Source of the DNA: Deltaproteobacteria bacterium
GTDB lineage: Bacteria; Desulfobacterota; Desulfobacteria; Desulfobacterales; B30-G6
Assembly: GCA_022340465.1 (NCBI GenBank)
Contig: JAJDNW010000028.1
Span: 1 to 48,226, forward strand
Reading direction: 5' to 3'
DNA length: 48,226 bases
In this document: positions 1 through 48,226 of the stretch, piece after piece
Layout of the letters: the number at the start of each line of letters is the position of its first letter
Numbering within the stretch: the first letter of the stretch is position 1
Translations under genes and position numbers: made by a program
Notes under the pieces: model-generated
The model's database searches: none
What the model saw: only the letters and a program-made list of their open reading frames with translations
What the model was told of the DNA's origin: nothing

Positions 1-255
1 TATGTGGAGCCCTTTGTCGAGGCCCTGCGGCGTGTCGGCCGCGACTTGACCCGCGAAAAAGTGATCGCGGAAATGGAAAAACTCGAAAACTTCCAGGGCA
101 TCATGGGACACGTCACCTACAAGCCGTTCAAGGCCGACGACCCGCTGACACGCATCGGGCAGCAGGAAATCTTTCTGAATCAATGCATGCCGGATGGAAC
201 CGCCAAGATCCTGACCAACTGGATCAAGACGACGTACATTCCCATGCAGCACTGA
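1..255 (+). CDS. Liv-type ABC transporter substrate-binding protein, C-terminal end
   Basis: Partial gene: the frame is open from base 1 (reads Tyr-Val-Glu-Pro-Phe) to a TGA at 253-255, so only the last 84 residues are visible. The segment resembles the C-terminal lobe of periplasmic binding proteins of the branched-chain amino acid (LivK/peripla_BP_6) family: an 'EALRRVGRDLTREKVIAEME' helix, then 'FQGIMGHVTYKP', then a repeated-substrate motif ending in 'NWIKTTYIP'. The next genes are the two ATPases of the same transporter type, which supports the call. The ligand cannot be told; the downstream acyl-CoA ligase makes a carboxylic or aromatic acid as plausible as an amino acid. The permease genes (livH, livM) are not between this gene and livG, so they lie upstream or elsewhere. 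Confidence 0.8.
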   Translation, partial: YVEPFVEALRRVGRDLTREKVIAEMEKLENFQGIMGHVTYKPFKADDPLTRIGQQEIFLNQCMPDGTAKILTNWIKTTYIPMQH

Positions 256-269
256 TCGTTTGAAGCTCG

Positions 270-300
270 AAGGGGTGAAGGGATCGATCCTTCACCCCTT
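270..300 (+). terminator. Perfect 12-bp hairpin between binding-protein gene and livG
   Basis: AAGGGGTGAAGG (270-281) pairs perfectly with CCTTCACCCCTT (289-300) around a 7-base loop. It sits 15 bases after the binding-protein stop and 40 before the livG start. There is no clear T-tract, so it is more likely a 3'-end stabiliser or attenuator that lowers ATPase expression relative to the binding protein than a full terminator. The hairpin is seen; the role is inferred. Confidence 0.6.
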
Positions 301-340
301 TCACTCTTGCGAACCGCGAATCTCCCCAAAGGTAACACGC

Positions 341-1112
341 ATGGCATTATTCGAAATCAAAGACCTGGCGATCCAGTTCGGCGGGCTCAAGGCTCTGGAC
401 GGCATATCGTTTGCCGTCGAAAAGGGCGAGGTGTACGCGATCATCGGTCCCAACGGCGCCGGCAAAACCACCCTCTTCAACTGCATCAACGGCATTTACC
501 AGCCCAGCGCCGGCAGCATCACCTTCAAGGGGAAAAACATCCGGGGCAAGAAACCGGACCAGGTGGCCAAGGCCGGTATCGCGCGCACCTTTCAGAACAT
601 CGAGCTGTTCAACAACATGAACACCATGGAAAACATCATGCTGGGCAGGCACCTCTATATGAAGACCGGCCTGTTCCACGGCGCCTTTTTGTGGGGCAAA
701 AACTCCTTTGCCGGCAAGGAGGAAGTGGTCCACCGCAGGAAGGTGGAGGAGATTATCGACTTTCTGGATCTGCAGGCGGCCCGGGACAAGCTCGTGGGCG
801 GGCTGCCCTACGGCACGCAGAAGCAGATCGAACTCGCCCGGGCGCTGGCACTGGAGCCGGAGCTGTTGCTTCTGGACGAACCCTGCGCCGGCATGAACTC
901 GGAAGAAAAGCAGGACATGATCTTCTGGGTCAAGGACATCCAGGACGAGCTGGGCATCACTATCCTGCTGATCGAGCACGACATGAACATGGTCATGGAC
1001 ATCTCCGACCGCATCCTGGCCCTGAACTTCGGGCGCCCCATCACCGAAGGCAAGCCTGAAGATGTCCAGAAACACCCGGAAGTACTAAAAGCCTACTTAG
1101 GAGAAGACGAAG

Positions 1113-1129
<17 letters not shown>
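341..1129 (+). CDS. livG: Branched-chain amino acid-type ABC transporter ATPase LivG
   Basis: 262-residue cytoplasmic ATPase of a Liv/HAAT-family importer. Walker A is GPNGAGKT near residue 35, the Q-loop region reads ARTFQNIELF, Walker B is LLLLDEPCAGM, and the switch His is in LLIEHDMNMV. The signature is degenerate (YGTQKQIELARAL), as is usual for LivG. The insertion around HLYMKTGLFHGAFLW is also typical of LivG rather than LivF. The start is the ATG at 341, preceded by AAAGG; the open frame extends upstream to 260 but crosses the intergenic hairpin, so that part is not coding. It overlaps livF by 17 bases, indicating translational coupling. Confidence 0.93.
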
Positions 1130-1889
<760 letters not shown>

Positions 1890-1975
1890 AAGCGCGTGCC
1901 ACGCTTTTAGTGACCGTGGCTGCGCCACTATATTAATGATTGGATATTGGAAATTCAGTTTTAGGGCAAAATAAT

Positions 1976-3781
1976 ATGACTGACAGTGACAATTACTCGG
2001 TTCCGGCCAAGTTCAAGGAAGCGGTTGCCCGCTGGGGCGATCGGGTGGCCATGCGCAAAAAGGAATTCGGCCTGTGGCACGACATCACCTGGAACGATTA
2101 CGACCACCGGGTGTCCTGCGTGGCCTACGGCTTGATGGCCCTGGGTCTTGCGAAAGGCGACTGTGCCTCGATTATCGGCGACAACTGTCCGGAATGGGTC
2201 TACGCCGACCTGGGGATCCAGTGCTGCGGCGCGGCCACGGTGGGCGTGTATGCCACCAATGCCTGGCAGCAGGTGGCGTATGTGGTCTCCAATTCCAATT
2301 CCAGGGTGCTTTTCGTGGAAAACGAGGAACAACTGGACAAGTGGCTGCATTTCAAGGACGAGGCGACAACCCTTGAAAAGGTCGTTGTCTGGGACACCGA
2401 AGGGCTGCGGGGATTTGAAGACCCCAAGGTCATGACCTTCGACGATCTGCTGGAATTGGGCGAAAAGGAGATGCAGGCCCACCCGGGACGGCTGGACAAA
2501 CGCATCCGGGAAATCGGGCCGGAAGACCTTTCCGTGCTCATCTACACCTCGGGCACCACCGGCCCCCCCAAAGGCGCCATGCTCACCCATAAAAACTGCG
2601 TCTGGATGGGAACGGCCATCACGTCCAACAACCCCATGTTCGACAACGATGAAATCATGTCCTTTTTGCCGCTCTGCCACATCTTCGAACAGCTCTTCAC
2701 CGTGCTGGCGCACATGGACGTGGGGCACATCGTCAACTTCATCGAAAGCCTGGAAACGGTGACCGACAACATGGTGGAAATTTCCCCCACGGTCGGTCAT
2801 GCCGTGCCGCGCATCTGGGAAAAGTACTATTCCGCTATCATGATCCGCATGGCGGACGCCACCTGGTTCAAACGCCAGGTATTCAATTACGCCCTGAACG
2901 TAGGAAAAAAACGCGCCAGCCTGATCATGGACTTCAAACCCGTGCCGGCCATGCTGGCGCTGCAGTACAAACTGGCCCACTTTGTCGTCTTCCGCAAGCT
3001 CAAGGAACGCCTGGGCTTCGATCGCTTCCGCGTGGCCTATTCCGGCGCCGCCCCCATCGCACCGGAAATCCTGCACTTCTTTCACTCCATCGGCGTCAAT
3101 CTGGTCGAGGGGTACGGTCAGACCGAGGGCACAGGCGTCACCACCACCTCTAAAATCGGCGAAGTCAAGTTCGGCACCGTGGGCACCCCCTTGGAAGGGG
3201 TCCAGATAAAGATCGCCGAAGACGGCGAGATTCTGGTCAAGTCGCCGGGTGTCTTCAAGGGGTACTACAACAACCCCGAGGCGACCGCCGAAACCATCGT
3301 GGACGGGTGGCTGCACTCGGGCGACGTGGGCAGCATCGACGAAAACGGCTACCTGACCATCACCGACCGCAAGAAAGACATCATCGTCACCGCCGGCGGC
3401 AAGAACATCACCCCGCAGTACATCGAAAACAAGATGAAGGCCAGCCTCTACATCAACGACGCCGTGGTCATCGGCGACAAGCGCAAGTTTCTGAGCTGTC
3501 TGATCATCATCGACGAAGACAACGTGGTCAAGTTCGCCCAGGACAACAAGGTCCAGTTTTCCACCTACGGGGATCTGACGGCAAGCGAGGAGGTCCGGAA
3601 CCTCATCGAAGGGGAGATCAAGGCGGTCAATGCGTCCCTGTCCCGTGTTGAGCAGATCAAGAAGTTTACCATTCTGCCCAAGAAGCTCTACGAGGAAGAC
3701 GGGGAGGTGACCCCCACCATGAAGGTGAAACGCAAGTTCATCAACGAGGCCTTCGGCGACCTGATCGAGGCCATGTACTGA
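1976..3781 (+). CDS. AMP-forming acyl-CoA ligase (long-chain/aromatic type)
   Basis: 601-residue ANL-superfamily adenylating enzyme that converts a carboxylic acid, ATP and CoA to acyl-CoA, AMP and PPi. Visible motifs are the P-loop-like YTSGTTGPPKGAML (A3), YGQTEGTG (A5), LHSGDVGSIDENGYL with TDRKKDIIVTAGGKNI (A7/A8), and a C-terminal lysine region (TPTMKVKR). Length and the LPLCHIFEQ segment fit the FadD/ACSL branch that resembles eukaryotic long-chain synthetases. The start is ATG 1976 with AGGG ten bases upstream; an in-frame TTG at 1940 has no ribosome-binding site. It lies 86 bases after livF in the same direction, which suggests that the transported acid is activated on entry. Substrate unknown. 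Confidence 0.9.
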   Translation: MTDSDNYSVPAKFKEAVARWGDRVAMRKKEFGLWHDITWNDYDHRVSCVAYGLMALGLAKGDCASIIGDNCPEWVYADLGIQCCGAATVGVYATNAWQQVAYVVSNSNSRVLFVENEEQLDKWLHFKDEATTLEKVVVWDTEGLRGFEDPKVMTFDDLLELGEKEMQAHPGRLDKRIREIGPEDLSVLIYTSGTTGPPKGAMLTHKNCVWMGTAITSNNPMFDNDEIMSFLPLCHIFEQLFTVLAHMDVGHIVNFIESLETVTDNMVEISPTVGHAVPRIWEKYYSAIMIRMADATWFKRQVFNYALNVGKKRASLIMDFKPVPAMLALQYKLAHFVVFRKLKERLGFDRFRVAYSGAAPIAPEILHFFHSIGVNLVEGYGQTEGTGVTTTSKIGEVKFGTVGTPLEGVQIKIAEDGEILVKSPGVFKGYYNNPEATAETIVDGWLHSGDVGSIDENGYLTITDRKKDIIVTAGGKNITPQYIENKMKASLYINDAVVIGDKRKFLSCLIIIDEDNVVKFAQDNKVQFSTYGDLTASEEVRNLIEGEIKAVNASLSRVEQIKKFTILPKKLYEEDGEVTPTMKVKRKFINEAFGDLIEAMY

Positions 3782-3825
3782 CAACAAATCGGCCGGACCT
3801 GCGAATGGCCCGGCTGATTTGTTGT
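3781..3825. terminator. Long stem-loop between converging genes
   Basis: The arm at 3781-3796 (ACAACAAATCGGCCGG) pairs with 3810-3825 over about 16 bp with one G-T wobble, extended inward by two more pairs. It begins on the last base of the acyl-CoA ligase stop codon and lies between convergent genes, so it probably ends transcripts from one or both sides. There is no strong T-tract on either strand, so a 3'-end-stabilising role is equally possible. Confidence 0.6.
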
Positions 3826-3837
3826 CGATATTAGGCG

Positions 3838-3900
3838 GACGCCCTTTATATCTTCATATTCGAGACAAACCCATACAAATATAAACATATAAAGAGCGTC
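3838..3900. repeat. Inverted repeat with long spacer
   Basis: GACGCCCTTTATAT (3838-3851) is matched by the reverse complement ATATAAAGAGCGTC (3887-3900) with one mismatch; the 35-base spacer is AT-rich. It lies between the acyl-CoA ligase and the gamma-glutamyltransferase 3' ends, next to the 3781-3825 stem. It may be a second terminator-like structure or a small relic repeat. Confidence 0.5.
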
Positions 3901-3928
3901 GACAAATTATCCACTTCGCGGTAATTTC

Positions 3929-5539
3929 TTAATACCCCAAAGCGCATCCATCCTTGCGGGGGTCCGACCCGCCTATCAGAACGCCCCTTTCCCAGTCGAT
4001 CCAGATGGCCTGTCCGCCGCCGATGGGTTCTTCGGGTCTGACCAGACGATGCCCCCGTCCTGTCAAGTCGCTTCTCACAGCGTCGGGGACGCCGTCCTCC
4101 ACCTCCACATCACCTTCGAAAAGGGGAAACACGCGAGCCAGGTCGATGGCCGCCTGGACGTCCAGGCCGTAGTCGATCATGTTGCTCAACACGTGCACCT
4201 GCCCGGCGGGTTGGTACTGCCCGCCCATGACGCCGAAAGGCATGACGACACGGTCCTCTTTTTTCAGCATGCCCGGAATGATCGTGTGCATGGGGCGCTT
4301 TCCCGGCGCGATGCAGTTGGCGTGCGACGGGTCGAGGCAGAACGAAACGCCGCGGTTTTGCAGCAGCACGCCCGACTCGGGACCTGTCAGGCCGCTGCCG
4401 AAAGATTGAAAAATGGAATTGATCATGCTGACGGCGTTGTGGTGCCTGTCTACTACGCAGAGATACACCGTGTCGCCGTGGGACGGGAGACCGGACTCGG
4501 GAAGGTCGACAGCGGGCAGGCGCTGCATGGCTTTCTCCCGGTTGTAAAACCCACCCAGATGCCGGGCGTGTTCCCTCGAAAGCAGGGCGGACACGGGCAC
4601 CGTCTCCTTGGCCGGGTCCGTCACATAGCGGTTTCTCTCCTGGTAGGCCAGCCTGGCGACCTCGATCTCCAGGTGCAATCGCTCCGCCGAAAGCGGATCA
4701 CCGCTTTGTGCCCGTCCGAGTTGTGACAACAGGTTGAGCATGATCAGCGCCGTGATCCCCTGGCCATTGGGCGGGCACTCGAAGAGTTCATACCCGCCGT
4801 AACGCGTGGAAATCGGCACCACATACTCACCGGCGGCCTTTTCAAAATCCTCCAGAGTGTGCAGCCCGCCCATGCGCCTCAGGTAGGTCACCAGGTCCCT
4901 GGCCACCGATCCCCTGTAAAACCCGTCTTTCCCCTCGGCGGCGATTTTTTCCAGGGTTCGGGCCAGCAGCGGCTGGCGGTGCGTGTCGCCGGGTCTGGGG
5001 GAAGCGCCGCCTTTTAAATAAACGGCTGCCGTGGTCCTGTCGTGGGACAGCGTGTCCACCGCCTGCCCCCAGTCAAAGGCCACCCGTGGATGGACCGGGT
5101 AGCCATCCCTTGCAAACCGGATGGCCGGTTGCAGGAGTCGGTCCAGTCCCATGGTTCCGTGGTCCGCTGCAAGGCGCACCCAGGCGTCCACGGCCCCCGG
5201 AATCGTTACGGCATGGGGAGAGTGTTCCCCGATGCTTTCGATGCCCTGTTCCCGAAAGCATGCCACGCTCGCCGCCAAGGGGGCCCGGCCCGACCCGTTG
5301 TACGCGACGACAGGCCCCTTGCCGCCGGGGGCATAGAGGACAAAACAGTCTCCACCGATGCCTGTGGACTGCGGCTCCACCACGCCCTGCACGGCGCAGG
5401 CCGCCAGGCCGGCGTCCATGGCGTTGCCGCCTTTCATCAATATCTGCAGCGCCGTCATCGTGGCCAAGGGGTGGGAGGTTGCCGCCATGCCGTTGGCCGC
5501 ATACACCGGTGATCGTCCGGGCAGCTGAAAATTTCTCAC
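3929..5539 (-). CDS. Gamma-glutamyltransferase family protein
   Basis: 536-residue Ntn-hydrolase of the GGT family (cleaves gamma-glutamyl bonds, typically of glutathione, with autocatalytic processing into two subunits). Evidence: the N-terminal block ATSHPLATMTALQILMKGGN-AMDA; VEPQSTGIGGDCFVLY; the processing and nucleophile Thr region SHGDTVYLCVVDR; and the C-terminal GVMGGQYQPAGQVH block. No signal peptide is visible, so it is probably cytoplasmic, unlike the periplasmic E. coli Ggt; it resembles the YwrD-like branch. The start is GTG 5539 behind AAGGTGAG. The substrate is uncertain, since glutathione is not general in this group. Confidence 0.88.
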   Translation of the reverse strand: MRNFQLPGRSPVYAANGMAATSHPLATMTALQILMKGGNAMDAGLAACAVQGVVEPQSTGIGGDCFVLYAPGGKGPVVAYNGSGRAPLAASVACFREQGIESIGEHSPHAVTIPGAVDAWVRLAADHGTMGLDRLLQPAIRFARDGYPVHPRVAFDWGQAVDTLSHDRTTAAVYLKGGASPRPGDTHRQPLLARTLEKIAAEGKDGFYRGSVARDLVTYLRRMGGLHTLEDFEKAAGEYVVPISTRYGGYELFECPPNGQGITALIMLNLLSQLGRAQSGDPLSAERLHLEIEVARLAYQERNRYVTDPAKETVPVSALLSREHARHLGGFYNREKAMQRLPAVDLPESGLPSHGDTVYLCVVDRHHNAVSMINSIFQSFGSGLTGPESGVLLQNRGVSFCLDPSHANCIAPGKRPMHTIIPGMLKKEDRVVMPFGVMGGQYQPAGQVHVLSNMIDYGLDVQAAIDLARVFPLFEGDVEVEDGVPDAVRSDLTGRGHRLVRPEEPIGGGQAIWIDWERGVLIGGSDPRKDGCALGY

Positions 5540-5606
5540 GTTCTCACCTTCTTACCTTCTGTTTCTGAATACGGACAACCGAATACCGAGTGGTGCCCTT
5601 TTGCAC

Positions 5607-5714
5607 CTACTCGCTATCAGTCCTTTCTGCAAGCACACGCGACTCTTTGAGCATGGATGAAAGAACGATGTTCAGTACCCACAACCCGATCATGACCAGT
5701 AGAAACGGCGTTAT
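5607..5714 (-). CDS. Candidate 35-residue single-pass membrane protein with AUA start
   Basis: A short frame on the minus strand begins with ATA at 5714-5712, placed four to five bases after a near-perfect Shine-Dalgarno AAAGGAGGT (5719-5727). It encodes about 35 residues: a hydrophobic helix (TPFLLVMIGLWVLNIVLSSM) followed by a charged tail (LKESRVLAERTDSE) and a TAG stop. There is no ATG, GTG or TTG near the ribosome-binding site; the first ATG is seven codons in and would remove a third of the helix. It lies 67 bases upstream of the gamma-glutamyltransferase start on the same strand, so the two may be co-transcribed. Function unknown. The strong ribosome-binding site plus helix and tail composition are the only support. 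Confidence 0.5.
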   Translation of the reverse strand: MTPFLLVMIGLWVLNIVLSSMLKESRVLAERTDSE

Positions 5715-5907
5715 GGGTACCTCCTTTATCTGAACGGAGCAGCTTCGATACTCCGTTTTCTCTCACGAATTGCTATCGGATGAAAGCAAAAACTGTCGAT
5801 TTTATGCAAAATCGTCGCCGGAGCATCCATATCAATTAAATGTGGCATCCCGTGAAAAAAAGGTTTATAATCGCACCTCGCCGTTAACGCATCAAAGGAG
5901 GTCTCCC

Positions 5908-6381
5908 ATGACAGTTGCCTACACCAGCTACTTCAAGATTAAAAAACACGCAGGGGCCCATCGCACGGCACTCCTGAAGGGTTTCGACGAACCGATCCAT
6001 TTCGGAATTCATGGCGGAATCAAAGATTTCTACCAGGACAAATACGGCCGGAAGCTGGAGGGGCCGGATTATCCGGCAACGCTCGATTACATTGTTGCCG
6101 GCGTTGCCGGCTGACTGACCGGAACCCTCGCCGGCGCGCTGGATGCGCGCGGTATAAAAGCGGCTGAAAATCTGACGGCCGATGTGGAAGGTGATGTGGA
6201 AGCCGTGAACGGTGTACTCAAAATAACGAGGATTCGCCTAAAATATTCCTTCGAAGCACCCGAATCCCTGATCGAAAAAGCGAGGCGTGTCCTGGATGTC
6301 TATGCGGACCTCTGCCCGGCTTATCAGACGGTTAAGGACTGCGTGGACTGTACGTGGGAGGCGGATATAGAGAAGATCTAA
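5908..6381 (+). CDS. OsmC-like selenoprotein (in-frame UGA at the peroxidatic position)
   Basis: Reading through a single TGA (6112-6114) gives a continuous 157-residue OsmC/Ohr-superfamily protein that starts at ATG 5908 behind AAAGGAGGT. The TGA is residue 69, in the context IVAGVAG-U-LTGTLAGALDARGI. This is where OsmC proteins have the reactive cysteine (usual pattern ...C-LTMTL...ARKGI). The second OsmC cysteine is present as LCPAYQTVKDC (Cys136), and the C-terminus VDCTWEADI matches the family end. A GC-rich hairpin starts about 20 bases after the TGA, as a bacterial SECIS element should. The protein would reduce peroxides or organic hydroperoxides with a selenol in place of a thiol. A frameshift or dead gene is unlikely because homology continues in the same frame and only the catalytic codon is affected. 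Confidence 0.88.
6118..6153 (+). promoter_or_regulatory. Candidate bacterial SECIS element
   Basis: Downstream of the TGA at 6112-6114, GCGCGC (6134-6139) pairs with GCGCGC (6145-6150) around the 5-base loop TGGAT. Outer bases (CC 6131-6132 with GG 6151-6152, one bulged G; or ACCG 6118-6121 with CGGT) can extend the stem. The loop lies 25 bases after the UGA and contains exposed Gs, matching the distance and loop character expected for SelB-dependent recoding. It lies within the coding sequence, as bacterial SECIS elements do. Confidence 0.7.
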
Positions 6382-6483
6382 CGGCAGCCCCGATCGAAAA
6401 GATCACCACCCGTGGCGCTCTTCTTGTCACCGTTTGTTCTTCACGGCAATCAGCGATCTGCGTTAGAACCGAACCTATGAGAA

Positions 6484-6502
6484 AGGCCCCTCGAAGGGGC
6501 CT
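6484..6502 (-). terminator. Hairpin terminator candidate (minus strand)
   Basis: AGGCCCC and GGGGCCT form a perfect 7-bp stem (8 with the closing A-T) around TCGAA. Read on the minus strand it is followed by TTTCTC, a weak T-tract. It could end a transcript that runs left from ihfA through the structured 6512-6723 region, and it also closes the 3' side of the selenoprotein gene. Confidence 0.5.
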
Positions 6503-6511
6503 GGACTGCCT

Positions 6512-6723
6512 CCGCCGATTTGTTTCAATTCTCACCGGTTGAGTCGGCGGCTTATGAAGGAAGTTACAGGAAACAGCCTGGCCCGGCCGTTCCCCGTGGG
6601 GTGCCGGCCGTCACGTGGCTTTGCCCATGCTATGACTTGCATGGCGGTGGTTGTCTCCCCTGCCTCAGGCGGCGGAATACCTGTGAACGGAAAAGGCGCC
6701 CACGGGAGAAAAGCCCGTTCAGG
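6512..6723. ncRNA. Hairpin-rich gene-free stretch, possible structured RNA
   Basis: No credible protein frame occupies 6382-6767; the open frames here are low-complexity shadows. The stretch instead holds at least four stems. CCGCCGA 6512-6518 pairs with TCGGCGG 6544-6550 and encloses a smaller CTCA/TGAG hairpin. GGCCG 6585-6589 pairs with CGGCC 6605-6609 with an inner CCCC/GGGG. CCATGC 6625-6630 pairs with GCATGG 6639-6644. CCTGTGAACGG 6680-6690 pairs with CCGTTCAGG 6715-6723 with a two-base bulge. On the minus strand it would be the 3' region of the ihfA transcript, closed by the 6484-6502 hairpin. No known RNA family could be assigned by eye, and the strand is not certain. Confidence 0.4.
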
Positions 6724-6767
6724 CCGATGCAGGCATCATTTCAGACGGGTTGGGCCAAAGGGCTGGA

Positions 6768-7046
6768 TCAGTTGATTCTGTCACGCAGCTTGCCCGAGCA
6801 TTTGAACGTGACTACCCGCCTGGGCGCCAGCATCAGGTCCTCCCCGGTCGCGGGATTTCGACCGCGCCTTTCTCCCTTCTCCATGACGCAGAACTTTCCG
6901 AAACCACTGATGAGAACGTCTTCGCCGTTTTCCAATTTGCTTTTGATCAGTTCGATCAGCCCTTCGATTATCTCGGTGCTCTGGTGTTTGGTGAAGCCCG
7001 CATCCGTCTGGACCGCATTGATGATGTCCGCCTTTGTTAGTGCCAT
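6768..7046 (-). CDS. ihfA: Integration host factor alpha-type DNA-bending protein
   Basis: 92-residue HU/IHF-family histone-like protein. The N-terminus MALTKADIINAV, the central LENGEDVLISGFGKF and the DNA-arm GRNPATGEDLMLAPRRVVTF all match the family; the 'ARRVVTF' ending of the arm is typical of IHF alpha rather than HU. It bends DNA as a dimer (IHF partner or homodimer) and assists transcription, replication and recombination. The start ATG 7046 is preceded by AGGAGA. It diverges from the PilZ gene, and the 228 bases between them are AT-rich and would hold both promoters. Confidence 0.92.
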   Translation of the reverse strand: MALTKADIINAVQTDAGFTKHQSTEIIEGLIELIKSKLENGEDVLISGFGKFCVMEKGERRGRNPATGEDLMLAPRRVVTFKCSGKLRDRIN

Positions 7047-7274
7047 AGTGCGATAATCTCCTATAATTTATGTTCAGGTATTTATTTTTCTATTACAAAT
7101 GGCAGTTTTAAATAATTATGTCAAGGGATTATATCGTTACTCGGTGATATTTTCCTGTCGTCCCCCTATGGGTGGGCTTCCTCTGGAAATCTTCACCAAC
7201 ATTTTGACAAAAACGGCGAATCATGTTCAACTATAGCGTTTGATGAAATTATATTCCGATCAGGAGGGCATACC

Positions 7275-7580
7275 ATGGGACGGGAACGCCGCCGGGAAAA
7301 CCGGCATGCCTGTGTCAAGCAGGTCGGATATGCTATTCAGGGATTGAACTACATCGATTATATTCAGGACATCAATTCCTGGGGCGTTTTTATCCAGTCG
7401 GACCGGAAAGTGCCTGTGGGTGAAAGCATTCTCGTGTCCATACCGCTTTTCGGAGATGAAACCACCATCAAGATTGTGGGAGAGGTTGTCTGGTCCGGCC
7501 CCGAAGGCATGGGCATCCGCTTCAGCATGGGCATCGGAGAAAGCACCCTGCAGTCGATTCTCGGCGATGAAGGCGCCTAG
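7275..7580 (+). CDS. PilZ-domain protein (candidate c-di-GMP receptor)
   Basis: 101-residue single PilZ domain. The N-terminal basic motif GRERRRENRHAC supplies the RxxxR c-di-GMP-binding arginines, and DINSWGVFIQS corresponds to the second motif (D/NxSxxG), here with Asn-Ser. The rest fits the beta-barrel (VGESILVSIPLFG, IVGEVVWSGPEGMGIRF). Such stand-alone proteins relay c-di-GMP to motility or surface functions. The start ATG 7275 has AGGAGG eight bases upstream. The 3' end overlaps that of the convergent outer-membrane gene by four bases. Confidence 0.87.
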   Translation: MGRERRRENRHACVKQVGYAIQGLNYIDYIQDINSWGVFIQSDRKVPVGESILVSIPLFGDETTIKIVGEVVWSGPEGMGIRFSMGIGESTLQSILGDEGA

Positions 7581-8176
7581 AACGTAAAACCGAGTTCGAA
7601 CGCCAACACCCCGCCACCGAAATCGTACGTTTTATCGCGGTTTTCATCGATATCGAGGTTCCACCGATTCGAAAAAAACTTGACACTCATCCCGCTGAAA
7701 AACCGATCGGTAACAAAAACGCGCACGCCGGCTTTCAAGACGCCCCCGAAACCGGCGCCGGATTCTTCGACGTCGTCATGATCGGTGTCGTCTTCATATG
7801 CGATGAAATTGAAGTAAAGGGCAGGGCCGAGGCCGATATAGGGCTGTATCCGCCAGTGATTCGGCTGTGCAAAAAGCATCATCTCAATGCCCATAGCGCT
7901 AAAGTCGCCGTCGCCGATGTCGGCCGTCTTTTTCTTGCTCTGCGATACGTAAGTGTGCGTGCCGCATCCGAATCCGAACCAGTCGTGGAATGCACGCATG
8001 TAGGTGGCTGCAAAATTCCCGCCCGATTTGTAACCCTCGCCTTCCAGGTCCGCATGGGGCCAGTATCCCCCGATGGAAAAGGTAAAGGAGTTGAACTTGC
8101 CGCCGTAAGGTTCGGCGGCCTGAACCGCCGAAGACAGGCATAAAGCCACGATGATGCATGTCAGTGCGTATTTCAT
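7577..8176 (-). CDS. Outer-membrane beta-barrel protein with signal peptide
   Basis: 199 residues with a clear Sec signal peptide (MKYALTCIIVALCLSSAVQA-A). The mature part alternates aromatic and polar beta strands (FTFSIGGYW, NFAATYMRAFHDWFGFG, IQPYIGLGPALYFNF, GVLKAGVRVFV) and ends in phenylalanine (LAFELGFTF), as outer-membrane barrels recognised by BamA do. It resembles OmpW/OmpA-like 8-stranded barrels of unassigned function. An acidic loop (EDDTDHDDVEES) could bind cations. It overlaps the PilZ gene tail-to-tail by four bases. Confidence 0.85.
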   Translation of the reverse strand: MKYALTCIIVALCLSSAVQAAEPYGGKFNSFTFSIGGYWPHADLEGEGYKSGGNFAATYMRAFHDWFGFGCGTHTYVSQSKKKTADIGDGDFSAMGIEMMLFAQPNHWRIQPYIGLGPALYFNFIAYEDDTDHDDVEESGAGFGGVLKAGVRVFVTDRFFSGMSVKFFSNRWNLDIDENRDKTYDFGGGVLAFELGFTF

Positions 8177-8228
8177 GATTTCCGCCCCCCTTTAATGCCC
8201 CACACAGGGAATGAGAGTGTTCAAGTGA

Positions 8229-8264
8229 TACAGTGTCAGGTGTTAAGTGATTGCGTGTTAAGAG
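8229..8264. repeat. GTGTCAGGTG...GTGTTAAG repeat, copy 1
   Basis: Contains GTGTCAGGTGTTAAGTGATT followed by GCGTGTTAAG. A second, longer version with tandem 'AAGTGATTACGTGT' units occurs at 25971-26011. Both lie in gene-free sequence. Nature unknown. Confidence 0.55.
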
Positions 8265-8501
8265 GCATTTAGCGCCCTATGTCCTTTGCCCTGAACCGTA
8301 AATCGTGAAACGTAAGATGCGGTTCAATCGCCCTTGACCTCCGACCTCTGACCCCTGACCTCGGATTTACCACGACCGGTGCAAAAGCTCAACCATCTCC
8401 GTGCAACGACTCCTTATCAACCAACGCCACTGCTGCAACGTTGAGGTTGACATGCCTGCTGCCAGGATCTATAGCGGGACTAAGCATCTCGACCCTGCAA
8501 A

Positions 8502-8554
8502 GGAGATACCCGGACCCGTAGGCCCCGGCTCTGGTTTCACCCTGTCAGGGTGTT
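8502..8554 (-). repeat. Six-copy hairpin repeat family, copy 1
   Basis: Reverse orientation relative to the copies at 15931 and 26086. Core: GGAGATACCCGGACCCGTAG, then GCCCCGGCTCTGGTTTCACC and CCTGTCAGGG. The CCGG-rich core is self-complementary and would form a short hairpin. Confidence 0.65.
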
Positions 8555-8684
8555 GGACACTTGATTATCGGTTATTTAAAAAGAAAAAACGAATGTCCAA
8601 TATCCACGTTGATGCCATGCTGTTGGGTTTTCGTGCTTGGAATTTTGCTGTCGATATTGCCGGCATATCCAGATATCTCCATAT

Positions 8685-8719
8685 GGCCCAGAGGACCGGG
8701 TCTTCTATGCTGGAATAAA
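8685..8719 (-). repeat. Six-copy hairpin repeat family, copy 2
   Basis: GGCCCAGAGGACCGGGTCTT followed by CTATGCTGGAATAAA. It is closest to the copy at 22663-22699, and both sit just before a downstream plus-strand gene. Its last bases run into the AAGGAGG ribosome-binding site of the next gene. Confidence 0.6.
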
Positions 8720-8731
8720 GGAGGTTGTCAA

Positions 8732-9781
8732 TTGTCTGAAAAGAATCGTGCCACCCCCGGAAAAAAATACATGCTGGCGGCTATCCTGCGCAAGTACCTG
8801 GACCGCATCCCCACCACCCTTCTCGTCGGTCCCTACTGCGCCAAAATGGCGGGATATTCGATACGGGAGATTCTCATGAACGCCGGAAAAAGCGCCCGTT
8901 CCCATCTCGCCTTCTACAACCGGTTCCATCCGGACAGTCTCATCGTCTACAACGATATTTATCTGGAACTAGAAGCCCTGGGGTGTGAACTGGAATTCCC
9001 GGACGACGCCATTTCACATCCCAAAGGGCCCCTCCTGCATGAAAAAAAAGCGCTTGCCGGTCTCCGCGTTCCGAACCCGCGCAGGGATGCGCGCCTGCCC
9101 TATTTTCTGGAGCTTTGCGAAAGGATTGCCGGGGAAGTCAGGCATGAAGCTTCCGTCGGCCTTGGGCACTCCGGACCCTGGAATCTGGCCATGCATTTGA
9201 GGGGCGCGGAACAGTTCCTCATCGACAGTATCGAAGACCCCCCTTTCGTACACGATCTGATGTCTTTCACCACCGAAGTGGTAAAGCAGTTGGGGGACAC
9301 ACTGATCGACATGGGCTTCATGCCGTCCCTGGGAGAGGCTTCCGCCTCCTGCAGCCTGATCTCCCCCAAGATGTACAAAGACTTCATTTTCCCTTATCAC
9401 GCGGACCTGTGTCGCCACTTCCGCTCTCGCAAGGCCATGATGAGCCTGCACATCTGCGGATTTATCGACCCCATCGTGGAGGAGGTGCTGGAATCCGGCA
9501 TCGGCTTCCTGAGTCTGGACGCCCCCTCTTCTCTGGATAAGGCCGTGGCCGCTGCCGGTAATAAAGCGGTCGTCATGGGCAATGTCCCCACCCGTCTTTT
9601 TGCCGACGGAACACCGGAAGAAATGGAAGCGGCCATTGACGGATGCATACAGGCCGCGCCTGACAACGGTGGGTACATCCTGGCTTCGGGGTGTGAAATC
9701 CCGCTGAATTCAACCGAAGAGCGGATCGGCCATTTTTTTGAATACGGTCGTGCAGCCGGGAAAAAATGGCTGCAGGCCTGA
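8732..9781 (+). CDS. Uroporphyrinogen decarboxylase-family corrinoid methyltransferase (MtbA/CmuA-like)
   Basis: 349 residues of the UroD/MtaA/MtbA superfamily. The zinc-site pattern is visible as SLHICGFIDP (His-x-Cys) and ASGCEIP (distal Cys); MT2-type enzymes use this zinc to activate the methyl acceptor. The rest follows the family (GPWNLAMHLRG, SLGEASASCSLISPKMYKDF, GNVPTRLFADGTPEE). It would move a methyl group from a methyl-corrinoid protein to the final acceptor: coenzyme M in methanogens, here more likely tetrahydrofolate or another acceptor. The start is TTG 8732, seven bases after AAGGAGG. It converges with mtbB, consistent with a role in the methylamine pathway. Confidence 0.82.
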   Translation: MSEKNRATPGKKYMLAAILRKYLDRIPTTLLVGPYCAKMAGYSIREILMNAGKSARSHLAFYNRFHPDSLIVYNDIYLELEALGCELEFPDDAISHPKGPLLHEKKALAGLRVPNPRRDARLPYFLELCERIAGEVRHEASVGLGHSGPWNLAMHLRGAEQFLIDSIEDPPFVHDLMSFTTEVVKQLGDTLIDMGFMPSLGEASASCSLISPKMYKDFIFPYHADLCRHFRSRKAMMSLHICGFIDPIVEEVLESGIGFLSLDAPSSLDKAVAAAGNKAVVMGNVPTRLFADGTPEEMEAAIDGCIQAAPDNGGYILASGCEIPLNSTEERIGHFFEYGRAAGKKWLQA

Positions 9782-9804
9782 CTGCTTCAACCACGAAGGC
9801 ACAA

Positions 9805-9862
9805 AGCGCATAGCTGATAGCTGATAGCGTGGCATGAGCTATGACCTGTCAGCTATGAGCTC
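9805..9862. repeat. Palindromic repeat R2, copy 1
   Basis: CATAGCTGATAG and CTGTCAGCTATG are near-perfect inverted arms around GCGTGGCATGAGCTATGAC, ending in AGCTC. This copy has an extra tandem GCTGATA. A near-identical block of about 50 bases is at 20543-20593. Here it lies between the converging methyltransferase and mtbB genes and could act as a bidirectional 3'-end hairpin. Confidence 0.75.
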
Positions 9863-9881
9863 GTCTACTTCGCCCTTGCCC

Positions 9882-11291
9882 TCAAAATACCGGATCATAC
9901 GATTTGATACCGATTTTCTCCTTGAACATGTTCACACAGTTGATGTCCAGGTCCAGGAGCTTGGCGATCCTGAACTTGGCGTCGATGCCCTTTGCCACGC
10001 CCGGCGCTTCGCAAACCACACCGATATCGAGGTCCTCCCTCAGTTCGGCCATGGTCACGGAATCCGCAAGATCGGGCACGGACACCCCGAGCTTGTCGGC
10101 CACATAGCTTTTAGCCGCGTCAATTCGCATTCCCCGGTTCAGCTGCATGCGTGCCACCAGATCTCCGGCGGTCCGCATTCCGCCCATCCCCGAAACGATT
10201 GCATGCGCGGCATGCATCCCCATGGGGTCGCCGACGCCAACCTACAACCCGTCAAGCCGGCAGATTTCGACATGGGCCTTGGATGCGCGTGAAAGGGCGT
10301 CCAGCGGCGGATGCAATACCAGCGGGACGCCGCCCACCCCCATGCCCAGGTTTGCGTGCACCGGTATGCTCGATGCCTCCGAACAGGCCTTGGTGAAGGT
10401 GATGGAACGCGTCACGTTCCAGGGCAGCGACCGGTTGGTCACGATGTTGATGGCCGGCCCGAATATGGTGACGCCGGCTTTCTCGCACAGCTTCACCTGC
10501 TCGTGCGGGTAAAGGCCTGCCAGGCGGACACCGTCGTACTCGATCTCGGCGTGCATCCCCAGGATGAACTCCCCCGACATGCCCATTTCGATGCCCATCT
10601 CCGGGTATTTTCCGTGCAGAATCTCGGCCGCCTTCAAGGCTGCGTAGAATTCGGCGTCGCCGGACGCGGCGGTGGTATCGAAATTGATGCCGTCGCACCC
10701 GCCGAATTCATACAGCTGGCTGCCCACGTAAACCATGTCCGCGATCGCATATTCGACCATCCGCTCATAAGACTCGCGGGCCTCGTCGATGCGGTCTGTG
10801 GGAATCAGGTCCATGGGATTGGCCACCGGTCCGTCTGGCACGCTGTAAAGGCCCAGGTTGGGCATGGCCCCGTAGAAAATCGGTGCGATGGTGGAAAGCA
10901 CCGCCTGCTCCATGTTGGGCTTGTCGTAGATGACCACGTGCTTGACCTGCTTGAAGCTGTAGTCGATGTGGGTCAATTCGAGCGTGTCGGCTCCCAGGCA
11001 GCGCTCGAAAAGCATCAGCTGCTGTAATTTGCTGACAGGAATGTGGGCGCGTTCGATTTTGGAGGTCTGATTGTCATAGGACAGGCAGCAGGCCCGGCTG
11101 TCCTCGACGCCCACAACCCGGTCCTTCCGCCGGTACAACGCCATCAGGTAAGCGATCTCATCGCTGCCGAGCGGTGGTATCCTGGCGCGCTCCGCCGCAT
11201 CCCGGGATCCGTCTTCCAGGTCCTGCTGGACCTCTGCCTCGGTCATTTCAACCCGCTCGCCATCGCCCATTCTGGTAATTATTTTACTCAT
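9882..11291 (-). CDS. mtbB: Dimethylamine methyltransferase MtbB with in-frame UAG (pyrrolysine)
   Basis: Reading through one TAG (10244-10242) gives a 469-residue protein matching MtbB over its whole length. It transfers a methyl group from dimethylamine to a cognate corrinoid protein. The TAG is residue 350 in the context ICRLDGL-O-VGVGDPMGM, where methanogen MtbB has pyrrolysine (VDGI-O-VGVGDP, about residue 356). Other matches are the start ...MGDGERVEMTEAE, LELTHIDYSFKQVK, FYGAMPNLGLYSVPDGP, GCDGINFDTTAASGD, and after the amber codon SGMGGMRTAGDLVARMQ. The start ATG 11291 follows a G-run. Homology continues in one frame beyond the TAG, so this is recoding and not a broken gene. The corrinoid partner (MtbC) is not in the window. 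Confidence 0.93.
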
Positions 11292-11310
11292 TTCCCCCCC
11301 CCGTAAAAGT

Positions 11311-11355
11311 AGATATCCGGGTTCCTGGGACCCGGCACTGGTCTCATCCTGGAAA
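11311..11355 (-). repeat. Six-copy hairpin repeat family, copy 3
   Basis: AGATATCCGGGTTCCTGGGA followed by CCCGGCACTGGTCTCATCCT and GGAAA; CCGGGTTCCTGGGACCCGG is self-complementary. It lies between mtbB and the dimethylglycine dehydrogenase-like gene. Confidence 0.65.
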
Positions 11356-11445
11356 GGCTCTGTTCATTGCGTTGGTTGTGCTTGTTGAGTTTGTTTGCCA
11401 ACCCCCTAATGCAACGAAGCCAATGAACGTGCTAACTCAATGTTG
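11356..11445. repeat. Hairpin-like repeat R4 (TTGAGTTTGTT / CTAACTCAA), copy 1
   Basis: Left half is rich in GTTGGTTG and TTGTTGAGTTTGTTTG, right half in CCAACCC, AACGAAGCCAATGAA and GCTAACTCAATG, so the halves are partly complementary. The same kind of block, with 'AACTCAATAGCC' units, is at 30652-30756. Both lie between genes. Confidence 0.5.
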
Positions 11446-11481
11446 GTGACCGTTTTTCTCTCAACAGGCATTCAGATCGGA

Positions 11482-13926
11482 TTACATCCTCGTGCGCCGA
11501 TTGTCGGGATCGTAGGGGGATTTCAAATGCACCGTCGCGGGCACCATCTTTCCCTCGACCATGATCTCGTACGATCCCGCCGAGACCCACTCATTGGTGA
11601 CTCCGTCCGCATGCTTGACATACCCCATGCCCACGGCGCATCCCAGTTTGTGTCCGTATGCGCCGGAGGAAATTTCACCCACGTGTTCGCCATCCCTGAA
11701 AACGGGTTCGTTGACATACAAAAGGGGCTCGGGGTCGTTCAGGGTGAACATGACCAATTTCTGTTTCAGGGGCACGTTCCGGGCCTTTTCAAGAGCCTCG
11801 CGGCCGATGAAATCGCCCTTATCCAGTTTGACTCCGAATCCCAGCCCCGCTTCATAGGGGGTTTCATCGGGGGTGATGTCCGATTCCCAGTGCCGGTATC
11901 CGGTTTCCAGGCGCAGTGAATTTACCGCCTGCATTCCCACCAGCCTGAGGCCGAATTCTTTCCCGGCCTCCATGATGGCATCGAATACGCCCTGCACGAA
12001 GTTGGTGGGGATGTAAAGTTCCCAGCCCAGTTCACCCACATAGGACATGCGCATGGCCAGCGGCCTGGCATAAGCGATGTCGATTTCCCTTGCCGTGGCA
12101 TAGGGGAATCCTTCGTTGGAGAGGTCGTCGCCGGTCAGACGGGACAGCAGGTCCCTGGCCTTGGGTCCCATGACTCCCAACATGGCGTAACCGTGGGTGA
12201 CATCCGTTATGGTGGCGACGGCATCTTCGGGAATCAGACGCCGTATATAATCGAAATCGTGGACGGTCGTCGCCGCCGCGGTGACAATAAAAAACGCGTG
12301 CTCGCCGATCCTCGTCACGGTCACGTCGGTTTCGAAACCGCCCCTCGCGTTCAGAATCGGCGTGTAGACCACTTTCCCCACGGGAACCGCCACATCGTTG
12401 GAACAGATCCGCTGCAGCACGGTCTCTGCATCGCGCCCCTGAACCAGGAGCTTGCCCATGGACGAAAGGTCGTACAGGCCGACACCGTTCCGCACGGCCA
12501 TGTGCTCTTCCGCCTGGAACGGGAACCAGTTCTGACGGTGCCAGCTGTAGGCATGCTTTGCTTCCACGCCCTCGGGCGCGAACCAGTCGGCCCGCTCCCA
12601 ACCGGCAACCATGCTGAAGCAGGCGCCCCTCTCCTTGAGCCGGTCGTGGATGGGGGTACAGATCACCGGCCTGGCCGTGTCTTTCTGGCGGTTTGGATAG
12701 TGGTGGTGGTAAAGCACGCCCACCGACTCCTTGATCCTGTCGTACAGGTATTTCCGGTTGCGCTGCCAGGGGAACCACCGTTTGACGTCCAGCGGCCAGA
12801 GTTCACTTTCCGGATATCCCTGGTCCATCCACTGGGCGAGGGCGAAACCGGCGCCGGCGGCACTGGCGATGCCCACGGAATTCATGCCGCAGCCCACGAA
12901 GAAATTCTTGACGCCCGGCACCTCGCCGATATTGAAGGCCGTGTCCGGCGTAAAACTTTCCGGCACGACCGCCAGGTGACGCACTTCCGCGTCCTGAATG
13001 TCCGGGAACCGTTTAAAGGCGCAATCCAAGCAGAGCTCGAACTGGTCCCAGTCCTCCTGGAGTTCGGTGAACTTGAAATTTTCGGGAATGCCCTGCATGC
13101 CCCAGGGTTTGGCCACCGGCTCGAAAAGCCCGAACAGGATCCCGCCCATTTCGGACTTGAAGTAGGAATAACCGTCGAAATCGCGTACACTCGGGAACAC
13201 ATCGGGGAAGCCGTCGATCGGCAGCGTCACCGCATGCATGTGTTCGGCCGCGTGCAAGGGGATGCTCACGTTGACCAACCCGCCGACGTCGCGGCCCCAC
13301 ATGCCGGCACAGTTGACCACGTACTCGCAGGTGATGTCCCCTTTCTCCGTGTTGACGCCGGTCACCGCTCCGTTCTTTACCTGGATGCCGGTCACCCTGG
13401 TATTCTGAAAAATACGGCACCCGTTGTTGCGCGCTCCCTTGGCCAGGGCCTGGGTGGTGTCCTCGGGATTGGTTTGGCCGTCCTCGGGGATGTAAAATGC
13501 CGTTACCAGGTCGTCCACATACAGGCCGGAGAGCATTTTCTTGGCTTCGGCAGGGCTGATTTCGTGAACCTCGATGTCGAAAGCCCTGGCCGTTGCCTGG
13601 GCTCTTTTCCACTCCGCCTGTCTTTCCGCATCGCGGACGACGGTAATCGAGCCGGTCTTGACATAGCCTGTCGCTACGCCGGTTTCCGCCTCCAGGCTGG
13701 GGTAAAGCTGGGTGGCGTATTTCGCCAGGTCGGAAAGCTGCCGGTTCTGGCGCAGCTGTGTAACCAGGCCCGCCGCTGCCCACGTGGTTCCGGATGCCAG
13801 CTCCTTGCGCTCCAGCAGGACCACATCTTTCCACCCGATTTTGGTTAGATGGTAGGCGGTGCTGCAGCCGACGATGCCCCCGCCGATAATGACGACCTGT
13901 GCGTGCTTGGGTAGTTGTTCTGTCAT
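11482..13926 (-). CDS. Dimethylglycine/sarcosine dehydrogenase-like flavoprotein
   Basis: 814 residues with the DMGDH/SARDH layout: N-terminal FAD-binding DAO domain (VIIGGGIVGCSTAYHLTKIG, residues about 10-30, through about 370), a GcvT-like folate domain (about 430-690; GVGLYDLSSMGKLLVQGRDA), and a GcvT C-terminal barrel (about 710-810; LEKARNVPLKQKLVMFTL). It would demethylate dimethylglycine or sarcosine oxidatively, pass electrons to ETF (encoded next) and load the one-carbon unit on tetrahydrofolate. Odd point: the FAD-linking histidine of this family (SGTTW-H-AAGL) is alanine here (SGTTWAAAGL), so FAD is probably not covalently held. The start is ATG 13926; the frame runs on to 14214 but overlaps etfA and has no family match there. 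Confidence 0.87.
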   Translation of the reverse strand: MTEQLPKHAQVVIIGGGIVGCSTAYHLTKIGWKDVVLLERKELASGTTWAAAGLVTQLRQNRQLSDLAKYATQLYPSLEAETGVATGYVKTGSITVVRDAERQAEWKRAQATARAFDIEVHEISPAEAKKMLSGLYVDDLVTAFYIPEDGQTNPEDTTQALAKGARNNGCRIFQNTRVTGIQVKNGAVTGVNTEKGDITCEYVVNCAGMWGRDVGGLVNVSIPLHAAEHMHAVTLPIDGFPDVFPSVRDFDGYSYFKSEMGGILFGLFEPVAKPWGMQGIPENFKFTELQEDWDQFELCLDCAFKRFPDIQDAEVRHLAVVPESFTPDTAFNIGEVPGVKNFFVGCGMNSVGIASAAGAGFALAQWMDQGYPESELWPLDVKRWFPWQRNRKYLYDRIKESVGVLYHHHYPNRQKDTARPVICTPIHDRLKERGACFSMVAGWERADWFAPEGVEAKHAYSWHRQNWFPFQAEEHMAVRNGVGLYDLSSMGKLLVQGRDAETVLQRICSNDVAVPVGKVVYTPILNARGGFETDVTVTRIGEHAFFIVTAAATTVHDFDYIRRLIPEDAVATITDVTHGYAMLGVMGPKARDLLSRLTGDDLSNEGFPYATAREIDIAYARPLAMRMSYVGELGWELYIPTNFVQGVFDAIMEAGKEFGLRLVGMQAVNSLRLETGYRHWESDITPDETPYEAGLGFGVKLDKGDFIGREALEKARNVPLKQKLVMFTLNDPEPLLYVNEPVFRDGEHVGEISSGAYGHKLGCAVGMGYVKHADGVTNEWVSAGSYEIMVEGKMVPATVHLKSPYDPDNRRTRM

Positions 13927-14039
13927 AACGCCCTCTCTCTGGATACCGTTAAAAAAAATTGTTACCAAAAATCTGTCAATAGCTCGAAAATGACCCATGC
14001 ATTCCGAAATAATTCTTTCGGAACACGGGTGAAAGAGCC

Positions 14040-14993
14040 CTATCCCTGCTCCTGAAGCACTTCGGTCAATGCCGGTACCACCTCGAAAAGATCGCCCAGA
14101 ATGCCGTAGTCGCACTTGGTGAAGATGGGGGCATCCTTGTCGGTGTTGATGGCCACGATGATCTTGGCGGTCTTCATTCCGGCAAAATGCTGCACGGACC
14201 CTGAAAGGCCGCACCCGATATAGAGCTTCGGACTGACGGTTTTACCGGTCTGGCCCACCTGCATGGAATGGGGGGCGTAGCCGGCATCCACGGCGGCCCT
14301 GGAGGCCCCCACAGCCGCGCCGAGCTGCTCGGCACAGGATCTCAATATTCCGAAATTCTCCGCCGACCCCATGGGGCGGCCGCCGGTGATGATGATGTTG
14401 GCCTCGGTCAGTTCCACTGCGCCCGAAGCGGCCCCCCTGGTTTCGACAATCCTCAATCTGCCGCTGTCGTCTGCCGAAGCGTTGTAGGTCTCCGTTTCAG
14501 CCGTCACCGCCGACGGTTCGGCCTCGATGACATTGGGGCGCAGACCGCAGAGAAACATATCACCGGACAGCTTGATTTTTGCAACGGTCTTGCCCGAAAA
14601 ATGCGACTTGCTGACGACCTGTTCCCGGACATCCACCCCGATGCAGTCCAGGACCAGCGGTGCGTCGACGGCCGCCGCCACCCTGGCCATCAGGTCGCGT
14701 CCACCGGTACTGCTCAAGCCCAGCAGGGCGGAGATGTCATAGTGCCGCATGGCCTCGACCAGGGCGTTGGCCCGCAGCTCCGGGCGCATCTCCAGATCCG
14801 CCGCGGACGCAATCTCGACGACCCGCCCCACACCGTATGCCTGGACCGCTTTTCTGCAAGCCTCCGCCGGGGCGCCGATCACAAACCCGATGATTTCACC
14901 GTCACCCGTTGCCCGCGCAGCCGTGATGACGCCGAAGTTCGACGCCTTGACCTCTCCGTTATCCGTTTCAAGCAAAATGCCTGTTTTTCCCAT
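14040..14993 (-). CDS. etfA: Electron transfer flavoprotein alpha subunit
   Basis: 317-residue ETF alpha. The C-terminal FAD domain is clear: IITGGRPMGSAENFGI, AAVGASRAAVDAGYAPHSMQVGQTGK, TVSPKLYIGCGLSGSVQH, FAGMKTAKIIVAINTDKDAPIF. It pairs with the beta subunit encoded just upstream on the same strand (25 bases between them). Position next to the dimethylglycine dehydrogenase-like gene makes ETF its likely acceptor, passing electrons on to a membrane quinone reductase. It is of the simple two-subunit kind; no ferredoxin domain is attached, so bifurcation is not indicated by the sequence alone. Confidence 0.95.
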   Translation of the reverse strand: MGKTGILLETDNGEVKASNFGVITAARATGDGEIIGFVIGAPAEACRKAVQAYGVGRVVEIASAADLEMRPELRANALVEAMRHYDISALLGLSSTGGRDLMARVAAAVDAPLVLDCIGVDVREQVVSKSHFSGKTVAKIKLSGDMFLCGLRPNVIEAEPSAVTAETETYNASADDSGRLRIVETRGAASGAVELTEANIIITGGRPMGSAENFGILRSCAEQLGAAVGASRAAVDAGYAPHSMQVGQTGKTVSPKLYIGCGLSGSVQHFAGMKTAKIIVAINTDKDAPIFTKCDYGILGDLFEVVPALTEVLQEQG

Positions 14994-15018
14994 GTCAATC
15001 TCCCTGTTCGAAAGGTAG

Positions 15019-15786
15019 TTAAATAACCTTTTCCCCCTTCAAAATGGACACCAGTTTTTCGGATGCCTCGCGGGGCCCGCCTTCCAGCATGGTCGCACCG
15101 CTCCGCTCCGGCACCTGGGCAAGTTCGAGGATCTCGGTTTTCCCGGAAGCGTCGGCAATTCCCAAATCGGCCAGCTCGAACTGTTTGACCTCTTTTTTTT
15201 TGGCCTTGAGAATGTCGGGCAGCTTGGGGTAGCGGGGCTCGTTCAACCCCTTGGTGGCGCCGAGCACACAGGGCGTGCGCACCTCGACGACTTCCCTGAT
15301 TCCCCCGCCGGCTTCGCTTTCCACCAGGGCTCTGCCGTCTCCCAATTCGACGTTTACGACCTCGGTTACCACCGGCATGTCGAAAGCGGCGGCCAGCCGG
15401 TAGGGTGTCTGCATGCCTTCGCTGTCCACCGACTGCTTGCCCGAAAAAATCAAGTCAGGCTCTCCGTCCTGCCGGATAGCCGCCTGCAGCGCACGGGCTG
15501 TGACGGCCGCGTCTAGAAACTGCTTGTCGGTCTTGACTAGAATGCCCCTTGTGGCACCCATTGCCAGGGCCGTGCGGATCGTGCCCAGGGCGCTTTCCTT
15601 TCCCACCGTCACCACGACCACCTCGCCGCCTCCGCTCCCGGCCACAATCCGAAGGGCCTCTTCCAGCCCGTATTCGTCGTACGGGTTGACCACGAACTTG
15701 ACCGTTTCATCGAATCCGGCCGGTTCCGTAACCTTGATATTGGCCGCCGTGTCGGGAACATGCTTCACACAAACGTAAATCTGCAT
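15019..15786 (-). CDS. etfB: Electron transfer flavoprotein beta subunit
   Basis: 255-residue ETF beta. It begins MQIYVCVKHVPDTAANIKVT; then VVNPYDEYGLEEALRI, VVVVTVGKESALGTIRTALAMGATRGILV, and the AMP-binding signature region DLIFSGKQSVDSEGMQTPYRLAAAF. The C-terminal anchoring tail follows (LPDILKAKKKEVKQFELADL). It binds AMP structurally and forms the electron-transferring heterodimer with EtfA. It lies 200 bases downstream of the mttB pair; that gap contains a dispersed repeat and may hold a separate promoter. Confidence 0.95.
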   Translation of the reverse strand: MQIYVCVKHVPDTAANIKVTEPAGFDETVKFVVNPYDEYGLEEALRIVAGSGGGEVVVVTVGKESALGTIRTALAMGATRGILVKTDKQFLDAAVTARALQAAIRQDGEPDLIFSGKQSVDSEGMQTPYRLAAAFDMPVVTEVVNVELGDGRALVESEAGGGIREVVEVRTPCVLGATKGLNEPRYPKLPDILKAKKKEVKQFELADLGIADASGKTEILELAQVPERSGATMLEGGPREASEKLVSILKGEKVI

Positions 15787-15930
15787 AAACTCCCTCTTTT
15801 CCTTTATTATCTATTAGTTATATTTAATATTCTCAAGTATCGATTTAATGAAATATTGAAATCCTGATCCTTTGGTTCGAGTCAGAGATAGTGGGATTTA
15901 GGATTTACCTATTCCAGCGTATCCAACCAA

Positions 15931-15976
15931 CACCCTTCCAGGATGAAACCAGTGCCGGGTTCTACGGACCCGGGCC
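15931..15976 (+). repeat. Six-copy hairpin repeat family, copy 4
   Basis: CACCCTTCCAGGATGAAACC followed by AGTGCCGGGTTCTACGGACC and CGGGCC. The CCGGGTTCTACGGACCCGG core is an inverted repeat. It lies between etfB and mttB; a partial second element (TATTCCAGCGTAT) is just upstream at 15910. Confidence 0.7.
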
Positions 15977-15986
15977 ATTCAGGAAA

Positions 15987-17456
15987 TTACCCCACGCCCT
16001 GCTCTTTTTCGGCCTCTTTGACGATCTCTCTGATGTCGGTCAGCACGCTTCCCGAAAGCGCCGGAGGCTCATAGCTTTCCAGAAGAGCGGTCATCTTGTC
16101 GTGCGCCCTTTTGTAGATGTCTGCGCTTCCGTCGGCTTCCCAGTCTTCCCGCATGCGCCTGTCCATCAATTCGGCGCGGGACTGGGTCGCCATATTCCGG
16201 TAAGTGGTTTCGTGGCTGAGGTAGTCCTTGCCGATGCCCATTTCGGTGATGACATCCACTGCCAGGGTCTCGTCGTTGACGGGTATACCCTTGACGGCAT
16301 ATTTGATCATCTCGGCAATCTCATTGTCGATGACTAGTTGTGTCAGGTCGAAGGTGATCCCCATTTCGAGCATTCCCAGGCCGTAGATGACGTTGGCCCC
16401 TGCCAACGCCGGCAACATGCCTGTAATGGTCTTCTCGTGTCCCGACTGGGCATCGACCACCTTGCTGTCGCCCTATCCGCCGGCAACGAAGCACGGCAGA
16501 CTGTAGTAGCGTGCCAGCCGGGCCACCGCGGCGCTGATCATGCCGGTTTCCGGCGACCCCACAGTCGCCGTCGCCCGCCGCAGATCCAGCGGACAGGTGG
16601 AACTGCCGTACACGAAGGGCGAACCCTTTTCACACAGTTGACTCAATACCAGGCTGGCGAGCACCTCGCAGTTCTGCACCACCAGGGTCCCGGCCAGATG
16701 CACCGGGCTTGAGCCGCCGGACATCGCCATCCCGATGACGAGAGCCCCCATACCGTGCTTGGCCGCTCCCATGAGAATCTCACAGTGGTGATCCGTCAGC
16801 TTGAGCGGGCTGATGGGGCAGGTTGCGAACGAAAGCAGGGGGCGCTCCCTCAGCTTCTCACGGGAACCGGCAATGGCCGTGCACATGTCAACGATCTTTT
16901 CCAGCTGGAATCCGTTGACCGGCCCCAGCCAATGGTGCTTGGTCGTGTTGGTCAGGGACGCCTCGGCATTGTGGATCGCCTGCACTTCCGGCGGTTTGTC
17001 ATGAGAGCACATGGCGCGTTCGTAGGTTTCCACGTTTTCCAGGCAGTCGATGAGCCGCGCCGCCTGCTCGATGTCCTTCTTGGTGGTGTCCCGATGGTCG
17101 CCCGTCTCCGGATCGACGAACATGATGCCCTCGCCGAAATTGGTGAACGTCACGCGGTTGTCTTCAAGCACCACGTCGCTTTCAGGAATGCGGCCGTAGG
17201 CGATGAAGGTGGATGGCGCCGTGTGAATGGCGTCCTCCACGACAAACGGGGGGATCCTGACCGTCTTGCTTTTCGTGTCCACCCTGCACCCGGCGCCGTG
17301 GAATATCTCGAGCGCCCTTTCATTTTCGACGAACACACCCGTATTTTTCAGGACCTGCAGGGTGGCCAGATGTATCTCGTGGACTTCGTCGTCGGTCATC
17401 AGATTGAGACTGAACCCGCTGCTACGCTTTTTGCCGGCTTTCATGCTGCGCTGCAT
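15987..17456 (-). CDS. mttB: Trimethylamine methyltransferase MttB with in-frame UAG (pyrrolysine)
   Basis: Reading through one TAG (16475-16473) gives a 489-residue MttB. It moves a methyl group from trimethylamine to a corrinoid protein, leaving dimethylamine, the substrate of the nearby MtbB. The TAG is residue 328 in the context LPCFVAGG-O-GDSKVVDAQSGHE, matching the pyrrolysine site of methanogen MttB (about residue 334 of 495). Upstream blocks are FGEGIMFVDPETGDHRDTTK, HWLGPVNGFQ, ATCPISPLKLTDHHCEI and SSTCPLDLRRATATVGSPE; downstream is MLPALAGANVIYGLGMLEMG. The start is ATG 17456, directly after AAAGGAGGT; an in-frame TTG at 17471 overlaps the upstream stop but contains that ribosome-binding site. 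It lies 11 bases after the paralogue, clearly one operon. Confidence 0.94.
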
Positions 17457-17467
17457 GGCACCTCCTT

Positions 17468-18955
17468 TCAACGTTTCCCGTCCATTGACAACTCCTCTTC
17501 GTAGGCGTCCACAATCTCCTGCATGGTCTCGGATGCGCCCTCTGGAAGGGGATGGGGTTCATGGTTTTCAAGAATGTCGACGGCCCGTTCATAGGCGCGC
17601 TCGATAATGCTTTTTCCCTGGGTGATCTCCAACCAGTCGGCCCGCGAACGGCGGTCGAACAATCTGGAGCGTGATTGGCTGCGCATCGATCTCAGGCTGT
17701 GCTCGTGTGTGATGTAGGCTCCGCCCGGGCCGACCTCATGAATGACGTCCATGGAAAGGGTCACATCATTCACGGCCACGCCGCCTTGCGCGATTTGGAT
17801 CATCCCCAGCATCTCGGCGTCCAGGAGCAGTTTGGCATAGTCCATGGTCATCCCCTGCTCCAGAACGCCGGAACCGAAAACGATGTTCGCCCCGGAGAGT
17901 GCGCTCAAGGTGGCGCTGAGGCAGAATTCGTATCCCGATTGGATATCCGGTTCCTTACTGTCGGAAGCGCCTCCTCCGACCCAGGAGGGAAGACGGTAGT
18001 ACTGGGCCACCTTTGCCAGGGAAGCGTTGATCATGCCGTATTCCGGTGATCCGATGGCCGATGTGCCGAACCGCAGATCCAAAATTGCGCTGGTGCTGCC
18101 GTAAGTACAGGTCAGGCCCCGGTTAACCAATTGGGCCAAAACGATGGTGCCCAGCACCTCCGCGTTGTGGGTTACCAGGGTTCCGGCCAGTGAAGCCGAC
18201 GAGGTACCGCCGGACAGGGCCATGGGCAAAACCACCATGCCGATGCCGAGTCGTGCGCATGCCAGAATGACCTCGCAGGCACTTTTACCCAGGGTGAGCG
18301 GGCTGATGGGGCAGACACTGGCGCTGAATATCGGCCGTTTATCGAAAAGGTCCCGGCCCCCGACAGCGGCCGAGGCCAGCTCGACCATCACCTCCAGGGA
18401 CCGGGCCGAATCGACGCCGAGAAATAAATGCTTCCCCGTGTTTCTGACCATCGCGTCCAGATTGTGAACCGACTGTGCCCGCTCCATGACGTCGGTGGCG
18501 TTCAGGGAGCGTGTGGCCACGCTGATCTCTTCCAGGGCGTCGCACACCTTGATCAGTTCACCGCAGTCTTTTTTGGTGGCCCTGCGGATCGCACGCGTAT
18601 AAGGGTCCACGATGTTGATGCACCCCCCGAAGGTGGCGAACCCGACGCGGTTGGGCTCAACCACGAAGTCGTCATCGGGGTTCCGGCCTTCATACACCAT
18701 CGTGTGCGGCGCAAAAAAAGCGGAGTCCTCCACCAGATAGGGGGGAATTTTAACGATGCCGAAACCGTCGTGCCGTTCGACACGCGCCCCACCGCCATGG
18801 AACACCTCCAGGGCTTCCTCACCCATGACTTTGATGCCGGTGTCCTGAAGAATCTGCAGCGTTGCGTAGTGAATCGAATCGAGCTCGTCCCTGGAAAAAG
18901 AACTCAGGCCGAGTCCCGAGGATGCGCTGATGCCGCTTCTTAACCGTCGACGCAT
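17468..18955 (-). CDS. Non-pyrrolysine MttB-family (quaternary amine) methyltransferase
   Basis: 495-residue MttB homologue without an amber codon. At the pyrrolysine site it has alanine (Ala330, PSWVGGG-A-SDSKEPD), as in the MtgB, MtcB, MtpB and MtyB enzymes that demethylate glycine betaine, carnitine, proline betaine and gamma-butyrobetaine. Shared blocks are FATFGGCINIVDPYTRAIRR, ASVCPISPLTLGKSACEVI, SALSGANIVFGSGVLEQGM and MDVIHEVGPGGAYITHEHS. Glycine betaine is the best guess because the downstream flavoprotein handles dimethylglycine, the product of betaine demethylation. The start is ATG 18955 after AAGGAGG, and it is the first gene of the minus-strand cluster. The substrate is inferred from context only. 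Confidence 0.88.
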   Translation of the reverse strand: MRRRLRSGISASSGLGLSSFSRDELDSIHYATLQILQDTGIKVMGEEALEVFHGGGARVERHDGFGIVKIPPYLVEDSAFFAPHTMVYEGRNPDDDFVVEPNRVGFATFGGCINIVDPYTRAIRRATKKDCGELIKVCDALEEISVATRSLNATDVMERAQSVHNLDAMVRNTGKHLFLGVDSARSLEVMVELASAAVGGRDLFDKRPIFSASVCPISPLTLGKSACEVILACARLGIGMVVLPMALSGGTSSASLAGTLVTHNAEVLGTIVLAQLVNRGLTCTYGSTSAILDLRFGTSAIGSPEYGMINASLAKVAQYYRLPSWVGGGASDSKEPDIQSGYEFCLSATLSALSGANIVFGSGVLEQGMTMDYAKLLLDAEMLGMIQIAQGGVAVNDVTLSMDVIHEVGPGGAYITHEHSLRSMRSQSRSRLFDRRSRADWLEITQGKSIIERAYERAVDILENHEPHPLPEGASETMQEIVDAYEEELSMDGKR

Positions 18956-19289
18956 ATCGCCTCCTTAACTTTAGACGTTGATGCCGACATAATTAGCAAA
19001 AAGCATGCCTACAGGCATAGACGGAGGCATATGCTTATTTTTCAGTGGGTTATATTTATACGGCCGCACCCGGACGGGCGGTTTGATTCATAAATGGTTC
19101 AGAAAACCGAACAAAGCGCCTTAGAAGAAAAAAAACTAATTATATAAATTATTTTATGTAGTTATACCATATAACCTGTGTTATTCCACCGAACATACCA
19201 CAGCGTTGATTCAATAGCAAATCACGCGCTTCATTGCTTGCAAACGAAGCCGCCTGTATGCTAAATATAGGAAAAAGGGAGGTCAAGAA
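18956..19289. other. 334-base divergent promoter region
   Basis: AT-rich, gene-free sequence between the divergent mttB-paralogue and the PLP-enzyme genes. It must hold promoters for both. It contains an inverted repeat at 19001-19036, described separately. No clear -35/-10 pair could be placed with confidence. Confidence 0.6.
19001..19036. promoter_or_regulatory. Inverted/direct repeat, candidate operator for the methylamine cluster
   Basis: AAGCATGCCT (19001-19010) and AGGCATATGCTT (19025-19036) are inverted arms with a two-base insertion. Between them a further AGGCATA makes direct repeats of AGGCATA 13-14 bases apart. It lies 46 to 81 bases upstream of the first methyltransferase start, where an operator or activator site would be expected. 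Confidence 0.45.
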
Positions 19290-20507
19290 ATGCAAAGCTT
19301 CGATCCTGAACAAATGCTGGTAAACGACAGGAGGGAATTCGGGGAACACGGCGGCGTGACGCCGTCCATCTCCCGTTCCTCCACCTTCACCGTCATGGAT
19401 GCCGAAACCATGCCGGAGATATTCAAGGGAGTGCGCACACCTGAAAAAGGCGGTTGTTTTCTGTACAGCCGACATTTCAATCCCACCGTCGACGTTCTTT
19501 CGCGCTACCTCGCTTCCATGGAGGGCAGCAAATCCGCCATCTGCACGGCCAGCGGCATGGCGGCAATCTCCTGCACGATCATGCAGCTTTGCCGGAGCGG
19601 CGACCACATCGTCGCCAGCGACACCATTTACGGCGGCAGCCACGCCTTGCTCGCCGACCTACTGCCGCAGCTGAACATCCGCACCACCTTCGTCGACATC
19701 ACCGACCACGGAGCCGTCGAAGCCGCTTTCACGAAAAACACCAAAGTCCTTTACACGGAAGCCGTCGGCAATCCGACCTTGAAAGTAGCCGATATTCCCT
19801 TTTTATCCACCCTGGCCCACCGCAACGATGCTTCCCTGGTGGTGGACAACACGTTTTCACCGATGATCATTTCTCCGCTCATGCTGGGAGCGGATGTGGT
19901 GGTCTACTCGCTGACAAAGTTCATCAACGGAGCCAGCGACGTGATTGCAGGCGCCGTGTGCGCCAGCCGGGAATTCGTGCTCGAGCTCATGGACCTGCAC
20001 ACGGGACGCCTGATGCTGCTGGGGCCGACCATGGATCCCAGGGTGGCTTTCGATGTCATTCAGCGCCTGCCCCACCTCCCGGTGCGCATGCGCGAGCACA
20101 GCCGCCGGGCCATGGCCATGGCGGAGTGCCTGCACGAAAAAGGAAAGACTGTAACCTATCCCGGCCTGCCGTCTTTTGCCCAGCACGATCTCGCCGAACA
20201 GCTTTTTAACGAAGGCTACGGATTCGGCGGCATGCTCACCCTGGACTGCACCACCAGGAAAAAGGCGGACCGGTTGATGGATATTTTGCAGAATGAAGAA
20301 AAGTTCGGCTATATCGCCGTTTCCCTGGGCTACTTCGACACGCTCATGAGCTGTTCCAGTGCCACGACATCCTCCGAAATATCCGCAGAGGAGCAAGCCA
20401 GGATGGGGCTGTCGCAGGGGCTGCTGCGGATCTCCGCGGGCATCACCGGCAGCCTGGAAGACCGTCTGGATCAGCTGAAACGGGGGGTCGACAAGGCGGG
20501 GATATAA
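19290..20507 (+). CDS. Cys/Met metabolism PLP-dependent enzyme (methionine gamma-lyase-like)
   Basis: 405 residues of the fold-type I trans-sulfuration family. The PLP pocket is visible as ICTASGMAAISCTIMQL, DTIYGGSHALLADLLPQ, TEAVGNPTLKVADI and VVDNTFSPMIISPL, with the Schiff-base lysine in VVYSLTKFINGASDVIAG. Possible activities include methionine gamma-lyase (methanethiol, ammonia and 2-oxobutyrate from methionine), O-acetylhomoserine sulfhydrylase and cystathionine lyase; sequence alone does not decide. The start ATG 19290 has GGGAGG nine bases upstream. It is divergent from the methyltransferase operon and shares its regulatory region. Confidence 0.85.
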   Translation: MQSFDPEQMLVNDRREFGEHGGVTPSISRSSTFTVMDAETMPEIFKGVRTPEKGGCFLYSRHFNPTVDVLSRYLASMEGSKSAICTASGMAAISCTIMQLCRSGDHIVASDTIYGGSHALLADLLPQLNIRTTFVDITDHGAVEAAFTKNTKVLYTEAVGNPTLKVADIPFLSTLAHRNDASLVVDNTFSPMIISPLMLGADVVVYSLTKFINGASDVIAGAVCASREFVLELMDLHTGRLMLLGPTMDPRVAFDVIQRLPHLPVRMREHSRRAMAMAECLHEKGKTVTYPGLPSFAQHDLAEQLFNEGYGFGGMLTLDCTTRKKADRLMDILQNEEKFGYIAVSLGYFDTLMSCSSATTSSEISAEEQARMGLSQGLLRISAGITGSLEDRLDQLKRGVDKAGI

Positions 20508-20542
20508 TGGGTTCGAGGCTCTGAGGGGCCAAGTGGGAAAAA

Positions 20543-20593
20543 AGCGCATAGCTGATAGCGTGCCATGAGCTATGACCTGTCAGCTATGAGCTC
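20543..20593. repeat. Palindromic repeat R2, copy 2
   Basis: CATAGCTGATAG and CTGTCAGCTATG arms around CGTGCCATGAGCTATGAC, ending AGCTC; almost identical to 9805-9862 without the extra tandem unit. It lies between the converging PLP-enzyme and cyclase genes, again at gene 3' ends. Confidence 0.75.
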
Positions 20594-20706
20594 AATTCTA
20601 TTTCACTTGAACCGTTAGGGCCCAATCTTAATGCGCAGCATGCAAGCCATCGGTCGTTCGGTTTCAATTGCTTCCATACCCCCTCGATCTCCGAGGACTG
20701 TCCGCC

Positions 20707-22449
20707 TCAAGCAAAACCCGCCCGTTTCATCCCGTCAAGAATACCTCGTAGGGTTTTCGGATCTTTATAGGGCAGCCGTTTCCCCCACATGGCCAGGCTG
20801 GCATTGGGGCTCTTGCGTTTGACCTCGGCGACTTCCCCCCTGATTGCCTCTTCCCTCCCCAAGGCGACATAGCAGGCAATCAAGTAAAAGCGGGCAGGGA
20901 AAAATTCCGGATTGTGGACCAGGGTTTCCCTGAGGGAGGTGACGGCCTCCTCATACCTTCCGACCAGGTACTGGGCGTGGCCCAGATTGAATGCGTGGAA
21001 AACCGGCAACAGCGGATCCAGCCGCCGGGCTTTTTCAAGGAGCTCGATGGCCTTTTCGGGCAGGCCCGAAAAGTTGAGCACGGTGGCGAAATCGATCAGG
21101 GCCTCGGCCATGGGATAATCGAGGGCTTCGAACTCGTTATACAGTTCCAGGGCCTTGTCGTGCTGTTTATTCCACAGGTAGGCATGCCCCAGCAGGCAAT
21201 AGCTGAACCCCACCGTGTCACCGAGGGCGATGGCCTTGATGGCCAGTTCTCTGGCCCTGCCCACGGCACGCTCGTCGTTTGACCAACCCATCATCCATTC
21301 CGTCAGGTAGGTCCAGCCGTATTTGGCATAGGCCGAAGCGTACCCGTTGTCCAAGTCGATGGCCTTTGCAAACAGGGCACGCGCTTCGAGGTTGTTTTCC
21401 CTGGAAAAACGGTTGTAGTATTCCAGGCCCCGCAGGAAATAATCGTAGGCCTCCACGTTGTCCGTGTCGCGTGCGTAGATGCGCTGTCTTTCACCGTCGC
21501 CGACTTTTACGGCCAGAACGGAAACGATTTTCCCGGTTACCTCATCCTGCAGGGCAAAAATATCGCCCAGGTTCCGGTCGTAACGATCGGCCCAGATGTG
21601 CCCGCCGGAGGAGGCGTCGATCAACTGGGCGGTGATGCGGACCCGTTCGCCCGCCCTGCGGACACTGCCCTCGAGCACGTACTTGACCCCCATTTCACGT
21701 CCTATTTCCTGTACGTTGACCGCTTTTCCCTTGTAGGTAAATGCGGAGTTCCTTGCAATGACGAACAGGTTGGAAATTTTGGAAAGATCGGTGATCAGGT
21801 CTTCGGTAAGCCCGTCGCTGAAGTATTCCTGATCCTTGTCGCCGCTCATGTTGATAAAAGGCAGCACGATAATCGAAGCGGTATCGTTGCCAGCCGCTTC
21901 GCTTTTCACCGCTGTCTTGATGGTGCCCGGACCCATGACAAGATTGTAAATGCGCACCGGATCGGGGATGTTCTTGACCTTGTGCTCGCCGGTGTACTCG
22001 AACTGAAAGTCCAGTTTGTTGCGGACCTGATCGTAAACGCTCCGTGCGATACTGACGCCCCCGGGCTCGCTGCGGCTCTCGATCCTGGCGGCTATGTTGA
22101 TGCCGTCGCCGTAAATGCGTTCATCCTCCATGATGACTTCCCCGAGGTTGATACCCACACGAAATTGCATTTTACGCGCCTCCGGCAGACCGGCGTTTTC
22201 ATTCCCGATGCGCGCTTGAATGCTGACGGCGCATTCCACGGCATCCACCGTGCTGGCAAACTCCGCCAGCAGGTTGTCGCCGGGCGAGTCAACCACCCTG
22301 CCGTTGAATGCCGATATGGTCTCGGACATGATTTTTCGGTAGCGGGTCAGCGTATCGACCGTAGCAACGTCATTATCCGCCATGAGCCGGCTGTAGCCGG
22401 CTGCATCGGCGCTGAGAATGGCACTGAGTCTTCTTCTGGTGCGTTCCAT
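20707..22449 (-). CDS. Class III nucleotide cyclase fused to TolB-like and TPR domains
   Basis: 580-residue soluble protein. Residues 1-175 are a class III adenylate/guanylate cyclase catalytic domain: the metal Asp in AILSADAAGYSRLM, DSPGDNLLAEF, VGINLGEVIMEDERIYGDGI, and catalytic Asn/Arg in NIAARIES. Residues about 205-330 match the TolB N-terminal-like/FlgO domain often found next to such cyclases (IIVLPFINMSGDKDQEYFSD, DLITDLSKI). The remainder is TPR repeats (ALFAKAIDLDNGYASAYAKYG and following). It is likely a cytoplasmic cAMP-producing sensor. A shorter paralogue is at 34800. The start is ATG 22449; no strong ribosome-binding site is seen. Confidence 0.88.
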   Translation of the reverse strand: MERTRRRLSAILSADAAGYSRLMADNDVATVDTLTRYRKIMSETISAFNGRVVDSPGDNLLAEFASTVDAVECAVSIQARIGNENAGLPEARKMQFRVGINLGEVIMEDERIYGDGINIAARIESRSEPGGVSIARSVYDQVRNKLDFQFEYTGEHKVKNIPDPVRIYNLVMGPGTIKTAVKSEAAGNDTASIIVLPFINMSGDKDQEYFSDGLTEDLITDLSKISNLFVIARNSAFTYKGKAVNVQEIGREMGVKYVLEGSVRRAGERVRITAQLIDASSGGHIWADRYDRNLGDIFALQDEVTGKIVSVLAVKVGDGERQRIYARDTDNVEAYDYFLRGLEYYNRFSRENNLEARALFAKAIDLDNGYASAYAKYGWTYLTEWMMGWSNDERAVGRARELAIKAIALGDTVGFSYCLLGHAYLWNKQHDKALELYNEFEALDYPMAEALIDFATVLNFSGLPEKAIELLEKARRLDPLLPVFHAFNLGHAQYLVGRYEEAVTSLRETLVHNPEFFPARFYLIACYVALGREEAIRGEVAEVKRKSPNASLAMWGKRLPYKDPKTLRGILDGMKRAGFA

Positions 22450-22776
22450 TTTCCCCTGTGATGCATCAAGATGGCTTTTTTACCCCCCGATTGGGGCCCG
22501 GATATGGTAACTTATCAAGTATACAGGAATATGTAATTATTATTTTAGCTTTTTCAATGCGTTATGCTGCTTTATACGTGACACGCTTCGGCAGCGTCAA
22601 GATAAACCTTGAAACTTTCCGTTTAAACTTCAAAAGAAAGTGTTATCTTTAGTAAAAAATGCTGGCCCGGAGGACCAGGTTTTAAATGCTGGAATAAAAT
22701 CAACCCCGCAGTTGCAACGCTGAAGTCAATGCAACGCGAAACGTCCGAATCAGATATTGTCGGAGGAAAATCACGG
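22450..22776. other. 327-base gene-free region, divergent
   Basis: Lies between the divergent cyclase-TPR gene and the PEP-synthase-like gene. It is AT-rich near 22530-22650, where promoters for both would lie, and it ends with a copy of the six-copy repeat (22663-22699). No protein frame is supported. Confidence 0.6.
22663..22699 (-). repeat. Six-copy hairpin repeat family, copy 5
   Basis: GGCCCGGAGGACCAGGTTTT followed by AAATGCTGGAATAAA; nearly the same as copy 2 (8685-8719). It lies about 80 bases before the start of the PEP-synthase-like gene. Confidence 0.6.
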
Positions 22777-25338
22777 ATGCTCAGCGGAAAACTGTTCAAA
22801 TACTGGACCTATCAGCTTTTCGCGCCCGGTACGGTGCTTAAGGAAAAATACGCCGCTTTCAAATCGCTGCTGGCCCACGACAAAAAGGCCCACGATCTCA
22901 TGGCCGGGCTCGAGGAAATTTACTACGGCCACGTAAAAAAGGACTTTTCCGCTGTCGAACGCCTCTGCGATGCCCTCTCCCGGGAGGTGGCCGGTATCGT
23001 TCGGGAAATGTCACACATATCCCCGGCCGCCTACCCCGACCTCCTGGCATTCTTCAAAAAAATCGAGGCCTACGTGCGCTTCATGTCCGATCGGGGGTCA
23101 CCCGACCCCGGAACGCCTTTCACCCTGGGCCTGTCCGCCACAGGTCCGGGAGATCTGGAACTGACCGGCGGGAAAGCGCTGAATCTGAGTCTGGTAAAAA
23201 ACGGGTTGCGACTCCCGGTCCCCGACGGCTTCACCATTACGACCAACGCCTATCACCGCTTCATTGCTTGCAATGCCCTCCGGGAACCGATCGATGACCG
23301 CTTGGCCGCTCTTGACATCGACGATACCGCCATGCTGGAGGCCACGTCCGGGGATATCGTTCGGATGATCATGGAGGCCGACATCCCGCCTGAGGTGCAA
23401 AAGGCGGTTCTCGACAGCTGGCACACCCTTGCGGATTCCGATACAGGCGGATGCGGCGTCGCCATGCGCAGCAGCGCCGTCGGGGAGGACTCCACGGCTT
23501 CTTTTGCCGGCCAGTACAAGACCCTTCTCAATGTAGCCAGGGCGAACCTGTTCGACGCCTACAAACGCATCATCGCCGGCAAATATGCCCCGGAAGCGCT
23601 CCACTATCGCATCAGCTACGGATTTTCAGACCTTGAAACGGCAATGGCCGTGCTCGTTCTGCCCATGGTCGACGCTGCTGCCAGCGGTATCATGTACACC
23701 ACCGATATCGACAACCCCGCCGCCCGCAACCTGCGGATCCATGCCATCTGGGGGCTTGGCGAGCGTTTGGTCGGCGGCGAGTCGCCTGCCGACATCTTCA
23801 CCCTCTCCAAGCAGAACCCTCCCCGCATGGTGGCAAGCCTGACCGCCGAGAAAAAGCGACAGACGGTCTGCGCAGCGAAAGGCCGACTGCAGTCCCTGAC
23901 CCTCGACGATGTCAAACAGAACGCCCCCTCCCTGGACGCTGCCGCGGCCGTACGGCTTGCCGGGTGGGGGATGGCGCTGGAAAATCATTTCCAAAAGCCC
24001 CAGGACATCGAGTGGGCTCTGGACGCCCGGGGAGACCTCTGGATTCTGCAGACAAGGCCCCTTGGCAGGGGAACCGGCCCGGAGAACGTCCCGACCTGCG
24101 ATTTTTCAGCGTTCGAAGACACGCTTTTGTTAAGAGGCGGGGAACGGGCGGCATCGGGCATTGGCGGGGGAACGGTTTTTAACCTTGCCGTCGACGGAGA
24201 TCTGGCGAAGGTGCCTGACCAAGCCGTTCTCGTGGCGCAAAACGCTTCTCCCGCGTACGTAAAAGTGATCAGCCGATTGAGCGCCATTGTCACCGACACG
24301 GGTAGCGCCGCCGGCCACCTGGCCTCTGTCGCCCGGGAGTTCGGAACACCGGCTCTGGTGAACACCGGCAGCGCCGGCAGGCGGCTCGAGCACGGGCATC
24401 CGGTCACCGTGCATGCCGACGCCCTATCGGTCTATGCCGGTATTCACGACCGGATGCTCGAGAGCGCCTGTGCCCGAAGCGACCTGATGGCGGACAGCCC
24501 CTTTCTGCGCAAGATGCGCTACCTGTTGAAATTCGTTTCCACCCTGGAACTGGTCGATCCGGAAGCCGTCACCTTTGCCCCGCAGTACTGCCGATCCTAC
24601 CACGACATCATCCGGTATTCCCATGAAACCGCGGTCCGTGAAATGTTTCAGATATCCGAAAACCGCATCAGAAAAATCGGTTTTGCCAGAAAACTGGACA
24701 CCCGCATCCCCATGCAGTTTCTCGTTTTGGACGTGGGGGGAGGCCTCGAGGACGGCGAGTCGGGCAAAAAGACCGTGACGATCGAAAATGTGCGCAACAA
24801 GGCCATGCGTGCTGTTTTCGAGGGTATGACCCATCCGGACATACCGTGGGAACACCGGCATTTCGACTGGGAAGCCCACGACCGGATCGTCATGTCCGGC
24901 GGCATCGCCAGCCCGGATGCGACCATGTTCGCCAGCCACGCCGTCGTCTCGGAGAGCTACATGAACCTGAATCTAAGGTTCGGCTACCACTTCGTCATCG
25001 TGGATGCTCTCAGCGGGCGGGAGGCGGAAGACAACCTCGTCCAGTTCCGCTTTTCGGGCGGGGGCACCGACATGTCGCAGCGGATGCTGCGGGCCGATTT
25101 CTTAAAAAAGGTATTGCAACGGATCGGTTTCGAAGTGAGCGTCAAGAGCGATCTGGTGGATGCCCGCCTGCAGGGGGCGGCACCGGATGACTGTCTAACG
25201 GCGCTGGACATGGTGGGGCGCCTCTTGGGAGCCTCGCCCCTACTGGACATGGTTATCAAGGATCGAAGCATGGTGGACGGATTTGTTGACGCCTTCATGC
25301 ACGGGCGCTATCATTTCGGCTCCTCGGACCTAAAATGA
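22777..25338 (+). CDS. PEP/pyruvate-binding phosphotransferase-like protein with unfamiliar C-terminal domain
   Basis: 853 residues. About residues 125-455 form the ATP-grasp PPDK/PEP-synthase N-terminal domain (GGKALNLSLVKNGLRLPVPD, AMRSSAVGEDSTASFAGQYK, DIEWALDARGDLWILQTRPL). About 475-575 form the swivelling phosphohistidine domain (TDTGSAAGHLASVAREFGTP, His within GHLASVARE). The usual C-terminal PEP-binding TIM barrel is absent. In its place is a domain of about 270 residues with conserved-looking blocks (LVLDVGGGLEDGE, HRHFDWEAHDRIVMSGG, NLNLRFGYHFVIVDAL, NLVQFRFSGGG) that I do not recognise. It therefore probably uses ATP to phosphorylate an unknown acceptor through a phosphohistidine. 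The start is ATG 22777 behind CGGAGG; an upstream ATG at 22729 lacks a ribosome-binding site. It is followed by a phosphatase gene 33 bases on. Confidence 0.75.
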   Translation: MLSGKLFKYWTYQLFAPGTVLKEKYAAFKSLLAHDKKAHDLMAGLEEIYYGHVKKDFSAVERLCDALSREVAGIVREMSHISPAAYPDLLAFFKKIEAYVRFMSDRGSPDPGTPFTLGLSATGPGDLELTGGKALNLSLVKNGLRLPVPDGFTITTNAYHRFIACNALREPIDDRLAALDIDDTAMLEATSGDIVRMIMEADIPPEVQKAVLDSWHTLADSDTGGCGVAMRSSAVGEDSTASFAGQYKTLLNVARANLFDAYKRIIAGKYAPEALHYRISYGFSDLETAMAVLVLPMVDAAASGIMYTTDIDNPAARNLRIHAIWGLGERLVGGESPADIFTLSKQNPPRMVASLTAEKKRQTVCAAKGRLQSLTLDDVKQNAPSLDAAAAVRLAGWGMALENHFQKPQDIEWALDARGDLWILQTRPLGRGTGPENVPTCDFSAFEDTLLLRGGERAASGIGGGTVFNLAVDGDLAKVPDQAVLVAQNASPAYVKVISRLSAIVTDTGSAAGHLASVAREFGTPALVNTGSAGRRLEHGHPVTVHADALSVYAGIHDRMLESACARSDLMADSPFLRKMRYLLKFVSTLELVDPEAVTFAPQYCRSYHDIIRYSHETAVREMFQISENRIRKIGFARKLDTRIPMQFLVLDVGGGLEDGESGKKTVTIENVRNKAMRAVFEGMTHPDIPWEHRHFDWEAHDRIVMSGGIASPDATMFASHAVVSESYMNLNLRFGYHFVIVDALSGREAEDNLVQFRFSGGGTDMSQRMLRADFLKKVLQRIGFEVSVKSDLVDARLQGAAPDDCLTALDMVGRLLGASPLLDMVIKDRSMVDGFVDAFMHGRYHFGSSDLK

Positions 25339-25371
25339 GATCGGAATTAAACGGAGGTTGAAACGCCGGAC

Positions 25372-25824
25372 ATGAGCGGCTACCAGCTAAAATGGATCAC
25401 GGAAAACATCGCCGTGGGATACGCTCCCATGGTCCAGACCGATCTGGATGCGCTGAAACGGCAAGGCATCGATGCCATCGTCAATCTTTGCGGCGAATTC
25501 TGCGACCTGCACGAAATCCAGATGGATGCCGGCTTCGACGTGTACTACTTCCCGGTTCCCGACGAATGCGCTCCGGACATGGACGCCATGGAAGCCGCCT
25601 TCGATTGGATGGACAGCGCCCTCTCCCGGGGGTCCAGGCTGCTCATCCACTGCCGTTTCGGCGTCGGCAGGACCGGCACCTTCGCCACCGCCTACCTCAT
25701 GCGCAAAGGCCTGGACATGAAAGCAGCCACCAAGGCCTTGAAGCACACCCGGGCCAATCCCACCCACTATTGCCAATGGAAAATGTTGCGAAAATACAAA
25801 AAAAAATTGAAAGCCTCGACCTGA
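25372..25824 (+). CDS. Dual-specificity (tyrosine-type) protein phosphatase
   Basis: 150-residue cysteine-based phosphatase. The active-site loop HCRFGVGRTGT (HCx5R) is at residues 92-102 and the acid Asp is likely in the VPDECAPDMDAM loop. The C-terminal basic tail is YKKKLKA. It is cytoplasmic. It removes phosphate from protein Tyr/Ser/Thr or from small molecules such as phosphoinositides or RNA ends; the target is unknown. It sits 33 bases after the PEP-synthase-like gene in the same direction, so the two may be co-expressed and act on the same product. The GGAGG upstream is 15 bases from the ATG, a longer gap than usual. Confidence 0.85.
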   Translation: MSGYQLKWITENIAVGYAPMVQTDLDALKRQGIDAIVNLCGEFCDLHEIQMDAGFDVYYFPVPDECAPDMDAMEAAFDWMDSALSRGSRLLIHCRFGVGRTGTFATAYLMRKGLDMKAATKALKHTRANPTHYCQWKMLRKYKKKLKAST

Positions 25825-26133
25825 TTTGTTGCAGGTATAGCGGTTGCCAGAAAAACATAGGGAACGCAGAGAATGATTATTAACCGCAGGCAATCACAGA
25901 CTTCGGTTTACGGTGTACGATACACGGTTTAATGAACCAGGGGCCAAGGATCCGAGGGTCAATTGATCCCGTGTCAGGTGATTACGTGTCAAGTGATTAC
26001 GTGTTAAGTGGCTTCCGGAATAAGGCGATTTGTTTTTTTCAGGGCTGAAGCCCCGGTCTACATAGCACAAATAATCAAGCGCCCAACCCCCTTCCAGGGT
26101 GAAACCAGTGCCGGGTCCTATGGGCCCGGGTAT
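25825..26133. other. 309-base gene-free region of repeats
   Basis: Lies between the convergent phosphatase and Fe-S protein genes. It contains sequence with the same character as 8177-8731: TTTACGGTGTACGATACACG, a run of GTGTCAGGTG/AAGTGATTACGTGT units (25971-26011), and a copy of the six-copy hairpin family (26086-26135). No gene is seen. Confidence 0.65.
25971..26011. repeat. GTGTCAGGTG...GTGTTAAG repeat, copy 2
   Basis: CGTGTCAGGTGATTACGTGT, then CAAGTGATTACGTGTTAAGT. It is a tandem unit of about 14 bases, related to 8229-8264. Confidence 0.6.
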
Positions 26134-26135
26134 CT
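26086..26135 (+). repeat. Six-copy hairpin repeat family, copy 6
   Basis: ACCCCCTTCCAGGGTGAAAC followed by CAGTGCCGGGTCCTATGGGC and CCGGGTATCT. The core CCGGGTCCTATGGGCCCGG is self-complementary. It abuts the 3' end of the Fe-S protein gene. Confidence 0.7.
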
Positions 26136-26931
26136 ACCGAGAACGGGGTTTGACGGGGGTTACAAAACTGCACGGCAGCATGGCGGCACACTTCCCGCAG
26201 ACGTCCGTGGTGCCGGGCAGATCCGCCAGGTATTCCAGGTCCCTGTAGTTTTCGTTCAACCGCTCCCAGCATTTCCGCCTGTCGAAGGCTCCCTCTTCCA
26301 GTGCGCCCACCGGGCACATCTGGATGCATTTGCCGCATTTCTTCCCGGCTTTCAACAGGCAGGCCTCCGCGGTTGTCACCAGCGGGTGGTCGCCCAGTTC
26401 GGCATTGGTCGCCAAGCTGCCGAAACGCCCGCAGCACCCCTCGGGGGTGATCAGCATGCAATGCGTCCCGAAGCGACCCAGGCCGACCAGATGCCCCAGA
26501 TGTTTGTGGGACCAGCGGGCCATCAGCTTTTCTTCGTCGAAGTTGTGGGTGGCCGGCGTCAAAGCCACGCGGAACCCTTCCTTTTCCAAAAGGCCGCCCA
26601 AGGCCTTGCTGGCTCTTTCGATAAGTTCATTGGTTTTGACGTATGCCAGTCCCCAGTTTCTGCAGGGCCGTTCCCCGCCCCGGTTTTCCCGGACGAGCCA
26701 CTTTTGAAAGGGAATGAAGAACACGAGTACGGACTTGGCTGTCGGCAGCAGGTCCCGGGGCAGCAGGTGCTCGTCCATGGCAATCTCCGGCAGGATATCG
26801 AAGCGTTCGTCTGCCGGAGCGCTGGCCAGTATGGGCGGCCGCCAGAAATCCGGCATCTCCCGCCTCCGCCCCTCGGCCGCCACAAAATCTTCTAAAAATT
26901 CCTGCAGTGTTTCCAAACGGATGGTTTTCAT
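26134..26931 (-). CDS. 4Fe-4S protein of the epoxyqueuosine reductase (QueG)-like type
   Basis: 265 residues. The C-terminal half has two ferredoxin-like cysteine sets (ACLLKAGKKCGKCIQMCPVGAL and DVCGKCAAMLPC). The middle GHLVGLGRFGTHCMLITPEG block matches QueG-like and related corrinoid-dependent Fe-S proteins. Proteins of this shape in anaerobes often serve as stand-alone redox partners rather than true QueG; the N-terminal part (SVLVFFIPFQKWLVREN) is less conserved. No signal peptide or membrane segment is seen. The start ATG 26931 follows GGAAAGG. It lies 20 bases downstream of the MFS gene on the same strand. Confidence 0.7.
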   Translation of the reverse strand: MKTIRLETLQEFLEDFVAAEGRRREMPDFWRPPILASAPADERFDILPEIAMDEHLLPRDLLPTAKSVLVFFIPFQKWLVRENRGGERPCRNWGLAYVKTNELIERASKALGGLLEKEGFRVALTPATHNFDEEKLMARWSHKHLGHLVGLGRFGTHCMLITPEGCCGRFGSLATNAELGDHPLVTTAEACLLKAGKKCGKCIQMCPVGALEEGAFDRRKCWERLNENYRDLEYLADLPGTTDVCGKCAAMLPCSFVTPVKPRSR

Positions 26932-26951
26932 ACCCTTTCCTTAATCTCAAT

Positions 26952-28487
26952 TCACGACTCAGATGCCCTGTCGCCCGGCAGCCATGCGCACAAAAGCAGG
27001 CAGCCGAGGGACGCCAGAAAGACGACCCAGAAAACGACGGACACCCCCTGAGCGACGGTCTTTTGAAAAGCCATGCGCGCCGTTTCCGACAGCCGTTCCT
27101 GGAATTCCGGCTGCAGCAGCGTTTCGAGGCTCTTTCCCGCCACGGCCGGCCCCGTCCCCTCCCCGGTGGGAATCACCCCCCCCTGCACCAGCTTTTCCAT
27201 GCCCCGCCATAAAGCCGTGTTCATGAATCCGCCGCATATGCCCACACCCACGGTCCCGCCGAGGGTTCTGGCGAACTGGTTGGATGAGGTGGCCACGCCA
27301 AGATCGGCCGGATCCACGGAATTCTGAACGATCACCAGGGTGGCGAGCGTCGTGAACCCCATGCCCAGGCCGATCAGAAAAAACACCCAGAAACAGACAG
27401 TCATGGTTGTATGCACGGTAAACGTCAAGGTCAATGCACACCCGGCGATCAACATCACCGCCCCTGCCAGAGCCGCCCTTTTGTTGTCCAGGCGGTTCGA
27501 AATCTGCCCCAGAATCACGGAACCGGCCGACCACCCCATACTGAGCGAAAGCATGGCGAGCCCGACGCGCATGGGGCTCCTCCCCTGCGCGCCCTGGATG
27601 AAGACCGGTGCAAATGCAAACAGGGAAAAGATGGAAAAACTACTCATGAACACGGCCAGGTTTCCGGTGCTGAAGCTCCTTTTCTTGAAAAAATCCAGGG
27701 GAAGGATCGGCTCCTTTGCCCGCCGCTCGGCAAGGTAGAATCCCACGGCCGAAAAAAGCGTCAGCCCCCAGAGAAGCGCCATCTGGGGTGAAACCCATGC
27801 GTACGACCTGCCGCCTGTCAGGAACACGGATAGAATGCCCAGGATGGCGGTTGAAAGGGTGACGGCGCCGCCGATATCGATATGCACGGCCTTTTTCTTT
27901 TCGCGCATTTCCACCAGGAAAAAGAAAAGCCCTGCCATGGACAGCAAACCGAGGGGCACGTTGATGAAAAAGATCCAGCGCCACGACAGGAAGGTCACGA
28001 TAAACCCGCCCAGGGTGGGCCCCAAAACACTGGCCACGCCCCAGATGGAGCTTGCAAAGGACATGGTCCTGGCACGCTCCCCCACCGGTGAAACGTCCGC
28101 CAGGACGATGTAGACCAGCGCAAAGTTCCCTCCGGCGCCGATCCCCTGGAAGACCCTGGCACCGATTAGAAAGCTCATGTTGTCGGACAAACCGGCAGCC
28201 ACCGAGGAGATCACGAACAGGCCGATGGAGATCAGAAAGATGGTCTTGTTGGCGTACAGGTCGGCCAGTTTGCCAAACACGGGCAGGGAAACCGCCCTGG
28301 AAAGGAAATAGGCCGAGTAAACCCAGGCATAGAGGTGCATCCCGCCCAGTTCCGCCACGATCGTGGGCATGGCCGTCGACATGATCAGCGAGTCCATGGC
28401 GCCCAGAAACAGGGCTACCAGTGCCGCGGCGATGACCCATGCACGTGTTCTTCGGTCCGGTCCTTTCTCGAGCGTAGGTGGTTTCAC
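26952..28487 (-). CDS. MFS multidrug efflux transporter (DHA2, EmrB/QacA type)
   Basis: About 511 residues with 14 predicted membrane helices. Family motifs are LFLGAMDSLIMSTAMPTIVAEL (motif D1 region), FGKLADLYANKTIFLISIGL (motif A) and GIGAGGNFALVYIVLADVSP (motif C). It would export drugs or organic ions with proton antiport at the inner membrane. The open frame begins at 28556, but its first 23 residues are basic and unlike the family. The GTG at 28487 has AGGA six bases upstream and gives a normal N-terminus, so it is preferred. No adjacent EmrA-like adaptor or TetR/MarR regulator is visible. Confidence 0.88.
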   Translation of the reverse strand: MKPPTLEKGPDRRTRAWVIAAALVALFLGAMDSLIMSTAMPTIVAELGGMHLYAWVYSAYFLSRAVSLPVFGKLADLYANKTIFLISIGLFVISSVAAGLSDNMSFLIGARVFQGIGAGGNFALVYIVLADVSPVGERARTMSFASSIWGVASVLGPTLGGFIVTFLSWRWIFFINVPLGLLSMAGLFFFLVEMREKKKAVHIDIGGAVTLSTAILGILSVFLTGGRSYAWVSPQMALLWGLTLFSAVGFYLAERRAKEPILPLDFFKKRSFSTGNLAVFMSSFSIFSLFAFAPVFIQGAQGRSPMRVGLAMLSLSMGWSAGSVILGQISNRLDNKRAALAGAVMLIAGCALTLTFTVHTTMTVCFWVFFLIGLGMGFTTLATLVIVQNSVDPADLGVATSSNQFARTLGGTVGVGICGGFMNTALWRGMEKLVQGGVIPTGEGTGPAVAGKSLETLLQPEFQERLSETARMAFQKTVAQGVSVVFWVVFLASLGCLLLCAWLPGDRASES

Positions 28488-28693
28488 GATGATCCTAAAA
28501 GAAATTGGTCTCAATCTGGCTCGAGCAGTCTTTACCATTTTTTTTCGTGCTTTCATAGTTTCGTAATTTCATGGTATTGTATACCGGTTTTCAGTTCACC
28601 CGGCGGGGCTTATACCGATTGACATATGTCTGTTCCGGTTATAACTCGCTATAGAGGCCGCCCCTGATATTTTGGATACAGCGGAAGAAAATC

Positions 28694-29086
28694 ATGTCCT
28701 CAGATAATCCATCGGCAAAAGAAAACGGCTTGAGCGACATCGTCGAGACAGCCAGGCGTCTCAGCGATGAACGCAAAAAGGGTTACCGCGAAAAAGCCCT
28801 TAAAATGTATCCCTGGGTCTGCGGACGGTGCGGACGCGAGTTCTCTGGTAAAAACCTGCGCATGCTCACCGTGCACCACAGAGACCACAACCACGACAAC
28901 AACCCGCCGGACGGGAGCAACTGGGAACTTCTGTGTCTCTATTGCCACGACAACGAACATTCGCGCTATATAGAAGAAGCTGCCCACGGTGCCGGGACCG
29001 CTTACAGAGACGAAGATCCGGGAGACACCCACCAGCCGTTTGCAAACCTGGCGGAACTGTTGAAGAAAAAACAGGAGAACCGATAG
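28694..29086 (+). CDS. yajD: HNH-type putative nuclease (YajD-like)
   Basis: 130 residues. The HNH core is visible: paired zinc cysteines VCGRCGREF and LLCLYCHDN, and the catalytic region LTVHHRDHNHDNNPPDGSNW. Length, the N-terminal helix (ERKKGYREKALKMYPW) and the C-terminal FANLAELLKKK match the YajD family of small stand-alone HNH proteins, whose physiological role is not known. The start is ATG 28694. It is followed 65 bases on by darP on the same strand. Confidence 0.85.
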   Translation: MSSDNPSAKENGLSDIVETARRLSDERKKGYREKALKMYPWVCGRCGREFSGKNLRMLTVHHRDHNHDNNPPDGSNWELLCLYCHDNEHSRYIEEAAHGAGTAYRDEDPGDTHQPFANLAELLKKKQENR

Positions 29087-29151
29087 GACCGGGCACAGCG
29101 CACCAGGCCCCCTTGTCCTTGTGAGAAAGCCGATCTACCCGAAGACAGCCG

Positions 29152-29637
29152 ATGGAACCGTCAGAAAAAAGCCGCACCCAGAAAAAAAATGAAGCCCGTG
29201 CCCTCCAGAAAATGGGAGAGCAGCTGCTGGGACTGACACCGGAACAGCTCGAACAAATCGACCTGCCCAAAGAACTGATGGAAGCCCTGAAAGAGGCTCG
29301 GGGCATGACCAGCCACGGGGCGCGGCGCAGACAGGTAAAATACATCGGCGCCCTCGTCCGTGAAACCGATCCTCTGCCGATCAGGGAGGCGCTTGAAAAT
29401 ATTCGACGGGGTGACCACGAAAAAGCGGCCGTCTTCAAACAGGTCGAAAGGTGGCGGGATGCGCTCAAAGCCGGAGACACGGCCCTTATCGAAGAAATTC
29501 TCGCAAGCTGCCCCGGGGCACAGCGGCAGCGGCTGACGCAGCTCACCCGCAGCGCCCAGGCCGAATTCGGCAGCCAATCCGGCGCCAAGGCCTCCAGGGC
29601 CCTTTTTCGATACCTGAAAGACGTTTACGAGCCCTGA
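29152..29637 (+). CDS. darP: Ribosome biogenesis factor DarP (YjgA, DUF615)
   Basis: 161 residues matching the YjgA/DUF615 family throughout: SEKSRTQKKNEARALQKMGE, LTPEQLEQIDLPKELMEAL, ARRRQVKYIGALVRETD, and a C-terminal helical bundle ending KASRALFRYLKDV. DarP joins late 50S subunit assembly and helps 23S rRNA maturation near the peptidyl transferase centre. It is cytoplasmic. The first codons read ATGGAACCGTCAG with no strong ribosome-binding site nearby. Confidence 0.88.
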   Translation: MEPSEKSRTQKKNEARALQKMGEQLLGLTPEQLEQIDLPKELMEALKEARGMTSHGARRRQVKYIGALVRETDPLPIREALENIRRGDHEKAAVFKQVERWRDALKAGDTALIEEILASCPGAQRQRLTQLTRSAQAEFGSQSGAKASRALFRYLKDVYEP

Positions 29638-29744
29638 AATTTGAAACACTCGGTCTACGTTCTGATTTGAGAGAATAACCTGGACGGTTCGATTTCGCGG
29701 AAGCTGCGATATGTCGCTTTTACCTCATGGTTGCACGATGAGGG

Positions 29745-30608
29745 TTACTGCAAGGCCGTATCGGCTTTTTGCGTGGCATAAACGATGGCGACGATAATCA
29801 CCACACCGCCCAGCACCTCCCTCCTCGACGGTATTTCCTGCAAAACAGCCAGGGCGATCAGGATGCCGTATACCGGCTCCAGGCAGGCGATGACGCCCGC
29901 CAGCTGTGCTTTTATCCCCCGCATCCCCCGAATGAAAAGCCAGTGCGCCAAAGCGGTAAAAACCACTCCCAGAAGAATCAATCCACTCCACTCTAAGGAG
30001 GGCAGCCTCAACATCGCTTTGCCGACAAAGGGCAACAGCAACAGGCTGGCGAACGCATCCTGGTAAAGAGCCACGGTAAGCGCCGAATAGGAGGCGACGA
30101 ATTTTCGGTTGAGAAGGGAAAGCGCCGCAAACGTAAATCCGGAAAAGGTTCCCCAGACGACGCCCAGGGTGACATCGTTGGCCAGGCTGAACTCCGGGAC
30201 GATCAGCACCAGTCCCAGGAAAACGACCAATGCAATCAGGATATCCACAATGCGCAGCCTCTCGTTGAAGACGATCGGCTCCATGAAGGTGACAAAAACA
30301 GGAAAAGAAGAATAAGACAAAAGAGCAATGGCCACGGTGGAAACCTGGACCGCGTAGAAAAAGGAGCTCCAATGCACCGCCAGAATGCCCCCCATGCAAA
30401 CAAACCCGAAAAAATGCCTGCCATTGCGAACCCGCAGGTCGGTTTTCAGCAGCAGCGACACGATCACCAGGGCGATACCGGCAAACAGCGTCCGGCCCAG
30501 CGTAATCATTGCCGGCGCCAGATGCAGAAATTTACCGAACAATCCGGCGCCGCCGAAAAGAAACACCGCGACGTGGATGGAGATTAACCCCTGGCTCCTG
30601 GCGTCGAT
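29745..30608 (-). CDS. EamA-family (DMT) transporter, apparent AUC start
   Basis: 287 residues with ten hydrophobic helices in two EamA repeats (for example HFFGFVCMGGILAVHWSSFF, VALLSYSSFPVFVTFMEP-type and GVVFTALAHWLFIRG blocks). It is an inner-membrane metabolite or amino acid exporter of unknown substrate. Start problem: the first standard start codon is GTG 30566, which cuts into helix 1 and has no ribosome-binding site. In-frame sequence upstream (ARSQGLISIHVAVFLFGGAG) completes helix 1, and a perfect GGAGG (30617-30621) lies eight bases before an ATC codon at 30608, with no ATG, GTG or TTG available before an in-frame TAA. So either AUC initiates or one base is miscalled. Confidence 0.78.
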   Translation of the reverse strand: MDARSQGLISIHVAVFLFGGAGLFGKFLHLAPAMITLGRTLFAGIALVIVSLLLKTDLRVRNGRHFFGFVCMGGILAVHWSSFFYAVQVSTVAIALLSYSSFPVFVTFMEPIVFNERLRIVDILIALVVFLGLVLIVPEFSLANDVTLGVVWGTFSGFTFAALSLLNRKFVASYSALTVALYQDAFASLLLLPFVGKAMLRLPSLEWSGLILLGVVFTALAHWLFIRGMRGIKAQLAGVIACLEPVYGILIALAVLQEIPSRREVLGGVVIIVAIVYATQKADTALQ

Positions 30609-30651
30609 TTTCTTAACCTCCGATCGAAATTATAACCAGATTCAAACAGCA

Positions 30652-30756
30652 AATGAGTTTGTTGTGTTTATTGAGTTCGTTGTGTTAGCCCCGCCAACTC
30701 AATAGCCAGCTAACTCAAGTAGCCCAATAAACCCGCTAACCCACGTAACCCAATTA
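30652..30756. repeat. Hairpin-like repeat R4 (TTGAGTT... / AACTCAA...), copy 2
   Basis: GAGTTTGTTGTGTTTATTGA and GTTCGTTGTGTTAG, followed by a run of CCAACTCAATAGCC, AGCTAACTCAAGTAGCC, CAATAAACCCGC and TAACCC units, so the halves can fold back. Related to 11356-11445. It lies between the EamA and Dus-like genes. Confidence 0.55.
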
Positions 30757-30780
30757 CCGGCACCGCCGGATATCGGGGAG

Positions 30781-31800
30781 TTATCCCTGCCCAAGCGAGT
30801 TGCGGGACATCGTTTCCACCCCTGCCGAGCCGTCCCCCGCCAGCCTCGCCTCGTTTTCGAAAAAGCGGTTTACCCGGTCCAGGTACTGTTCCGGCCGGGT
30901 TGCTTTCTTTATCTTCTTCATGGTCTGCGGGAACGGTTCGAACGAAAGGGCAAGGTAACGCCACAGACCCTTCATCTTTTTCAACAGGTGGGAAGGTCCT
31001 TTCAACACCGCCGCGTAAGCCCCGAAAAGCCCGCCGTGAAACCGCTTCAGGCGCTGAATCTTTTCGGTAGATCCGTCCCGGCCGGCCCTGATGGCATCCG
31101 GCAGAAAAGGGTCCGCCAGAAATCCCCGCCCGATCATCCAGGTGTCGACGTCCCTGAAACGTCCGGACAGGTCCTGGAAATCGTCGAGCGTGCGGATATC
31201 TCCATTGTAGACGACGGGGTGGTCGATTAACGTCAGGCATTGCCGGAAGGCGTCGAGGTCGACCGTTCCGCCGAAGGCCTGCATCCCCGTCCGGGGATGG
31301 ATGATGACCTCTTTCAAGGGATACCGGTTCAACACGGGCAGCAGCCTGAGCAGCTCCGCGCTGCTGCTCCACCCGAGCCGTATCTTGATCGAAAGGTGCC
31401 CCTTCATCACGCTGAGCGCGTCTTCCAGAAAAGCGTCGATGCGCTCCGTGTAGGGCAGCAGTCCGGAGCCCCGCTTCTTGGAAGCCACCATGGGCGAGGG
31501 GCAGCCGAGATTCCAGTTGACGGTCTCGTAACCCATGTCGTAAAGATAGTCGGCAAGCGCCGTGAAATCAGCGGCCACCTTGCTGAGTATCTGCGGCACG
31601 ACAGGCAGCCCGGCGTTGTTCTCGGGCCACACGTCCCGAACGTGCCGCCGCCGGACCGGACAGTCCCGCTTGCTGGCTATAAACGGGGAAACCGCCAGAT
31701 CGAACCCGTGAAAATGTTCGGCGAACGTATTTCTGTAAACCCAGTCCGTAAACCCCTTCATGGGAGCCATGTAGAGTCGAAGTGAAGCGTTATCAGGCAT
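30781..31800 (-). CDS. tRNA-dihydrouridine synthase-family protein
   Basis: 339 residues of the Dus family (FMN-dependent reduction of uridines in tRNA). Motifs are LYMAPMKGFTDWVYRNTF (FMN-binding N-terminus), NWNLGCPSPMVASKKRGSGL (catalytic Cys in GCP), IKIRLGW, IIHPRTGMQAFGG, PVVYNGDIRTLDDF and MIGRGFLADPFLP. It is of the DusC-like or unclassified Dus branch; the target uridine is unknown. The chosen start is ATG 31800; an in-frame ATG at 31818 is possible. Its start codon lies one base from that of the divergent truncated gene at 31802. Confidence 0.87.
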   Translation of the reverse strand: MPDNASLRLYMAPMKGFTDWVYRNTFAEHFHGFDLAVSPFIASKRDCPVRRRHVRDVWPENNAGLPVVPQILSKVAADFTALADYLYDMGYETVNWNLGCPSPMVASKKRGSGLLPYTERIDAFLEDALSVMKGHLSIKIRLGWSSSAELLRLLPVLNRYPLKEVIIHPRTGMQAFGGTVDLDAFRQCLTLIDHPVVYNGDIRTLDDFQDLSGRFRDVDTWMIGRGFLADPFLPDAIRAGRDGSTEKIQRLKRFHGGLFGAYAAVLKGPSHLLKKMKGLWRYLALSFEPFPQTMKKIKKATRPEQYLDRVNRFFENEARLAGDGSAGVETMSRNSLGQG

Positions 31801-31801
31801 A

Positions 31802-32149
31802 ATGAAATTTCTTCTCATAGAACCGTACTTCCAGGGATCGCATCGACTTTTTGCCGAGGGGCTCGCCGCTTGCTCCTCCCATGAAATCACGATTTTGTCA
31901 ATGCCCGGCGAAAATTGGCGCTGGCGCATGCTGGGTGCCGCCCTGAACATGGCCGACAGGATGCCCTCCCTGAACCGGTATGACGGCCTCATTGTCAGCG
32001 ACCTGTTCAATCTGGCCGACTTCAAGGCGCTTGTCAACCGGCCCCGCCCGCCGGGGGTGGTTTATTTTCACGAGAACCGGATCACCTACCCCCAGCCGCC
32101 GGGGGGACAAGGCCGCTTTTCAACTGAGCAAAGGAGAAAACCATGCTGA
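31802..32149 (+). pseudogene. Truncated tRNA-queuosine mannosyltransferase-like gene (DUF3524 N-terminus)
   Basis: 115 codons. The first 100 match the N-terminal DUF3524 region of QTMAN/GTDC1-type glycosyltransferases: FLLIEPYFQGSHRLFAEGLA, HEITILSMPGENWRWRMLGA, GLIVSDLFNLADF, VVYFHENRITYPQPP. Complete proteins are roughly three times as long, with a C-terminal glycosyltransferase domain that is missing here. After TYPQPP the frame turns into unrelated sequence and runs seven bases into the aminopeptidase gene, whose ribosome-binding site is inside it. A 3' deletion that joined this gene to the aminopeptidase is the simplest reading. It is probably inactive. Confidence 0.72.
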
Positions 32150-34662
32150 AACCGATGCATTACGACCTGCGAATAGAACCCGATCTCGAATCTTTCACCT
32201 TTCAGGGACGGGTGACCATTCACCTTCGGGCAAGCGAACCGGCCGACCACATTCTTCTGGACTGCATCGGACTGACCGTGCGTGAATGCACCCTCCGGGA
32301 AGGCGAAAAACGACGCCCGTGCGATTTCCACCTCGAACCTGAACAGGAGAATCTGCGCATTGTCCCGCCCACGCCGGTATCGGGCCGGATCGAATTGAAA
32401 ATCCGTTACACAGGCCCGATCGGCGACAACATGGCCGGATTCTACCGCAGCGCCTACACCGCGGCGGACGGCCGGAAACGTCACATAGCCGTCACCCAGT
32501 TCGAGGAGAGCGACGCACGCCGCGCACTGCCGTGTATGGACCACCCCATGCACAAGGCCTCTTTCGATGTGGAAATGATTGTCCCTTCCGACCTCACGGC
32601 CATCTCCAACGGAGCGGTAAAAGCGGAAAAACCCATGGACAGCGGGAAAAAAAGCGTGCGTTTCGAATGCACGCCGCCCATGTCCTCCTACCTCCTGTTT
32701 TTCGGCGTCGGGGCATTCGAAATCCTCAGGGACCAAAAAGACCCGCGGGTCGCCGGAATTGCACTGCCCGGCATGGCGCAACGCCTCGATTTCGGCGTGA
32801 CGTTTGGCCGCAAAGCCCTCGGGTTCTGCGAATCATATTACGGCATCCCCTACCCTTTGACAAAAATAGACCTGATCGCCATCCCGGATTTCGCGTTCGG
32901 CGCCATGGAAAACTGGGGGGCGATCACGTTTCGCGAGAACCTGCTGCTCAACGACCCCGGCGGCACCTCGGCTTTGGGAAAGCAGCGCATCTGTGAGGTC
33001 ATCGCCCATGAAATCGCGCACCAGTGGTTCGGCAACCTGGTCACTCCCTCGGACTGGAAATACCTGTGGCTCAACGAAAGCTTCGCCACCTATTTCGGCT
33101 TCGGCGTCGTCGCCCATTATTATCCTGAATGGAGTACCTGGGACCAGTTTTTACAGGATCAAACCGATGCGGCCATGGCCCGTGACGCTCTCAGGGATAC
33201 CGTCCCCGTCGAAATTCCCGGCGGCGAACACGTGGTCATCAACACAAGCACGGCACCGATCATCTACAGCAAGGGCGGCAGTCTTCTGCGGCAGATCGAA
33301 GGCTTTATCGGCCCGGAAAATTTCAAGCAGGGGCTGCGCCGCTATTTGAGGACACACCAGTATGCCTGCGCCTCCAGCCATCATCTGTGGGAATCCTTCG
33401 AAGCCGTTTCCGACCGTCCGGTCAAGGAGATGGTCGAACAGTGGGTCCGGCAGCCGGGCTTTCCCGTGGTGGATGCGCGCCGGGAGAACGGCCGCCTGAT
33501 CTTGGAACAGAAGCGTTTTACGTACCTGCCGGCAGCGACGGACGCGATCTGGCCCATCCCGGTGGTTATGGATCTCTATACCGCCGACGGCAATATACAG
33601 CGAAAGACAATCCTGATGGACCGGAGGCGGCAGGCTTTCGACCTGCATGACGACGCGGCCGCCTGCAAGCTCAACGCCGGTCAAACGGGATTTTACCGGG
33701 TGCACTATGACCCCGCCGACCTGCAGGCTCTGGGCGGCCTCGTACGGCAAAAAAGACTGCAACCCGAAGATCGCTGGGGCCTTCAAAACGACCTGTTTGC
33801 CATGGTTCGGGCCGGCAAAGAGACCCTCGGGAACTACTTCGCCTTTCTCGGCTACTACGAGGAAGAGTCGGCCGACCTGCCCCTGACCGGAATCGATGCC
33901 AATCTGTTTGCCGCAGGCCTGGTGCTCGACAAAGACATGTGGCCGTCGCTTGCCGCGAGGGGTCGCACCTTCAGCGCCGGGATTCTGGAACGTATCGGAT
34001 TCGAGCCTGCAGCCCGGGAGTCCCGGGCAACGGCCATGCTCAGGGAGCGGGTTCTGTGGCATGCCGTCCTCTACGGGGAGGAAGGTGCTCTCCGCTTTAC
34101 CTCGGACCAGTTTGCCGCGTTGACCGGCGGCGCCGCCGTCCACCCCGACCTGGCTCGCAGTGTCATGCAGGCGGGGGCGCTGCAGGGGGGCGAAGAGGCC
34201 TTCCGGTTCCTGTGCCGACGACTCGAATCGACGGACAGCGAGCATGAACGCATGCACATTCTCTTGGCCCTGGGAGGTCAGCAGGACCCCGGGCTTGTCC
34301 GGGAAACCTGCCGCTATACCCTTGACAGGGTGCCTGATCGCAACCGGTTTATCCCCCTGGTGGCCCTGGCCCTCAACCCCCACGCCATACCGCTCATGTG
34401 GGATTGGTTCACGGCCCATGTCGGGGAGTTGGAAGCCCTGCACCCCCTGCTGTATGAAAGGGTCATCGCCGGCATCGTTCCTCTGGCCGGCATGCAAAAG
34501 GCTGAAGCGGTACGACACTTTTTAACCGGCTACATGTCAGAGCACCCGCAGACCGCGGATGTGATTACCCTGTCCCTGGAAAAACTCGAGATCAATCTGG
34601 CCATGCGTCGTGCGGCCGACAACCTTAAACCGGAAGGCAAAAAAAGCGGACAACGGAGGTGA
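32143..34662 (+). CDS. M1 family zinc aminopeptidase (PepN-like)
   Basis: 839-residue gluzincin. The exopeptidase motif GAMENWG is near residue 255. The zinc site HEIAHQWFGNLV (HExxH) is followed 18 residues on by NESFATYFG, supplying the third zinc ligand, as in all M1 enzymes. The N-terminal beta domain (HYDLRIEPDLESFTFQGRVT) and the C-terminal ERAP1-like helical domain (LNAGQTGFYRVHYDP onward) are complete. No signal peptide, so cytoplasmic; it removes N-terminal residues from peptides. The start ATG 32143 follows AAAGGAGAAAACC inside the end of the truncated gene. Confidence 0.93.
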   Translation: MLKPMHYDLRIEPDLESFTFQGRVTIHLRASEPADHILLDCIGLTVRECTLREGEKRRPCDFHLEPEQENLRIVPPTPVSGRIELKIRYTGPIGDNMAGFYRSAYTAADGRKRHIAVTQFEESDARRALPCMDHPMHKASFDVEMIVPSDLTAISNGAVKAEKPMDSGKKSVRFECTPPMSSYLLFFGVGAFEILRDQKDPRVAGIALPGMAQRLDFGVTFGRKALGFCESYYGIPYPLTKIDLIAIPDFAFGAMENWGAITFRENLLLNDPGGTSALGKQRICEVIAHEIAHQWFGNLVTPSDWKYLWLNESFATYFGFGVVAHYYPEWSTWDQFLQDQTDAAMARDALRDTVPVEIPGGEHVVINTSTAPIIYSKGGSLLRQIEGFIGPENFKQGLRRYLRTHQYACASSHHLWESFEAVSDRPVKEMVEQWVRQPGFPVVDARRENGRLILEQKRFTYLPAATDAIWPIPVVMDLYTADGNIQRKTILMDRRRQAFDLHDDAAACKLNAGQTGFYRVHYDPADLQALGGLVRQKRLQPEDRWGLQNDLFAMVRAGKETLGNYFAFLGYYEEESADLPLTGIDANLFAAGLVLDKDMWPSLAARGRTFSAGILERIGFEPAARESRATAMLRERVLWHAVLYGEEGALRFTSDQFAALTGGAAVHPDLARSVMQAGALQGGEEAFRFLCRRLESTDSEHERMHILLALGGQQDPGLVRETCRYTLDRVPDRNRFIPLVALALNPHAIPLMWDWFTAHVGELEALHPLLYERVIAGIVPLAGMQKAEAVRHFLTGYMSEHPQTADVITLSLEKLEINLAMRRAADNLKPEGKKSGQRR

Positions 34663-34666
34663 AACA

Positions 34667-34771
34667 ATGTTACAGATAGGCATCTTTTTTGGCGGGTTAG
34701 GCATTTTTTTGACCGCTTGCGGTTTTCTCTGGTGGTGTTCCATCTATCAAAAGATAAACCTGCGCGAATAA
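34667..34771 (+). CDS. 34-residue single-pass membrane peptide
   Basis: A short frame with an excellent ribosome-binding site (CGGAGGTG at 34654-34661, five bases before ATG) starts four bases after the aminopeptidase stop. It encodes a hydrophobic helix (MLQIGIFFGGLGIFLTACGF) followed by LWWCSIYQKINLRE and TAA. The tight spacing to the aminopeptidase and to the cyclase gene (28 bases) points to a shared transcript. It is probably an inner-membrane small protein of unknown role; two cysteines are at or near the membrane face. Confidence 0.65.
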   Translation: MLQIGIFFGGLGIFLTACGFLWWCSIYQKINLRE

Positions 34772-34799
34772 CCGACGCTACTTGGGGAAGGAAGGCTTC

Positions 34800-35615
34800 A
34801 TGACGGAAAAGAATTATAAACGCAAGCTGAGTGCCATACTCAGTGCGGACGCGGCAGAATACAGCCGGCTGATGGAGGACGACGAAGAGGCTACCGTCCG
34901 GACCCTGACAACCTACCGTGAAGTCATGCGCGTTCTCATCCGCCAGCACAACGGCAACGTCATCGACACAACCGGCGACAACCTTTTGGCCGAATTTGCC
35001 AGTGTCGTCGAGGCGGTCCAATGCGCCGTGGCCATCCAGAGGGAAATCAAGTCCCGCAACGCCAATCTGCTTGAAAAAAGAAGGATGCCGTTCAGAATGG
35101 GCATCAACCTCGGCGATGTCATTCAGGAACAGGAGCACATTTACGGTGACGGCGTCAACATCGCCGCCCGGTTGGAGGGGTTGTCCGATCCGGGGGGTAT
35201 CTGCATCTCAAAAACCGCTTTCGATCACATCGAAAGCAAGCTGCCTTACGGCTATGAGTTCATGGGCAATCAGACGGTGAAAAACATCGCCCGGCCCGTA
35301 GGCGCCTACCGGGTGCTGTTGGAGCCGCAGCCGGCTGAAAAAGGCGCGCCTCGACCTGGCGTGCCCGCCGGCGGGCAGGGAGCCGCTTCCCCAACAAAGC
35401 GCCGTCCCGTTCCCGGGAAAACGTTGGGGAACGCCGGCGACTATTACGCCGGAGGCGTCGTGTGCATCGCCTGCGCCCTGGGGCTGCCCGTTTTCGGCTT
35501 CTTTATCGAAAAGGTCGGCCCGGGAACCTTTTATCCCATGGTCGGGGCCGGTGCGCTGGTGGGAATCATCGGTCTCGGTTTGATCGTTTGGGGAAAAATG
35601 ATCGACACCCGCTGA
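34800..35615 (+). CDS. Class III nucleotide cyclase with C-terminal membrane anchor
   Basis: 271 residues. The catalytic domain (residues 1-175) is a close paralogue of the protein at 20707-22449: KLSAILSADAAEYSRLMEDD (metal Asp), DTTGDNLLAEFASVVEAVQC, MGINLGDVIQEQEHIYGDGV and NIAARLEG (catalytic Asn and Arg). A Pro/Gly-rich linker leads to two membrane helices at the C-terminus (YYAGGVVCIACALGLPVFGF; FYPMVGAGALVGIIGLGLIV). So it makes a cyclic nucleotide at the membrane, with no TolB or TPR part. The start is ATG 34800 after GGGGAAGGAAGG; an in-frame TTG at 34782 is less likely. Confidence 0.85.
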   Translation: MTEKNYKRKLSAILSADAAEYSRLMEDDEEATVRTLTTYREVMRVLIRQHNGNVIDTTGDNLLAEFASVVEAVQCAVAIQREIKSRNANLLEKRRMPFRMGINLGDVIQEQEHIYGDGVNIAARLEGLSDPGGICISKTAFDHIESKLPYGYEFMGNQTVKNIARPVGAYRVLLEPQPAEKGAPRPGVPAGGQGAASPTKRRPVPGKTLGNAGDYYAGGVVCIACALGLPVFGFFIEKVGPGTFYPMVGAGALVGIIGLGLIVWGKMIDTR

Positions 35616-35623
35616 TTGGAGGC

Positions 35624-36205
35624 TCAGGCTCGCGCCAATTTGCGCCCCAGTTGCTCGGCCTGCTGCATCAGGTTTTCATCGGCCGATATCTCTCCGGGTT
35701 GCTCGGCGCTGCCGTAAACCATGCCGACGATCTTCGCCCCCACGTAGTTGAAGGCATCCTGAAAACTGCGCAGGGCATTCACACAGCCCGATTTGAACGC
35801 ATCGCTGTCGCCGTAGCTCATGGCAACGGCGATCCTTTTCTTGTCCAGGGGATTGTCGGTAAAATCCGCGTTGAACAATCCGAAGCAGCGGTCCATGAAT
35901 ATTTTGGTTTGGGCCGTCATGTTAAACCAGTATACCGGCGTGGCGATAACCAGTGCATCCGACCCTACTATTTTCGGATACAGGGACTGCATGTCGTCAT
36001 CCACGACGCAGCCTTTGCTGTCTTTCCTTTTACAGCCGTAGCATCCCTGGCAGGGTTTTATGTTCAGGCCGTTCAGGTAGACGCTTTCTGTCTCGGCGCC
36101 TGCAGATTCGGCGCCCGCGATAATCTGTTTGGCCAGGGTGGTGCTGTTGCCTTTTTTTCGGGGGCTCCCCAAAAGAACCAGAATTTTCTTCGTATCGTTT
36201 TCCAT
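35624..36205 (-). CDS. NADPH-dependent FMN reductase / iron-sulfur flavoprotein-like
   Basis: 193-residue flavodoxin-like protein. The FMN phosphate loop is GSPRKKGNSTTLAKQI. A cysteine cluster CQGCYGCKRKDSKGC at about residues 53-67 has the compact spacing seen in iron-sulfur flavoproteins of anaerobes. VIATPVYWFNMTAQTKIFMDR is the second FMN contact. It probably passes electrons to quinones, oxygen or other acceptors in oxidative stress defence. The start ATG 36205 follows CGGAGG. It converges with the cyclase gene, eight bases between their ends. Confidence 0.85.
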   Translation of the reverse strand: MENDTKKILVLLGSPRKKGNSTTLAKQIIAGAESAGAETESVYLNGLNIKPCQGCYGCKRKDSKGCVVDDDMQSLYPKIVGSDALVIATPVYWFNMTAQTKIFMDRCFGLFNADFTDNPLDKKRIAVAMSYGDSDAFKSGCVNALRSFQDAFNYVGAKIVGMVYGSAEQPGEISADENLMQQAEQLGRKLARA

Positions 36206-36381
36206 GTGACCTCCGCAGGCTGGTGCAAGTCTCCGCCGCCCATGGACGGGGCTTATTCACAATTCCGCAACATGTCAAAACCTGTTTAGAAACTTTAAGG
36301 TTTATATTTTAACTATTTATTTTTTCAATACTTTTAATTTTTTAATATCCAAAACGAAGCATTTCAAATATTGGGGACCGG

Positions 36382-36915
36382 CTATTTTATAACCCGAATG
36401 TCCCGATGTCCCGCCGCGTGTTGCAGATAGTCCGCGGCGGGCTTGAGAAACGGACGCAGCGTCTCGCGGTCCAGCTTTTTTTTCACCACCGCCGGGCAGC
36501 CGGCCACCATTTCATAAGGGCCTACCACCTGCCCCTGCCTGACCACCGAGCCGGCCGCCACCACACAGCCTTTTTTCACGTGTGCGCCGTTGAGCAAAAC
36601 AGCGCCGATACCGATCAGGCAGTCCTCTTCCACGGTGCAGCCGTGCACCACCGCATTGTGCCCCACGCTGACATTTCTGCCGATCACCAATGGAAATCCA
36701 GTGTCCGTGTGGAGGGTGCAGTTGTCCTGAATATTGGTTCCCTCGCCGATGGTGATGGGCTCGATATCTCCCCTGACGACGGTTCCGTACCACACGCTGG
36801 CCTGTTCGCAGACCGCCACACGGCCGATCACAACCGCCGTGGCCGCGATGAAGGCGCTTTCATGAATGACAGGCGCATCTCCCTTGTAATCTGTAATCAT
36901 CTTAATAAATTTCAT
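36382..36915 (-). CDS. Gamma-class carbonic anhydrase-like protein
   Basis: 177-residue left-handed beta-helix protein (YrdA/PaaY/Cam family). Hexapeptide repeats run from VIGRVAVCEQASVWYGTVVR to VVAAGSVVRQGQVV. Three zinc-ligand histidines are visible as CTLHTDT and VGHNAVVHGC. It forms trimers with metal at the subunit interface and may hydrate CO2 or act as an acyl-CoA thioesterase-associated protein; activity in this branch varies. The ATG at 36915 has no clear ribosome-binding site; ATG 36900 is an alternative. Confidence 0.87.
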   Translation of the reverse strand: MKFIKMITDYKGDAPVIHESAFIAATAVVIGRVAVCEQASVWYGTVVRGDIEPITIGEGTNIQDNCTLHTDTGFPLVIGRNVSVGHNAVVHGCTVEEDCLIGIGAVLLNGAHVKKGCVVAAGSVVRQGQVVGPYEMVAGCPAVVKKKLDRETLRPFLKPAADYLQHAAGHRDIRVIK

Positions 36916-36936
36916 TGATATTTATAATTAAAGCCT

Positions 36937-36956
36937 CCCCGCAGCAAGCTGCGGGG
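36937..36956. repeat. REP-like GC hairpin
   Basis: CCCCGCAG and CTGCGGGG form a perfect 8-bp stem with loop CAAG, in an AT-rich gap upstream of the gamma-carbonic anhydrase gene. It resembles REP elements spread by RAYT-type transposases; it could also be the terminator of a transcript from the right. Only one copy is seen in this window. Confidence 0.5.
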
Positions 36957-37071
36957 AATCTTCACCGTAAGGAATTCTGCCTATTATGATTCGCTCGCTA
37001 TCTCGTTTCAAAATGTTGTTTGTCGAAATCTCATCTGATTGTCTGTAGAGTCACGATGGTCGGGCGAAAAT

Positions 37072-38754
37072 TTATTGTCGGGTCAGCCTGCGGTACCTGA
37101 TTCTCCTGGGAATATCCGCATCCGCTCCCAGGCGCTTCTTCCGGTCGGCCTCGTATTCGCTCCAACTGCCGTTAAAGAAAACAACCTGGCTGTCCCCTTC
37201 AAAGGCCAGGATATGCGTCACGATGCGGTCCAGAAACCAGCGGTCATGGCTGACCACAAGGACACAGCCGCCAAAATTCTCCAACGCCTCCTCCAGGGCC
37301 CGCAGCGTATTGACATCCAGGTCGTTGGTCGGTTCGTCCAGCAGAAGGACGTTGGCCCCCTCTTTCAGCATCTTGGCCAGGTGAACGCGGTTACGCTGCC
37401 CACCGGACAACTCGCCCACCTTGCGCTGCTGTTCGCCTCCCGAAAAGTTGAACCGGGCCACGTAGGCCCGCGAGTTGACCAGACGGTCGCCCAGGGGCAT
37501 CTGTTCCTGCCCCCCGCTGATCTCTTCCCAAATGCTTTTCTGGGGATCCAAAGCCCTTCCCTGGTCCACATAGGCCAGCTGCACCGTGTCGCCGATACGC
37601 AGGACCCCGCTGTCAGGAACTTCCTGTCCGGTTATCATCCTGAACAGGGTGGTTTTTCCGGCACCGTTGGGGCCGACAATGCCCACAATGGCACCGGGTG
37701 TCAGTTGAAACGTCAACCCGTCCAACAACAAACGGTCGCCAAACCCCTTGGTGACGCCGTCGGCCGCAATCACTACCTCACCCAGACGCTGTCCCGGAGG
37801 AATGTAGAGCTCCAGTTCCCTTTCTTTGGACCGAACCTCCTGGGACATCAATTTTTCATAGGCATTCACCCTGGCCTGACGCTTTGTATGGCGTCCTTTG
37901 GGCGCCATACGGATCCACTCCAGCTCCCGTTCCAGGGTTTTTCGGCGGGCGCTTTCGGCTTTTTCTTCTCGGCGCAGCCGTTCTGTCTTCTGGTCGAGCC
38001 AGGAAGAATAGTTTCCCTTCCACGGGATGCCGCATCCCCGGTCCAGTTCGAGTATCCAACCGGCCACATTGTCCAGAAAATAGCGGTCATGGGTCACGGC
38101 GATGACGGTTCCCTCATACTGCTGCAGGTGGTGCTCCAGCCAGGCCACACTTTCCGCATCCAGGTGGTTGGTGGGTTCGTCCAGCAACAATATGTCCGGT
38201 TTCTGCAGCAGCAACCGACACAGGGCCACCCGTCGCCTTTCGCCCCCTGACAGAACCCCGACTCGGGTTGCACCCGGCGCACAGCGCAGGGCTTCCATGG
38301 CCATCTCCAGACGGGCATCGAGATCCCAGCCGTCCAGGCTGTCCAGCTTTTCCTGAACATCGGCCTGCTGCTGGATGAGCCTGTCCATGGCATCGTCATC
38401 CATGGGTTCGGCAAAGCGGTTGTTGATCGCTTCGAATTCCCTGAGCAGGTCAACGATTTCCTGGACGCCTTCCTCCACCACCTCCCGAACCGTTTTGTCC
38501 TCATCCACCAGGGGTTCCTGCTCGAGATAGCCGACACGATACCCCTTGGATAGGATGGCCTCGCCGTTGTAATTTTTCTCCACACCGGCCATGATGCGCA
38601 AAAGGGTCGATTTCCCGGCGCCGTTCAACCCCAAAACACCGATTTTCGCTCCATAGAAATAGGACAGGGAGATGTCTTTCAGGACGGCTTTTTTATCATA
38701 ATACTTGCTGACCCTGATCATCGAGTAGATGACTTTATCCGGTGCGTCCGACAT
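37072..38754 (-). CDS. ettA: ABC-F translation factor EttA
   Basis: 560 residues with two ABC ATPase domains. Walker A: GLNGAGKST and GPNGAGKT. Signatures: LSGGERRRVALCRLL and LSGGQRNRVHLAKML. Walker B: ILLLDEPTNHLD and VLLLDEPTNDLD. The Arm insertion (EYGTxxAVTHDRYFLDNVAGW and PWKGNYSSWLDQKTERL) and the linker with RQARVNAYEKL identify EttA rather than Uup or YheS. It binds the ribosomal E site and gates entry into elongation according to ATP/ADP ratio. No membrane domain. The start is ATG 38754 after GGAGGACT; the frame extends upstream without support. It lies 50 bases downstream of rho on the same strand. Confidence 0.93.
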   Translation of the reverse strand: MSDAPDKVIYSMIRVSKYYDKKAVLKDISLSYFYGAKIGVLGLNGAGKSTLLRIMAGVEKNYNGEAILSKGYRVGYLEQEPLVDEDKTVREVVEEGVQEIVDLLREFEAINNRFAEPMDDDAMDRLIQQQADVQEKLDSLDGWDLDARLEMAMEALRCAPGATRVGVLSGGERRRVALCRLLLQKPDILLLDEPTNHLDAESVAWLEHHLQQYEGTVIAVTHDRYFLDNVAGWILELDRGCGIPWKGNYSSWLDQKTERLRREEKAESARRKTLERELEWIRMAPKGRHTKRQARVNAYEKLMSQEVRSKERELELYIPPGQRLGEVVIAADGVTKGFGDRLLLDGLTFQLTPGAIVGIVGPNGAGKTTLFRMITGQEVPDSGVLRIGDTVQLAYVDQGRALDPQKSIWEEISGGQEQMPLGDRLVNSRAYVARFNFSGGEQQRKVGELSGGQRNRVHLAKMLKEGANVLLLDEPTNDLDVNTLRALEEALENFGGCVLVVSHDRWFLDRIVTHILAFEGDSQVVFFNGSWSEYEADRKKRLGADADIPRRIRYRRLTRQ

Positions 38755-38804
38755 GCTTATAGTCCTCCGGCAGAGTGATAAAGACCCCACCCTCAACGAT
38801 CAAG

Positions 38805-39878
38805 CTAATTCTCCTGAAAATAATCCAGCAAAGCGGACATGGCTTCGGTCTCATCCAGATGTGCCAGGCCCCGGCGTATCTTAATGACTTCCGCATAATG
38901 TTCCCCATCCATCAGCAACTCCTCTTTACGTGTGCCGGATGCGTTGATGTCGATGGCGGGCCATATTCTCTTTTCCGCGCATTTGCGGCTGAGCACCAAA
39001 TCCGTGTTCCCGGTGCCCTTGAACTCCTGGTAGATGATGTCGTCCATACGGCTGCCGGTCTCCACCAGGATGGTGGCGAAAATGCTCAGCGACCCCCCGT
39101 CTTCGACATTGCGGGCCGCCCCGAAAATTTTCCGGGGAAATTGGAGGGCATTGGCGCCCAGGCCCCCGGTCATGGTCCTGCCGTGGCTGTCGGTCTTCGT
39201 GTTGAAAGCCCGGGACATGCGGGTCAGCGAATCGATGAAAACCACCGCGTCGCGGCCGGCCTCCGCACATAGAATCGCGGTGTGCATGGCCAGGCGCGTC
39301 ATCCGCATGTGCTGTTCGATGCTCTGATCAGCCGAGGAAAAGAGCACATGTGCGTCTTTTAGACCCCGTTTGAAGTCCGTCACCTCTTCCGGCCTTTCAT
39401 CCACCAGCAAAACGAAAATGTCAACCTCCGGGTGGTTCGTGGAGATGGAATTGGCCATGTGCCGCAGGATGGTGGTTTTGCCTGTTTTGGGCGGGGCGAT
39501 GATCAAGCCGCGCTGCCCCTTGCCCACCGGTGCAATCATGTCTATGGCCCTGCCCGTCAGGTCGTCGGCCCCCTGGGTGATCACCAGGTTTTCCGTGGGG
39601 TTGATGCTGATCCGATCCTGCAGGCGGTCGAAGGAGATGAACGTTTCCCAGTGAACATCGTTGATGGTCTCGACCGATTGCAATTTCAGGTTTCCGCTTT
39701 TTGAATCGCCCGGCACGGCTTCCCCCTGAATCAACCCGCCTTCGGGCAGGTTGTAGTCCCTGATCAGCCCCGGCGGAACGAAAACGTCCCCGGGGTCGGG
39801 CAGATAATTCTGTTCGATCGCCCTCAAGAACCCGAATCCCCTGTCCGTAATCTCCAGATGTCCTTTAACCGTTTCCAA
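38805..39878 (-). CDS. rho: Transcription termination factor Rho, lacking the N-terminal helical domain
   Basis: 357-residue Rho. It begins directly at the RNA-binding cold-shock-like domain (KGHLEITDRGFGFLR) and lacks the roughly 45-residue N-terminal helix bundle of the usual 415-residue Rho. The ATPase core is complete: P-loop APPKTGKTT, LLVDERPEEVTDF, Q-loop AMHTAILCAEAGRDAVVFID, R-loop RAFNTKTDSHGRTMTGGLGAN, and ETGSRMDDIIYQEFKGTGN. It is a hexameric helicase that terminates transcripts. The start TTG 39878 lies directly after GAGGAGG. Whether a full-length Rho exists elsewhere cannot be seen; this could be the only copy or a paralogue. Confidence 0.88.
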   Translation of the reverse strand: METVKGHLEITDRGFGFLRAIEQNYLPDPGDVFVPPGLIRDYNLPEGGLIQGEAVPGDSKSGNLKLQSVETINDVHWETFISFDRLQDRISINPTENLVITQGADDLTGRAIDMIAPVGKGQRGLIIAPPKTGKTTILRHMANSISTNHPEVDIFVLLVDERPEEVTDFKRGLKDAHVLFSSADQSIEQHMRMTRLAMHTAILCAEAGRDAVVFIDSLTRMSRAFNTKTDSHGRTMTGGLGANALQFPRKIFGAARNVEDGGSLSIFATILVETGSRMDDIIYQEFKGTGNTDLVLSRKCAEKRIWPAIDINASGTRKEELLMDGEHYAEVIKIRRGLAHLDETEAMSALLDYFQEN

Positions 39879-40058
39879 AATCCTCCTCCCCGTGATTCTT
39901 CGTGCTTTACCGCGCCGGCAAACCTACCACAAAAGCGGCCTGCAAGCAAACGGCCCGACCCGCAAACCCTCAGCCCCTCTTGGGGTCCCGCCTGGATGAA
40001 GCGATACAACCATAAGATAATATTCTATTTTCATAATTTCAATCCTACAAATGACATG

Positions 40059-40086
40059 TTGACAATCAACGATCAGCACCTATTTT
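40059..40086 (+). promoter_or_regulatory. Candidate sigma-70-type promoter for htpG
   Basis: -35 TTGACA at 40059-40064, 16-base spacer, -10 TATTTT at 40081-40086, about 125 bases before the htpG start. No CIRCE element or clear sigma-32 consensus was found. Confidence 0.55.
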
Positions 40087-40098
40087 ATCGATAAAATA
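40081..40098. promoter_or_regulatory. Perfect 18-base palindrome overlapping the htpG -10
   Basis: TATTTTATCGATAAAATA is identical to its reverse complement. It covers the -10 hexamer of the candidate htpG promoter, where a repressor dimer would block RNA polymerase. The palindrome is certain; the operator role is inferred. Confidence 0.55.
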
Positions 40099-40212
40099 TA
40101 TTTTCGCGCATGCGGACAGAGCGCACGCGGACACGTTTGGCGGAGGCGTCTGCTCCCACCCTGCTGCGCGTCACCAATCATGGAATTTATCTGCAAGGAG
40201 GAAACGAAGATT

Positions 40213-42183
40213 ATGGGTAAAGGCAAACAGACCTATCAATTTAAAACCGAAGTCCAGCAGCTGCTCAAACTGATCATCAATTCGCTCTATTCCAATCAGG
40301 ACATCTTTCTGAGAGAGCTGATATCGAACGCGTCCGATGCCATCGACCGTCTCAGGTTCAAGGCCCAGACAGATCCGGATATTCTGGAGGGGGACGGCGA
40401 TTTCAAAATCAAGATAACGGCGGACAGCGCGAACCGGACCCTGGAGGTCGCCGACAACGGCATCGGCATGACCCGGGAAGAGATCATGGAGAACATCGGC
40501 ACCATCGCCAAAAGCGGGACCGCCGCCTTTTTGGACGCCCTCGAAAAGTCAAAGCAGGAAAACACCCTGGCACCCGAGTTTATCGGCCAGTTCGGGGTCG
40601 GGTTTTACAGCGCCTTCATCGTAGCCGATGAGGTCACCCTGATTTCCAGGGCGGCCGGCGCCGAGACCGCCGTCCGGTGGTGGTCGAAGGGGGATGGCGA
40701 ATATGCCATCGAAGAAGCCGAAAAAGGGACGCGGGGGACCAGGGTCATCCTCAAACTGCGCGACAAAGAGGACGGTGAAAGGGATTTCACCGAGGAGTGG
40801 GCCATCCGCGACGTCGTCAAACGGCACTCCGATTTTATCGCCTATCCCATTGTTATGGATGTGGAACGGGAAGAGCCGGTGCTCGATGCCGAAGGCAAGC
40901 CGGTGAAAGAGGACCAGATCCTGGACTCAAACGGCAAACCCGTCGGGCCGGAAAAGGATAAAACCGTCAAGGTCACCAAGGAAGAAACCCTCAACTCGAT
41001 GAAGGCCATCTGGGCCAGGGACAAAAAAGAGGTCACCGACGAGGAATACAACGAATTTTACAAGCACATCAGCCACGACTGGGAAGACCCCATGGAACGG
41101 CTGCACTTCAAGATGGAGGGAACCACGGAATACAGCGCCCTCTTGTACATTCCTTCCCATGCGCCGTTCGACCTGTTCAACATCGACCGCAAACACGGCG
41201 TGAATCTCTACTGCAAACGCGTTTTCATCATGGAAGACTGCAAGGAACTCATTCCGGAATACATGCGCTTCGTCAAGGGGGTGGTCGATGCGGCCGACCT
41301 CAACCTCAATGTGAGCCGGGAAATCCTCCAGCAGGACCGCCTGGTGCGCAACATTCGCAAGAATATGCTCAAGAAGCTGTTCGACCTGCTGTCCGGCATG
41401 GAAGAAGAAGCCTACGACAAATTCTACGGTGAATTCGGACAGGTGCTCAAGGAAGGCATTCACACCGATTTCGACAATCGTGAAAAATTGTCCCACCTCA
41501 TCCGCTACAAGACCACCCGTTCTGAGGACAAATGGGTCTCCCTGAAAACCTATGTCGAAAACATGAAGCCGGACCAGAAAGAGATCTACTACATCACCGG
41601 AGACAATCTCGCCGCGCTGATGAACAGCCCCCACCTGGAACAGTTGAAAGAAAAGGAGTACGAGGTGCTGTTGATGACCGACCCGGTGGATGAATGGGTC
41701 ACCCAGTCCCTGACCGAATACGAGGGCAAAGCGTTCAAGAGCGCCGAAAAGGGAGACCTGGACCTGGATGACGTCGATGAAAACAAGAAAAAGGAATTCG
41801 ACTCGCTTTTCGAATTCATGAAAAAGGAACTGGAGGACAAGGTCAAGGAGGTCAAACCCTCCACCCACCTGAAGGCGTCCATGTCCTGCCTCTCCGGAAA
41901 CGCTTACGACATGAGCGCCTACATGGAAAAAATCCTGAAATCGTCCGGCCAAAGCCCGGAGCCGGCCAAGCGCATCCTGGAGTTGAACATGGACCACCCG
42001 GCGCTTGTCGGTTTCAAGGCCCTGTTCGATGCGGACGGGCATGACCCCAAACTGAAGGAGTACAGCAGGCTCATCTTCGACATGGCCGTCATCGGCGAGG
42101 GCGGAAAAATAGACGATCCCGCCGATTTCAGCAAGCGCATCGGCGACCTGATGGCCCATGCCATGACCGCTACGGTGGAATAG
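40213..42183 (+). CDS. htpG: Molecular chaperone HtpG (Hsp90)
   Basis: 656-residue bacterial Hsp90. The N-terminal GHKL ATPase is clear: [67 protein letters not shown]. The middle domain includes [12 protein letters not shown] and [15 protein letters not shown]; the C-terminal dimerisation domain ends in [10 protein letters not shown]. It is about 30 residues longer than E. coli HtpG, partly from a charged insertion ([20 protein letters not shown]) in the middle region. The start is ATG 40213 behind AAGGAGG; the open frame from ATG 40180 has no ribosome-binding site. Confidence 0.95.
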
Positions 42184-42281
42184 CCGCCAAAAATAGAGGG
42201 TCCAAGAGGTCAAGGATTCAGGGTCCGAGGGTAAGACCTTAGAGAGGCCACAGCCAAATACCTCTTTATACACCCTGCCGA

Positions 42282-42310
42282 TTGACAGACCCCCACCGAA
42301 GTCTTATTTT
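42282..42310 (+). promoter_or_regulatory. Strong sigma-70-type promoter of the cysteine-rich peptide gene
   Basis: -35 TTGACA (42282-42287), 17-base spacer, -10 TATTTT (42305-42310). Transcription would start near 42317, leaving a leader of about 100 bases before the ATG at 42421. Confidence 0.6.
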
Positions 42311-42341
42311 TGTACATATGCCACTTTGTGGTGTTTTAACT

Positions 42342-42398
42342 CCGCGGCTTCCCGACCGCCATTGTGGAGCGGAAGGGAAGCGGGTGCCTTTGGCGCCC
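42342..42398 (+). promoter_or_regulatory. Structured 5' leader of the cysteine-rich peptide gene
   Basis: Two hairpins precede the ribosome-binding site. GCTTCCC (42347-42353) pairs with GGGAAGC (42375-42381) and encloses CCGC/GCGG. Next, GGGTGCC (42382-42388) pairs with GGCGCCC (42392-42398) around TTT. The second ends eight bases before the Shine-Dalgarno. This could stabilise the transcript or regulate translation; no known riboswitch was recognised. Confidence 0.5.
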
Positions 42399-42420
42399 CT
42401 GATAAAAGGAGGTGATGTCA

Positions 42421-42567
42421 ATGGCTGAGGATACAGACATCAAAAAAGACGGGCAAGACGAGAGCAGTGATGACGGGTCTTCTTCTGACACGCGCTGCTG
42501 CTACGTAGTCGACCCCTGTGGATGCTATGTGGATCCCTGCGGGTGCTATACCAGCTGCTGTTGCTGA
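42421..42567 (+). CDS. 48-residue cysteine-rich peptide, unknown family
   Basis: A short gene with a near-perfect ribosome-binding site (AAAGGAGGTGA, 42406-42416), its own promoter and a strong terminator. The product has two parts. Residues 1-25 are acidic and Ser-rich (MAEDTDIKKDGQDESSDDGS and following). Residues 26-48 hold nine cysteines, begin with Cys-Cys-Tyr, contain VDPCGCY twice in tandem and end in Ser-Cys-Cys-Cys. An acidic N-terminus and Cys-dense C-terminus suggest either a small metal- or sulfur-binding peptide or a modified-peptide precursor (leader plus core). No maturase gene lies in the window. No signal peptide. I do not recognise the family. Confidence 0.75.
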   Translation: MAEDTDIKKDGQDESSDDGSSSDTRCCYVVDPCGCYVDPCGCYTSCCC

Positions 42568-42592
42568 GACCCGCATATATTACCGTTACCAA

Positions 42593-42628
42593 AGGGCCGG
42601 TCCAAACGTTGGATCGGCCTCTTTTTTT
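42593..42628 (+). terminator. Rho-independent terminator of the cysteine-rich peptide gene
   Basis: GGCCGGTCCAA (42595-42605) pairs with TTGGATCGGCC (42609-42619), with one G-T wobble, followed by CTTTTTTT (42621-42628). It is the clearest intrinsic terminator in the window. Confidence 0.85.
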
Positions 42629-42693
42629 CGTCCTGTAGCGGCGACCGCACCTGTTCCGATTGAAACGCTCAACTCAGGCTGGTATAAGGAGCT

Positions 42694-43215
42694 ATGCCTT
42701 TATGCACAGCCAGCCCATACCGTAAACGAAAAAGGATCCTTTATCGAACCGCCGCATTGCTTGTGATGCTGACGCTTCACTGCGGCTGCACCCTCATCCC
42801 GTTGAAACCCGGAGCCCCGCACGTACCGGGTTCTCTCGGCGGGGACGTTGACCGGATCAAGGCCGCCTTGTACGCCCAGTATGATGACTGGCAAAGCGTG
42901 GGCTACCGGCACGGGGGCGTTTCAAAAAATGGGGTCGACTGCTCGGGATTCGTCTACCTCACCTTCCGGGACAAATTCGGCGTCCAGCTGCCCAGAAGCA
43001 CCAAGAACCAGGCCAGGGAAGGCGTGCAGATCCTGGTGCGAGACCTCGTCGCCGGCGACCTGGTTTTTTTCAAAACCGGAACCTTCACCCGACACGTGGG
43101 CATCTACCTGGAAGACGGAAAATTTCTGCACGCCTCCACTAGCGAAGGGGTCACCATCTCCAGCATGCAGACCAGGTACTGGAAAAGGTGCTTCTGGCAG
43201 GCACGGCGCATGTAA
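42694..43215 (+). CDS. NlpC/P60 family peptidoglycan hydrolase, probable lipoprotein
   Basis: 173 residues. An N-terminal signal (basic KRKR, then RTAALLVMLTLHCGC) suggests export and possibly lipid attachment, although the lipobox is not ideal. The catalytic domain carries the NlpC/P60 triad: NGVDCSGFVYLTF (Cys), TRHVGIYLEDG (His) and FLHASTSEG (third residue). RDLVAGDLVFFKTG is typical of the Spr/NlpC branch. It would cut D-Glu-mDAP type bonds in peptidoglycan. The ATG at 42694 has AAGGAG only two bases upstream, so the exact start is uncertain. It lies 66 bases after the terminator of the cysteine-rich peptide gene. Confidence 0.85.
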   Translation: MPLCTASPYRKRKRILYRTAALLVMLTLHCGCTLIPLKPGAPHVPGSLGGDVDRIKAALYAQYDDWQSVGYRHGGVSKNGVDCSGFVYLTFRDKFGVQLPRSTKNQAREGVQILVRDLVAGDLVFFKTGTFTRHVGIYLEDGKFLHASTSEGVTISSMQTRYWKRCFWQARRM

Positions 43216-43221
43216 CATATC

Positions 43222-44124
43222 CTACAGCGGCTGATACCAGTGTGCGAACCGTTCGTCTTCAAAAGCCAGCACCTTTTCCATGACCTCCATCAGCCTGGCG
43301 GTCACCGGGCCGGGCGCATCCAGGATGCGGTCCTCGAAGCGCCCCACCGGAGAGACCTTTATCCCGGTGTGGGCCGTGAAAATCTCGTCGGCGTCCAGCA
43401 GGGCGTTCGGCAGAACGGCCTCTTCGCGCAGGGGGATGCCGAGCACGGGCGCCATCTCCTGGACGCACTTGCGGCTGATGCTGTTGAGCACCCTTCCCAG
43501 GGGTGGCACCTTGACAACACCGTCCTTGACCAGAAACACCGATTCGGTCGACGCCTCGGCCAGAAAACCGTCCGTGCCGGCCATCACGCCGATGTCGAAC
43601 CCGCGGTTGAGGGCATCCTTGCGGGCCAGGTAGGCATTCAGGTAATTGGAGCAGGCCTTGGCCTCCACCGGCACGGTTTCCGGGTGAATCTTGCGCCACT
43701 TGGAAAGGCAGGCGGAAATCGGCTCGGTGCTGTCCAGGTGAAGATCCGGCGTTGCCGGCACCGGAAAAATAGCCAGATCCAGCTTGCTGTCCAGAATCAG
43801 TTTGATCACCGCCTCCTCCCCCCAGAAGGCCATCACCTTGATCACCCCCCGCCCCAGACCGTTGGTGCGTACGGTCTCGGCCACGGCAGCGGCAATATCC
43901 TCCATGGTGTAGGGCAGCTCCATCTCCAAAAGTTCGATGCTTCGCATCAACCGTTTGAGATGTTCATCCATGCGAAAGGCCGCGGGGCCTTCCGGACCGA
44001 CGTGGATCCCGAATATTTCGAATACGGCCGAACCCCTTGAAAAACCGTGGGACAACACCGGAATCGTTACCGATTTCCACGGAACGAGTTTGCCGTTAAA
44101 CCAGACCTGCAAATTTTCGAACAT
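43222..44124 (-). CDS. Class IV aminotransferase (branched-chain / D-amino acid type)
   Basis: 300-residue fold-type IV PLP enzyme. Visible features: VWFNGKLVPWKSVTIPVLSH, the PLP lysine in PVEAKACSNYLNAYLARKDA, GTDGFLAEASTESVFLVKDG, and the phosphate-binding VSPVGRFEDR end. It most resembles IlvE-type branched-chain aminotransferases, but D-alanine aminotransferase and aminodeoxychorismate lyase share the fold and cannot be excluded. The start is ATG 44124 after GGAAAGG; a GTG directly before it is in frame. It converges with the NlpC/P60 gene, six bases between ends. Confidence 0.82.
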   Translation of the reverse strand: MFENLQVWFNGKLVPWKSVTIPVLSHGFSRGSAVFEIFGIHVGPEGPAAFRMDEHLKRLMRSIELLEMELPYTMEDIAAAVAETVRTNGLGRGVIKVMAFWGEEAVIKLILDSKLDLAIFPVPATPDLHLDSTEPISACLSKWRKIHPETVPVEAKACSNYLNAYLARKDALNRGFDIGVMAGTDGFLAEASTESVFLVKDGVVKVPPLGRVLNSISRKCVQEMAPVLGIPLREEAVLPNALLDADEIFTAHTGIKVSPVGRFEDRILDAPGPVTARLMEVMEKVLAFEDERFAHWYQPL

Positions 44125-44186
44125 CACTTTTTCCTTTCCAGATAGTTAACAATCGCAGTTAGTTGAGCCATCGGGGTATTTTTTCC

Positions 44187-44212
44187 GTCATCCCCGACTA
44201 CGCGGGAATGAC
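44187..44212. repeat. GTCATCCCCG...CGGGAATGAC inverted repeat
   Basis: GTCATCCCCG and CGGGAATGAC are inverted arms with one mismatch and a 6-base spacer, in the gap between the MurD-like and aminotransferase genes. This 'GTCATTCCCGCG' type of element is widespread between genes of many proteobacteria. Here it lies at the 3' end of the MurD-like gene. Confidence 0.6.
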
Positions 44213-44322
44213 AAGGGTTTTGAGCCAAAACTCCCCGACTTCTGAGTTAGTTAAAAATTAAAAACGTAAAACACTCTGTGTTCTCCGTGTGCTCAAGCGC
44301 AAGCGGGCGGGAGGAAGCTGTC

Positions 44323-45828
44323 TTATCCCAACCGCTCTTCAACAATCTCGTTGAACACCCGCCCGCGCTCGAATTCGTTGTCAAACTTCTCGAAACTCTT
44401 GGCGCCGGGTGAAAACACGATGGTGGCCCCTCGATAATTTCCCGCTCGCTCCAGGGCGGCGTCGAAACAGGCCGCCAGCGTCGGATGGATGTTCGGCCGT
44501 TCTGCACTTCCGGCCAGGGCGCTAAGCATTTTCTCGGTGGCGCTGCCTTCCAGAAAGATAAGATTCCGACGGGAAATCAGCCGGTTCACCGTATCGGCCC
44601 ACCCCGTGTAGTCGAGTTCCCGATCCGTCCCGCCGGCAATCAGAATGCATCGACCTCCGCCGAAACGGTTGACCGCCGCCATGCAACCGTCCGGCGACGT
44701 GGCCGCGTTGTCGTTGATGACGGTAAGCCGGTCGTCTTTGAAAACAACTTCCTGTCTGAAGGCAATCTCGGGAACGGTTTCCAGGGCGGACTGGATCCCG
44801 CTCCAGCAAGCGCCGGCCCGATAGGCGGTCAGAGCGCTCGCCAGCAGATTTTCGAGGTTGTGCGCGCCGCGCTTTTTTGCAAAACCGCCTGTTTCCAGGA
44901 CGGCCGCATCTGAAGAGGAACCGGGTGCACGATAACGGGCGCGTCCCTTCTCGTGATAAAGGCCGGCTGCCGCGGCAGGCAGCGGCGAGGTCGAAAAAAA
45001 CAGTTGCCGCTGCCGCGACACCCGTTGACCGAGAAACGCCGACCAGGCGCTTTCCCGGTTCAATATCAGGGTCTGTTCCTCCGTCTGTTGCCGGAAGATG
45101 TTGGCCTTGGTGTCCGCATATTCCTCCATGGAGGTGTGGCGGTTCAGATGGTCGCGGTAGATATTGGTTACCAGCGCTATGTCGGGGCCGCGGTTTCCGG
45201 GGCCGAAATACTCCAGGTGATAGGAAGGCAGTTCGTTGACGACGATGCGCGTTCTATCGTCACCACCGGAAGGTTTCACATCTGAATCCTCCTCCAGCAG
45301 CTGCAGCGTGTGCATAAAGGGATTGGTCGGAGAGTTGCCGGCCGGTATGGGAATAGAACAGGCCTTCAGAAAATGTTCGATCCAGGCGCACGTGGTCGTC
45401 TTGCCGCGCGTGCCGGTAACGGCGACGATGGGGAGTCGGCACAGCCGGTAAAACAGGGTGGCTTCGTTCTCCACACGTTTACCAAGCCCTCTTGCGAGCA
45501 CAACGAAGCGGCTGCCCGCCGGGATATCCGGGTTGAACAGGACCAGGTCGCATTTTTTGACATCCGTTTCGTCGTGACCGCCCAGCTTCAGGCGCACCGG
45601 TTTCTCCAGCCGGCCCAGGGACACGGCCAGTTCGGCTTCGGTTTTCAGATCGGTAACGGTTACCCGGGCGCCGTGCCGGAGCAGCCAGTTGGCCGCAGCA
45701 ACCCCCCCGCCGAGGATTCCCAGCCCGAAGACCAGCACCTTCATTCCGTCAAAGGCCCTTATCGCCTCTTTGTCGACCGCTTCCGCCGGAGAGGTTAACG
45801 GCCTGCGGCTTTCTGTCCCGCCTTTCAC
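44323..45828 (-). CDS. murD: MurD-like Mur ligase (UDP-MurNAc-L-Ala:glutamate ligase)
   Basis: 501 residues. The N-terminal Rossmann domain starts KVLVFGLGILGGGVAAANWL; the ATP loop is VTGTRGKTTT. NELPSYHLEYFGPGNRGPD and NIYRDHLNRHTSMEEYADTK are MurD-specific. The C-terminal domain has NDNAATSPDGCMAAV where classical MurD has NDSKATN. The altered loop and the missing lysine place it in a divergent MurD branch; a MurD2-like enzyme that adds L-Glu is possible, but no epimerase partner is visible. It is about 50 residues longer than E. coli MurD. The start GTG 45828 overlaps the pta stop by four bases (GTGA), so the genes are translationally coupled. An internal ATG at 45744 would shorten it by 28 residues. 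Confidence 0.83.
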   Translation of the reverse strand: MKGGTESRRPLTSPAEAVDKEAIRAFDGMKVLVFGLGILGGGVAAANWLLRHGARVTVTDLKTEAELAVSLGRLEKPVRLKLGGHDETDVKKCDLVLFNPDIPAGSRFVVLARGLGKRVENEATLFYRLCRLPIVAVTGTRGKTTTCAWIEHFLKACSIPIPAGNSPTNPFMHTLQLLEEDSDVKPSGGDDRTRIVVNELPSYHLEYFGPGNRGPDIALVTNIYRDHLNRHTSMEEYADTKANIFRQQTEEQTLILNRESAWSAFLGQRVSRQRQLFFSTSPLPAAAAGLYHEKGRARYRAPGSSSDAAVLETGGFAKKRGAHNLENLLASALTAYRAGACWSGIQSALETVPEIAFRQEVVFKDDRLTVINDNAATSPDGCMAAVNRFGGGRCILIAGGTDRELDYTGWADTVNRLISRRNLIFLEGSATEKMLSALAGSAERPNIHPTLAACFDAALERAGNYRGATIVFSPGAKSFEKFDNEFERGRVFNEIVEERLG

Positions 45829-47978
45829 CTTTCAGCCGCCTCCTTGCGTCGAATGCCACATTCGTCACGGTTCCCATGCCGCACCCGGCCTTCCCTCTGT
45901 GCCTGAATAGCCGTAATGGCCACGGTGTTGACGATGTCCGCCACGGTACATCCCCGGCTCAAGTCATTGACCGGTTTGTTCAATCCCTGAAGCACGGGGC
46001 CGATGGCCACGGCTCCGGCCGAACGCTGGACCGCCTTGTACAGATTGTTGCCGGTGTTCAGGTCCGGAAAGATAAAAACCGTTGCCCGGCCGGCAACCTC
46101 GCTGTGGGGGAGTTTCGTGTGAGCGACCCCGGCATCGATGGCGGCATCGTATTGAATAGGCCCTTCGACTTTCAGCTCCGGACGCCGGCGTCTCACGATG
46201 CGGGTCGCTTCCCGGACCTTGTCCACATCTTTTCCACGCCCCGATTCAGCCGTGGCATAGGAACACATGGCCACGCGCGGTTCGATGCCGTAGATGGCGG
46301 CCGTGCATGCCGAACTGATGGCAATGTCGGCCAGTTGGTCGGCATCGGGGTCGGGGTTCACGGCGCAGTCCCCGTAAACCAGAACACGGTCCGCAAGGCA
46401 CATGAAGAAAACGCTCGAGACGACCGAAACGCCGGGCCGTGCTCTGATGATCTGCAGGGCGGGCCGTATGGTTTCGCCGGTGGGGTGGACGGCGCCGGAA
46501 ACCATGCCGCAGGCATCTCCGGCATGGACCATCATGGTGCCGAAAAAGCTCACATCCGTGACGGCATCGAAGGCCATGGCTTCGGTGAGGCCCTTGTGGC
46601 GCCTCAGGTCAAACAACAAACGGGCATAGTCCTCGAGGCGTTCGGACGCCAACGGGTCGATGATACGCACGCCGCCCAGGTCCAGGCTCAACGCTTTGAT
46701 TTTTTGTCTTATCCGGTCCACGTTTCCCAGCAGGGTGATGTCGACCACATTGCGCCGTATCAGGATTTCCACGGCTCGCAGGATACGGTCGTCCTCCCCT
46801 TCGGGCAGCACGATGTGCCGGCGGTCCGCCTTGGCCCGTTCGATGAGTTCATATTCAAACATCAGCGGGGTCATCCGTTTCGACCGAATGACATCGATGC
46901 GATTTTCCAGCTCTTCGATCTTCACATGTGCTTCGAATATGCCCAGCGCAGCAGCGATCTTGCGGTGGTTGTCGGCGCTGAGCGCCGGTCTGACAGCCCC
47001 GGCCTCCATGGCAGTCGCGTAGGTGTCCTTCCCGGAGCTGATCACCGGCAGGGCATACTGTTGTTCAAACCCCTCCAGCAGGTGGAGGACGTGCGCGTCC
47101 GGCGTCAGCCCCCCGGTCAAAAGCAGACCGGCCAGTGTCGGGTAGGTATGCGACAAAGTGGCGGTCAGGCTGCCCAGGATCATGTCCGCCCTGTCCCCCG
47201 GTGTGATGATCAGATCGCCTTCTTCAATGCGTTCCAGGAAGTGAGGCAGGTTCATGGCGGCTATCTTGAATCCCGAAATCTCGCGCGTCAGGCTGCCTTC
47301 CCGGGCATTCAGGATCTTAGCCCCGAGCGCCCGTGCGATGTCGCCGACGGTCGGCTTGCCGAGCACCGGTTCTTCCGGCAGGATCCACAGGGGGCTGTCG
47401 GGCCGTACCTCCCTTTTCAGGTAGCGCTGCACCCTGCGCCGTTCAGGCGGATGCACCCGGTTGACGATGGTGGCCAGGATGGTGCAGCCTTTTCCCTCGA
47501 AGGATTCGCGGGCCACCGCCACCGCCTCACCGACGGCTGATGGGGTTTTGCCGCGTCCGTTGACCAGCACCAGCACCGGACTCCCCAGGTTGTTGGCCAC
47601 ATCGGCGTTGAAGTCGAACTCGAACGCCGATGACACCCCCGTAAAATCCGTTCCCTCGCAGAGAATGAAGCTGCACTTTCTTTCCAGCTTTTTATATTTC
47701 GACAGGATTTGGTTGAACAGCGGCCCGCTCTGGCCGCGGGTGATCAATTGATGGGCCGCGTTGTTGGTGCTGCCGTACATCTCTTCGTACGCCAATCCGG
47801 TGTCGTAGCGGGTTCTTATCAACTGAATGTTGTTGTCCGGCCGGTTTCCGGATGGAATCACCGGCCTGAAGTAGCCGGCCCGGCTAATCCGCCGGGAGAG
47901 CATTTCCATGATACCCAGCGAAATGACGGATTTTCCGCTGCGCGGTTCGATGCCGGCGATGTAAAGACTCTTGGTCAT
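45825..47978 (-). CDS. pta: Phosphate acetyltransferase (long, three-domain form)
   Basis: 717 residues. N-terminal P-loop domain of the BioD/AAA_26 type (SLYIAGIEPRSGKSVISLGI), then a DRTGG domain (about 215-325; LIITPGDRADMI, LLLTGGLTP), then the catalytic PTA_PTB domain (about 385-710; IVLPEGEDDRILRAVEIL, GDACGMVSGAVHPTGETIRP, VFPDLNTGNNLYKAVQR-like ending). It interconverts acetyl-CoA and acetyl phosphate; with acetate kinase (not in the window) it makes or uses acetate, a central reaction in sulfate reducers. The start is ATG 47978; a TTG at 47993 is in frame, and neither has a clear ribosome-binding site. Coupled to murD. Confidence 0.93.
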   Translation of the reverse strand: MTKSLYIAGIEPRSGKSVISLGIMEMLSRRISRAGYFRPVIPSGNRPDNNIQLIRTRYDTGLAYEEMYGSTNNAAHQLITRGQSGPLFNQILSKYKKLERKCSFILCEGTDFTGVSSAFEFDFNADVANNLGSPVLVLVNGRGKTPSAVGEAVAVARESFEGKGCTILATIVNRVHPPERRRVQRYLKREVRPDSPLWILPEEPVLGKPTVGDIARALGAKILNAREGSLTREISGFKIAAMNLPHFLERIEEGDLIITPGDRADMILGSLTATLSHTYPTLAGLLLTGGLTPDAHVLHLLEGFEQQYALPVISSGKDTYATAMEAGAVRPALSADNHRKIAAALGIFEAHVKIEELENRIDVIRSKRMTPLMFEYELIERAKADRRHIVLPEGEDDRILRAVEILIRRNVVDITLLGNVDRIRQKIKALSLDLGGVRIIDPLASERLEDYARLLFDLRRHKGLTEAMAFDAVTDVSFFGTMMVHAGDACGMVSGAVHPTGETIRPALQIIRARPGVSVVSSVFFMCLADRVLVYGDCAVNPDPDADQLADIAISSACTAAIYGIEPRVAMCSYATAESGRGKDVDKVREATRIVRRRRPELKVEGPIQYDAAIDAGVAHTKLPHSEVAGRATVFIFPDLNTGNNLYKAVQRSAGAVAIGPVLQGLNKPVNDLSRGCTVADIVNTVAITAIQAQREGRVRHGNRDECGIRRKEAAER

Positions 47979-48052
47979 CTGTCTGCGTTGCAAAGTAAAG
48001 GGTGAAAAGGAAACAAAGCCCGGTTCGGTCGGTCGGGGTTACTTATCACGAA

Positions 48053-48226
48053 ATGAAGAAAAATGAAAAAGAGGAAATCAATCGGACGCTTCCCAACCCG
48101 GATACACCGGAAAAGATAAAAATCACCGGACCTATAACCAATAACAAGGTAAAAGCCTGCCGGTCGAGGGGTGATGCCGCCCCGGCCGTGAAACGGCTTG
48201 AAGTTTTTGGCGTCCGTTATGCCGAA
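48053..48226 (+). CDS. Possible start of an unknown protein, truncated by window end
   Basis: An ATG at 48053 opens a frame of 58 codons that runs to the last base. The product starts with a charged stretch (MKKNEKEEINRTLPNPDTPE) and continues VKACRSRGDAAPAVKRLEVF. It is divergent from pta. No ribosome-binding site is evident and no family is recognised, so it may not be a gene. Confidence 0.35.
   Translation, partial: MKKNEKEEINRTLPNPDTPEKIKITGPITNNKVKACRSRGDAAPAVKRLEVFGVRYAE

Follow-up and report, generated by a model that had tools for sequence, protein, structure and literature searches.

A free-standing gene for a short cysteine-rich peptide in Desulfobacterales and its possible metallothionein-like role

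The window, a 48,226-nucleotide stretch of a deltaproteobacterial contig (JAJDNW010000028.1), carries a 48-aa open reading frame that is a real gene. Our tentative reading, held with somewhat less than even confidence, is that it stands on its own and encodes a small cytosolic peptide of metallothionein-like character, from a new family restricted to one lineage. The evidence for the gene comes from transcription and translation signals across the family, from homologues in related genomes and from selection on the peptide.

The gene and its transcription unit

Translation of the open reading frame gave MAEDTDIKKDGQDESSDDGSSSDTRCCYVVDPCGCYVDPCGCYTSCCC. All nine cysteines lie within residues 26-48, two tandem VDPCGCY units occupy residues 30-43 and the C-terminal end is CCC, in agreement with the original prediction of a 48-residue product whose last 23 residues hold nine Cys, two VDPCGCY units and CCC. 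The chosen start is an ATG eight bases 3' of AGGAGG, and the in-frame GTG and ATG codons 5' of it overlap or abut the Shine-Dalgarno sequence. The original prediction also called the gene too short for most gene callers; those in common use accept 90 nt. On its upstream side lies htpG, encoding an Hsp90, and on its downstream side a gene for an NlpC/P60 protein. Coordinates are given in Table 1.

Table 1. Coordinates of the Cys-rich peptide gene and its signals in the window, and of the protein encoded beside three sister-subfamily genes
Feature	Position	Strand	Basis or remark
Cys-rich peptide ORF, 48 aa, stop TGA included	42421..42567	+	Translation; homologues; dN/dS
Variable charged Ser/Asp-rich tail, residues 1-25	42421..42495	+	0.37 mean majority identity; charge counts
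Conserved Cys core, residues 26-48	42496..42564	+	0.81 mean majority identity
VDPCGCY units	42508-42528, 42529-42549	+	Within Cys core
CCC	42556-42564	+	Within Cys core
Promoter-like TTGACA-17-TATTTT	42282..42310	+	Promoter scan; family-wide excess of such sites
Structured leader, hairpins ~42318-42334, 42347-42381, 42382-42398	42317..42406	+	Folding z -2.83; transcript start 42317 assumed
Shine-Dalgarno AGGAGGTGAT	42407..42416	+	Sole exact copy in window, both strands
Intrinsic terminator	42594..42628	+	Terminator scan; 22/29 distinct copies with one
97-98-aa protein	L123 1649-1945; L124 7387-7680; L125 1778-2071		Sister-subfamily loci

The promoter, Shine-Dalgarno sequence and strong terminator that had been predicted were all located in the window; the Shine-Dalgarno sequence is a perfect one, and the terminator stem (42594-42620) has 12 pairs and a T run. 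Where two leader hairpins had been proposed, folding of 42317-42435 gave three, of which two are strong; the fold has an MFE of -47.4 and a z of -2.83, and 1 of 200 shuffles did as well. In the window alone, the counts of promoters (one, against a mean of 0.5 in shuffles) and of terminators (one, against a mean of 1.8) do not exceed chance, whereas both signals do so in the family as a whole. Hairpins with a T-rich tail, at least as stable as -10 kcal/mol and at most 110 nt past the stop, followed 22 of 29 distinct copies and 7 of 171 controls, the controls being random stretches of the same loci and mostly coding DNA. One copy (L049) was counted as a miss for terminators and omitted from the promoter, leader and Shine-Dalgarno counts. 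Promoter scores of at least 9 were reached in 14 of 28 upstream regions compared with about 14% of shuffles, and the best promoter-like score averaged 8.7 against 7.5. The site lies 100-170 nt before the start in 11 of the 14 copies scoring at least 9, and the leaders are therefore long. Leader folding gave a mean z of -1.61 over 28 copies and -0.43 over 49 control stretches. Of 28 distinct members, 23 have GGAGG no more than 22 nt from the start codon assigned to them, the starts having been assigned by a simple rule biased towards a Shine-Dalgarno sequence. The gene is a stand-alone transcription unit, and the claim that a Cys-rich peptide has a self-contained gene here is well supported by the family-wide signals and by the homologues described below. 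Judged from its Shine-Dalgarno sequence, promoter, leader and terminator, the gene may be highly expressed.

No shared operator was detected, as the most enriched upstream words all stayed at or below the maximum in shuffles. An Rfam search of 20 loci found a cobalamin riboswitch and a tRNA, neither of them at the leaders. In the window, Rfam matched just two PYLIS elements and no known RNA leader at the gene. The two elements, both on the - strand, are of the mtbB type (10145-10244, 77.3 bits) and the mttB type (16376-16475, 71.9 bits), and because of them some TAG codons are probably read as pyrrolysine in this genome. The window peptide stops at TGA; several relatives (L032, L034, L038, L050, L053 and L061) stop at TAG.

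Conservation and distribution of the family

Absence of conservation in relatives was one of the outcomes that would have counted against the original prediction. Among 58 related genomes, clear homologues were present in four besides the window's own (E 4e-12 to 2e-7), an outcome that favours a gene. The family has the C-terminal core (C)CY-x-VDPCGC-x-VDPCGCY..CC(C) and a variable charged tail. In alignment A4, a chosen subset of 17 of the 28 rows of alignment A2, mean majority identity was 0.37 over the 24 columns of the tail and 0.81 over the 23 columns of the core, and Cys33, Asp38, Cys40 and Cys42 were present in 17/17 rows. The 29 distinct peptides, counted with one misread sister copy set aside, are 47-59 aa long, and nearly all have seven to twelve Cys; they have no Trp, few or no His, and tails without a hydrophobic stretch. 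The number of units varies among copies from about two to four. In two divergent copies, NPDG or EPDG replaces the first DPCG. Tetrapeptides of the NPDG/EPDG type have a known turn preference, and this replacement therefore suggests that each unit may be a turn bearing C-x-C.

The ratio dN/dS was compared for 15 pairs, several of which have a member in common. Nine pairs were measurable, and eight of them gave 0.11-0.29; of the others, five had too much synonymous divergence and one consisted of identical sequences. The peptide is under purifying selection and is selected as a protein. The remaining measurable pair, the closest pair compared from genome G207, gave 0.77, hinting that the paralogues of that genome are relaxed or diversifying. 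G207 has four diverged copies on four contigs (L070, L071, L072 and L073).

With a five-row profile at E 0.001, 24 of 291 genomes of the order matched, one of them (G017) through a sister-subfamily copy; among genomes of good quality the count was 12 of 173. This patchy presence, 24/291, shows that most of the order can do without the gene. A 17-row profile matched 34 of 389 genomes drawn from the class, all listed in the window's order, the number of genomes from other orders in the 389 being not established. After discounting four sister copies (G017, G031, G166 and G199) and an unrelated long frame (G172), and with G111 set aside, 28 genomes were left. The same profile matched 1 of 395 genomes drawn from the phylum, which was the window's own. 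A pattern scan of 84,980 species genomes returned 38 stretches, nine of which encode a relative. Their records are Desulfobacteraceae (six), Desulfobacterales (one), Deltaproteobacteria (one) and Desulfosarcina alkanivorans PL12, a named strain with a complete chromosome that carries the L061 copy; the order name Desulfobacterales for the carriers is taken from record titles. So far the family appears in one order only, at these thresholds and in these draws, and searches with so short a peptide are limited in reach. A phage or plasmid cassette was considered and rejected: searches of phages and plasmids gave no match to the window peptide, and none of 19 pattern matches in viral contigs was a relative.

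A sister subfamily, traced from weak matches, occurs in seven genomes of the 281 drawn from the order. It has a basic tail and a core of the type CCY-x-VVDGCGC-x-VG-x-YCCDGPDMS-x-CRF, and comparison of its profile with that of the first set gave 92.5% probability (E 5e-7, 24 columns). By eye, a hairpin and T run follow five of the six sister copies displayed. Just downstream of three sister genes lies a protein of 97-98 aa that is 75-78% identical between loci (Table 1); the L125 protein has no Pfam match, and two sister peptides have no match in Pfam or NCBIfam.

Known families and structures were searched as well. Compared with Pfam at E up to 1, the window peptide matched nothing, and three of five members gave sub-threshold matches only. 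NCBIfam, with the same limit on E, and PHROGs likewise gave no match to the window peptide. PDB sequences gave a single chance-level match (E 0.4), with none in a profile search. AlphaFold returned no usable model (pLDDT 52.8, pTM 0.15). The papers searched for the motifs VDPCGC and DPCGCY contained neither, and the titles and abstract beginnings covered gave no description of this family. The family appears to be absent from these protein-family libraries and uncatalogued.

Neighbouring genes and rival readings

Neighbouring open reading frames were delimited at 28 loci by a longest-ORF rule, several being named by eye. Ten further neighbourhoods were sought, of which three were incomplete (L127 and L128 gave none). 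Neighbours are held in common only among close relatives; in the Desulfosarcina group, for example, several genomes have the gene between two others that look, by eye, PEP carboxykinase-like and quinone-oxidoreductase-like. Genome G001, of the same genus as the window, has htpG and the NlpC gene about 100-140 nt apart, compared with 510 nt in the window, and there is no cassette; in G002, the contig ends at the NlpC gene. Because G001 has no cassette between the same flanking genes, the cassette was gained or lost within one genus.

The arrangement of the downstream genes bears on whether the peptide is the leader peptide of a cysteine-responsive attenuator, whose Cys codons before a terminator would sense the supply of cysteine. 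Three Cys codons stand at the stop, and the terminator comes soon after. In at least 11 of 28 loci, however, the next downstream gene is convergent (by eye) and leaves nothing to attenuate, which weakens this reading. The constraint is at the protein level, and the gene downstream in the window encodes an NlpC/P60 protein, not a cysteine gene. We regard an attenuator as very improbable.

The layout of the peptide resembles the leader plus repeat core of a RiPP precursor, in which the tail would be the leader, the Cys units the core, and the modifying enzyme would be encoded elsewhere. SCIFF-type and other radical SAM RiPP precursors are also encoded by single small Cys-rich open reading frames, of about 45-50 residues. 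Radical SAM genes occur near 4 of 28 loci: L076 has a SPASM-type pair downstream, the sole such pair beside a copy among the 28 loci, a B12-type gene adjoins the L069 copy, and further B12-type genes lie two genes off in the syntenic L061 and L079. The family nevertheless has no linked maturase that recurs beyond close relatives and no NCBIfam match, and no radical SAM match was obtained at any curated cut-off. In L076, a 66-aa precursor-like open reading frame (8464-8664) stands after the hairpin of the Cys gene and before the radical SAM pair, and the pair and this frame are probably a separate RiPP cassette beside the Cys gene. The RiPP reading by neighbourhood was thus rejected, with the B12-type genes kept as a weak lead. 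RiPPs usually have a conserved leader and a variable core, whereas here the presumed core is conserved (0.81) and the presumed leader is not (0.37). The modified-peptide precursor put forward in the original prediction is disfavoured by this conservation in the Cys core and by the L076 pair following another open reading frame, and we consider a RiPP improbable. The two radical SAM/SPASM-like genes of L076 (8464-11990) are weakly ScmE/ScmF-like, below cut-offs.

Another reading is a peptide that serves in structure or assembly, where Cys or Tyr would cross-link it into a granule or a structure of the cell surface. The variable number of units and the four copies in G207 would fit such a role, but the tail composition shows no hydrophobic export signal (by eye) and no partner gene recurs. 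This reading is quite improbable.

A serious rival is a thiol, persulfide or redox buffer, in which the Cys cluster would carry sulfane sulfur or absorb oxidants with no metal held. Genes of suitable kinds are near scattered copies: a thioredoxin gene directly follows the copy in L088 and in its relative L086, TusA is encoded upstream in L085, AhpC/TSA and rubrerythrin are encoded near L077, and L067 has a flavodoxin-type reductase. The carriers' records, moreover, are those of sulfur bacteria. These neighbours were chosen after the fact, and the conserved spacing with a turn in each unit suggests a defined chelate rather than a loose thiol store. On balance we think such a buffer unlikely. 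Copper and redox neighbours, being scattered and picked afterwards, were rejected as functional evidence and kept as leads only; among ten proteins compared with Pfam, a supposed desulforedoxin (L005 450-671) had no match.

A possible metallothionein-like role

The anatomy of the peptide points to what may be a soluble thiolate peptide. Made in quantity, as promoter, leader, Shine-Dalgarno sequence and terminator suggest, the peptide would be kept soluble and disordered by its charged tail. In each V-D-P-C-G-C-Y unit, DPCG would form a beta turn that exposes a C-x-C pair. The ends, CC and CC(C), may complete a metal-thiolate cluster around soft-metal ions, for example Cu(I) or Zn(II). The peptide might in this way buffer or sequester soft metal in cells living with sulfide.

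A metallothionein-like role is supported by small size, Cys richness, and C-x-C and CC motifs. Further points in its favour are the Cys and DPCG positions kept while the tail drifts, the purifying selection, the lack of PF02069, the stand-alone unit and a heavy-metal ATPase near two copies. In L083, a heavy-metal P-type ATPase gene (5157-7709) is convergent with and beside the Cys gene; in L082, a similar gene (4427-6773), apparently broken or frameshifted, lies about 2 kb downstream of the copy. Against the role, such metal-transport neighbours occur at only two of the 28 loci, which belong to a single family of genomes, with redox or sulfur genes or neither elsewhere. A metal ligand, a metal-responsive regulator and a shared operator word were not found, no AlphaFold model was obtained and presence is patchy. 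The core also has recurrent Tyr, a residue not usual in classical metallothioneins. That no sensor was found weighs little, because Pseudomonas metallothioneins are also without metal-responsive regulators (PMC7387436). The metal- or sulfur-binding function first proposed for this DNA stands as the best guess. We rank metal-thiolate buffering first, followed by thiol or persulfide buffering, a RiPP, a structural peptide and an attenuator.

Like SmtA/BmtA (PF02069, Metallothio_Pro), members of the family are short, soluble and Cys-rich, with a possible metal-thiolate cluster. Unlike SmtA/BmtA, the family has no His-rich or zinc-finger pattern, no adjoining SmtB-type regulator was recognised, and five members gave no Pfam match over the cut-off. 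The PF02069 profile matches neither the peptide nor any of 28 genomes, the window's included, and was positive in the Synechococcus elongatus control; for this reason the peptide seems not to belong to the SmtA/BmtA family and may at best work like a metallothionein. MymT of Mycobacterium tuberculosis is similar in size and idea and is set apart by the NCBIfam search only (no model matched at E up to 1). According to PMC7558416, MymT is a 4.9-kDa Cys-rich Cu(I) metallothionein from a formerly unannotated open reading frame, with a predicted capacity of up to six Cu(I).

A more specific proposal, which we hold to be doubtful, is that the peptide is an independently evolved thiolate peptide built on tandem VDPCGCY turns, encoded by a single-gene cassette that is gained and lost in one order of sulfur bacteria, and handling soft metals or sulfane sulfur against high sulfide. 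As of 2020, function had been investigated for only two bacterial metallothioneins, SmtA and MymT, according to PMC7387436. If the metallothionein-like reading is true, a non-homologous Cys-cluster family in sulfur bacteria would lengthen this short list. The peptide is short and easy to express, and the handling of soft metals or reactive sulfur in sulfide-bathed cells would become testable.
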